From: Clostridia bacterium
Lineage (GTDB): Bacteria > Bacillota > Clostridia > UBA1212 > UBA1255
Direction: 5' to 3'
NCBI GenBank assembly: GCA_017620915.1
Contig: JAFZSK010000062.1
Span: 1 to 43,967, forward strand
DNA: 43,967 nucleotides
The position numbers and the translations under genes were made by a program. Under the pieces are notes generated by a model. The model was not told the DNA's origin and ran no database searches. It saw nothing but the letters and a program-made list of their open reading frames with translations. This document shows positions 1 to 43,967 of the stretch, piece after piece; the stretch's first letter is position 1, and each line of letters begins with the position of its first letter.

Positions 1-81
1 AATAACAAGACTTGGATATGAGTTTGAGTTTCATATGAATCCCCTTCAAAAATAAGTAATCAATGAGTCCAACCGGCCGTT

Positions 82-111
82 ATTGACACCCACTGTCAAT
101 AGTATTATACT
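82..111 (+). promoter_or_regulatory. Sigma-A promoter with overlapping operator-like inverted repeat
   Basis: TTGACA (83-88), a 17-bp spacer and TATACT (106-111) form a near-consensus housekeeping promoter facing the TetR-type gene. A perfect 7-bp inverted repeat, ATTGACA (82-88) and TGTCAAT (94-100), covers the -35 box and part of the spacer. That is where a TetR dimer would block RNA polymerase, so autoregulation is inferred. A second, weaker repeat (TGCAAC/GTTGCA) lies in the leader around 128-157. I see no other gene in bases 1-197. Confidence 0.7.
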
Positions 112-197
112 ACAAGCGAACATGGAGTTGTGCAACGTTTTTTGCCCGGACTGTTGCATAAGTGCCAAAATTAAAAATTTTTTGGGGAGGAACTTGG

Positions 198-791
198 ATG
201 ATAAACAGAAAATATACCGATCCGCGCGCCCGCGCAACCAGAGACAAAATCGTCAACGCATATGTGGAATTGCTGTTAGAGAGGGAAAGAGAATCCATAT
301 CTATAATTGATATCTGTTCGAGAAGCCAGATCAACAGAACGACTTTTTACCGGCACTATTTAAATATCTCAGATATAGAGAAAGATATCGAAAAAATTGT
401 CCTTAACAAATTTATGCAATTGCTGGACAACACAGATCTTGACGATTTCTTATACGGGCGCAAAGAGTTTTTGAATACCGTCAACGAGACTATTGTTTCA
501 GAGATCGGGTTTTACTCAAAAATACTCCTGGTAAATCAAAACGTTAGTTTTCTCGAAAAGATCAATAGCTCCATAAGAGACCGGCTCAGGACTACGCTCG
601 TCGCAAAAACGTCAATACCGCCCGCACAGATTGATCTTATACTCACGTTTGCCGTTGCGGGAAGGACCGCCGTATACCGGAGATGGATAATTAACGGCTT
701 CAAACCGTCCGCCGATGCAATATCAGAAATGTTGGAAAAGATATCTTCTTCCGGGTTTGATTATTTTCTGATTGACGGTCAAGACGAATAG
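198..791 (+). CDS. TetR/AcrR-family transcriptional regulator
   Basis: A 197-residue DNA-binding repressor-like protein. The N-terminal ~60 residues form the TetR helix-turn-helix, ending in the signature RTTFYRHY where the recognition helix sits. The C-terminal half is the all-helical ligand/dimer domain, with a GRTAVYRRWIINGFK segment like the TetR C-terminal domain found in DhaS-type regulators. The start at 198 is chosen because GGGGAGG lies 8 bases upstream; an earlier in-frame ATG at 162 has no such site. The promoter upstream contains an inverted repeat suited to autorepression. No obvious target gene is adjacent on the right, so the regulated gene may lie left of the window or at a distance. 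The ligand is unknown. Confidence 0.88.
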   Translation: MINRKYTDPRARATRDKIVNAYVELLLERERESISIIDICSRSQINRTTFYRHYLNISDIEKDIEKIVLNKFMQLLDNTDLDDFLYGRKEFLNTVNETIVSEIGFYSKILLVNQNVSFLEKINSSIRDRLRTTLVAKTSIPPAQIDLILTFAVAGRTAVYRRWIINGFKPSADAISEMLEKISSSGFDYFLIDGQDE

Positions 792-838
792 ACCATGGCG
801 ATGAGATCGTCTACACGATTTGATCTTCTATGATAGGC

Positions 839-879
839 AAAAAAACAACAGCCCCGGGACGTTGATCTCGAGGCTGTTT
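839..879 (-). terminator. Intrinsic terminator ending the RHS locus
   Basis: Read on the minus strand, an AACAGCCTCGAGA stem pairs imperfectly with TCCCGGGGCTGTT and runs into a T tract (839-845). It lies downstream of the last minus-strand gene of the RHS locus. The same hairpin type follows the second copy of the adjacent repeat at 8405-8439. Confidence 0.75.
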
Positions 880-884
880 TTGAG

Positions 885-961
885 TGCGGATAGCAGGGAC
901 TTGAACCTGTATGAGAGAACTCTCACACGGACCTGATGGTAGCGTGACCTTGGTGAAAAAA
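885..961 (-). repeat. tRNA-3'-end-like direct repeat, copy 1
   Basis: This 77-bp stretch is almost identical to 8450-8525, with one single-base indel and two substitutions. On the minus strand it ends like the 3' half of a class II tRNA: a 9-bp variable-arm-like hairpin (GTGTGAGAG/CTCTCATAC), a T loop GGTTCAAGTCC, then TATCCGCA where the acceptor strand would be. I cannot find a matching 5' acceptor strand or anticodon arm upstream, so this is not a complete tRNA. In this copy an extra base also disturbs the T stem. It may be a tRNA fragment left at an attachment site, or a conserved 3' element of the cassette. Confidence 0.6.
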
Positions 962-998
962 ATTGCATACCTTGCTTTTAAGGTAAAGCAACGAATAA

Positions 999-1376
999 TC
1001 ATTCTAAGTAGTAAACAGGATATCCCTCAACTTTTTTCCTTCTCCCATTTTTAAAAATCCATTTTTTTATAATAGAATACTTTTTCTTTATTTCTTCATT
1101 CTTGACACAATAGTATCCCAAATAGAGTCTTTCTGCATAATAATTTTCGTTATACAATTCTTTTGTTAGTTCTAAAAAAGGTATTTCATTCTCAAAACAA
1201 TAAGAGATTAAATAATCTCCGTTGATTAGCTCATCGTGTCCAAAAAGTTGATGGGGTGTAATTAGAGATTTAAAATCTTCTTTCAAGCGAATAACAAAAA
1301 GGTCGTTATCTGCTAACATTTTTAAGAAGGAAATATCAGCTCTAATAGACACAAAGAAAGTAATCTGTTTTCCCAT
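999..1376 (-). CDS. Hypothetical protein of the RHS locus, possible immunity protein
   Basis: A 125-residue protein of no recognised family, rich in Lys, Glu, Tyr and Phe, with no signal peptide and no clear membrane segment, so probably cytoplasmic. AGGAGG sits 7 bases before the ATG, so it is well translated. It is the last gene of the minus-strand RHS locus, after the toxin-like RHS gene and the lipoprotein, and shares their low GC. Small AT-rich genes directly downstream of an RHS gene are often immunity proteins, which is the only basis for that suggestion. A repeat and a terminator follow it. Confidence 0.6.
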   Translation of the reverse strand: MGKQITFFVSIRADISFLKMLADNDLFVIRLKEDFKSLITPHQLFGHDELINGDYLISYCFENEIPFLELTKELYNENYYAERLYLGYYCVKNEEIKKKYSIIKKWIFKNGRRKKVEGYPVYYLE

Positions 1377-1391
1377 TATATTTCCTCCTGG

Positions 1392-1562
1392 TTAAGCAAA
1401 AATAAGTCCATACGCTGGAGCAGCCGCTCCTTCGGTTACTATTGTTGCAACTGTGACAAGAGCAACTATAGCAACAGTTACAATTACTTTTGTTGTAGCT
1501 CTAGCATTATTCCATTCGCATTCATATACAACAATGAAAGAGCCTTCATTGTTCCATTCGCG
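1392..1562 (-). pseudogene. In-frame membrane-segment tail after the lipoprotein stop codon
   Basis: Directly after the TAA of the lipoprotein gene (1563-1565) the same frame stays open for 56 codons, down to a TAA at 1392-1394. The encoded piece has a duplicated EWNN motif followed by a ~25-residue hydrophobic stretch (VIVTVAIVALVTVATIV) that would span a membrane. No ATG, GTG or TTG in this frame would start it independently. It may be the severed C-terminus of the lipoprotein gene, the remnant of another small gene, or a readthrough extension. Confidence 0.5.
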
Positions 1563-2042
1563 TTAATTGTAGTAAGCTTTATTCGGTTTCACTTCTGTTG
1601 TTGTCCATTGTGCAGAAAACGGGGCCTCCAAATTATTCGTTTGAGACTCAAGCTCTGCTTCAGATGTGTAAAAACCTATAGTTCTATGCTCTAAAGTGTC
1701 ATACAGAATGAAAAACGAGTCATCCTGCAGAAATAATTCGTGGAATGATAATTTCTTTATAGCATCGGATATATAAATGCATTTTAAGCAGACATATCTC
1801 TCGTTGTAAAAAAAACCTTGTACAAAATAATCACAATCATTAGGAACAAATGAAGTAGATTGATCTACCATTTTAATATTATGTGTGCTTATTTTGAGCA
1901 AATAGTACCCATTCGGTAAGTCAAGCCTCCATTCATCATAAAGTGAACCTAACATATTGCATGAAGTTGTAATAAGAGTTAATGCTGCAATAACAACAAT
2001 TGTTATTGACTTAAATTTTGTGCCAAGCTGTATAGTATTCAT
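1563..2042 (-). CDS. Small lipoprotein overlapping the RHS gene, candidate immunity protein
   Basis: A 159-residue protein with an N-terminal signal segment (IVVIAALTLITTSC) whose Cys around residue 28 fits a lipobox, so it is predicted to be a membrane-anchored surface lipoprotein. The rest matches no family I recognise. It starts inside the end of the RHS gene, overlapping it by 32 bp in another frame, with GGGAG before the ATG; this couples its translation to the toxin-like protein. Overlap with the toxin tip makes it the best immunity candidate, and surface location would suit neutralising an incoming RHS protein; both are inferences. The reading frame continues past the stop as a membrane segment, so the gene may be truncated. 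Confidence 0.7.
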   Translation of the reverse strand: MNTIQLGTKFKSITIVVIAALTLITTSCNMLGSLYDEWRLDLPNGYYLLKISTHNIKMVDQSTSFVPNDCDYFVQGFFYNERYVCLKCIYISDAIKKLSFHELFLQDDSFFILYDTLEHRTIGFYTSEAELESQTNNLEAPFSAQWTTTEVKPNKAYYN

Positions 2043-5000
2043 AATTAATCTCCCAGTCGAATGGAGTACCTAAACCGGATTCTTGTGCTAAATAACCTAT
2101 GTTATTTAGTGTACTTCCAATTCCGTCTCCTGTTTCATTTCCTTTATTAAAATCATATGTATCGTAGATTGTGACAGACACTTTTTCTCTAGAATAATGT
2201 GTTACTCGCTCATACAAGCAGAACCCCCAAAAACGTATAGAGAATGTTTTTTCCATGTACTCTTTTTTAACATCAAGCTTATAACTGGCATTTCTAATTG
2301 CAAGCCATAAATCTGGCTCTTTACTAGTAAAAGTGACCGCCCCAGTGACCGTAAAACTCCTGCTTCCATACTCTTTTAGCTTATTCTCGATGATTCGGTT
2401 CATTGTTTTTGATTTTTTTACTAATTTAGCCGCAAAGCTTGAATTATTATAAACTAGTTTAGATCCATTTCCGAACAAAAAATGGTTTAACAATTCTACA
2501 GCCAGTGATTTACTACCAGATATATCCACGTTATGAACAGAGTTATTTTCACAATACGCAAACATATTATGGCCAACAATTCCTTGACCCGTGCTTATGT
2601 AGACATCCGGATTGATAAATCTTTGTACCTGCGGGTCATAATACCTGCTCTGCAGATAGTACAGCTTCGTTTCGGTGTCGTAGAAGTAACCCCTGTACCT
2701 CAAGCTATTCAGATTTGCAATGTGCATAGATGAGGTAAGCGCGTTGCCGCTGGCGTCACGGACTTCAAGCAGTTTGCCCCATCCGTCGTAAATGTATCTG
2801 GCTACAAGTGCGTTTGTGCTGCTTCTTAGTTCGAGTATATCGCCCTCTATATTCCTCACAAAGAAGTATTTTGTTGACGTTGAGCCGTTGTAATAATTGA
2901 GAGCATATGGCCTTTCGGAGGCATCGTAGAAGTATTCAATGTATTGACTGCCCCATTTGTCACAAAGAAGTTGAGAGCCGTCGTAAGTATAAGTGTGCAT
3001 GGTCCCGTTAACGGTCTTGCTGATTCGAAGGCCGTTTACATCATAACTGTAGCTGATCGTGTCTGTACCGGTTACAGCTGAAGCTAACTGCCTTCCCTTC
3101 TGCCAGGTGAATGTGTAGCTTTGACCGTTATAGTAGGAGAGCGGATTTCCGTTGGCGTCGTAGGTAATAGACACGCCATTGTATTTGGTCAGGAGCTCTT
3201 TCCAGTTAGAGTCACCGTAAGTGTGCCCTGAACTTGGCCCACTCGAATAATTGCCATTCGAGTATGTAAAAGTGTAATAGCTGATATTGCCGGAACTGCT
3301 GATGGAATAATATCTGAACTCACCGATAAGTGTTGCTTTGTCATAATATAGTTCTGTTTTCAGCTGATTCAGATCATCGTAAGTGTATTGCCGGTATGTT
3401 ACGCCGTCGTCTTCGGTGAGAATATTGCCCAGATTGTCATACGTGTACTGAACTGTCTTGACCGTAATTCCGTTATACTTTTCAGTCAATTTGCTGATCA
3501 GAGTCGAGGTGTTATTTCCGGACGTAAGATATTCGTAGTGTTCTGAATAATTGCCAGTGGTTTTAGTAATAACACGGCTGAAACCGTCATAAGTATAACT
3601 GACCGTATCACCGCCCGCGGTAGTCTCCTGCGACAGCCTGTTGTACTGGTCATACGTATTTGAGGACGTTCTTGAACCAACACTGCCGATTGTATATCTG
3701 TACCCGACGCTCCTGCCGTCACTGTCGTAAGACTTTTCCGCGGCGTAAAGTTCAGTTCCGTTCAGAGTAACAAAGAAGCGTATTTCGCGACCAAGTGCGT
3801 CGTATTCGTAGCGGTACACTCTGCCGGAGGCGCAGTCGGTATATGAGGCGATATTTCCGTCTCCGTCATAGGTCACCGTGTAGGCGACTGTTCCGTTGTA
3901 TGAGACAGACTTGACGCGGCTCAGCTTGTCGTAGGTGTTGGATATCACGGTTCCGTCGGCGTATGTCGTCGAGAGCAGCTTGCCGTTGCAGCCCGCGTAA
4001 GTGTACGAAACAAGCGGAGTCGTGTTTGCGCCTATCGTGACCGATGCCACGTTCCCGTAGCTGTCGTAGGCAAAATGATATGTCGTTGCCCCGTTATGTA
4101 TCTCCGTCAGATAGTTCCTTGCGTTGTAGGTATAAGTTATTCCCGCCTCGCCGGAGTCGTGAACGCCGTCCTTGTCGGTATCGGCGAACACTTCCGTGAG
4201 CTTCCCGCCGAGGTCGTACAGATACTGCGTGCGTTTATTGTTTGCGTTGTCGATATAGCTAAGAAGTCCGCGGTCCGTGTTATAGCCGTAGGACGTAGTG
4301 TGCCCGAGGGTGTCTGTTTCCGAAGTCAGATCACCGTAATTGTTGTACACTGCGAAGGACGATATCTGCCCACTTCCCGACGACGGAGTTATGACTACGG
4401 AGATTGCAAGTCCGTTTGTATTGTAGCCGTACGTCGCGGTAACGCCTTGAGCGTCCGTGGCGGTCAGGACCTTGTGCTTGTTGGAAACATAGGTGTATGC
4501 GATACTGTTTCCGCGCGAGTCGGTAACATTCGTAAGATCGGTTCCGAAATATGTGAGCTGCGTTGAAGCCTCCGTGTTCCAAGCCTTGGAAACGTTGCCG
4601 TTCGAATCGTATTTATACGATGACGCATCGGTTTCGGCAAGGCAGATGTCTTTGAAGAAAGCGTAGTTCGCATTATTGCTGTAAGATAGATAAACATAAA
4701 CCGTATTGATTGTCTTGTCCAGATTTTCTTCCGATGGCATAATAACTGCCGAAGCATACTGCCATTCTCCGGATACGGCCGGGTTAAAGTGAACTTTTTG
4801 AGTCTCTGAAGTTCCGTCTAAATAATATATGACTGCGCTCATTCCCCAGAACCGGTCTTTGTGTGTATTGGTCATGGTAGCCGGATAATCGCTGGTGTCT
4901 GTTTCCGGGACAGCGTATCCCAGGCTCCAGCCGGACAACGAAAACGCTGTGGTTGCCGCGGGTTTATTCAGTGTTAACAATGCATAACCGGTCGCAGAAT

Positions 5001-8000
5001 TTCCTGCAGTGCATGAAAGTTTAACACTTCCGTCAGTCTGAGGCTCGACGGTACCCAATTGTATCCATGAGTTGCTAAGGTAATTAAACTCAGTGGCTGG
5101 GGTTTCGCCCTTAATCAGGCTGACGCCGTCAAAATAAACCGTCCCGAACATGTTCTGCAACGCGAGCTCAACAGTATATGTTCCCGGGGAAGAAAAAGTT
5201 TTTGTAACGTAAATCTGTCTCCAGCCATTCTGAACATTCGAGCCGGTGGCGCTTGTAATGATTTCTGACTTAGTATCGTCGAGGGCAATATATGCACCGT
5301 TTACCGCCGCCGGAGCTCCCATAATAAGAAAACTTGATTTAACATAAGCGCTTAGTGTATATATGCCCGAATCTGTGACGGTTACACTCTGAGACACTGT
5401 CCCGCTGCAGCTCAATGTTGCGCTTGAGAGAGATAATGACTTTGTGCCGAAAAGGAATTCCGACGAACTGACGGAGCATGTCACACTGCTTAAACTCTGT
5501 GTCCATTGGTATGTTGATTCAAGGTTCCCGTTGCCGATAAGATTCCTGCTGTACTGTCCTTTTCCTCCGGCCTTGGCTACAGAGTTGTTGGCTTTCGGAT
5601 TGGATGAAACGTTTAATTCGGTATACTCTGCAGCGGACGCGCCGTAAACTGTCTCACCCGAAAGGTCGGTGAGATAACTGCAGACAGTGTTTCCGTAGTT
5701 GTCGAAAAGGTATACAGATAGAAGATCATCGGCGTTTCCGTGGATATCATCTTTGCCGACGGTTCTGATAACCGCTTTTTTATGGTCGTACTGGAAAGTG
5801 TATTTACTGCCCAGATATGAATCGGAACCATATTGATGCAGTTCAGATACGCGTCCGTCATTTCCGAAGAAAAGGCGTGCATATGTCCCGTAAGTTGTGC
5901 CGTTCCCCTGCCTTATACGATACAGCTCATCATTGGAATTGTACTGGTACTCCGCAAAGTCGCCGTTCGAATATTCAATTTTGCGCAGGTACCCGGTGTT
6001 ATCCATCGACACGTCTCCGCTGCGTGTAGAAGAATAATAGATTTTAACGTATATACTTGAGTCTTTCGCATTAGTTATCTTTTTGACCGCATTCCCGGAG
6101 TTGTATGACAATATCAACTGCTGTTCGGCCGAAGACATGGTTTTGGATTGAAAACTTATACTATCTAAGCGGTTTGAGGCGTCGTAGTTAAAGATCTTTT
6201 TGTTGCCGTATTCATCATGGATGGCGGTTATTCTTCCGCTTGAATTAAAATACTTGACGTTGCCGTTGCTGTCGGATAACGAGTAGTAATACGGATCCAT
6301 CAAAAGATAATTGAATTTCAGGTCGTATCCGTCCTCCGACAGATATCCCAGATTCTGGTAATACCTGAAATACAGTTCGGTGCCGTCGGCGTCGTTGTAG
6401 CATATATATGAGACACCACTAATCGTCTTAAATGTCAGACTTTCCCAGCAGCTAAGCTTGAATCCGTAACCGGCCGATGCGTTGAAATTTGCTGTGACCG
6501 GTGCATTTTTATTAGTTGCAGACGGTACAAACTGAAGTCCGCTTAAGTAGCTGTTGTACACCGGAAATACGGAATATGGCAGTATCTCGTCCTGCGTGGA
6601 AAGACCGGGACCGACCAGGACATGTTTTCCGTTATACAGGTTTACATATACAGTGCCGGCTGTTCCGACGTCCTCTGAAGCAAAAGCCCAGCGACTCTCC
6701 AAACCCTTGGTGTCATAGTATGTGATGTAAAACGACGGGTTGGTAGTGGAAAACATCACATCGTCAGTCGATATGAACGTCGTAAATCCGTCATATTGCT
6801 CTGTAGCCGTCTGAAGTACTATGCCGTAGTTTGTATTGCTGTTTTCGTACCACTTCTGCATGCAGGAGGTAATATCAAAGTTAAGATAATGCTCGGCAGT
6901 GTCGGAGCTCGAGATAACGTAGTCGATCACCTTGTCCGAAAAAGAGGGCTGATTATTCCATGTCAGTGTTTCTTCTGCCCAGGCAGAGGTTACCTCCTTT
7001 GCGGTAACTGTAAGGGATGTGGTGTAAGTCGAGTTAAACGAATACCAATATCCGTTTTCGGCCTGCTGAAGCGATACGATCGCGGAAAGGATTCGTGACG
7101 CCTTCGGAATTTCCGGTAAGTTATTGATTCGAAAAAAAGAGCGAACCACATGAAGATTCGAATCGTTTGCAGCGTTACCAACGTGCATCAGATAATAATA
7201 ATTTGAATTGAAGTTCGGCAGCGCTTCTCTTATGTATGCATCGGAAACGTCGCCGTGAGTCGGACTGTCTGTAATGACTGTAGGGTCAATTACGACCGGG
7301 TATGCGCGGTCATCATTTTCTAGCCATTCAGGGTCCGGAGTTATAGTTAGTATATATCCGTCACCGATCTGTTCAAGGGTATATTCTACATCATTCGAGA
7401 CATCTCCCAGGGCATCGTACATATATGCGTGAGGAATGGTCGCTTCACCCAAATGGATGCAGCCTTCTTCATCAATGTATAATTCGCTATCAGTCGTAAC
7501 GGCAAATCTGAATGAAGAAGCTTCAGGAAGCGTTTCGAGAATTATGTTTTCTTTTACATTCTTTCCGTAGATGAGATATGAAACAGTGACGCCATCGAGA
7601 ATGCTGCAATACGACAGTTGTGATTTGGCTTTGGGCACGGCGAAAAGCTCGGCCGTTTTTGTGGCATATTCTTCTTTCGGCAGTTCGGAAATTTGTGCTT
7701 CGGCAGGCTGAAGATTATCACTTATGAGTTCAAAGCGTGCATTTACACCGTCAAAACTGATGCTATACGAGGGACGGTCAAAATCAAATGCCAGTTCGAT
7801 GTCTGAAAGAGTGGGTGTAAAGGAATCTCCTTTGCGAACAAGGGTGTTATCGTATTCTACGAAACCATCGGAAGTTTGAAAATGAATGTTGAAACCGTAC
7901 GAACCGAGAGTGTATGATCCGTCGTTGAGACGAAGAGTTTTGGAGTTTGATGTTCGCAGAGCGGAGTCTTCGAAGAGCGCGTCGATTGAATTGTTTACAT

Positions 8001-8166
8001 CTTGCTCTTCTGTAAGGATATCCGGGTCGCTTGAAGGCAATTCGATTTGTGGCGTTGCGTCATCTTCCGCCCAGATCGAGCGAGACGGAAGCAGTGTCGC
8101 AAAGATAGTTACAACAAGTGTAAGCACAATCAATTTCAATCCAAAGTGCTTGTTTGCAGTACTCAT
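2011..8166 (-). CDS. Secreted RHS/YD-repeat polymorphic toxin-like protein
   Basis: A 2051-residue exported protein related to WapA-type RHS proteins. In order: a signal peptide (residues 1-33, ending SIWA), a DNRLRE-type domain at roughly 290-480 (conserved LTWNNQP), a carbohydrate-binding-like beta-sandwich around 880-1200, a long run of YD repeats (for example YDSNGNVS, YDGDGNIASY) that would build the RHS shell, and the RHS core ending RYYDPQVQRFINPD...NMFAYCENN...DISG near residue 1884. The last 167 residues (bases 2014-2514) are an AT-rich variable tip with a YDTYDFN motif and a GxGTPFDWEI motif; I cannot assign them to a known nuclease or other toxin family. GGAGG precedes the ATG. Two small genes follow, the first overlapping. 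Its role in contact-dependent competition is inferred from architecture. Confidence 0.9.
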   Translation of the reverse strand: MSTANKHFGLKLIVLTLVVTIFATLLPSRSIWAEDDATPQIELPSSDPDILTEEQDVNNSIDALFEDSALRTSNSKTLRLNDGSYTLGSYGFNIHFQTSDGFVEYDNTLVRKGDSFTPTLSDIELAFDFDRPSYSISFDGVNARFELISDNLQPAEAQISELPKEEYATKTAELFAVPKAKSQLSYCSILDGVTVSYLIYGKNVKENIILETLPEASSFRFAVTTDSELYIDEEGCIHLGEATIPHAYMYDALGDVSNDVEYTLEQIGDGYILTITPDPEWLENDDRAYPVVIDPTVITDSPTHGDVSDAYIREALPNFNSNYYYLMHVGNAANDSNLHVVRSFFRINNLPEIPKASRILSAIVSLQQAENGYWYSFNSTYTTSLTVTAKEVTSAWAEETLTWNNQPSFSDKVIDYVISSSDTAEHYLNFDITSCMQKWYENSNTNYGIVLQTATEQYDGFTTFISTDDVMFSTTNPSFYITYYDTKGLESRWAFASEDVGTAGTVYVNLYNGKHVLVGPGLSTQDEILPYSVFPVYNSYLSGLQFVPSATNKNAPVTANFNASAGYGFKLSCWESLTFKTISGVSYICYNDADGTELYFRYYQNLGYLSEDGYDLKFNYLLMDPYYYSLSDSNGNVKYFNSSGRITAIHDEYGNKKIFNYDASNRLDSISFQSKTMSSAEQQLILSYNSGNAVKKITNAKDSSIYVKIYYSSTRSGDVSMDNTGYLRKIEYSNGDFAEYQYNSNDELYRIRQGNGTTYGTYARLFFGNDGRVSELHQYGSDSYLGSKYTFQYDHKKAVIRTVGKDDIHGNADDLLSVYLFDNYGNTVCSYLTDLSGETVYGASAAEYTELNVSSNPKANNSVAKAGGKGQYSRNLIGNGNLESTYQWTQSLSSVTCSVSSSEFLFGTKSLSLSSATLSCSGTVSQSVTVTDSGIYTLSAYVKSSFLIMGAPAAVNGAYIALDDTKSEIITSATGSNVQNGWRQIYVTKTFSSPGTYTVELALQNMFGTVYFDGVSLIKGETPATEFNYLSNSWIQLGTVEPQTDGSVKLSCTAGNSATGYALLTLNKPAATTAFSLSGWSLGYAVPETDTSDYPATMTNTHKDRFWGMSAVIYYLDGTSETQKVHFNPAVSGEWQYASAVIMPSEENLDKTINTVYVYLSYSNNANYAFFKDICLAETDASSYKYDSNGNVSKAWNTEASTQLTYFGTDLTNVTDSRGNSIAYTYVSNKHKVLTATDAQGVTATYGYNTNGLAISVVITPSSGSGQISSFAVYNNYGDLTSETDTLGHTTSYGYNTDRGLLSYIDNANNKRTQYLYDLGGKLTEVFADTDKDGVHDSGEAGITYTYNARNYLTEIHNGATTYHFAYDSYGNVASVTIGANTTPLVSYTYAGCNGKLLSTTYADGTVISNTYDKLSRVKSVSYNGTVAYTVTYDGDGNIASYTDCASGRVYRYEYDALGREIRFFVTLNGTELYAAEKSYDSDGRSVGYRYTIGSVGSRTSSNTYDQYNRLSQETTAGGDTVSYTYDGFSRVITKTTGNYSEHYEYLTSGNNTSTLISKLTEKYNGITVKTVQYTYDNLGNILTEDDGVTYRQYTYDDLNQLKTELYYDKATLIGEFRYYSISSSGNISYYTFTYSNGNYSSGPSSGHTYGDSNWKELLTKYNGVSITYDANGNPLSYYNGQSYTFTWQKGRQLASAVTGTDTISYSYDVNGLRISKTVNGTMHTYTYDGSQLLCDKWGSQYIEYFYDASERPYALNYYNGSTSTKYFFVRNIEGDILELRSSTNALVARYIYDGWGKLLEVRDASGNALTSSMHIANLNSLRYRGYFYDTETKLYYLQSRYYDPQVQRFINPDVYISTGQGIVGHNMFAYCENNSVHNVDISGSKSLAVELLNHFLFGNGSKLVYNNSSFAAKLVKKSKTMNRIIENKLKEYGSRSFTVTGAVTFTSKEPDLWLAIRNASYKLDVKKEYMEKTFSIRFWGFCLYERVTHYSREKVSVTIYDTYDFNKGNETGDGIGSTLNNIGYLAQESGLGTPFDWEINYEYYTAWHKI

Positions 8167-8256
8167 AGATAAACCTCCGTTGCTTTAAAACTACAAAGTG
8201 TGCGGTTTTTCTGGTTTCAATTTTAGCACTTGCGCCATTTTTAGTCAATCCTTTTC

Positions 8257-8300
8257 TGCGAATACTGCTCCTCCACAGGGAGCGGGGAGCAGTATTCGCA
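8257..8300. repeat. Perfect 15-bp inverted repeat upstream of the RHS gene
   Basis: TGCGAATACTGCTCC (8257-8271) is exactly mirrored at 8286-8300 with a 14-base loop. Neither strand has a T tract after it, so it is not a standard terminator. It lies about 90 bp upstream of the RHS start codon and could be a regulator-binding or recombination site. The rest of 8301-8400 is GC-rich sequence with no gene I can support. Confidence 0.6.
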
Positions 8301-8404
8301 TTTGTGGCACGAACGGCCTTGCCGCCCGCCCCAAATGCGGATGCGAGCTAAGCCCGCGCCCCTATATTTTCTCGGCAGAACGGCTCTTCAAAGGCCGGGC
8401 AACT

Positions 8405-8439
8405 GAAAAAACAGCCCCGGGATTTCATGATCTCGGGGC
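8405..8439 (-). terminator. Intrinsic terminator after repeat copy 2
   Basis: On the minus strand GCCCCGAGA pairs with TCCCGGGGC around a TCATGAAA loop, followed by a T run (8406-8411). It stands between the repeat copy at 8450-8525 and the RHS promoter region, so it would insulate the RHS gene from minus-strand transcription coming from the right. Confidence 0.75.
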
Positions 8440-8449
8440 CATTCTGCAG

Positions 8450-8525
8450 TGCGGATAGCAGGACTTGAACCTGTATGAGAGAACTCTCACACGGACCTGA
8501 TGGTAGCGTCACCTTAGTGAAAAAA
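8450..8525 (-). repeat. tRNA-3'-end-like direct repeat, copy 2
   Basis: Near-identical to 885-961. Here the minus strand reads as a better tRNA 3' half: variable-arm hairpin, T arm with stem CAGG/CCTG around TTCAAGT, then TATCCGCA. There is still no recognisable 5' half. With copy 1 it brackets the complete RHS locus (about 7.5 kb between them). Confidence 0.6.
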
Positions 8526-8589
8526 TACGGCACAGGGTAAACAGAACCACTAATACTTTTCCCTTAGTTTGACAATTCTCTGCTCTGGC

Positions 8590-8880
8590 GTGTACTTCTT
8601 CCCTCTACTCAATTCTTTTAGTCTAAATGAAGATTTTAGCAAGGTTGTTATATTCATAAATACTTCTGATACAAGTAGTTTTGCTGGTGAATCAGATGAG
8701 GAACTCATAAAATAAGTCATCATTCACGAGTTAGGGCACGCATTAAAACTTGCACACCCGATGGAGCCAAATGGACTACAACCAGTTCTAAATGCAAGGA
8801 ATAACTATCCCTATAATTCGTTTTTGATTAGCGATAATTATTTAACAATTGCAAATGAGATTAAACATATTTTTGAGTAA
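8590..8880 (+). pseudogene. Decayed zinc metallopeptidase fragment
   Basis: The plus-strand frame ending at 8880 encodes IFINTSD...SDEELIK, then a TAA stop (8713-8715), then VIIHELGHALKLAHPMEP and about 40 more residues. HELGHALKLAH is a HExxHxxxxxH zinc site of metzincin-type peptidases. The in-frame stop just before the active site, the short length and the absence of a ribosome binding site mark it as a remnant. It is AT-rich like the island. The GTG at 8590 only marks where the open frame can first be followed; it is not a proven start. Confidence 0.6.
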
Positions 8881-8910
8881 GTGATCGTAAATTATTATCA
8901 TGTACCCGCA

Positions 8911-8947
8911 GGCTGACTTTCATTGTCATAATGAGAGCAGGCCTTTT
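8911..8947 (+). terminator. Imperfect hairpin with T tail
   Basis: GGCTGACTTTCAT (8911-8923) pairs with ATGAGAGCAGGCC (8931-8943), with a small internal mismatch, and TTTT follows. It lies just after the metallopeptidase remnant and could have been its terminator. Confidence 0.4.
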
Positions 8948-8997
8948 AGGGCACTTCTCATAACACATTCAAAATCTTACTCTTAGATACTCCCGTC

Positions 8998-9036
8998 GGC
9001 TGGTCCTCAATATCCTTATGAGAACCAGCCTTTCTT
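8998..9036 (+). terminator. Hairpin with T-rich tail between pseudogene and tRNAs
   Basis: GGCTGGTCCTCA (8998-9009) pairs with TGAGAACCAGCC (9019-9030), one wobble pair, followed by TTTCTT on the plus strand. The same hairpin lies downstream of the minus-strand tRNA pair, but there it lacks a T run. Confidence 0.5.
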
Positions 9037-9078
9037 GCCGGTTTTCGTGTGCCGATCTTTTTAGACTACACACCTTTA

Positions 9079-9160
9079 TGGGAGATTGTGGATTCGAACC
9101 ACAGAAGGCATTGCCAGCAGATTTACAGTCTGTCCCCTTTGGCCACTCGGGAAATCTCCC
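9079..9160 (-). tRNA. tRNA-Tyr (GTA)
   Basis: The minus strand folds as an 82-nt class II tRNA. The acceptor GGGAGAT pairs with ATCTCCC, the anticodon arm is CAGACTGTAAATCTG with anticodon GTA, there is a long variable arm, and the T arm is TGTGGTTCGAATCCACA. CCA is not encoded. It is transcribed with the tRNA-Thr 11 bp upstream. Confidence 0.95.
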
Positions 9161-9171
9161 ATGCCCCACAG

Positions 9172-9244
9172 AGCTGGTGGACGGATTTGAACCCCCGACC
9201 TATTGATTACAAATCAATTGCTCTACCAGCTGAGCTACACCAGC
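9172..9244 (-). tRNA. tRNA-Thr (TGT)
   Basis: The minus strand folds as a 73-nt class I tRNA. The acceptor GCTGGTG pairs with CACCAGC, the anticodon arm is ATTGATTTGTAATCAAT with anticodon TGT, and the T arm contains GGTTCAAATCC. CCA is not encoded. A consensus promoter lies just upstream. Confidence 0.95.
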
Positions 9245-9280
9245 GCATGTCTGAACGCGTTGGGCGCGACAGCGTTGCCG

Positions 9281-9309
9281 ATTATACTACATGGCAAATG
9301 GGTTGTCAA
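9281..9309 (-). promoter_or_regulatory. Consensus promoter of the tRNA-Thr/tRNA-Tyr unit
   Basis: On the minus strand TTGACA (9309-9304), 17 bp, TATAAT (9286-9281). Both boxes are perfect, as expected for a strong stable-RNA promoter, and it lies about 37 bp before the tRNA-Thr. The remaining 9310-9440 holds A/T tracts but no clear GC-rich terminator for the gene that ends at 9441. Confidence 0.85.
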
Positions 9310-9440
9310 GCGGTTTTTTCAACAGTTCTGCACCCCAACGGCTCTCGCTCATTTTTTTGCGGAATGAAAAACTTTTTCTCAAAATCAGGCCAAGTTTCAC
9401 TTTTTTTCAGAAATCGCCGCAAACCGGCACAGAACTATAC

Positions 9441-11201
9441 TTATTTTACTGTAACAGTAACAACAAATTGATTGTCCCCCGCGATGGCCACGGTGACTGT
9501 GGCGGCGCCGGGAGATATGGGCGTGATGATGCCGTTGTCGCTCACGCGAAGCACAGTCTCATCGCTGACGGTGTAGGTCACCGGGAAGCGTTTGACGCTG
9601 ACCATAACGTTGCTGTTGTACGCCTCCGCCCAGGTGTGGTCGGAAAAGCGCACCAGGCCGCGGATCTGCGGCAAATGCGTCTGGCCCACGGTCAGTTCGT
9701 AGCTGCTGATCACCGGAGTGAAGGAAACCACCGTTTTGGTGCTGCTGCCCTGGAACTCTTCGAAGGAATCGCGCACATACACTTTGAGCGAGGTCTCGAA
9801 GCGCTTGTACCGCACTTTGACTGTAGTTTCGCCGGTGGCGTTTTTCGCGGTGATCTTGCCGTTTTTGATGGAGATCAGCGAATTGTCGTAGCCGGAGAAT
9901 TTGAGTTTGCCGGTGTCCTTCAGTTCGTACGCGGACAACATCGGGTCCAGCCAGACGAAGCCGATGTTGACGTCCGACTCGCCGGGGTACAGTTCGATCA
10001 CGCGGGAGTAGGAGGCAATACCGATCATCGGCGAATCCTTCGGCCGCTCTGTCAGCCATTGACCGCACTGGATGCCCAGGACGCCGTTGCCCTCCGGCTG
10101 CGGCTCGCCTTGATATAGTTCCAGCGTGATCGTCTGGAACGCCGTGGCCCATTTGCCCCAGTTGCCGCTGCCGCCGTCGCTGAACGCGTAACCGATAAAC
10201 AACTTGTCCTTCAGCTGGATGTGTCCGTCCGGCCGCCGGCTGACGCCCAGGCTGTGCAGGTGCTTGTACAGGCCCTCGCACAGATACTGCGACTCATAGA
10301 ACGTGATGCCGTCCTCCGATTCCAGCAGGAACAGGCCGCTCTTCTCATCGTGGCCGTACTGCGTGGTGAAGGCAACGAACTTGCCCGCGTCCTCCAGATA
10401 CGCTATGTCGGCGGAATGGCGGCTGTTGATCTTCTCGTACGCCTCGCCCCGGTACGTGAGCCGCGCGGGCCAGTCCTCCGCGGTGTCGGAGGTCGCGACC
10501 CGGATATGATCCCCGTCCGGGCACGCCCAGGAGTAGTACATATACAGTACGCCGTCCTGAACTACAAAGCTGGGTTCGCCGGCGCCGTATGTTGACGCCC
10601 CCTCGTCGTAATAAATGACCGGTGCGGGATCGCCGCCCCAGCCACCTCCGTTCCATTTCTCGTACGGACCGTCGGGATTTTTGGAGCGCGCAACGAAGAC
10701 ATTGTTATTGACGCCGCCCTCCACGATGGTGGACGTGTAGCCCAGATAATAATACCCGCCGAAATAGCTCACACCGGGGTCGCAGCACGAAAACCGGTCC
10801 ATGGAATCGGGCGTGGGCACCAGCACGATCTTCTCATCGCCGAAATGCACACCGTCGTCGGAATGTTTGTACGAGATCCAGTCCCACTCGCCGCCGTAGC
10901 CGGGCGTGGAAAACCAGGCGTCGCACGAACCGTCCGCGTAATACATGATCGAGGGGCCGTAGCGGTAGCCGGAACCGTCCGCGGGCGGCATGTAAATTAC
11001 ATCGGGCTCGCCGGCGGCAGCGGCGCGCACATGCGTACCGGGATCGGGCTCCACCGGGGGCAACGTGTCGCTAAACAGCTTCGGCCCCTTCGAACGGCAG
11101 CCGGTCAACAACAAAAACACTGCGGCCAGCGCAGCGGTCAATACCGTTGCGGCCAGCGCGGTGAACACTGATTTCTTTGGTTGTTTTTTATTAGAACCCA
11201 T
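9441..11201 (-). CDS. GH43-like five-bladed propeller lipoprotein with Ig-like C-terminus
   Basis: A 586-residue predicted surface lipoprotein: signal segment, then lipobox LLTGC (Cys35). Residues ~60-370 carry blade motifs of GH43/GH32-type glycosidases (YRYGPSIMYY, CCDPGVSYFGGYYYLGY, GAGEPSFVVQDGVLYMYYS), with acidic residues suited to catalysis but not assignable with certainty. The last ~90 residues (ITPISPGAATVTVAI) resemble a bacterial Ig-like (Big_2) domain. It would act on an external glycan; the substrate is unknown. The start at 11201 (or 11213) lies within the end of the preceding gene, so translation is probably coupled. It is the last gene of a possible minus-strand operon. Confidence 0.72.
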   Translation of the reverse strand: MGSNKKQPKKSVFTALAATVLTAALAAVFLLLTGCRSKGPKLFSDTLPPVEPDPGTHVRAAAAGEPDVIYMPPADGSGYRYGPSIMYYADGSCDAWFSTPGYGGEWDWISYKHSDDGVHFGDEKIVLVPTPDSMDRFSCCDPGVSYFGGYYYLGYTSTIVEGGVNNNVFVARSKNPDGPYEKWNGGGWGGDPAPVIYYDEGASTYGAGEPSFVVQDGVLYMYYSWACPDGDHIRVATSDTAEDWPARLTYRGEAYEKINSRHSADIAYLEDAGKFVAFTTQYGHDEKSGLFLLESEDGITFYESQYLCEGLYKHLHSLGVSRRPDGHIQLKDKLFIGYAFSDGGSGNWGKWATAFQTITLELYQGEPQPEGNGVLGIQCGQWLTERPKDSPMIGIASYSRVIELYPGESDVNIGFVWLDPMLSAYELKDTGKLKFSGYDNSLISIKNGKITAKNATGETTVKVRYKRFETSLKVYVRDSFEEFQGSSTKTVVSFTPVISSYELTVGQTHLPQIRGLVRFSDHTWAEAYNSNVMVSVKRFPVTYTVSDETVLRVSDNGIITPISPGAATVTVAIAGDNQFVVTVTVK

Positions 11202-11907
11202 TCTGCAAGTCATCCACAAACCCGCCCAGCTCGCGAAGGATGCTGAGCATCATCATATATTGCTCCTGCGCCTGCGGGTCTCTGTTCGGGTCCCGCGGGT
11301 CGCCTTTCAGGTCCTGCGCGTACCGGCGCAGCAGCGGGATCGCGCGGTGATCCTTCAGTTCGGACAACGCCAGCGCGCTGTCGAAAAGCGCCTCGGAGCC
11401 GGTGGGTTCGGTCTTCAGCATCGCCTTGAACTGCATCTTGAGCAGGCTGTACACCGCGCCGCAGCTTTCGGCAGAGCGCAGCTCGGGTCTGTCCCCCAGC
11501 ACGACCGCCAGGTGATATCGGCGGAAAAACGGCTGGTTTTCCGGATCAAAATACGTTAGCAGTTCGTCATCCGGCAGCCAGGTCGCCAGCGTGAAGCAGA
11601 GCGTCTCCAGGAGCGCTTCGTCGTCCTGCTCGTGCAGGTTGTCAAACGCGCGCCTGGCCAGCTCCAGCGAGCGGGCGTCGCCGGACACGATGCAGTTGTT
11701 AAAGAACTGGAGCAGCAGCATGACTTCGTCGCTGTCCGCGTTCCAGCGGTCGCGGGCATCGGGCTGGTAATATTTGATCTCGGTCGCGGGCAGGGTCAAT
11801 AACCGCGAACTCTCCACCGTGTCGTACACCAGTTCGGTGCCGCGGGCGGAAAGGTCATTGTCCGTTGCGGGATTGAGGTTATCAATTTGGTCGTAATTGT
11901 CCGTCAT
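11191..11907 (-). CDS. Conserved-looking hypothetical protein
   Basis: A 238-residue soluble, acidic protein with many Leu/Ala-rich helices (SLELARRAF, LALSELKDHRAIPLLRRYA) that suggest a helical-repeat fold, possibly HEAT-like. No family recognised. The start at 11907 is supported by AAGGAGG 7 bases upstream. The gene overlaps the start of the GH43-like lipoprotein and follows a membrane protein by 46 bp, so it is likely co-expressed with them. A role as a scaffold or regulator would be a guess. Confidence 0.75.
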   Translation of the reverse strand: MTDNYDQIDNLNPATDNDLSARGTELVYDTVESSRLLTLPATEIKYYQPDARDRWNADSDEVMLLLQFFNNCIVSGDARSLELARRAFDNLHEQDDEALLETLCFTLATWLPDDELLTYFDPENQPFFRRYHLAVVLGDRPELRSAESCGAVYSLLKMQFKAMLKTEPTGSEALFDSALALSELKDHRAIPLLRRYAQDLKGDPRDPNRDPQAQEQYMMMLSILRELGGFVDDLQNGF

Positions 11908-11953
11908 CCGGTCCTCCTTGTATTGTCCGCGGAAACGCGCGGGCAACGTATTG

Positions 11954-12574
11954 TCAACGCTTCTTCGGCTCGGAATACACCAGCCGCCGCAGGAACGGGC
12001 TCTTCAGCTCACGCTTGAATACCCGCCGCCCGGTGAAGCCCATCCAGTAGCCGAACGCCGGCGCCGGAAGCGTGAGCAGCGTCACCAGCAGGCCGCGCAG
12101 ATACGTGGCAGAGGGTATCGGGCACAGCTCGTGGGGCGCGCCTTCGATCAGCCGCAAGAGCCAGTAGAACGGCATGTACACCACGATGCGCAGGTAGCCG
12201 TTGAGGGTCTCGATCACGAATTTGGGATGGTGCACGATCACGTACTTGTTGGCCAGGAAGATCACCAGGAAACCCACGGCGTTGATCAGCAGCCACGCGA
12301 ACAACGCGCACACCAGGCCCTTCAGCGGGTAACGCACCCAGTTGTACGGCTTGCGGTCGCGCTCGCCGAAGCCGTGCAGCAGCAGGTACGCGATGATCAG
12401 GTAGATCAGGAAGTTGACCAGCGTGTAGATGCTCTGGGACAGGTCGGGGGCAATGATATTATGCAGCGCGATCATGATCAGCGGGTACGCCGCCCAGGAA
12501 AGGATCACGCCCATGAAGTAGCTGAGCAGGCACCAGCCCGTGCCTTTGACGTGGGTCAATATGTTGTTTTTCAC
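11954..12574 (-). CDS. Multi-pass membrane protein of unknown function
   Basis: A 206-residue integral membrane protein with about five hydrophobic segments (for example YTLVNFLIYLIIAYLLL and GLVCALFAWLLINAVGFLVIFLA) and a basic C-terminus. No transporter signature recognised; the size and segment pattern are loosely GtrA-like. A GTG start at 12574 is chosen because GAGGAGGT precedes it by about 10 bases. It begins 41 bp after the NuoG-like gene and could be on the same transcript as the NuoEFG-like genes. Confidence 0.7.
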   Translation of the reverse strand: MKNNILTHVKGTGWCLLSYFMGVILSWAAYPLIMIALHNIIAPDLSQSIYTLVNFLIYLIIAYLLLHGFGERDRKPYNWVRYPLKGLVCALFAWLLINAVGFLVIFLANKYVIVHHPKFVIETLNGYLRIVVYMPFYWLLRLIEGAPHELCPIPSATYLRGLLVTLLTLPAPAFGYWMGFTGRRVFKRELKSPFLRRLVYSEPKKR

Positions 12575-12615
12575 GGTGCGGCCACCTCCTCAGCTTAAAC
12601 AGTCAATAACAACGG

Positions 12616-15318
12616 TCAAAACGCGGCCTTCACGCGGACCACCTTAACGCCGTCCGCCGTCTCCGGCAGTTCCCGCACGCCGAACGCCAGCACCAGGTCA
12701 ACGCCGCCGTTCTTGAGCAGCGCCTTCTGTGCGTCGTTTATCCGGGCGATCCCCAACGCGGCGAGTCTGCCGCTGCTGATGCCGTACGAATTGTCCGCCA
12801 GCAGCTGGGCTTTGAGTTCCGGCGCGCCGCTGAAATTGTGGGAGATCGCGGTCCTGCGGCTTTCTTCCATTGCCGCCGGCACAGTGGCAATATCCTCCGC
12901 CGCCGCGAACACGAGGTTCTTCAGTTTGCCGGTCAGTTCGGCCACGTGACCAAGTTCAGCGTCTGACAACACCGGCGACACCACCACTGCCACACGTTCC
13001 GCTGCGGCGGCTTCCGCGAGCGCCTCGGTATACTGCGCCGCCTGCCCTTTCGCGGCAGTAAGCAGCCGCGGCAGTTCAAACCGGCCCAGCGTGCACAGCA
13101 GCTGCGCGTCTTTGCCCTTCGCGGGCAATACCCGGGTGACTTTATCGCCGCACGCCGCCACGCGCACCGTGCAGCCCGCGGGACACATCCGACAGGTGGT
13201 CTCGGTGTATTCTTCGCGCACCGGCACCTGCTTGTCCAGCGCGGTCTTTTCAGTGAGGGCACCGGTGGGACAGACGCTCACGCACAGGCCGCAGGAAAGG
13301 CACTCGGTATCGGCGAGCGGCAGTCCGAACTCCGGCTGCACGATAGTATCGAAGCCGCGGCCGACAAGGCCCAGCACGGTCTTGCCCGCCAGCTGTTCGC
13401 AGGCGCGGGCGCACAGGCCGCACAGGATGCATTTATCGGTATCGCGCACGAAATATTCGCTTTCCACGCGCATGTTGCGGTCGTGACGGAAGCCTTCGAC
13501 GCGTTCGGGGTGGATGTCGTATTGACCGGCGTAGCGCGCCAGTTTGCACTCGAAATAGTCCATACAGCCGCATTCCAGGCAGCGGGCTGCCTCCGCGCGC
13601 GCCTCGTCAGGCGTGAAGCCTTTGGCGTATTCGCGGAAATTGGAGCGGCGGGTCTCGGCGTTGTCCTCTGCCATATGCACGCGGTCCGAAGGTTCGGCGA
13701 GCCGGTGGGCATACAGTGTTTTGACCTGCGCGTCGCTCAGTTTGCGGCGGGACAGGAACGGTTTGCGGGCAGCATTTGCTTTGTCCACGCAGCCGGCAGC
13801 CAGGTACTCATCCACGGCTTTGGCGGCTTTCTGCGCTTCGGCGATGGCGGCCACCGCGATCCCGGGGCCCTTGTTCGTCACGTCGCCGCAGGCGAACACG
13901 CCGGTCAGATTTGTCTCGAAAGTATCTTCATCGGCGACTACGGTGTTCTTCCGGGTCAGTTCCAACCCGTCCAGTCCGGCGGGGTCAACGCCCTGCCCGA
14001 TGGCCATTATGACCGTGTCGACGTCAATATACTCAAACTTGCCCTCTACCGGCACAGGCGAACGGCGTCCGGAGGCGTCCGGCGCACCGAGCTCCATGAC
14101 CTGCGCTTTCACGGTCTTTACGCGGCCGTCGGCGCCGGCGATCAGTTCCGCGGGGTTGCACAGGAACTTGAACACCACGCCTTCTTCCTCGGCCTCGGTG
14201 ATCTCGATCTGCTCCGCGGGCATCTCCGCGCGGGTGCGGCGGTAGATCGTATAAACTTCTTTGGCACCGAGCCGGACGGCGGTGCGGCAGGCGTCCATGG
14301 CGGTGTTGCCGCCGCCGCAGATCGCGACTTTTTCGCCGATGTCAGGGCGACCGCCGGTGGCCACTTCCCGCAGGAAGTCAATGCCCCCCAGCACGCCTTT
14401 CAGGTCTTCGCCGGGCACGCGCATCTTGCTGCTGACCCAGGCGCCGATGGCAACGACCACCGCGTCGTTGTCCGCGCGCAACTGATCAAAGCTCACGTCG
14501 CGTCCGATGCGCACGCCGGTCTTTATGGTGATGCCGAGGCTCTCGAGAATGGCAATTTCTTTGCGCAGCACGTCTTTGGGCAGCCGGTATTCGGGGATGC
14601 CGTAGCGCAGCATGCCGCCGGCTTCGGGCATGGCTTCGTATACCGTGACGCTGTGGCCCTTGCGCGCCAGTGCGGAGGCCGCGGTCAATCCTGCGGGGCC
14701 GCCGCCGATGACCGCCACGGTTTTGCCCGTGCGGGCCGCGGCGGGTTTGAGGGTGGTAACGGCGTTGTCCGCGCGCGACAGATTCACGTCCGCCGCGAAG
14801 CGCTTGAGAGACGCGATGGAGATGGGTTCATCTAATTGCCCCCGGCGGCACTTCTTCTCGCAGGGATGCGGGCAGACGCGGCCGATAGACGCGGGCAGCG
14901 GGATCTTGTCCATGATCACGTCCAGCGCCTGGGCGTTGAGGCCGTTGGCGATCAGCCCCACGTACCCCTGGCAGTCGGTCTCGGCGGGGCACGCTTCCAT
15001 GCAGGGCGGGCGGCAATCGCCGGTATGATCCGACATCAGCAGCTCCAGCGCCAGTTTGCGCGCCTGGATCGTGCGCGGCGTATCGGTGTAGTATTCCATG
15101 CCGGCGGTGCGCTCATTGACTTCGGTGGAGCAGGAACGCAGCAGCTTGCCGCCGCCTTTCGCCTCGATCACGCACATGCCGCACGCGCCGTAGGACTTGA
15201 TCCGCGGATCGTGGCACAGCGTGGGGATCTCGATGCCGTACCGGGCGGCAACTTCGACTATCATCTCGCCGGCTTCGGCGCTGACGGGGATATCGTTGAT
15301 CTTGAATTCTATACTCAT
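12616..15318 (-). CDS. 2Fe-2S / GltD-like FAD-NADPH / NuoG-like fused oxidoreductase subunit
   Basis: A 900-residue multi-cofactor protein. Residues 1-80: plant-type [2Fe-2S] domain (CHDPRIKSYGACGMC). About 100-190: Cys clusters of the GltD/NfnB type (CRPPCMEACPAETDC, CPHPCEKKCRRG). About 200-520: two dinucleotide-binding domains, FAD (GGGPAGLTAA) and NAD(P)H (CGGGNTAMDA, YRRTRAEMPA), ending CGDVTNKGPG. Then ferredoxin clusters (CILCGLCARAC, CGLCVSVCP) and a stub of the NuoG/formate-dehydrogenase domain (CRMCPAGC) without a molybdopterin or H-cluster catalytic region. With the NuoF- and NuoE-like neighbours this suggests a soluble complex exchanging electrons among NADH, NADPH and ferredoxin, possibly by flavin-based bifurcation. 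Start chosen for GGAGG before ATG at 15318. Confidence 0.85.
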   Translation of the reverse strand: MSIEFKINDIPVSAEAGEMIVEVAARYGIEIPTLCHDPRIKSYGACGMCVIEAKGGGKLLRSCSTEVNERTAGMEYYTDTPRTIQARKLALELLMSDHTGDCRPPCMEACPAETDCQGYVGLIANGLNAQALDVIMDKIPLPASIGRVCPHPCEKKCRRGQLDEPISIASLKRFAADVNLSRADNAVTTLKPAAARTGKTVAVIGGGPAGLTAASALARKGHSVTVYEAMPEAGGMLRYGIPEYRLPKDVLRKEIAILESLGITIKTGVRIGRDVSFDQLRADNDAVVVAIGAWVSSKMRVPGEDLKGVLGGIDFLREVATGGRPDIGEKVAICGGGNTAMDACRTAVRLGAKEVYTIYRRTRAEMPAEQIEITEAEEEGVVFKFLCNPAELIAGADGRVKTVKAQVMELGAPDASGRRSPVPVEGKFEYIDVDTVIMAIGQGVDPAGLDGLELTRKNTVVADEDTFETNLTGVFACGDVTNKGPGIAVAAIAEAQKAAKAVDEYLAAGCVDKANAARKPFLSRRKLSDAQVKTLYAHRLAEPSDRVHMAEDNAETRRSNFREYAKGFTPDEARAEAARCLECGCMDYFECKLARYAGQYDIHPERVEGFRHDRNMRVESEYFVRDTDKCILCGLCARACEQLAGKTVLGLVGRGFDTIVQPEFGLPLADTECLSCGLCVSVCPTGALTEKTALDKQVPVREEYTETTCRMCPAGCTVRVAACGDKVTRVLPAKGKDAQLLCTLGRFELPRLLTAAKGQAAQYTEALAEAAAAERVAVVVSPVLSDAELGHVAELTGKLKNLVFAAAEDIATVPAAMEESRRTAISHNFSGAPELKAQLLADNSYGISSGRLAALGIARINDAQKALLKNGGVDLVLAFGVRELPETADGVKVVRVKAAF

Positions 15319-15335
15319 ATTGTCCGCCTCCAGTC

Positions 15336-17141
15336 TCAGCGGCGCACGATGGCGTCGAAGCGGCAGGTCTCGTAGCATTGACCGCAGCGTATGCATTTAT
15401 CGGTGTCAATATTGTGCGCTTCCTTCACCTTCCCGCTGATGGCACCCACGGGGCACTTGCGGGCACAGGCGGTGCAGCCGCGGCACTTGGCGGGGTCAAC
15501 GGCGTAACTCACCAGCGCCTTGCACGCCCCGGCGGGACAGCGCTGCTCTCTGATGTGCGCGTCGTATTCGTCGCGGAAGTACCGGATCGTGGTCAGCACC
15601 GGGTTCGGCGCCGTCTGACCCAGCCCGCACAGCGCGCCGTCTTTGATGGTCTTGCAGAGCTCTTCCAGCAGCTCCACGTCGCCCTCGCGGCCTTCGCCGT
15701 TCACGATGCGGGTCAATATTTCCAGCATCCGCTTGGTACCCAGCCGGCAGTGGATGCACTTGCCGCAGGACTCTTTCGTGGTGAAGTCCAGGAAGAACCG
15801 GGCCATCTCCACCATGCAGGTGGATTCGTCCATGACCACCATGCCGCCGGAGCCCATGATCGCGCCGGTGGCGGACAATTTCTTATAATCGATCACCGTA
15901 TCCAGCAGCTCCGCGGGGATGCAGCCGCCGGAGGGGCCGCCCATCTGGACTGCCTTGAACGCTTTGCCGCCGCGAATGCCGCCGCCAATGTCAAAAATGA
16001 CATCCTGCAGCGTTTTGCCCATGGGGATCTCCACGAGGCCGCCGCGCCGGATCTTGCCGGTGAGGGCGAATACCTTGGTTCCTTTGCTGTCCTCGGTGCC
16101 CAGTGCGGCAAACTTCTCGCCGCCTTCCAGCAGGATCCAGGGCACGTTGGCGAAGGTCTCTACGTTGTTGATGTTGGAGGGCTGCTGCCAGTAGCCTTTC
16201 TGCGCCGGGAACGGGGGCTTCAGGCGGGGCATGCCGCGTTGACCTTCAAGGGACTCGATGAGCGCCGTTTCCTCGCCGCACACGAACGCGCCGGCGCCGG
16301 CTTTGATGCGGAGGCGGCAGGAGAAGCCGCTGCCCAAAATATTGTCCCCTAAGAATCCGGCCTGTTCCGCCTGCGCGATTGCGTTCTTCAAACGTACGAT
16401 GGCGAGAGGATACTCCGCGCGCACGTACACGATCGCCTCGGAAGCGCCGATGGCGTACGCGCCGATCAGCATGCCTTCGATGAGGTTGTGCGGGTCGCTC
16501 TCGATGACCGCCCGGTCCATGAACGCGCCGGGATCGCCTTCGTCCGCGTTGCAAATCAGGTATTTGCGGCCGCTCTCGCTCTTGGAGCTGCGGGCGGCGT
16601 TCCACTTGAACCAGGTAGGGAAACCGGCGCCGCCGCGGCCCGCGAGGCCGGACACTTTGATCACGTCGATCACCTGCTCCGGCGTCAGTTCGGCGAGCAC
16701 TTTGCGCAGCGCCTTGTAGCCATCCGCGTCGATGTATTCTTCGATGCTCTCGGGGTTGATCTTGCCGCAGTGGCGCAGCGCGATGCGGGTCTGCTTGGCC
16801 AGGAACTGTTTGTCCTCGTCCTGCAGCGCGTATTTTGCCAGCGCGGTGGCGTCGAATTCGCCGGTCGCCAGCGCCTGGGCAAGCAGCGGCGCGAATTGTT
16901 CGTCGGTGCGGCAATACGTCCGGAGCAACTCTTTCCCGTCCGCGCCGTACACGTCGACGATAGGCTCCAGATAGCACATGCCGATACAGCCGGTGATTGT
17001 CAATTTCGCCAGTTCCGGCGCGCCGGGGGCATTCAGCTCGCGGTCCAGCGCGGCGTACACTTTGGCGGCGCCGGCGGCAATTCCGCAGCTGCCCTCTCCC
17101 ACTTTAATGATATATTTTACGTTGTCAGCCATTTGCGCCAC
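15336..17141 (-). CDS. NuoF/HydB-like NADH-binding flavoprotein subunit
   Basis: A 601-residue homolog of NuoF/HydB. In order: thioredoxin-like [2Fe-2S] domain (residues ~10-100; GSCGIAAG, TGCIGMCYLEP), NADH site (GRGGAGFPTW), FMN region (NADEGDPGAFMDR), [4Fe-4S] motif (SCGKCIHCRLGTKRM with a later CGLG), and two C-terminal [4Fe-4S] motifs (CRGCTACARKCP, CIRCGQCYETC). The extra N- and C-terminal clusters are typical of bifurcating complexes rather than respiratory complex I. It would take electrons from or give them to NADH and pass them to the neighbouring fusion subunit. It overlaps the NuoE-like gene by 17 bp; an alternative start at 17132 would give an 8-bp overlap. Confidence 0.93.
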   Translation of the reverse strand: MAQMADNVKYIIKVGEGSCGIAAGAAKVYAALDRELNAPGAPELAKLTITGCIGMCYLEPIVDVYGADGKELLRTYCRTDEQFAPLLAQALATGEFDATALAKYALQDEDKQFLAKQTRIALRHCGKINPESIEEYIDADGYKALRKVLAELTPEQVIDVIKVSGLAGRGGAGFPTWFKWNAARSSKSESGRKYLICNADEGDPGAFMDRAVIESDPHNLIEGMLIGAYAIGASEAIVYVRAEYPLAIVRLKNAIAQAEQAGFLGDNILGSGFSCRLRIKAGAGAFVCGEETALIESLEGQRGMPRLKPPFPAQKGYWQQPSNINNVETFANVPWILLEGGEKFAALGTEDSKGTKVFALTGKIRRGGLVEIPMGKTLQDVIFDIGGGIRGGKAFKAVQMGGPSGGCIPAELLDTVIDYKKLSATGAIMGSGGMVVMDESTCMVEMARFFLDFTTKESCGKCIHCRLGTKRMLEILTRIVNGEGREGDVELLEELCKTIKDGALCGLGQTAPNPVLTTIRYFRDEYDAHIREQRCPAGACKALVSYAVDPAKCRGCTACARKCPVGAISGKVKEAHNIDTDKCIRCGQCYETCRFDAIVRR

Positions 17142-17625
17142 CCCGCAGTTCTTTAAGGATCTTCACGGCTTTGTCCGGCGTCAGCGAGCCGTACGCTTCG
17201 CCGTTGATCATCATGACCGGCGACAGGCTGCAGCAGCCCAGGCACGCCACTGTCTTGAGGGAAAACAGGCCGTCTTCGGTGGTATCCCCGTCGTCAATGC
17301 CCAGCTCGTCTTTCACCGCGGCCAATACCAGCTCGGAGCCGTTGACGTGGCACGCCGTGCCCTGGCAGAGCATTATCAGGTATTTGCCTACGGGTTTGAA
17401 GCGGAACTGGGTGTAAAAGGTGGCAACACCCAGCACTTTCGCGGGTTTGACCCCCGTCCGCTCAGCTACGCGCCGCATTACGTCTTCCGGCAAGAATCCG
17501 TAGATCTCCTGCGCGTGCTGCAGAATAGTTATAAGACTGCCCGGCACGGCGGCGTATTCGTCGAGCACCGGTTCCAGCAGGCTCAGGTCGCTGCCTCCTC
17601 CGGGGAGGCGTTCCGTTGTTTCCAT
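17125..17625 (-). CDS. NuoE/HydC-like thioredoxin-fold [2Fe-2S] subunit
   Basis: A 166-residue protein of normal NuoE size with the characteristic Cys set (CQGTACH near residue 90 and CLGCC about 40 residues later) that binds one [2Fe-2S] cluster, and the conserved GVATFYTQFRFKPVGK segment. It is the first gene of the flavoenzyme set, overlapping the NuoF-like gene. Its start is preceded by a modest GAGGG site. A TATAAT sequence lies upstream near 17690 within the terminator tail of the previous gene, but I find no convincing -35 box. Confidence 0.93.
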   Translation of the reverse strand: METTERLPGGGSDLSLLEPVLDEYAAVPGSLITILQHAQEIYGFLPEDVMRRVAERTGVKPAKVLGVATFYTQFRFKPVGKYLIMLCQGTACHVNGSELVLAAVKDELGIDDGDTTEDGLFSLKTVACLGCCSLSPVMMINGEAYGSLTPDKAVKILKELRGGANG

Positions 17626-17700
17626 AGTACATCCCTCGCTTTTTGCGGAGCCGCGTCTGTCATTGTCCGCCGCTCCGGCCTGTCGGTTTATAATTATAAA

Positions 17701-17733
17701 ACCGGTGAAACGGAGAGATCCCCCGCTTCACCG
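17701..17733 (-). terminator. Terminator of the PP2C-like gene
   Basis: On the minus strand CGGTGAAGCGG pairs with CCGTTTCACCG (one mismatch) and is followed by GGTTTTATAA. It lies between the PP2C-like gene and the NuoE-like gene and would separate the two units. Confidence 0.7.
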
Positions 17734-17780
17734 TGTTGTTCAGAATGTGGTCCGGTCCGGACGCGCTTTGGAGAGATCGC

Positions 17781-20174
17781 TCAAGGCTCGCTCGGCTCGC
17801 CGCCCTGGTCGGGAGTGGTCTCGGGCTCGCCGCCGGTGGGCTCAGGCTCGCCGGTAGGCTCGGGTCCGGTCGTAGGTTCAGCTGTAGGTTCCTCGGTGGG
17901 CTCGGCCGTAGGCTCTTCGGTGGGCTCTGCCGTAGGTTCAGCTGTAGGCTCCTCTGTAGGTTCTTCCGTAGGTTCAGCCGTAGGCGCCTCTGTAGGCGTC
18001 TCTGTGGGCGTCTCGGTCGGAGTTTCGGTAGGCGTCTCGGTCGGAGTTTCGGTAGGCGTCTCGGTCGGAGTCTCGGTGGGCTCTTCGGTGGGCTCTGCCG
18101 TGGGTTCTTCGGTAGGCTCTTCCGTGGGTTCTTCAGTCGGTACTTCAGTAGGCACTTCAGTAGGCCGCTCGGTAGGCACCGGCGTCACCGGATTCTTGGT
18201 GGGCGTTGCCGTCGCGGGCTTTTCAGTGGGCGTCGCGGGCTGCGCGGTGATCACCGGCGGCTCGGTACCGGGCTCCTGCGTTACCGGCGGTACATCGGTC
18301 TCCTGAGAGATCGGCGTGATCTCGGGCGCGTCCGTAGGCGGCAGAGATTCTTCGGGATTCTCCGTGCCCGACGGCGTCGAGATAGGAACTGCGGTAGGAC
18401 TGGTCTTATTCTTCGAATTCTTATAGAACTTAACGCCCAGCACTACGAACAGGACAATGATCACCAGGCACAGCAGGAACACGACCACCGCGGGCCAGAT
18501 CTGGCCGTCGCCGCCGTCGCTGCCGATGCCCAGGAAGTTCTTCACGCGGCCAACGAAGCCCTTGCCCGACTTATCTTTGATCTCGTCGTTGGGATCCATG
18601 GTCTCGCCGCCGTCGCCGTTCTCGTCGTGGACGAACAGGCTGTTTTTATCGGACGGTCTGGCCTGCGCGGAACGGGCCGCCGCGTCAGTGCGGGCCGCGG
18701 TGCGTCTTACGTTCTCGCCGCGCTCGCGTACAGCTTCGCCTTCGGTGGCGAACATGCTGCCGAGTTCCTCTTCGCTGATACGGTCATGCCGCGCGCTGGG
18801 TCTGTCGGCTACTTTTACGTCTTCGTCGTTGACGTCATCGCTGAAGGAGAAGTCGGGGACAATATTCGCATTGTCCGCCGCGTCCTTTCCGGCGTCGTAC
18901 GCAGCCGCAGCGGCTCCGGCGGCAACCGCACCGGCAGCAACGGCTCCCGCCGCTATCGCCTCATCCGCGTTGTCCGCGGTCTTGTCCGCTTCCGCCGCAA
19001 GGGCGTCAATATCTTTATTCAGGGCATCCGCCGCGTCTTTGTCGGTCTTATCGGCATCGTCCAGGATGTTGCCCGCGGCGTCGAAAATATCGCCCGTAGG
19101 CAGTCCGGCCAGCGCCGCTTCTCTGACCGCGCCGGCGGTGCCTGCCGCGTTGTCCGCGGCCTGTTCTACCGCACCCGCAGCTTCTGCTGCACCGGCTTCG
19201 ATCGCCGCGCCCGCTTCAGAGACTGCATTGTTCGCGGCTCCGGCCGCCGCAGCGCCCGCAATTGCCGCCGCACCCGCAGCACCCGCCGCCGCACCGGCAA
19301 CAGCGCCCGCCGCTCCCGGAACGACCGCTTCGGGCTCGTTGTTGATCGCCTGGATCGCGACCAGCGTGGTATCGTCGGCAAATCCGCTCTCCGCCACGGT
19401 GGACATAAGACGGTCAACGATCTCCGCCGCCGTATCGCAGTCCTTTATAGTGCTCTGCATTTCGTCGTTGGTAATATTCTCGTAGAACGCGCGGCTGCAG
19501 ATCAGGAACACGTCGCCCGGATCGGACTTCATTTCGAAGAGCGCGGGAGCGAGGGGATTTTCCGCGTTGTGCACGCCGAAATACTGGGTCAGTTTATGCC
19601 GCTTCGGATGCGCCGCCGCTCGCTCGGGAGTGAGCAGGTTCAGTTCCACCATCTTCTGCGCCTGGGTGTGGTCTTCGGAGATCTGCCGCAGCACGCCGCC
19701 GCGGAAGTGATAGATGCGCGTGTCGCCCAGGTTGGCGGTCACGATCCGGCGGCCTTTGATGCAGATCAGCGCCAGCGTCGCCTGGAGGTTGCGGGCTTTA
19801 TCGCCGACGGCGTTGACCCGGGCCTTCACGGCGTTGTTGGTGGACTGGATGTACGCGCTCACGAACGCGGCGAGGTCAACGCCCGCCGTTGACTGCCCCG
19901 ACTGCTTGAGCGAGGTCAATTCGTCAACTTTCTTGCTGTGATATTTGAACAGGTTCTTGACCGCGATCAGCGACGCTTCGTCCTGATAAATGTCCGCGCC
20001 GTAACCTTCACTCACCGCGTACAGCTGGAGGCCCTTCTGCTCGCGCTTCTGCGTAAGCAGTACCTGTGAGGAGCAGTACTCCTCGGTTATGTATTTGGAG
20101 TTCAGATAAAAGTTGTTGCTGTTATAGCTTTTTTTCTTGCCGGGGCATGTCGCCGCCGCTGCTTTGTATACCAT
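17781..20174 (-). CDS. Membrane-anchored PP2C-like protein with degenerate metal site and Thr/Glu/Pro stalk
   Basis: A 797-residue protein. Residues ~10-285 align with the PP2C/SpoIIE-type phosphatase fold: NLGDTRIYHFR, LRQISEDHTQAQ, HPKRHKLTQYFG and a final FADDTTLV. Three metal-ligand positions appear changed: the first Asp (NSNNFYL where NxDNFYL is usual), the DG of motif II (SEGYG) and the CSDG motif (CSRAF). A pseudophosphatase is therefore likely. Next come an Ala-rich segment (~285-460), a charged linker, one membrane helix (~558-582, WPAVVVFLLCLVIIVLFVVLG) and a C-terminal stalk of TEEPT/TETPT/TAEPT repeats. Topology would be phosphatase-like domain inside, stalk outside. Preceded by GGAG; ends at a terminator. 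Confidence 0.82.
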   Translation of the reverse strand: MVYKAAAATCPGKKKSYNSNNFYLNSKYITEEYCSSQVLLTQKREQKGLQLYAVSEGYGADIYQDEASLIAVKNLFKYHSKKVDELTSLKQSGQSTAGVDLAAFVSAYIQSTNNAVKARVNAVGDKARNLQATLALICIKGRRIVTANLGDTRIYHFRGGVLRQISEDHTQAQKMVELNLLTPERAAAHPKRHKLTQYFGVHNAENPLAPALFEMKSDPGDVFLICSRAFYENITNDEMQSTIKDCDTAAEIVDRLMSTVAESGFADDTTLVAIQAINNEPEAVVPGAAGAVAGAAAGAAGAAAIAGAAAAGAANNAVSEAGAAIEAGAAEAAGAVEQAADNAAGTAGAVREAALAGLPTGDIFDAAGNILDDADKTDKDAADALNKDIDALAAEADKTADNADEAIAAGAVAAGAVAAGAAAAAYDAGKDAADNANIVPDFSFSDDVNDEDVKVADRPSARHDRISEEELGSMFATEGEAVRERGENVRRTAARTDAAARSAQARPSDKNSLFVHDENGDGGETMDPNDEIKDKSGKGFVGRVKNFLGIGSDGGDGQIWPAVVVFLLCLVIIVLFVVLGVKFYKNSKNKTSPTAVPISTPSGTENPEESLPPTDAPEITPISQETDVPPVTQEPGTEPPVITAQPATPTEKPATATPTKNPVTPVPTERPTEVPTEVPTEEPTEEPTEEPTAEPTEEPTETPTETPTETPTETPTETPTETPTETPTEAPTAEPTEEPTEEPTAEPTAEPTEEPTAEPTEEPTAEPTTGPEPTGEPEPTGGEPETTPDQGGEPSEP
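17863..18182. repeat. Tandem 12-bp repeats encoding the TEEPT/TETPT stalk
   Basis: Successive 12-bp units of the type GTAGGCTCTTCGGTG / GTCGGAGTTTCG encode Thr-Glu-x-Pro repeats at the C-terminus of the PP2C-like protein. A nearly identical run (TETPT repeats, about 17995-18080) indicates recent slippage, so the stalk length probably varies between strains. Confidence 0.85.
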
Positions 20175-20230
20175 TTTTCAGCGCTCCTTTGTCATCCGTG
20201 GCAGTGCTCCGCGGCGCTTCCTCGCGCGCG

Positions 20231-20259
20231 GGTACAATACTACCATTGGGTATTGTACC
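20231..20259. promoter_or_regulatory. Perfect 10-bp inverted repeat upstream of the PP2C-like gene
   Basis: GGTACAATAC (20231-20240) is mirrored by GTATTGTACC (20250-20259) with a 9-base centre. It lies about 60-85 bp upstream of the PP2C-like start codon with no T tract, which fits an operator better than a terminator. Confidence 0.5.
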
Positions 20260-20285
20260 ACAAGCGGGGGCCGGATGGCAATACA

Positions 20286-20352
20286 TTTTAGTCTTTGAAT
20301 AGAATCAGATTTAGTCTTGAATAGAATTAGTTTAGTCTTTGAGTAGATTAGG
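20286..20352. repeat. Three imperfect ~22-bp tandem repeats
   Basis: Units beginning TTTTAGTCTTTGAATAGAAT, ATTTAGTCTTGAATAGAATT and TTTAGTCTTTGAGTAGATTA follow one another in an AT-rich patch. It sits between the 3' end of the TfoX-N gene and the operator-like repeat of the PP2C-like gene. They could be binding sites or slippage products. Confidence 0.7.
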
Positions 20353-20355
20353 GAA

Positions 20356-20664
20356 TTACCGCGGCAGGCCGGCGGCAACGGTCCGGACCAGGCGGCACGT
20401 CAGCTCGCGGTCGTCCACATCCGCTGCCAGCATTTCTTTTGCCCCCTCGTACGGTATGTCGGTCAATACTTCGCGCCCTTCCCCGGTCAGCATCCGCACC
20501 GCGGCGTCCGTCTTTTTCAGCAGGAAACGGTCGTCATACACCCCGCCGATCACCTTGCCCTGGCAGTAAATGATAAACTCCCCCATCATCGGCCGGTACG
20601 AAATGCCGCCCACCTCCGACAACAGGTCCAGTACGAATTCAAGGTATCCTTTTGTTGACGCCAT
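20356..20664 (-). CDS. TfoX N-terminal domain protein
   Basis: A 102-residue small protein matching the TfoX-N fold: the segment GISYRPMMGEFIIYCQGKVIGGVYDDRFLLKKT is typical. Full TfoX/Sxy has a second domain; this is the stand-alone form common in Gram-positives, whose role is not established. The start at 20664 is supported by GAGGTG 6 bases upstream. It is divergent from the lipoprotein gene at 20773 and upstream of the PP2C-like gene on the same strand. Confidence 0.85.
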   Translation of the reverse strand: MASTKGYLEFVLDLLSEVGGISYRPMMGEFIIYCQGKVIGGVYDDRFLLKKTDAAVRMLTGEGREVLTDIPYEGAKEMLAADVDDRELTCRLVRTVAAGLPR

Positions 20665-20715
20665 GTTGTTCACCTCATTACTTTTACGCATCAATTATGC
20701 GTTTTCGCGCGGCGC

Positions 20716-20745
20716 TTGTCAATATGATGGCTGATAGATTATAAT
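20716..20745 (+). promoter_or_regulatory. Promoter of the conserved lipoprotein gene
   Basis: TTGTCA (20716-20721), an 18-bp spacer and TATAAT (20740-20745), 28 bp before the start codon at 20773. It lies in the divergent intergenic region. Confidence 0.6.
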
Positions 20746-20772
20746 TACGGCAACGGGAGGTGCGAAACCGCA

Positions 20773-21723
20773 ATGACTGCTTTTAAAAGAATTGTAATAG
20801 TTATATTGGCGCTGGTGCTGCCGGCATTTTGCGTGTCGTGCAACAAACCTACAGTGGTCTATTTAGACACCGAAGACGGTTTTCAGCCTAAACCGAACAA
20901 ACTGTATGTGACATATTTGTACGTTCTTTCTGCCAATGAAGAAGGAATATTCTCGAGCGAAGTTTTTGTGAATTATCCCGGCGCAGACAAATTGTTCACG
21001 GAATGCGACACTGTCAGGATCGAATTCTACGGCCGGAACTACCGGGCGGAAGAAAAAGAAGTGACTGTTCAGTGGGGCGACGGCAGTTCATCGGAATTCG
21101 TTTGCACTCATGTAATCACCGCAGTCAAGAGCGCCAGAAGATCTGACGGCAAGGCCGGCGAACCGGTGTACGATAAGCCGATCATTTACCTGTACCCTGA
21201 GGCGGATACCGTCTGCTCCGTCGCGCTGGAGTTTGACGGCGAATTGACCTGCACATACCCGGAGTACGGCACGGACGGGTGGCAGGATTTCATTGCCCGC
21301 CCCGACGGCACGCTGGTCTTCCCCGACGGCAATGAATACTACACGCTCTACTGGGAAGGCCGCGGCAATTATGACTGGCTCGATATTTCATCCGGCTTCT
21401 GCGTGAAAGGCACGGACACGGCGCGGTTCCTGGCGGAAACGTTGCCGCAGCTCGGCCTGTCGGCCCGGGAGGCCAACGAATTCATCATCTACTGGCTGCC
21501 CATCCTGCAGAACAACGCTTACAATCTGATCTCATTCCAGACCTCAACATATGCGGACAACGTGAAACTGACCGTTTCGCCCGAGCCCGACACTGTCATC
21601 CGGGTCCTGATGGCGTATATGCCGCTGGAGCACGCGGTCAACATCCCGCCCCAGCAACTCACCGCGCCTGAACGCACCGGATTCACCGTCGTCGAGTGGG
21701 GCGGCACCGAAGTCAATAAATAA
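20773..21723 (+). CDS. Conserved lipoprotein of unknown function
   Basis: A 316-residue protein with a signal segment and lipobox (AFCVSC, Cys23). An N-terminal domain with a WGDGSS motif is followed, from about residue 138, by a well-conserved-looking region starting KPIIYLYPE. That region contains the segments GELTCTYPEY, YYTLYWEG, GFCVKG, NEFIIYWLP and GFTVVEWGG. I have seen this pattern in uncharacterised proteins of diverse bacteria but cannot attach a function. It stands alone between divergent and unrelated genes, with its own promoter and a GGGAGGTG site. It is predicted to sit on the outer face of the membrane. Confidence 0.8.
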   Translation: MTAFKRIVIVILALVLPAFCVSCNKPTVVYLDTEDGFQPKPNKLYVTYLYVLSANEEGIFSSEVFVNYPGADKLFTECDTVRIEFYGRNYRAEEKEVTVQWGDGSSSEFVCTHVITAVKSARRSDGKAGEPVYDKPIIYLYPEADTVCSVALEFDGELTCTYPEYGTDGWQDFIARPDGTLVFPDGNEYYTLYWEGRGNYDWLDISSGFCVKGTDTARFLAETLPQLGLSAREANEFIIYWLPILQNNAYNLISFQTSTYADNVKLTVSPEPDTVIRVLMAYMPLEHAVNIPPQQLTAPERTGFTVVEWGGTEVNK

Positions 21724-21749
21724 GTGCCGCGTCATCACTCGGTTCGCAG

Positions 21750-21861
21750 TTTGCCATTTGCCCCTTGCCACTTGCCATTTGCCATTTCCCCCTAACTTAT
21801 CACTTCCAACTTCCAACTTCCAACTTGCAACTTAAAACTTAAAACTTGCAACTAATAACTT
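21750..21861. repeat. Short tandem heptamer array (16 units)
   Basis: Exactly sixteen 7-bp units in one register: TTTGCCA-type units first, then variants of NNAACTT (CCAACTT three times in a row, AAAACTT twice). The array fills the gap between the lipoprotein stop and the lacZ promoter, whose -35 box begins at its last base. The same unit TTTGCCA/TTTGCCC forms a second array at 29648-29696. Confidence 0.85.
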
Positions 21862-21888
21862 GCTCCTGCCTTCGCGGTTTGGTATAAT
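21860..21888 (+). promoter_or_regulatory. Promoter of the beta-galactosidase gene
   Basis: TTGCTC (21860-21865), 17 bp, TATAAT (21883-21888). It is the only good promoter in front of the GH2 gene, and its -35 box is formed at the edge of the heptamer array. The next ~35 bp are the leader. Confidence 0.6.
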
Positions 21889-21905
21889 TCCGTTGTTATC
21901 ATTAG

Positions 21906-25142
<3,237 letters not shown>

Positions 25143-25149
25143 GCCGTCA

Positions 25150-26073
25150 ATGGCTGTTAAGAAACGCTGTGTATGCGCTGTGTTGTGCGTGTGCCTGCTG
25201 GTATTGCTGGCAGGCGGAGGCTGCGCGCCGGATAAGGCGGAGGGGGTCAACATCGTTGCCACCGTCTTCCCCGCCTACGACTTCGTGCGCGAGCTGACCC
25301 GCGGCATCCCGGGAGTCAGCGTCAGTCTGCTGTTGCCGCCCGGCACCGAATCGCACACCTTCGACCCTACGGTGAGCGACGCGCTGGCGCTGGCGGACTG
25401 CAGCCTGCTGGTGTACGCGGGTGGCGACGCGGATCCCTGGGTCGCCAAATTCCTGAACTCCGATGCCATGACCGGCAAACCTTCCGCCGCGCTGTGCGAC
25501 GCGCCGTTTGAGGCGCTGATGATCGAGGGCGAGGACGAAGTTGACACGCATATCTGGACCAGCCCGGTCAACGCCATTGCCATCGTAGAGTATTTGTACG
25601 GGCAGATCGCCCCCCTGCTTCCGGCGTCGGACGTCAATACGCTGGACGCCAACCGCGCCGAATACATTGAAAAACTGCGCGCGCTGGACAACGACTTCCG
25701 CACCCTCGCCGCCTCCATTCCCGCGGAGCGCCGCGTGCTGGCCTTCGGCGACCGCTACCCGTTCCGCTATTTCTGCGCGGAGTACGGCTTCACCGCGTAC
25801 GCCGTGTTCCCGGGCTGCGCCGAAGAGAGCGAGCCGGCGGCTGCGGACGTGAAGCACGTGGTGGATATCATCCGGGAACAGAAACTCGACACGGTGTATT
25901 ACGTGGAGCTGTCGAATCATCAAATTGCGGACGCCATTGCCGCCGAGACCGGCTGCGGCACCGCCTGCCTGCACTCCTGCCACAATCTGTCCAAAGCCGA
26001 TTTTGACGCCGGCGAGAACTACCTGTCGCTGATGCGGCGCAATTTAGAGGTGCTCAATGCGCTCGCGAAATAA
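25150..26073 (+). CDS. ZnuA-like metal ABC transporter substrate-binding lipoprotein
   Basis: A 307-residue lipoprotein (signal with lipobox LAGGGC) of the cluster A-I metal-binding family that delivers Zn or Mn to an ABC importer. Family motifs: VFPAYDFVREL, ESHTFDP (first metal His), EDEVDTHIW (second His), FGDRYPFRYF where many relatives have a His, and a final ELSNHQIADAIA. No His-rich loop is present. No permease or ATPase gene is next to it, so it must work with a transporter encoded elsewhere. It lies 8 bp after lacZ and overlaps the next gene by 17 bp. Confidence 0.88.
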   Translation: MAVKKRCVCAVLCVCLLVLLAGGGCAPDKAEGVNIVATVFPAYDFVRELTRGIPGVSVSLLLPPGTESHTFDPTVSDALALADCSLLVYAGGDADPWVAKFLNSDAMTGKPSAALCDAPFEALMIEGEDEVDTHIWTSPVNAIAIVEYLYGQIAPLLPASDVNTLDANRAEYIEKLRALDNDFRTLAASIPAERRVLAFGDRYPFRYFCAEYGFTAYAVFPGCAEESEPAAADVKHVVDIIREQKLDTVYYVELSNHQIADAIAAETGCGTACLHSCHNLSKADFDAGENYLSLMRRNLEVLNALAK

Positions 26074-26767
26074 CACAAAGCGTGCGAAACGCCGGGAAGC
26101 ACGCAAAGCAGCGCGCAGAGAATTACGGCTGAAGCGGCTGAAACGGCCGCTGATAGTGCGGATATTGACCGTCGCACTGCAGGTGGTGCTGGGTGCGGCA
26201 CTGTTCGCGCTGACGGCGGCGCTGATAATTGACCTCGTGGTGATCGGCACGACCCGCGGCCGGATCATGGACGCGGGCGACCCGCGGCTGGCGGCAACGG
26301 AAGATATTGACGCTGTCATCGTGCTGGGCTGCAGCGTGCGCCCCGGCGGAGTGCCGTCGGCAATGCTGTCGGACCGTATTGACGCCGGTATCGCCGCGCT
26401 CAATAACGCGCCCGCAAAACTGCTGTTCATGTCCGGCGACCGGCACGACTACTACGACGAGCCCGGCGTGATGCTGCGCTGCGCCCGGGAGCGCGGCGTG
26501 CCCGACGAACTGCTGGGCGAAGACCCGGAAGGCTATTCAACTTTCGAGAGCGTGGTGCGCGCGGCCAAAGCTTTCGGCTTCAAGCGCGTGATCATCGTGT
26601 CGCAGAAGTATCATCTGTACCGGGCGCTGTATATTGCCGACCGCGCGGGCCTGGAAGCGTACGGCGTCAACGCGGATCCGTACACGTATTCGGGCCAGAC
26701 GTTCCGCGAACTGCGCGAGTTTGCCGCCCGGATCAAAGATTTCTTTCAGTGCATGTTCAGTATCTGA
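26057..26767 (+). CDS. SanA/YdcF-type (DUF218) membrane protein
   Basis: A 236-residue protein with a very basic N-terminus, one membrane helix (~residues 36-60) and a DUF218 domain. That domain shows the opening DAVIVLGCSV, the middle KLLFMSGD and ESVVRAAKAFGFKRVIIVSQKYHLYRAL. Family members sit at the membrane and are linked to envelope or peptidoglycan-precursor functions; the precise reaction is unknown. It overlaps the ZnuA-like gene by 17 bp, so the two are translationally linked. It ends 37 bp before the convergent gene. Confidence 0.88.
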   Translation: MRSRNNTKRAKRREARKAARRELRLKRLKRPLIVRILTVALQVVLGAALFALTAALIIDLVVIGTTRGRIMDAGDPRLAATEDIDAVIVLGCSVRPGGVPSAMLSDRIDAGIAALNNAPAKLLFMSGDRHDYYDEPGVMLRCARERGVPDELLGEDPEGYSTFESVVRAAKAFGFKRVIIVSQKYHLYRALYIADRAGLEAYGVNADPYTYSGQTFRELREFAARIKDFFQCMFSI

Positions 26768-26804
26768 CCAGCTCTGCCGCCGGTCGCTCAGGAAAAGCGG
26801 CCGC

Positions 26805-28385
26805 TCAGGAATAGAAATATATTCCGGTCACGATGGCCGGTCCCTCCGGGTTCATAAAACCGGTAAACCACACATGTCCGCAATAATCGATATCTGTCAG
26901 GTCGATCACCGCGCGCCGGGTGACCGTGACCTCCGGGTGGCCTGATACGAGTTGTGTTTCCTCCGTGCAGTATGCCAGGCCCAGCAGATCCTCTTTGTAC
27001 GGGCCGTCGGAGCCGATGCCCGGGAATCTGCTGGTCTTGCTGAGGGCAATAAACGCCGGCTCGGACATTGTCGCCGTATCCTGCGGCTGCCAGCCCGCGA
27101 AGGACGCGTATTCGATCTCGCAGCGGGTGAACAGGCCCAGGTTCAGATTGCCCATGTCGTATGTATTGACTGCGGAATTTTCCAGGTACAGGGTGCGGAA
27201 ATAATAGCTGCCCGCGGCCGGATAGTCAACCCTCGCCTCTCTGCACAGCGCCACGACGTTCACTTCGGTCCGGAGCCCGTCCGGCTGATTTAAGAAAGGC
27301 ATATATAATATTTCGCTGCCTGCCGGATCGGGTTCTATGGCCACCAGCCGCGTCGAGCACAGTTCAAGCTCGCTTTCGTCTTCGAAACGTGCCATTATCC
27401 GGATCTTATATATTCCTTCTTCAAAGCTTTCCCACAACTCGTCCATCGCCATGAACTGTTCCCGGCTCGTTCCGCCGAACCCGGAACGCTGCGCATTGGT
27501 TCCGTCAAACCCGGCTGCCGCGGCAATATCTTCTCTCGGATACAGCTCGCCTATAAAATAATGCTCCGTCGGGTCGTCATTGAAGCAGCAATACACTTCC
27601 TTCAGCGGCGAATTGCTGTTATATGCATATCCGGATATAAGAAAGTACACGTTTGATATGTAGCCCGAGATGCAATTGTCAATATTGTTGATGCCGGTCA
27701 CATCGGTTCCCGGTATAAAGGAATCGGGGTAGCTCGCTTCCGGAGGCACATAATCGGAATAATAATGGTCTATCAAACCGGTCATATACGGCTCCGCCGG
27801 CGCGGTCGCGGTTGCCGTTGCGGTCGCAGTCGCAGTCACTGCAGGAGTCACGGTAGAGGTGGCGGTAGGCGTGATGGCAGCCGGGACGATCGTCGGAGTA
27901 ACGGCCGGCGCCGGCGTTCCGGTCAACTCGAGTGTGGCAGTCGGTGTTGGCATTCCGGTCGGTATATCTGTCGGCGCCGCGGTAAGCGTTACGTCCGGTG
28001 TCGGAGTCATCGCAGGTTCGGGTACAGCCGTCACGTCCGGAGTGGGTACCGGCGTGACAAACGGCGTAGGCGTAACGGGCGTCATGCTGTCCGTAGGCAC
28101 GGAAGTTGCCTCCGGCGTACGGTCTTTGTTCAGATATTTGCTCAGCAGGAAACCGCCGAAGAAGAACACCAGAATAATTGCCGCCGTTGCGATCGCGCGA
28201 ACGAACGCCCGGCCCCGGCCGCTCCGGTGTGTGCGCCCGCGGACCGCCGCGGAAGCGTTGCCCGCCGCCTCGCCGGATCCCTCCGCCGCCAGCGCCGCCC
28301 GCTGCTGCGCCTCAAACGCCTCATACTCCTTGATATGTTCGTCGGAGATCCCGGACATCAGCGTGAAGATAAGATCGTCTTTCAT
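26805..28385 (-). CDS. Stalked single-pass membrane protein, partner of the sigma factor
   Basis: A 526-residue protein. It has a short cytoplasmic N-terminus (residues 1-60, starting KDDLIFTLMSGISDEHIKEYEAF), one membrane helix (62-84), a long Pro/Thr/Ala stalk (90-200, many TPTP/TATA units) and a ~320-residue external domain of unknown fold. Its ATG overlaps the stop of the sigma-factor gene by 4 bp, the usual arrangement of a sigma factor with its membrane anti-sigma partner. The N-terminal tail would hold the sigma factor and the outer domain would sense something at the surface; no classical zinc anti-sigma motif is visible, so this rests on context. Confidence 0.75.
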   Translation of the reverse strand: MKDDLIFTLMSGISDEHIKEYEAFEAQQRAALAAEGSGEAAGNASAAVRGRTHRSGRGRAFVRAIATAAIILVFFFGGFLLSKYLNKDRTPEATSVPTDSMTPVTPTPFVTPVPTPDVTAVPEPAMTPTPDVTLTAAPTDIPTGMPTPTATLELTGTPAPAVTPTIVPAAITPTATSTVTPAVTATATATATATAPAEPYMTGLIDHYYSDYVPPEASYPDSFIPGTDVTGINNIDNCISGYISNVYFLISGYAYNSNSPLKEVYCCFNDDPTEHYFIGELYPREDIAAAAGFDGTNAQRSGFGGTSREQFMAMDELWESFEEGIYKIRIMARFEDESELELCSTRLVAIEPDPAGSEILYMPFLNQPDGLRTEVNVVALCREARVDYPAAGSYYFRTLYLENSAVNTYDMGNLNLGLFTRCEIEYASFAGWQPQDTATMSEPAFIALSKTSRFPGIGSDGPYKEDLLGLAYCTEETQLVSGHPEVTVTRRAVIDLTDIDYCGHVWFTGFMNPEGPAIVTGIYFYS

Positions 28386-28933
28386 ACGTTGATCCCCTCC
28401 TTGTCCAGAAACTCTTTAAGCGCCTTTTTAGTGCGGTGGATAATGCTTTTGACGCTGCCGGACGGCATTTTAAAAATGCGCGCGATCTCATTGATCGGCT
28501 CATGTTTATAAAAACGCGCGATAAACACCAGGCGCTGCTTTTCGGCAAGCCCGTCCAGAAAACGGTCCATTGCCCCCGAGATCGCGATGCGCTCGACTGT
28601 ATTGTCGTCAGTGCAGTGCCGGTCGGCAAAATCGTCCAGCGGCAGCGCGTTGCTCACTGCCTGATTTTTCTGATTGTGATTTTTGCGATACAGACTGATA
28701 GCGTTGTGCCGGACCACCGTGGCCAGGTAGGCGTGAAAATTGTCCGGTTTGGCCGGCGGTATGCTGTTCCAGATATCAAAAAAGGAGTCGTTGACGACTT
28801 CCTTTACATCTTCCGGATCATCCAGTATCTTTTCGGCCACAGCGCGGCAAAACGGATAGTATTTGCGCTCCAATTCGACGAGCGCACTCTCATCCCGCTC
28901 TTCCAGCAACCTGATCAGTTCATCGTCGGTCAA
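28382..28933 (-). CDS. ECF-type sigma-70 factor
   Basis: A 183-residue sigma factor with region 2 (FCRAVAEKILDDPEDVKEVVNDSFFDIWNSI followed by FHAYLATVVRHNAISLYRK) and region 4 (LAEKQRLVFIARFYKHEPINEIARIFKMPSGSVKSIIHRTKKALKEFL). A TTG start at 28933 is preferred: it has AAGGAG upstream and places the start exactly at the conserved LTDDELIRLLEERD. The TTG overlaps the TGA of deoC (TTGA). Its own stop overlaps the start of the stalked membrane protein, its probable anti-sigma factor. It would direct transcription of a small surface-related regulon. Confidence 0.88.
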   Translation of the reverse strand: MTDDELIRLLEERDESALVELERKYYPFCRAVAEKILDDPEDVKEVVNDSFFDIWNSIPPAKPDNFHAYLATVVRHNAISLYRKNHNQKNQAVSNALPLDDFADRHCTDDNTVERIAISGAMDRFLDGLAEKQRLVFIARFYKHEPINEIARIFKMPSGSVKSIIHRTKKALKEFLDKEGINV

Positions 28934-29631
28934 CGCCGCTCTGCTCCTTCTGCTATCGCGCACCCCGCGCTGGCTCCCAGCCGGTCCGCACCCGCTTCGA
29001 CCAGTTCGCATGCCGCCTCGTACGTGCGGATGCCGCCGGACGCTTTAAGATTAACGTGGCGCGTGAGGCCCAGCCGCTCGAGCTCGTCCAGCGTATTGCG
29101 CATGAGGGCAATATCCTCCGGCGTCGCCGCTCCGCCCGCAAACCCGGTGCAGGTCTTGACGAAGTCTGCGCCGGCGAGGGCGGAAATGCGCGTGGCCCGC
29201 GCTTTCTCTTCGTCCGTCAATAGCCCGGTCTCGATGATAACTTTCAGCACTTTGTCCTTGCACGCTTCGCGCACCGCACGGATATCGTAGGCAACTTCCT
29301 CGTTCCGCCCTTCCTTGAGCGCTCCGACGTTGATGACCATATCCAGTTCGTCCGCGCCTTCGCGCACCGCATACATGGCCTCGAACACTTTCACTTCCGT
29401 GGCGCACGCGCCGAGCGGAAAGCCGATCACCACGCAGCATTTCACACCGGTGTCCCGCGTTTCTTTGAGCAGTCTCCGGCACAGCGGCAGATATCCTGTA
29501 TTTACGCACACGCTGGCAAAGCCGTATTCCGCCGCCTCGTCGCAGAGTCTGATAATGTCCGCTTCCGTGGCCTGCGACTTCAGTGCCGTGTGGTCGATCA
29601 TTTTGCAGAGCGTCTCTCTATCCAGTCCCAT
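28930..29631 (-). CDS. deoC: Deoxyribose-phosphate aldolase
   Basis: A 233-residue class I aldolase that splits 2-deoxyribose-5-phosphate into glyceraldehyde-3-phosphate and acetaldehyde in nucleoside catabolism. The Schiff-base Lys is in DFVKTCTGF (usually KTSTGF) and the second Lys in VNLKASGGIRT; the start MIDHTALK and CCVVIGFPLGA are also typical. Length is normal. GAGGAGG precedes the ATG. It lies between proA and a sigma-factor gene it overlaps, with no other nucleoside genes nearby. Confidence 0.95.
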   Translation of the reverse strand: MGLDRETLCKMIDHTALKSQATEADIIRLCDEAAEYGFASVCVNTGYLPLCRRLLKETRDTGVKCCVVIGFPLGACATEVKVFEAMYAVREGADELDMVINVGALKEGRNEEVAYDIRAVREACKDKVLKVIIETGLLTDEEKARATRISALAGADFVKTCTGFAGGAATPEDIALMRNTLDELERLGLTRHVNLKASGGIRTYEAACELVEAGADRLGASAGCAIAEGAERR

Positions 29632-29647
29632 CCTAATTCCTCCTCAA

Positions 29648-29696
29648 TTTGCCATTTGCCATTTTACCTTTGCCCTTTGCCCTTTGCCCTTTGCAA
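29648..29696. repeat. Short tandem heptamer array (7 units)
   Basis: Seven units in one register: TTTGCCA twice, TTTTACC, TTTGCCC three times, TTTGCAA. It fills the gap between proA and deoC and ends flush with the last base of the proA stop codon. The unit is shared with the array at 21750-21861. Confidence 0.85.
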
Positions 29697-31031
29697 TTAT
29701 TCACGAATTTGACCATTTCCGTAGATCATATATTTCACCGTCGTCAGCTCTTTAAGTCCCATCGGGCCGCGCGCGTGCAGCTTCTGGTTGCTGATGCCGA
29801 TCTCCGCGCCCATGCCGAATTCGCCGCCGTCGGTGAAGCGCGTGGACGCGTTGACGTATACGCACGCCGAATCCACCCGCGCAAGGAATTCCCGCGCGTG
29901 ATTATAGTTTTCGGTGATGATCGCCTCCGAATGGTGCGTGGAATAGCGGTTGATATGCTCGATCGCTTCGTCCAGCGAATCCACCATTTTGATTGCCAGG
30001 ATCAGGTCGTTGTACTCTGTCTCCCAGTCGCTCTCGTCCGCTTTGACCAGCTTCTCCATCGGGAAGCCGCCGCTGAGCAGCACGCCGCCGCAGCGGTTGT
30101 CCACACGCAGCTCCACGCCCTTCTCCAGCAGATCCCGGCAGACTTTCGTGAGCAGGCACGCCGCGTTGCGGTGCACCAGGAGCGTTTCCATGGCGTTGCA
30201 GACGCTGGGGCGCTGGGTCTTGGCGTTGATGATGATCTTCTCGACTTTATCCAGAACGAAGTGTTCATCGACGTAGATATGGCAGTTGCCTGCGCCGGTG
30301 CGGATGACCGGGACGGTGGCGTTTTTGACCACCGCGTTGATAAGGCCGTGGCCGCCTCGCGGAATCAGGACGTCAACGTACTTGTCCAGCTTCATAAACT
30401 CCGCCGCGGTCTCGCGGGAGGTGTCGGTGATCAGCTGCACGCAGTCGAAGGGCAATCCGGCTTCGTCCAGCGCGATCCGGAACAGGTCGGCAATAACTTT
30501 ATTGGAGTTTATCGCTTCCTTGCCGCCGCGGAGGATGCAGGCGTTGCCGGATTTGATGCACAGCGCCGCTGCGTCCGCGGTCACGTTGGGCCGCGCTTCG
30601 TAGATGATGCCCAGCACGCCCAGCGGCACCCGGACTTTCACGATCTGCAGCCCGTTGGGGCGCGTGCCGCCGTCCAGCACATCGCCTACAGGATCCGGCA
30701 GCGAAGCTACCTGCCGTACGCCTTCGCACATGGAATCGATGCGCGCCGGGGTCAATCTTAACCGATCCTGCAGCGACACGCTCATGCCCGCTTCCGCCGC
30801 GGCGTCCAGGTCCAGGGCGTTGGCGGCCAATATCCGCTCCTCCTCTGCCTTGAGCCGCTCCGCCGCCAGCAGCAGCGCGCGGTTTTTGAGCGCCGAAGAC
30901 GCACAGCCCAGGATGCTTTCCGCTTTGACCGCGGCGGCACCGAGAGAGTTAAGGTATGCGTTGCCTTCGCCGATATCGCCGGCGCCGAATAAATACCGGA
31001 TCTTGCTTCCTGAAGAATCGTTATCTGCCAT
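29697..31031 (-). CDS. proA: Glutamate-5-semialdehyde dehydrogenase (gamma-glutamyl phosphate reductase)
   Basis: A 444-residue NADPH-dependent enzyme of proline synthesis that reduces gamma-glutamyl phosphate. Family hallmarks: PLGVLGIIYEARPNVT, the catalytic Cys in RPSVCNAMETLL, and GPMGLKELTT near the C-terminus. About 30 extra residues precede the usual N-terminus; no better internal start is visible, and AAAGGA precedes the ATG. It is 40 bp downstream of proB, forming the first two steps of proline synthesis; proC is not in the window. Confidence 0.96.
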   Translation of the reverse strand: MADNDSSGSKIRYLFGAGDIGEGNAYLNSLGAAAVKAESILGCASSALKNRALLLAAERLKAEEERILAANALDLDAAAEAGMSVSLQDRLRLTPARIDSMCEGVRQVASLPDPVGDVLDGGTRPNGLQIVKVRVPLGVLGIIYEARPNVTADAAALCIKSGNACILRGGKEAINSNKVIADLFRIALDEAGLPFDCVQLITDTSRETAAEFMKLDKYVDVLIPRGGHGLINAVVKNATVPVIRTGAGNCHIYVDEHFVLDKVEKIIINAKTQRPSVCNAMETLLVHRNAACLLTKVCRDLLEKGVELRVDNRCGGVLLSGGFPMEKLVKADESDWETEYNDLILAIKMVDSLDEAIEHINRYSTHHSEAIITENYNHAREFLARVDSACVYVNASTRFTDGGEFGMGAEIGISNQKLHARGPMGLKELTTVKYMIYGNGQIRE

Positions 31032-31071
31032 GATATTATTGTCCTTTCTGTCTGCCGTGCGCCGGCGTGCG

Positions 31072-31887
31072 TTACTGCGCCGCTCTGCCCACGAACATGG
31101 TGCCCACGTCCTCGCCGTCCAGTATGCGGTACAGGATCTCGGGGTCGGAGCCGTTGGCGATCACCGCATGGATGCCGGACGCCGCCGCGAGCCGGGAGGC
31201 ATGCACTTTGGTCAGCATCCCGCCCGTGCCCAGCCGGCTGCCCGCGCCGCCTGCCGCAGCCTCGATGGCCTCGGACAGGTCGGTGATGTTGTGGTACATT
31301 TCGGCGTCGGGGCGCTCGCTGGGGTTGTCTTTATAATAGCCGTCGATATCGGTCAAAATGACCAGCAGGTCCGCGCCGGTGATGCGGGCAACGATGGACG
31401 ACAGGTTGTCGTTGTCGCCGAACTTGATCTCGTCGACGGCAATGGTGTCGTTCTCATTGACCACCGGCAACACATGCATTTCGATGAGGCCGGTGAAAGT
31501 ATTGACCGCGTTCTGCAGCGCTTCGGGATCGTCCACCGTATCACGCGTCAGCAATATCTGCGCCACGTTGTACCCGTACTCCGCAAACAGCCGGCTGTAC
31601 ACCTGCATCAGATGCACCTGCCCCACCGCCGCGGCCGCCTGACGCCCCGACACGGTAGAGGGCCGTTCGCGCAGTTTCAGCACTTCGGCGCCAACGCCGA
31701 TTGCCCCCGACGACACCAATATTATCTCTCGGCCCTGATTCATAAGTTCCGAGAGCACGCGCGCCAGTTTTTCGATGCGGCGCAGGTTCATTTTGCCGCC
31801 CGCGTGCACCAGCGACGATGTGCCGATCTTGATAACGATGCGTTTTGCCAGTTTCAGCGCTTCCCGCGCATTGAGCTCGTTATTCAT
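31072..31887 (-). CDS. proB: Glutamate 5-kinase without PUA domain
   Basis: A 271-residue amino-acid kinase that phosphorylates glutamate in the first step of proline synthesis. Visible motifs: VIKIGTSSL, ILVSSGAIGVG, NENDTIAVDEIKFGDND, and GTGGMLTKVHAS. It lacks the C-terminal PUA domain of E. coli ProB, as many Gram-positive enzymes do. Its ATG overlaps the stop codon of the upstream surface-protein gene by 4 bp, an unexpected coupling of proline synthesis to an exported protein. Confidence 0.95.
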   Translation of the reverse strand: MNNELNAREALKLAKRIVIKIGTSSLVHAGGKMNLRRIEKLARVLSELMNQGREIILVSSGAIGVGAEVLKLRERPSTVSGRQAAAAVGQVHLMQVYSRLFAEYGYNVAQILLTRDTVDDPEALQNAVNTFTGLIEMHVLPVVNENDTIAVDEIKFGDNDNLSSIVARITGADLLVILTDIDGYYKDNPSERPDAEMYHNITDLSEAIEAAAGGAGSRLGTGGMLTKVHASRLAAASGIHAVIANGSDPEILYRILDGEDVGTMFVGRAAQ

Positions 31888-32852
31888 TTCTTTTTCTTCT
31901 TGCCGGCAGCGACCACGCCGATGACAACAGCCGCGACTACAGCGACACCACCCGCAATAATGCCGATGAGCGCGCCGGTGCCAAGGCCGCCTTTTTTCTC
32001 CTCCACCGGTTTCGCGGTGGTTTCACCGGGTTTAACGGGCGCGTCGGTGGCTTTAGCCGTTGCTTCCGGTTCTTTCGTGGCGGGTGCTTCCGTCGGCGGC
32101 TCGGTAGGTTCAGCCGTGGGCGCCGCGGTAGGCTCCAGGTCATCCTTAATGTAGATACCTTCGTTGCGGAATTTGAGCGAGGTCAATCCGCTCTCCCACG
32201 TGATCTGATGCGCGCACAGCTTCCATTCGGCGAACAGTTCGTCGGTCAACGCGGCGGAGGCAACAAAGATCGGCTCAGACTCAAAATACGTCCACTCGCC
32301 TTCTTTGATCTCGATCACCTGCGGCTCGAGGTTGGCCATGACGTTGGGTTCGCTGACAAAGAACAGAGGCTCGCCGTCCGAGTACAGGAAGTACAGTTCT
32401 TCCCAGCTGGTGCCTTCGCCGTCCCAGTCGGCAGTACCTGCAAACGAAATCAAATTGTTACGCGGGCTGACCGCGCGGAGCAGCACGCCGCAGTTGGCCT
32501 CGCCACCGCCGGCGCCGCCGCTGAACTCGCCGCTGATTTCCATACAGAACACGACTTCAACAAAATCTTTGCCTTCGGCCAGCGTTTTAACGTCATTCAG
32601 CACACTCATAGAAGCCGAGAACCACGGCTGCGCCGCACTGGGCGTGTATGTGGTGACTTTGACGCCGTCCTCTTCGGTCTCGGTGAGATTGCCCGGAAAT
32701 TCGGAAGTGTCCCACTTCGCGGTCAGGTAGTTGTGCGGACCTGCGGCTTCTTCCGCATTGGCGGTCGTCCGTCCCCCCGCGAAAACGCACAGCGCCGCCA
32801 GCAGCACGGCCAGCAGCATTGCCAGAGTCTTGTTTGCTAAGTTCTTTTTCAT
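31884..32852 (-). CDS. Surface protein with Pro/Thr stalk, C-terminal membrane helix and Lys tail
   Basis: A 322-residue exported protein: signal peptide (residues 1-33, ending ANA), an external domain of ~200 residues, a stalk with TAEPTEPPTEAP-type repeats, a C-terminal membrane helix (~293-316) and a KKKKK tail that would stay in the cytoplasm. The external domain is probably a beta-sandwich but not assigned. It shares this architecture with the protein at 38864-39814. AAGGAGG precedes the ATG. The stop overlaps the proB start. Confidence 0.8.
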   Translation of the reverse strand: MKKNLANKTLAMLLAVLLAALCVFAGGRTTANAEEAAGPHNYLTAKWDTSEFPGNLTETEEDGVKVTTYTPSAAQPWFSASMSVLNDVKTLAEGKDFVEVVFCMEISGEFSGGAGGGEANCGVLLRAVSPRNNLISFAGTADWDGEGTSWEELYFLYSDGEPLFFVSEPNVMANLEPQVIEIKEGEWTYFESEPIFVASAALTDELFAEWKLCAHQITWESGLTSLKFRNEGIYIKDDLEPTAAPTAEPTEPPTEAPATKEPEATAKATDAPVKPGETTAKPVEEKKGGLGTGALIGIIAGGVAVVAAVVIGVVAAGKKKKK

Positions 32853-32891
32853 GTCGTTTTCCTCCTTGTGGTCTTAAAGGATCGTATATTC

Positions 32892-32906
32892 CGGGGTCTG
32901 TCCCCG
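32892..32906. repeat. GGGG-type palindromic repeat, gene-junction copy
   Basis: CGGGGTCTGTCCCCG, with 5-bp arms closing on TCTGT. It ends 2 bases before the stop codon of the DUF4038-type gene. The same 15-mer is at 34675-34689 and, with one extra G, at 34815-34830. Confidence 0.75.
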
Positions 32907-32908
32907 CG

Positions 32909-34786
32909 TTATTTGCGTCTTAACACCAGCACGAAATCGTGCGCTTCGGGGCGCTCCGGTGCTTTCCAGAGCGGGCCGCTGTCTGTATTGTCCGCCGTCA
33001 CGTCGCCGATGGCAATGTACGTATTTGTCACCGGATCGAACCACTTGGCCTCATAAGTCGCGCCTGCGACCATATTCCGCACGAAGCCGGAACCCTGATC
33101 CTGCGAATACAGATAAATTATATACAAGTCGCTGCCGATGGTGGCGCAGGCGTATGCCACCTGGCGTGTGGCCGCCTCGCCTTCCGGCTCCACCATATCC
33201 GGCGCGAAATGCGTCTGATCGTTGAAGTCCGGCACCAGATCCCACCAGCGGTACTGCTCGAAGAACTCGCGCATGTAGCCCTGCTGGTACGCGGATTCGA
33301 ACTCCACCGCCTCGCCCCAGTGGGTCGCTTTGTCCTGGGGCGTGATGATATCTACGCCGTCCTGGGACGTGGTAGTGGTATCGTACGAGCTCATATACAG
33401 CCACATGTCCACGGCGCCGTAGCCCACGCCCGCAAAGCCGGACAGCATCGCGATCCACGACTGCGCCCGCGCTCCGAAATCCTTGGTCCAGAGGTAGCAG
33501 TAGCGGCCTTCGTAGTTGATCGCGACTTTAGAACTGGCCCAGTAGTCCTTCGGCACAGAGTCATCGATCTGCTTCGTGATGCTCGGGCTCCACTGCGCGG
33601 CCCACCAGTTGTGCCCGGTCCGCTGCGTCACTTCGTCGGACAGGAACGCCGAGCGGCCGCCGTTCTCGACTTTTTCTTTCGTTCCCGCGCCGGTCACGGT
33701 GGTGTACGTGGTGTTCTCCTGGTGGCCGGAGAGCGGATGATGGTACGCGTCGTATTTGTTGATATATTCCGCCACGCGCACCCACGGGTTGGTCTCGGCG
33801 GTGTACAGTTTCTGATCGCCGCGCTCGTGGTAGAAGCTCTTGTCGATCTCCTGGCCCAGCGTCCACATGACCGGATACGCGGCATACCGCGCCACCCAGT
33901 AGCGGGTAATGGCTTCCAGGTATGCGTCATCGTTCATCACTTTCTTGTTCATTTCGCCGGCGAAGAAGAACTCGGCGTTGGCGTGGACAAGTCCTTTCTC
34001 GGCGATGTACTGATAATACCGGTCGTTCTGGCTGAACATCTTGGCGTCGGCGGAGGACAACGCGCCGTCCGTCAGGTTGGCGCTGGTGCCGATGGGTTCG
34101 GACTGGTACACGGTAAAGCCCTGCTCCACGCGTTTGTCGACAATATATTTAAAATGCGACTCGGCGCCCGTTTTCCCGGCGTGCGTGCCGGGCCGGTTGA
34201 ACTCCTCAGTGTACATGCCCCAGTGGGTGTCGCCCAGGTAGAAGAACGGCGTGCCGTCCGCGTACACGAAGTGTTTGCTGCCGTCCGTGGTGACAAAGCC
34301 GTGTTTGTAGATGTCCAGGTCGCCGCGGTACGGATTGGCCGCGATCGTGCCCTGTTTGCCGTCCAGTTCGGCGTCGCCGGAGCAGTATGTGGTGAACTCC
34401 CACACACCGTATTCGGTGGGGGCAAAGCGGAGGATGAACTCATTGCCGCTGTTCCAGAAGCCGGGGATGGTGAGTTTCGTGCCGGTGGCGCGGTTGGTGA
34501 ATTCGCCGCGGAAATCGGTGTACAGCTGATCGCCGGCTTTATTGTATTTAGTCTCCGACTCGAAGGTCAGATCAACGGCCACCCAGGTCTTCGTTTCGAA
34601 ATCAGTGGCCTCGGTGATGTCGTCGGGGAGCGTGACGGGGCGCGGGCCGGGGTTGTCAACGTCCGGCGCGTTTCCGGGGTCTGTCCCCGCCGGATCATTT
34701 CCTGCGCCGCCGCTCTTGCACGAGATCATCGCGAGAGGCACCAGCGCAGCCAGAAACAGCGTCAATATCCGATATGTCAGTTTCAT
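32909..34786 (-). CDS. DUF5060/DUF4038-type glycoside hydrolase lipoprotein
   Basis: A 625-residue surface lipoprotein (lipobox LAMISC). After a Gly/Pro/Asp linker, residues ~60-165 form a DUF5060-like beta-sandwich (WVAVDLTFES, IPGFWNSGNEFILRFAPTEYGVWEF). The centre is a DUF4038-like TIM barrel (FVYADGTPFFYLGDTHW, PVMWTLGQEID with its Glu as a catalytic candidate), followed by a C-terminal beta domain (ATYEAKWFDPVTNTYI). Relatives act on plant glycosides such as apiosides. The start at 34786 is chosen for position relative to the signal; GTGGTG lies upstream. The GGGG palindrome at 34675-34689 is read through as part of the linker (GTDPGN). It follows the GH99-like gene by 47 bp. Confidence 0.85.
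   Translation of the reverse strand: MKLTYRILTLFLAALVPLAMISCKSGGAGNDPAGTDPGNAPDVDNPGPRPVTLPDDITEATDFETKTWVAVDLTFESETKYNKAGDQLYTDFRGEFTNRATGTKLTIPGFWNSGNEFILRFAPTEYGVWEFTTYCSGDAELDGKQGTIAANPYRGDLDIYKHGFVTTDGSKHFVYADGTPFFYLGDTHWGMYTEEFNRPGTHAGKTGAESHFKYIVDKRVEQGFTVYQSEPIGTSANLTDGALSSADAKMFSQNDRYYQYIAEKGLVHANAEFFFAGEMNKKVMNDDAYLEAITRYWVARYAAYPVMWTLGQEIDKSFYHERGDQKLYTAETNPWVRVAEYINKYDAYHHPLSGHQENTTYTTVTGAGTKEKVENGGRSAFLSDEVTQRTGHNWWAAQWSPSITKQIDDSVPKDYWASSKVAINYEGRYCYLWTKDFGARAQSWIAMLSGFAGVGYGAVDMWLYMSSYDTTTTSQDGVDIITPQDKATHWGEAVEFESAYQQGYMREFFEQYRWWDLVPDFNDQTHFAPDMVEPEGEAATRQVAYACATIGSDLYIIYLYSQDQGSGFVRNMVAGATYEAKWFDPVTNTYIAIGDVTADNTDSGPLWKAPERPEAHDFVLVLRRK
34675..34689. repeat. GGGG-type palindromic repeat, coding-linker copy
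   Basis: CGGGGTCTGTCCCCG lies inside the DUF4038-type gene and encodes part of its post-signal linker (residues GTDPG), where sequence constraint is low. Identical to 32892-32906. Confidence 0.75.
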
Positions 34787-34814
34787 TCGCGTCACCACTT
34801 TTCGAGGATCTATT

Positions 34815-34830
34815 CGGGGGTCTGTCCCCG
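34815..34830. repeat. GGGG-type palindromic repeat, second gene-junction copy
   Basis: CGGGGGTCTGTCCCCG, the same palindrome with one extra G, lies in the 47-bp gap between the GH99-like gene's stop and the DUF4038-type gene's start. Confidence 0.75.
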
Positions 34831-34833
34831 TGT

Positions 34834-35934
34834 TCAGCCCTGCAGTTTCTTGATCTCATCCAGGTAGCCGTACCCGTGCAGGTCGTCCGGCAGCAGGTAG
34901 CTGCCTTCGGTCCATTCGTTCCAGCTGTTGACCGTGATGAGCCGGGGGTTTTCGGGGTGTTTGTCCGCAAACGCCGCCGCGGCGCGCATCGCCTCTCCGA
35001 AGAGTTCGGGCGTATTGCCCGTGTACGTGCCGCCGGTGTACTCCACGAAACGGGGCGAAGCGTCCCAGCCCACGGAAATGTGCGGGAAATACGGCAATCC
35101 GTACGCGGAAGGCACGCGCTCCCACTCGGCATACACTTCTTTGAGCGCGTCGGCGTACGGGCGGCCGGCGGCAACGAAATGCACGTACTGATAATGGGTC
35201 AAACTGTCGATGCCCAGCGCGCGGCACATGCCCGGCGTAGTCGTTCCGGGCCAGGACGCGGCGGCCGGATGTGTCACGACCATCTGCAGATGCAGCCCGG
35301 GCAATCCGGCTTTCACGCACATTTCGCGGAATTCATCCAGCGCGCGGCGGGTGTTGTCAACGCCGCCCAGCCCCTTGATCAGGTTGGACATTTCGTAAAT
35401 TGAGAACACGGGCTTGCCGTCGATCGTATAATACAGCGGATCGAAGAAGTACCGCTCGATGACCCGGCGGCAAACGATGCGGAATTCGGCGAGGTCAATG
35501 TCGCCCCGCCACACCGGCGGCTGCCCCCCGGGCAGGAACTGGCGATCGGAATTGCGTTTATCCCACAGAACGCCGGCGTCGTGGTTTGCCCACATCAGAT
35601 AGAACTTCACGCGCGGGTCGTTGCGCGCGGCAGGCAGATAGCCGTCGTTCAGGCAGTTCTCCAGGAACGGCCGGCGGTCGTACCAGTACCAGTCGTAAAT
35701 GAATACGTTGACGCCGTGGGAGGCGGCAATGTCGATCTGCTCCGCCATCGTGGCGGGATCCGCCTCGTCTTTGTACCCCAAAAGCGGCTTCCGGGGCCAG
35801 TCGTGCCCTTCGTACCGCGCGCCCGCGGCCCGCACGGTCTGCCACTCGCCTTCGCCGTTCGGCCAGAATATGCGCGTTCTGTCTTCTCTGCCCGTGTATG
35901 AGGGCCAGATATATGCGGCAACGTCGTATTTCAT
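34834..35934 (-). CDS. GH99-like / WbsX-family protein
   Basis: A 366-residue protein without signal peptide, close to the WbsX/GH99-like family. It begins DVAAYIWPSYTG and contains PLLGYKDEADPATMAEQIDIAASHGVNVFIYDWYWYDRR, PVFSIYEM and a late NSWNEWTEGSYLLPD motif. Relatives are linked to polysaccharide synthesis or act as endo-mannosidase-like hydrolases; which applies here is open. GGAGG precedes the ATG and a good promoter lies upstream. It is the first gene of a minus-strand run that includes a DUF4038-type glycosidase, which favours a catabolic role. Confidence 0.85.
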   Translation of the reverse strand: MKYDVAAYIWPSYTGREDRTRIFWPNGEGEWQTVRAAGARYEGHDWPRKPLLGYKDEADPATMAEQIDIAASHGVNVFIYDWYWYDRRPFLENCLNDGYLPAARNDPRVKFYLMWANHDAGVLWDKRNSDRQFLPGGQPPVWRGDIDLAEFRIVCRRVIERYFFDPLYYTIDGKPVFSIYEMSNLIKGLGGVDNTRRALDEFREMCVKAGLPGLHLQMVVTHPAAASWPGTTTPGMCRALGIDSLTHYQYVHFVAAGRPYADALKEVYAEWERVPSAYGLPYFPHISVGWDASPRFVEYTGGTYTGNTPELFGEAMRAAAAFADKHPENPRLITVNSWNEWTEGSYLLPDDLHGYGYLDEIKKLQG

Positions 35935-35977
35935 AGTCTCTTCCTCCGCTTCTTTGATATATTCACTTCCGGTGGCA

Positions 35978-36007
35978 ATTATATCACGGCACGGAGTTGT
36001 TTGTAAA
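35978..36007 (-). promoter_or_regulatory. Promoter of the GH99-like gene run
   Basis: On the minus strand TTTACA (36007-36002), 18 bp, TATAAT (35983-35978), about 45 bp before the start codon at 35934. It may drive the whole run down to 26805, since I see no strong terminator inside that stretch. Confidence 0.6.
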
Positions 36008-36108
36008 TTCCTGAATATGATCAGCTCTGCTCCCGATTTCGTATGGACCTGCTGTGCTTGATACCAAACCGGCCTTCTTGCGCATTTTTGTTGCCTGGCT
36101 GCTTCAGG

Positions 36109-36209
36109 TTCTTAAAAATCAGTCATTTTGCGTTATTTTTAAGAATTTTACAAAGCTGCCAACCTCATGCTTGCAAGGAGAAGGAGCCCATGGTCTGAAA
36201 ATGAACGAG
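36109..36209 (+). repeat. Composite intergenic element: hairpin plus GGAGAAGGAGCCC motif
   Basis: A perfect 11-bp inverted repeat (TTCTTAAAAAT 36109-36119, ATTTTTAAGAA 36135-36145) has TCATTTTGCG in its loop. Downstream are GGAGAAGGAGCCC (36177-36189) and AAAATGAACGAG (36198-36209). The same parts in the same order and similar spacing occur at 42522-42623. No convincing gene starts here. The bases around 36008-36108 and 36210-36300 show only a TATAAT (36277-36282) that may serve the next gene. Confidence 0.6.
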
Positions 36210-36302
36210 CGCCGCCGATTACAAGACCAAGTATTTTGTTACTTTATCCTTTTCTACAAAACCGTGAGAAAAGCCATATAATCAGGCTGGTTTTTCCGTG
36301 TC

Positions 36303-36384
36303 AGCAGTGGTAGAATAATCTTGCGGGCAACCGCTGCGGAGTTCGGCCTCTAAATCCTTCGCATAACAAATTAAAACCAAGGAG
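36303..36384 (+). promoter_or_regulatory. Probable preQ1 riboswitch leader
   Basis: Just before the queuosine-precursor transporter gene a stem TGCGGAG (36335-36341) pairs with CTTCGCA (36357-36363). It encloses TTCGGCC and is followed by an A-rich tail ATTAAAACCAAGGAG that contains the ribosome binding site. This layout (hairpin with UUC at its loop start, A-rich tail that folds back, Shine-Dalgarno at the end) resembles class I preQ1 riboswitches; GG (36345-36346) could pair with CC (36377-36378) as the pseudoknot. An upstream GCAGTGGT/ACCGCTGC stem would compete with the first helix. Ligand binding would then block translation. The class assignment is tentative. Confidence 0.55.
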
Positions 36385-36393
36385 ATCTTAATT

Positions 36394-37860
36394 ATGAAAA
36401 AATTGAAATTGACCACGCTGTTGTTCCGGTCGATCCCCTCGCCGGTGGTGGCGTTGTTCGTGGTGTCAGTCATCACCATGAACCTGCTAGCCAACAAAAC
36501 GCTGGTCCAGACGCGCTTTCTCGCGCTTGACGGCGGCATACTGGTGTCGTGGCTGTCGTTTCTGTGCATGGACGTTGTCACCAAACACTTCGGTCCGCGC
36601 GCGGCGACTAAAATGTCGATCTTCGCCATCGGCGCCAACCTCCTCGCCTGCCTGATATTCTTCGTTGTCAGCATCATCCCGACCCCGGGCATCGACGCGG
36701 ATTACACGGCGTTCAACTCGATCTTCGGCGGCACCTGGTTCATCCTGCTGAGCAGCACGGTGGCGTTTTTCCTGTCGTCACTGATCAACAATTTCCTGAA
36801 TTTCGCGGTGGGCGCGCTGTTCCGCCGGGATCCCGACGGCCGGACCGCGTTCTTCGTGCGCAGCTACGTTTCGACGTTCGTGGGTCAGTTCGCGGACAAC
36901 CTCATCTTCTCCGTCCTCACCTTCATGCTGTTCGCGCCGATATTCTGGGACGGCTTCCACTGGACATTCATTCAGTGCGTCACCTGCGCGGTGCTGGGGG
37001 CAATACTCGAACTCCTGATGGAGGCCGCGTTCTCGCCGCTGGGCTATCTGATCTGCCGCAAATGGACGAAGGACAACGTGGGCGCCGAATATTTTGCCGC
37101 CGAAGCCGCGCTGTTCGGCAAGGCAAAATTAAGCAAGGGGTCAGACCCCGTTTTAAACACGGGGTCTGACCCGGTGTCAACGGATCACGCTCCGCTGAAG
37201 GTGCTGATCACCGGAACGGCGAGGGGCATCGGCCGCGCCGCCGCGCTGAAGTATTTGAATGAGGGGTGCGATGTGGTCGGCATTGACCGGCAGCCGGGCA
37301 CCATCGACCATCCTGCGTACACGCATTACGTAGCGGACGTGGCGGACGCGGGAACGCTGCCGGATATCGACCCCGCGCCTGAAATCATTTTTATCAACGC
37401 GGGCGTGCAGAACTCCGGGGCGGACATTGACGTAAACCTCCGCGGCGCCATCAACGTCACCGAAAAATACGCGTTTCAGCCGCGCATCCGCGCCGTGCTG
37501 TTCAACGCCTCCGCCTCCGCCCGGAGCGGGTTCGAGTTTCCGGAATACGTAGCCTCCAAAGCCGGCGTAGTGGGTTACATGAAAAATGTGGCGGTGCGGC
37601 TGGCGGAGTACGGTGCAGTTGCCAACGCTGTCTCGCCGGGGGGCGTATTGACCGAATCGAACCGGCCGGTCACGGACGATCCCGAGCTGTGGGCGCAGAT
37701 AATGGCCGCGACCCCGCTCAAAAAATGGCTGACCGAAGACGAACTCGCGGAGTGGATCTGGTTCCTGACCGCGGTCAACCGCTCCGCCAGCGGCGTGGAC
37801 GTGCTGGTGGACAACGGCGAACTGGCCCTGAACTCCACGTTCGTGTGGCCGAAAAACTGA
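36394..37860 (+). CDS. Queuosine-precursor transporter (VUT/YhhQ type) fused to a short-chain dehydrogenase
   Basis: A 488-residue fusion. Residues 1-245 form a multi-pass VUT-family transporter of normal length (VSVITMNLLANKTL, ALDGGILVSWLSFLCMDVVTKHFGPRAA, FVGQFADNLIFS), which imports queuine or preQ1-type precursors. Residues ~268-488 form a complete SDR domain: cofactor motif TGTARGIG, FINAGVQN, catalytic Ser in NASASARSG and YVASK. The linker (KGSDPVLNTGSDPVSTD) is encoded by a 13-bp palindromic DNA repeat. No internal start with a ribosome binding site precedes the SDR, so it appears to be made only as a fusion. AAGGAG lies 9 bases before the ATG. The SDR substrate is unknown. Confidence 0.9.
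   Translation: MKKLKLTTLLFRSIPSPVVALFVVSVITMNLLANKTLVQTRFLALDGGILVSWLSFLCMDVVTKHFGPRAATKMSIFAIGANLLACLIFFVVSIIPTPGIDADYTAFNSIFGGTWFILLSSTVAFFLSSLINNFLNFAVGALFRRDPDGRTAFFVRSYVSTFVGQFADNLIFSVLTFMLFAPIFWDGFHWTFIQCVTCAVLGAILELLMEAAFSPLGYLICRKWTKDNVGAEYFAAEAALFGKAKLSKGSDPVLNTGSDPVSTDHAPLKVLITGTARGIGRAAALKYLNEGCDVVGIDRQPGTIDHPAYTHYVADVADAGTLPDIDPAPEIIFINAGVQNSGADIDVNLRGAINVTEKYAFQPRIRAVLFNASASARSGFEFPEYVASKAGVVGYMKNVAVRLAEYGAVANAVSPGGVLTESNRPVTDDPELWAQIMAATPLKKWLTEDELAEWIWFLTAVNRSASGVDVLVDNGELALNSTFVWPKN
37138..37172. repeat. GGGGTCAGACCCC palindromic repeat inside the fusion gene
   Basis: GGGTCAGACCCCG (37138-37150) is perfectly mirrored by CGGGGTCTGACCC (37160-37172) around a 9-base loop. It encodes the inter-domain linker. 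Related to, but longer than, the palindromes at 32.9, 34.7 and 34.8 kb. Confidence 0.9.
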
Positions 37861-37875
37861 CATGAGGTGTAACAG

Positions 37876-38808
37876 ATGTCAACTTTCATGATCGCGCTGA
37901 CCAACGTGCTGGTGATGCTGGCGTGCATCGTACCCGGCTTCGTGCTGTGCAAATGCAAAAAAGCGTTCGCGGACCACATTCCCACCGTTTCGGCGATCCT
38001 GGTCTACATCGGCACGCCGTTCCTGGAACTGAGCGCGTTTTCGTCGCTCAAGTACGAGCGCGGGCATCTGGCGCAGATGGGTCTGTTCTTTATCGTGTCG
38101 TTCGCGGCGCAGCTGGTGTTCTGCCTGATTGTGTACGGGCTCGCCGGAAAACGGTGGGCGGAGGCCGATTCGCGGCTGGTGAGCGTTGCCGCCGTGCTGG
38201 GCAACGTGGGTTTCTTCGGCCTCCCCGTGGTCCGCGCGCTGCTGCCGGACAATCCACTCGCCGTCTGCTGCACCACGATGTTCATCGTGTCGATGAACAT
38301 ACTCACCTTCACGCTAGGCGTGTTCCTGCTCACCGGGGACAAACGCCACATCTCGGTCCGGTCCGCGCTGGTCAATCCGGCCACCGTCGGCCTGCTCATC
38401 TCCTTGCCCTTCTACTTTTTCGGCTGGGGCGCGCAGCTGCCCGCGGCGGTGACGTCAATGATCTCCGGCATCGCCAACATGACCGCCCCGCTCTGCATGT
38501 TCGTCGTGGGCATGCGCCTGGCCGCGTCCGAGCTGGGCAAGCTTTTCATCCGTCCTAAAGTATATATCGCCGTGGCACTGAAACTCGTGGCGTTCCCGCT
38601 GTTCTGCTACGTTCTGCTGCTGCCGGTGCCGCTGCCGGCGGCGCTGCGCTTCACGCTGGTGATCCTGGCGGCAACGCCCTGCGCCTCCCACGTGCTGAAC
38701 TTCTCCGAGCTGTACCGCACGCGCCCCGACCTCGCGGCCAACTGCATCCTGATCTCCACGATCTTCTGCTTCCTGACGCTGCCGCTGTTTACGCTGCTGC
38801 CGTTTTGA
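37876..38808 (+). CDS. AEC-family (auxin efflux carrier type) permease
   Basis: A 310-residue permease with about ten membrane segments and the internal 5+5 pattern of the AEC family. Typical features are the N-terminal PGFVLCKCKK, the central GNVGFFGLPVVRALL before a broken helix, and the ATPCASHVLNFSELY segment in the second half. Bacterial members move organic acids or amino acids out of or into the cell; the substrate cannot be read from sequence. It starts 15 bp after the fusion gene with GAGGTG before the ATG, so it is likely co-transcribed with it. The -35 box of the next gene's promoter overlaps its stop codon. Confidence 0.9.
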   Translation: MSTFMIALTNVLVMLACIVPGFVLCKCKKAFADHIPTVSAILVYIGTPFLELSAFSSLKYERGHLAQMGLFFIVSFAAQLVFCLIVYGLAGKRWAEADSRLVSVAAVLGNVGFFGLPVVRALLPDNPLAVCCTTMFIVSMNILTFTLGVFLLTGDKRHISVRSALVNPATVGLLISLPFYFFGWGAQLPAAVTSMISGIANMTAPLCMFVVGMRLAASELGKLFIRPKVYIAVALKLVAFPLFCYVLLLPVPLPAALRFTLVILAATPCASHVLNFSELYRTRPDLAANCILISTIFCFLTLPLFTLLPF

Positions 38809-38833
38809 CACATAGTCTGTCACTTGATATAAT
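38805..38833 (+). promoter_or_regulatory. Perfect sigma-A promoter of the stalked surface protein
   Basis: TTGACA (38805-38810), 17 bp, TATAAT (38828-38833), both boxes exact. The -35 box contains the TGA stop of the AEC gene. It is followed by a short leader and a GGAGG site, so strong expression of the surface protein is expected. Confidence 0.85.
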
Positions 38834-38863
38834 AAATAAAACACTCCCCGGAGGCGTATAAAC

Positions 38864-39814
38864 ATGAAGAAAATAGTATCATTCGTTGCAGTACTTGCGC
38901 TGCTGGTTTCGGCGTTTGCGTTGACCGCGGCTGCGGAGGCAGCATCAGATACGATCGGCATTGACTATGGAGACAAGCAAGTAGAAATCAAACTTATAGA
39001 AACTTTTGACGAGTCGGTTGATGTCAATCCGTCCTACGGCAGCTGCGAGATCGAAAACGGAGAGATCGCACTGAGCGGAAGCGGGGCGTGCGTTGACCGC
39101 TACGGCATAACCGCGCCGATGCTCAACGCGGCGGGTACGCTGACCGGGGCGAAGTACGTTGTCCTCTCCCTGACCAACGAGAGCGACGGCGAAGTCTGGT
39201 TCTGCTTCCAGCCCGAAGTGCCCGGCCACGGCAACATCTTCATGGGCGGCGAGATGGATCTGAAACTGTATCTAGTGGGGACGGACGGCACGGTCAGCGT
39301 GATCGACGGTCCCGTCGCGGAGCCCGCGGTCAACAACAACCGCTACGGCTACGGCATCCCCGAGGATTTTGACGGCTACCTGTTCATGCCGTCGTCAATA
39401 TTCTGCGACCACCTCAAATGGACCACATCGATCTTCACCAACGACGACCCCGCATTCCTCAGCGTAGGCTTCAATGTGTACGGCGACGAACCGTCTTCCT
39501 TCTTTGTGACCGTCCACGACCTGTACATCTGCACGCAGGAACTGCCGGAGTACACGCCGAAACCGACGGAGATCCCCACCGAGGCACCCACCGCGGCGCC
39601 GACGGCGGTACCCACGGAAGCGCCCACAGCAGCCGCGGCAACTGACGCCCCTGCCGCTACCGAAGCGCCGAAGGCAACGGATCCTCCCAAATCGGACGAT
39701 ACCGCTCCCAAGAAGAGCAACGGCTGGCTGATCCCCGTGATCGCCGGCGGCGTAGTAATTGCCGCGGCAGTTATCATCGCGGTCGCCGCTTCGAAGAAAA
39801 AGAAGAAAGCATAA
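38864..39814 (+). CDS. Surface protein with Pro/Thr stalk, C-terminal membrane helix and Lys tail
   Basis: A 316-residue exported protein: signal peptide (residues 1-24), an external domain of ~200 residues (SLTNESDGEVWFCFQ and other beta-rich segments), a TEAPTAAPTAVPTEAP stalk, a membrane helix (~287-309, WLIPVIAGGVVIAAAVIIAVAA) and a KKKKKA tail. It has the same layout as the protein at 31884-32852, though the external domains are only weakly alike. It has its own consensus promoter. The function is unknown; it is presumably a ligand-binding or structural envelope protein. Confidence 0.82.
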   Translation: MKKIVSFVAVLALLVSAFALTAAAEAASDTIGIDYGDKQVEIKLIETFDESVDVNPSYGSCEIENGEIALSGSGACVDRYGITAPMLNAAGTLTGAKYVVLSLTNESDGEVWFCFQPEVPGHGNIFMGGEMDLKLYLVGTDGTVSVIDGPVAEPAVNNNRYGYGIPEDFDGYLFMPSSIFCDHLKWTTSIFTNDDPAFLSVGFNVYGDEPSSFFVTVHDLYICTQELPEYTPKPTEIPTEAPTAAPTAVPTEAPTAAAATDAPAATEAPKATDPPKSDDTAPKKSNGWLIPVIAGGVVIAAAVIIAVAASKKKKKA

Positions 39815-39840
39815 TCGCAATTAATTATGCCAAAACAAAA

Positions 39841-39876
39841 AGGGCCGCGATCTTGAAATATGGGATCGTGGCCCTT
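39841..39876 (-). terminator. Terminator of the Cthe_2159-like gene
   Basis: On the minus strand AGGGCCACGATC pairs with GATCGCGGCCCT (one wobble pair) and runs into TTTTTTG. The plus-strand side has only a weak T content, so it mainly ends minus-strand transcription, between the two convergent genes. Confidence 0.85.
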
Positions 39877-39892
39877 ACTATATTGTCCGTTA

Positions 39893-42154
39893 TTACGGCC
39901 GTCCGCCGGGACCGCCCCAGCCGCCCGGACCGCCCGGACCGCCGCCCCAGCCGCCTGCGGAGCCGACCGTCGCGGAGGACTGCGTCCAGGAAAGCACCGA
40001 CGTGCCGTCCCGGGTCAGCGAATATTCGCCGTTCAGCGCCAGTCCGTCGGACGCGATCCACACCGACGAATACGAGGCGGAGAGCGTGAAGGACAGGATC
40101 TCATTGCCCGCCGCGTCTTTCAGCGAGTACGCGCCCGCGGAAAAGGAAGTGCCGGAGCTGATGTAGGTGTTGACCGAGCTGCCCGAGGACGACGGTGTCT
40201 CGCAGATGCCGCCCAGCGCCACCACCGTACCGCCGGTCATTTTGATCGATCCGTCAACATCGATCGACCCGGCCATGCTGCCCTGGCTGCTGCCGCCTTT
40301 GACGATCACAAAACCGCCCGAGATCGTGATATTGCCGTTGGAGTCGATGCCGTCCGTATCCCCCGACGGCGTGGTCACGTCCAGGTAGCCGCCCGTGATG
40401 TTGACCAGCGGGGTCGTCGAGCCGCGGCAGGCGTTTATGCCGTCATCTGAGCCGTACACGAACGTGGAGCCGCCGGCGATATTGACCACGTTGGCCTCCA
40501 GGCCTTCGTACGCTTTTGACACGTTCACCGTGCCGCCCGTGATAGTAAGAGTTCCATCCGCATGAATGCCGTCGTCCGCCGCGGTTATGGTGACGGACCC
40601 CGCGTTGATCACTACATTGCCCGCGCCTTTCGCGCCGTTTTCCAGCTCGTCGCCGCCGTTGGCGTGGATGCCGTCGTCGCCGCTCATGATATTGACCGTG
40701 CCGCCGTCAATGCGCACTTCGTTGGCCGCTTTGATGCCCTTGGCGGAGTACGCGGTCTTGCTGGATTTGCCCGAGTCCGAGGAGAGCATCGCCCAGTCGC
40801 CGGAGATATTGCCGCCGCTGACACTGCTGATCAGGTACGCGTTCATCGAAGTGTTCACGCTGCCGCCGGAAGTCGCCGCCGTGTGGTTGGTGCCGTCGGG
40901 AACAACGCCGCTCTTCACGATCAGGAACATCACGCTGCCGTATCCCTGCGGCGCCTTCAGCGCCAGGCCGTAATAAGACGCCGAGCGGCCGCTGTATACC
41001 ATGGTCTCGTACGTGCACTGCACCAGTTTGCCGCCCGCGGGCAATCCGCCCTCTCCCGCGCTTGAACCGTCCGCGTTGTAGAAATACGCGTAATAATCGT
41101 TGGAAGTAGAGTACGTGCTGCGCGGCACGATCAGATACAATTTGCTGCCTGCCGTCGCCGAACCGTCGTCGTAGTCCGAATAAGAAGCGGTGAATACGTT
41201 GACGATGGCGCCGCTCTCGATCACCGCGTCGTATGCCGCGCTGATGCCGTCCTTGGCCGCGTAGATATCCACCTGGCCGCCGGAGATCGTGACGACGCCG
41301 CGCTGCTTGCCCTTTGCGGAAACGTCGCTGGAGGAAGTCTTCACGCCGTCGCCGCCGGTGGAGATCAGGATCAGGCTGCCGGATTCGATCGTGACCGAGT
41401 CGTTGCCCTTGAGCGCGCAGCCGGTGGCGGTGACTTTGAGCGTCTGGTTTTTGATGGTGAGGTCGTCTTTGGATTTGATACCGTTGTCGTAGGAGGACGT
41501 GACGATCAGCGTGCCTTTCCCGCTCAGTTTCAGGTCGCAGGCGGCAAAGATAGCGCCGCTTTCGTTGTCCGTGTCCTCGTCCGAGGAAGTGCTCGAACCG
41601 GCGTTCGACGTAGTACCGGAAGTGGTGCTCGAAGCGGCGCTGCTCTCACCGCGGACGTCAATGATCTCGTTGTACGTTCCCTCTTTCGCCTCCACCGTGA
41701 GTTTCGCCGCGGACAATGCCGATATCGTTGCCCCCGTCGAGCTCGCCGCGTTGGTGATGGATGTTCCGTTCAGGATCAGCTTCACGTTGTCCTCATCCGT
41801 CGCGTCCGGGATGTCAATGACGATCCGTCCCCCGCCGAGCGCGCCTTCCAGCGTGTAATCACCGGCTTTGGTGATCGTGTACACGCCGTTTTCGGCCGCT
41901 ACCGCCGCGCCGTTTTCGCCGGTCAACGTGAAATCCCCGGTCACCACGACGCCGCTCTGGGTCGGATCGGTCAATGTTTCTGTCCCCGCGTCGGGCGCTA
42001 TGGTTTGGACCACGCGCTGCGTCGACACGTTCTCATTGAGCTCACCGCTATTATTGTCGGGCAGCCCGGCGCATGCCGCCATGACCGCGGTCAACATCAC
42101 TGCCGCCGCCGCGAGGCATATCTTTTTTATTTTCATATTCTTCATTATCGTCAT
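39893..42154 (-). CDS. Cthe_2159-like carbohydrate-binding beta-helix lipoprotein
   Basis: A 753-residue predicted lipoprotein (signal LTAVMAAC) of the carbohydrate-binding family typified by Clostridium thermocellum Cthe_2159. Several rungs of the form DDGIHADGTLTITGG, DDGINAC and DGVKTSSSDV build a right-handed parallel beta-helix with Asp-Gly-Ile/Val turns able to bind calcium. The characterised relative binds cellulose and polygalacturonic acid. An insertion of Ser/Thr (GESSAASSTTSG) lies near residue 190, and the C-terminus is a Gly/Trp/Pro tail (WGGGPGGPGGWGGPGG). The start is uncertain (42154 preferred, GGAG upstream; 42145 and 42136 are alternatives). It ends at a clear terminator. 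Confidence 0.85.
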   Translation of the reverse strand: MTIMKNMKIKKICLAAAAVMLTAVMAACAGLPDNNSGELNENVSTQRVVQTIAPDAGTETLTDPTQSGVVVTGDFTLTGENGAAVAAENGVYTITKAGDYTLEGALGGGRIVIDIPDATDEDNVKLILNGTSITNAASSTGATISALSAAKLTVEAKEGTYNEIIDVRGESSAASSTTSGTTSNAGSSTSSDEDTDNESGAIFAACDLKLSGKGTLIVTSSYDNGIKSKDDLTIKNQTLKVTATGCALKGNDSVTIESGSLILISTGGDGVKTSSSDVSAKGKQRGVVTISGGQVDIYAAKDGISAAYDAVIESGAIVNVFTASYSDYDDGSATAGSKLYLIVPRSTYSTSNDYYAYFYNADGSSAGEGGLPAGGKLVQCTYETMVYSGRSASYYGLALKAPQGYGSVMFLIVKSGVVPDGTNHTAATSGGSVNTSMNAYLISSVSGGNISGDWAMLSSDSGKSSKTAYSAKGIKAANEVRIDGGTVNIMSGDDGIHANGGDELENGAKGAGNVVINAGSVTITAADDGIHADGTLTITGGTVNVSKAYEGLEANVVNIAGGSTFVYGSDDGINACRGSTTPLVNITGGYLDVTTPSGDTDGIDSNGNITISGGFVIVKGGSSQGSMAGSIDVDGSIKMTGGTVVALGGICETPSSSGSSVNTYISSGTSFSAGAYSLKDAAGNEILSFTLSASYSSVWIASDGLALNGEYSLTRDGTSVLSWTQSSATVGSAGGWGGGPGGPGGWGGPGGRP

Positions 42155-42352
42155 TTTTATCATCTCCGTGCTGCGTGTTCTCCGATGCAATCAAATTATA
42201 TCAACGAAAATGGCCTTTTTCTGTTAATATTTGTGTCATAATCGGGGCATTTTGCCAACGAATTGTTGCCCGTTACAAAACTTACCGACAATCTGAAAAT
42301 GGCAGCCTTGTCGTTGATCTCTCGCTCATTTTTCGTACTTAAAAACCGCTCG

Positions 42353-42560
42353 GACATAGCAGATTTAGCTTTTTGGCAATTTGCTATGTCTTTTTCGAAC
42401 ATTCTCGCTCATTATTAACTCAAGATGACATGCCAAAACATAGCATTTTATTGATTTGACGGTTTTGCTATGTTTTTTCGAGCATAGAGCATCCATTAAA
42501 CGTCTTGGAGAAGGAATCAAAGACATAGCAAACGTTTCATTTTGCGAATTTGCTATGTTT
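42353..42560 (+). repeat. Array of three hairpins at 84-85 bp spacing
   Basis: Three units start at 42353, 42437 and 42522. Each opens with ACATAGCA and closes 30-38 bases later with TGCTATGT followed by 4-6 T: arms 42353-42361/42382-42390, 42435-42445/42466-42476 and 42523-42532/42549-42558. The loops and the ~45 bp between units differ. A fourth, divergent hairpin (CGACAA/TTGTCG, 42287-42314) precedes them. Each has the shape of a plus-strand terminator, yet no plus-strand gene leads into it. The whole gap 42201-42660 has no supportable gene. The third unit continues into GGAGAAGGAGCCC (42594-42606) and AAAATGAATGAG (42612-42623), shared with 36109-36209. Confidence 0.75.
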
Positions 42561-42659
42561 TTCGCTCACGCGGATCCTCTTAATTTGATCGGAGAAGGAG
42601 CCCCGGGGCCAAAATGAATGAGAGCAGCCTTTAACGAGCCAGAATACGGTGTATTTTGC

Positions 42660-42711
42660 AAAAAAAGAGGCTGTTTATCCACCTTGCCAAAGCAGGTATT
42701 TAAACAGCCTC
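42660..42711 (-). terminator. Terminator of the DUF308-like gene
   Basis: GAGGCTGTTTA (42667-42677) and TAAACAGCCTC (42701-42711) form a perfect 11-bp stem. On the minus strand it runs directly into a run of T (42666-42660), just downstream of the gene ending at 42744. Confidence 0.9.
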
Positions 42712-42743
42712 CCGGCATGGTTTTATTATCCGCACTAAATCGC

Positions 42744-43337
42744 TCAGTCGGCACTGTCCGCCACGGTCTCGGGCTTTTTGTCCTTGGGTTCTTTCTTCTT
42801 ACGGACAATGTTGATCACGATGCTGGCAATATCCGCCGCCGCCAGCACGAGCAGCATGATACCGGTGAAGATCCACAGCGAGTCGCCGATGTTGAGCGCT
42901 TTCAGCACGATCACCACCGCGCCCAGCACGATCGAAAGCAGGCCGCTGATCATGTGCATGAAGTTGACCGGCACCAGCGCTTTGCGGTTGTCGATGAACA
43001 GTCCGATCTTGAACACGCCGGCGATCACCATGATGATGCCGTATATGATCGCGCCGATCTTCGAGTAATCCTTAATCACGAACGCGGCGATCGGGGCGGC
43101 AACGCCCAGCACCATCATTACCACCGCGGTCGTCAACGCAAACGCGTTGGACTCGCCGTTGGACTTCGCTTTGACGTAGCGGGCCATGTTGACAATGCCC
43201 AGAATGATCAGTATTCCGCCGAATATGCAGATTACGATGCGCGTGATATTGTCCGCCTGCCCGAACAGCATGATGCCGACGACTATCTCGAACAACAGCA
43301 GCAGTATGATAGGAAGATTTTTCACAAGTGCTCTCAT
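42744..43337 (-). CDS. DUF308/HdeD-like membrane protein
   Basis: A 197-residue membrane protein with about six hydrophobic segments (for example IVICIFGGILIILGIVNMARYV and FTGIMLLVLAAADIASIVINIV) and a charged C-terminal tail (RKKKEPKDKKPE). The pattern of paired short helices with Gly matches HdeD/DUF308 proteins, whose function outside the E. coli acid-resistance protein is not known. The start at 43337 is supported by GGAGG 8 bases upstream. It is a single gene with its own terminator. Confidence 0.8.
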   Translation of the reverse strand: MRALVKNLPIILLLLFEIVVGIMLFGQADNITRIVICIFGGILIILGIVNMARYVKAKSNGESNAFALTTAVVMMVLGVAAPIAAFVIKDYSKIGAIIYGIIMVIAGVFKIGLFIDNRKALVPVNFMHMISGLLSIVLGAVVIVLKALNIGDSLWIFTGIMLLVLAAADIASIVINIVRKKKEPKDKKPETVADSAD

Positions 43338-43447
43338 TTTCGCAGCCTCCATTTAGCTCAGAATGCAGCTTGCGGCCGGCGTTCCGGCCCGACTCAACTG
43401 CGTCAATTATACCTCATTATTCGTTTTATTTCAACCATTCATCTCGG

Positions 43448-43967
43448 TCAATTCCGGGTAATGTAAAACAGCGCGCTCGACTTAGGCTCGGGCAGCGTTA
43501 CCGTCACGCCGAAACGGCGCAAAGCGGGGCCGTCGAGAGTGAGGGCAGCGCCGTTGTCCGCGTTCCGCACAGTGTACGTGGCCTCCGGCAGCGCAAAGGG
43601 CAGCGGCGCGGAGAACGTGGTTGCCTCCGCTTCCTCCATCCGGAACGCCAGCAGGATGCTCTCGCCCGCCTCCGGATCGTCGTACGCAAACGCCGTCCAG
43701 TGGGCGCAGTCGTTGTGGTGGCGCCACGGCGTGAGGGGGTAGAAATCCTTGACCAGCAGGTGCCGCACGCGCTTCCATTCGTTGAAATTCCGGCGCATAA
43801 GGTCGAAATCCAGCGCTTTGTTGCGGGAAAACGCCTGGGAAATGTTGTACACCGGCAGGTACGACGCCCGGGCCACGTACACCGAACTGCCGGCGTCCGT
43901 GTTCACGTCCAGCTGCTCCCGGGATTCCTTCGTGCTGGAGCCGTGGAAAGGCAGCCAGCGCGGCAGC
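43448..43967 (-). CDS. Alpha-galactosidase-like protein (GH36), C-terminal part
   Basis: The minus-strand frame is open from the window edge, so only the last ~172 residues are present. They match the end of GH36 alpha-galactosidases: RRNFNEWKRVRHLLVKDFYPLTPW, the pattern WTAFAYDDPEAGESILLAFRMEE and a final antiparallel beta domain. The catalytic Asp residues lie beyond the edge. It would release terminal alpha-galactose from raffinose-type or galactomannan sugars, in keeping with the beta-galactosidase and other glycosidases in the window. No terminator is obvious right after its stop; 43338-43447 holds only a short AT-rich spacer. Confidence 0.75.
   Translation of the reverse strand, partial: LPRWLPFHGSSTKESREQLDVNTDAGSSVYVARASYLPVYNISQAFSRNKALDFDLMRRNFNEWKRVRHLLVKDFYPLTPWRHHNDCAHWTAFAYDDPEAGESILLAFRMEEAEATTFSAPLPFALPEATYTVRNADNGAALTLDGPALRRFGVTVTLPEPKSSALFYITRN

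Follow-up and report, generated by a model that had tools for sequence, protein, structure and literature searches.

The intragenic GTAG/CGTC REPs described by Di Nocera et al. (2013; PMC3733652) are short palindromic repeats which lie, as single units or dimers, in frame inside ordinary genes, and their tolerance there is put down to positions in linkers or loops; as to gene fusion, the main text of that paper contains no word that starts with 'fus'. The mobile palindromes of about 150 bp known as Rickettsia palindromic elements (Ogata et al. 2000; outlined in the review PMC10969869) also lie in frame in protein-coding genes. The joining of neighbouring genes by a REP was not found in the papers searched, which are a limited set. 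On the protein side, the fusion of a queuosine-precursor transporter (QPTR) to the queuosine (Q) enzyme bTGT is already known (PMC11130926). The initial annotation of the locus studied here knew of no described VUT-SDR enzyme, and likewise no description of one was found in the papers searched.

The locus lies in a 43,967-nucleotide stretch of DNA (hereafter the window) from a Clostridia bacterium whose genome is described as gut-type, and the importer it encodes is of a type that takes up a vitamin-like precursor. Positions 36394-37860 form a single ORF of 488 amino acids with an ATG start, an SD-like AAGGAG upstream and zero internal stops, in which an 18-residue linker connects a complete VUT/QPTR transporter to the complete short-chain dehydrogenase (SDR) of the classical type that follows it. 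The transporter half (COG1738, PF02592; residues 1-245, 36394..37128, plus strand) was delimited with Pfam, TIGR00697 and AlphaFold; its Vut_1 match covers residues 46-220 and the whole profile (1-152/152) with an E value of 4.5e-25 and 89.2 bits against a cut-off of 27.2, and the model for queuosine precursor transporters, TIGR00697, gives 52.7 bits against 50.95. The FabG-like SDR half (residues 264-488, 37183..37857, plus strand; Pfam and Foldseek) has an adh_short_C2/adh_short match at residues 345-475 (E 2e-19), and the features of a classical SDR (PF00106/PF13561) are found in it, namely the HMM match, TGxxxGxG, YxxxK and a Rossmann fold, the motifs themselves reading TGTARGIG, NAG and YVASK. 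The catalytic Ser and Tyr of an SDR are usually about 13 residues apart. A Ser-rich NASAS stands 10-12 residues ahead of the Tyr here, and because of this spacing the catalytic Ser is only likely to lie within NASAS, which we regard as its candidate position. Thus, what the initial annotation said of an intact transporter and SDR in one frame stands for the open frame, both domains, TGxxxGxG and YxxxK, while the Ser that it also called intact has a candidate in NASAS.

In the AlphaFold model (38 sequences) there are two confident domains, and pLDDT falls below 50 only at residues 246-263, the disordered stretch made up of the repeat-coded part plus the residues directly after it. The VUT half is modelled as helices with pLDDT about 90, and the fold of the SDR half is nearest to the FabG 4nbt and to 2,3-dihydro-2,3-dihydroxybenzoate dehydrogenase (TMt about 0.7, Foldseek), among many similar SDRs. 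Positive residues are frequent in the VUT N-terminus and in the VUT C-terminal tail, which, by the positive-inside rule only, is consistent with a cytoplasmic location of the SDR. Purifying selection acts on both halves, dN/dS being about 0.14 (VUT) and 0.11 (SDR). Downstream of the fusion there is a separate ORF with its own SD (37876..38808, plus strand) for an AEC-type Mem_trans carrier, a neighbour conserved in the genus only (cluster c4: L039, L045-L048). A riboswitch scan of the window with Rfam found none, and returned only two tRNAs.

The linker is encoded by a REP-like doublet (37129..37176, plus strand) that codes KGSDPVLNTGSDPV. It consists of two direct 24-bp repeats, 37129-37152 and 37153-37176, each with a near-palindromic core GGGGTCWGACCCS, and it is because two adjacent copies of such a core stand side by side that a long hairpin forms at the joint: the inverted-repeat arms 37138-37154 and 37156-37172 are each 17 nt long and 94% complementary, their 13 outer pairs being perfect, and the RNA fold has -32.2 kcal/mol (z = -5.3). 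The 13-bp palindrome that had been reported at 37138-37172, at the joint and translated, is therefore confirmed by its arms and its translation, and can now be described more exactly as a tandem doublet, with 24-bp units, of a REP-like element whose core is GGGGWCWGWCCCC. In the phase used by the VUT-SDR frame the doublet is stop-free and codes LSKGSDPVLNTGSDPV; the other two phases contain stops, and the 48-bp unit keeps the frame. Right after the second core there is a possible internal GTG start (37174..37176, plus strand), with a weak SD-like GGGG nearby inside the hairpin. This raises the possibility that translation from the repeat-borne GTG yields mainly free SDR in the cell, the pair staying functionally bicistronic. 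The anti-SD match of GGGG, -5.7 kcal/mol, falls within the range of the relatives' SDR starts (-5.4 to -11.5), but the region lies in or beside the -32 kcal/mol hairpin, the sole in-frame start near the joint in the fused sister species is a TTG inside the linker, and the VUT part has no stop, so that read-through must still yield the fusion. We regard mainly free SDR as rather unlikely, and fused and free SDR may both exist because the element could give internal initiation.

Comparison with related genomes shows what the two halves are elsewhere. Among the 80 best related loci of Clostridia and Bacilli (GTDB genomes), 78 have VUT and SDR side by side, a share which is not an unbiased frequency because the locus ranking favours loci with both halves, and in 77 of these 78 they are two separate genes. 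In 31 loci, among them those of all five genus members without the fusion, the SDR start and the VUT stop overlap by 4 nt (ATGA). The other neighbours of the pair vary among loci; a lone VUT was seen in L091, L098, G024, G025 and G030, and a lone SDR in G055. Two loci considered as further fusions, L082 and L087, were rejected since VUT and SDR are in different frames there. The only second fused case is that of a sister species (locus L039, the same as L010, of genome G003), whose linker region is of 55 residues with two exact GGGGACAGACCCC cores; it groups with the window in both trees (support 99/99 for SDR and 87/88 for VUT). Because its linker is longer and carries another core variant, one fusion with later linker turnover and two separate events are both possible. 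A search of 398 sampled genomes of the phylum for further fusions returned only the fusion of the window's own genome and one lone SDR, and an order-wide search found only G003. By this gene order, VUT and SDR are an old, conserved operonic pair. A separate SDR with its own start in close relatives had been named beforehand as an observation that would speak against the fusion; it is what 77 of 78 relatives have, and it gives the ancestral state, while the fusion itself stands in the window.

The genome of the window is a draft assembly of 121 contigs, and palindromes can be misread, so a lost base or a collapsed repeat could in principle have joined two frames at the palindrome. However, such an assembly or sequencing artefact is very improbable, because the element, at about 50 bp, is far below the usual read length and the separately assembled sister species is also fused, with a different linker; in addition, the VUT-SDR frame encodes at the joint the GxDP peptide that is usual in other in-frame copies of the repeat.

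The junction reads ...AAATGA... in the relatives and ...AAAAT followed directly by TAAGCAAGGGGTCAGACCCC... in the window, and insertion at the stop/start overlap would most simply account for this difference. Taken together, we consider it likely that a mobile REP-like palindrome fused the conserved VUT and SDR neighbours, the fusion probably being a tolerated by-product of the insertion and not a selected tether. The ancestral state would be a two-gene unit, VUT and then SDR, with stop and start overlapping in ATGA; the REP-like element would have been inserted at this junction, by which the VUT stop and the SDR start would have been lost, and one continuous frame would result because the phase used has no stop in the element and each unit of the doublet, at 24 bp, is 8 codons long. 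In the product, a folded SDR of NAD(P) type, most likely cytoplasmic, would be attached to the C-terminal tail of a membrane importer by a disordered Gly-Ser-Asp-Pro linker. The initial suggestion that two neighbouring genes were fused by the insertion of a mobile palindromic repeat has good support in the separate adjacent genes of relatives and the high-copy REP-like joint, and also in the occurrence of the same REP family at other gene joints of the genome.

The repeat is abundant. The window has 16 matches against 2.6 expected, and exact GGGGWCWGWCCCC cores number 69 in the whole genome, against 0 for the reversed-pattern control. Within the genus, the exact core is found 88 times in the fused sister (G003), 59 times in G002 and 189 times, the genus maximum, in G005, and G002 and G005 are repeat-rich yet have VUT and SDR as separate genes. 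The REP-poor members G001, G004 and G006, with 1-2 exact cores each, are also unfused, and other genera of the family have 0-2. In 39 fetched genome stretches plus the window, the flanks of the core are T-rich and A-rich, about TTTTnAACA-GGGGACAGACCCC-GTTTTnAAAA, and 9 of 13 close core pairs are spaced exactly 24 bp. The features of a REP element are thus seen here: a short palindrome, high copy number (69 exact), dimers (9 pairs at 24 bp) and a hairpin. Moreover, there is one Y1_Tnp gene (G000:C76:13234), to which the RAYT model NF047646 gives E 4e-21 and 75.4 bits, just under the cut-off of 80, and on either side degenerate cores lie within about 250 nt of the gene; judged from its sequence the gene is RAYT-like, and it is by the nearby cores only that it would be linked to the GGGGWCWGWCCCC repeat. 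In a survey of about 149 kb picked for REP content, not a random genome sample, 25 of 70 REP sites are read through in frame and 45 are between genes or at edges, according to a coding-score scan trained partly on the same genes as it scored.

Other copies illustrate both situations. In the window, a core (34676..34688) is read in frame as AGTDP just past the lipobox of an apiosidase-like lipoprotein (32909-34798, minus strand), another (34817..34829) lies between this gene and a WbsX-like gene, and a third (32893..32905) is immediately downstream of the apiosidase-like gene. In L148 (G000:C93:9700-12700, core at 1468), MiaB and a GH127 glycosidase, a beta-L-arabinofuranosidase-like domain, are in one frame via a REP doublet at residue 489; the MiaB part is complete, residues 40-484 aligning to 18-452 of the 457 residues of solved MiaB. 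In L167:4827-5888 (minus strand, core at 5301), NUDIX and GNAT domains share a frame with a REP doublet at the joint. In-frame REPs also occur within GH95, GH3, a MurD-like ligase, a beta-lactamase-like protein and others, usually coding the peptide GxDP, as at the VUT-SDR joint, and the Mur ligase core falls in a stretch unaligned to PDB relatives. Three candidates were not counted: a SASA-AlkD frame in L169, since its joint is seamless and without a REP; the GMP synthase core in L158, which adds no length relative to a solved relative and so is not a clear insertion; and the class-V aminotransferase core in L167 (phase 0, GVRP), which may be native sequence. The first of these frames (L169:800-2233, minus strand) joins a sialate-esterase-like (SASA) part to an AlkD-like DNA alkylation repair part, and two cores coding GTDP lie within its esterase. 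A further species of the genus has a separate SDR (L047:5783-6547) with a 30-residue extra loop in which a decayed REP core GGGGACAGACTTG lies. As a tentative generalisation, which we hold somewhat short of even, the 24-bp REP doublet in this genus may act as a stop-erasing, frame-keeping linker that, as it spreads, repeatedly makes multidomain proteins out of neighbouring co-directional genes (VUT-SDR, MiaB-GH127, NUDIX-GNAT); for REP elements, such an origin of new fusion proteins was not found in the papers searched.

As for function, the genome has tgt and queA, and the fusion is its sole VUT; QueF and QueT were not found in it, and QueC gave weak model hits only, probably to other PP-loop ATPases, these absences being uncertain because the genome is about 97% complete. 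Since tgt and queA are present and QueF and QueT absent, the VUT half most likely imports preQ1, judging from genome content and the established pathway, and the SDR may act in the same salvage or in a linked pathway. None of TGT, QueA, QueT and QueF was found near the pair in the fetched loci, and nucleoside hydrolases near it (3 loci plus G055) are too few to judge. In G055, whose genome has QueT and no close VUT, an SDR homologue of 52% identity (L025, 1504-3645) adjoins an ECF S-component-like gene and a nucleoside hydrolase, the ECF matches being below the Pfam cut-offs. QrtT (PF12822) and QueK are tied to Q salvage (PMC11130926), and this neighbourhood is a lead for placing the SDR in Q salvage. 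It also bears on another explanation, in which the fusion is a selected bifunctional protein whose SDR modifies a queuosine-related substrate on entry, the REP having given a useful linker. The conservation of the VUT-SDR pairing although other neighbours vary, and the keeping of the fusion under purifying selection in two species, are in its favour as well, but the genes are kept separate in all relatives with both halves except the sister, the G055 neighbourhood is one convergent example, and a functional reason for the fusion is unneeded because the same REP joins the functionally unrelated MiaB and GH127; we think such selection improbable. The further suggestion in the initial annotation, an SDR that acts on a queuosine-related precursor and is tethered to its importer, has support for one half only: the association of VUT and SDR holds, conserved as separate genes, whereas there is no sign that the tethering was selected. 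We therefore keep to fusion by REP insertion, probably as a tolerated by-product.

At this locus the molecular cause of a gene fusion is visible: relatives show the two-gene state, a repeat stands at the joint and the sister species provides a second example. Should the other REP joints also hold in comparison with relatives, domain fusion in bacteria would have a concrete source in small palindromic repeats. In that case 'Rosetta stone' inference in REP-rich genomes would call for caution, because genes of unrelated function can, as in MiaB-GH127, be joined by the same means. Furthermore, the VUT-SDR gene pair is widespread, no description of it was found in the papers searched, and it is a candidate step of queuosine-precursor salvage.

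In comparison with known systems, the VUT half belongs to the QPTR/COG1738 (YhhQ) queuosine-precursor transporters, and the partner in the Clostridia fusion is an SDR, unlike the bTGT of the known QPTR fusions (PMC11130926). The repeat resembles REP/RAYT systems (PMC2817692, PMC3116915) in being high-copy and tandem and in having one RAYT-like transposase gene with cores nearby; the difference is that the RAYT-like score is just under the NCBIfam cut-off and mobilisation of the core is putative. Compared with the Rickettsia elements, of about 150 bp as given in the review (PMC10969869), the Clostridia unit is of 24 bp, single or doublet, and joins two genes. Compared with the GTAG/CGTC REPs, the Clostridia element has another core (GGGGWCWGWCCCC), and some of its doublets join two genes.
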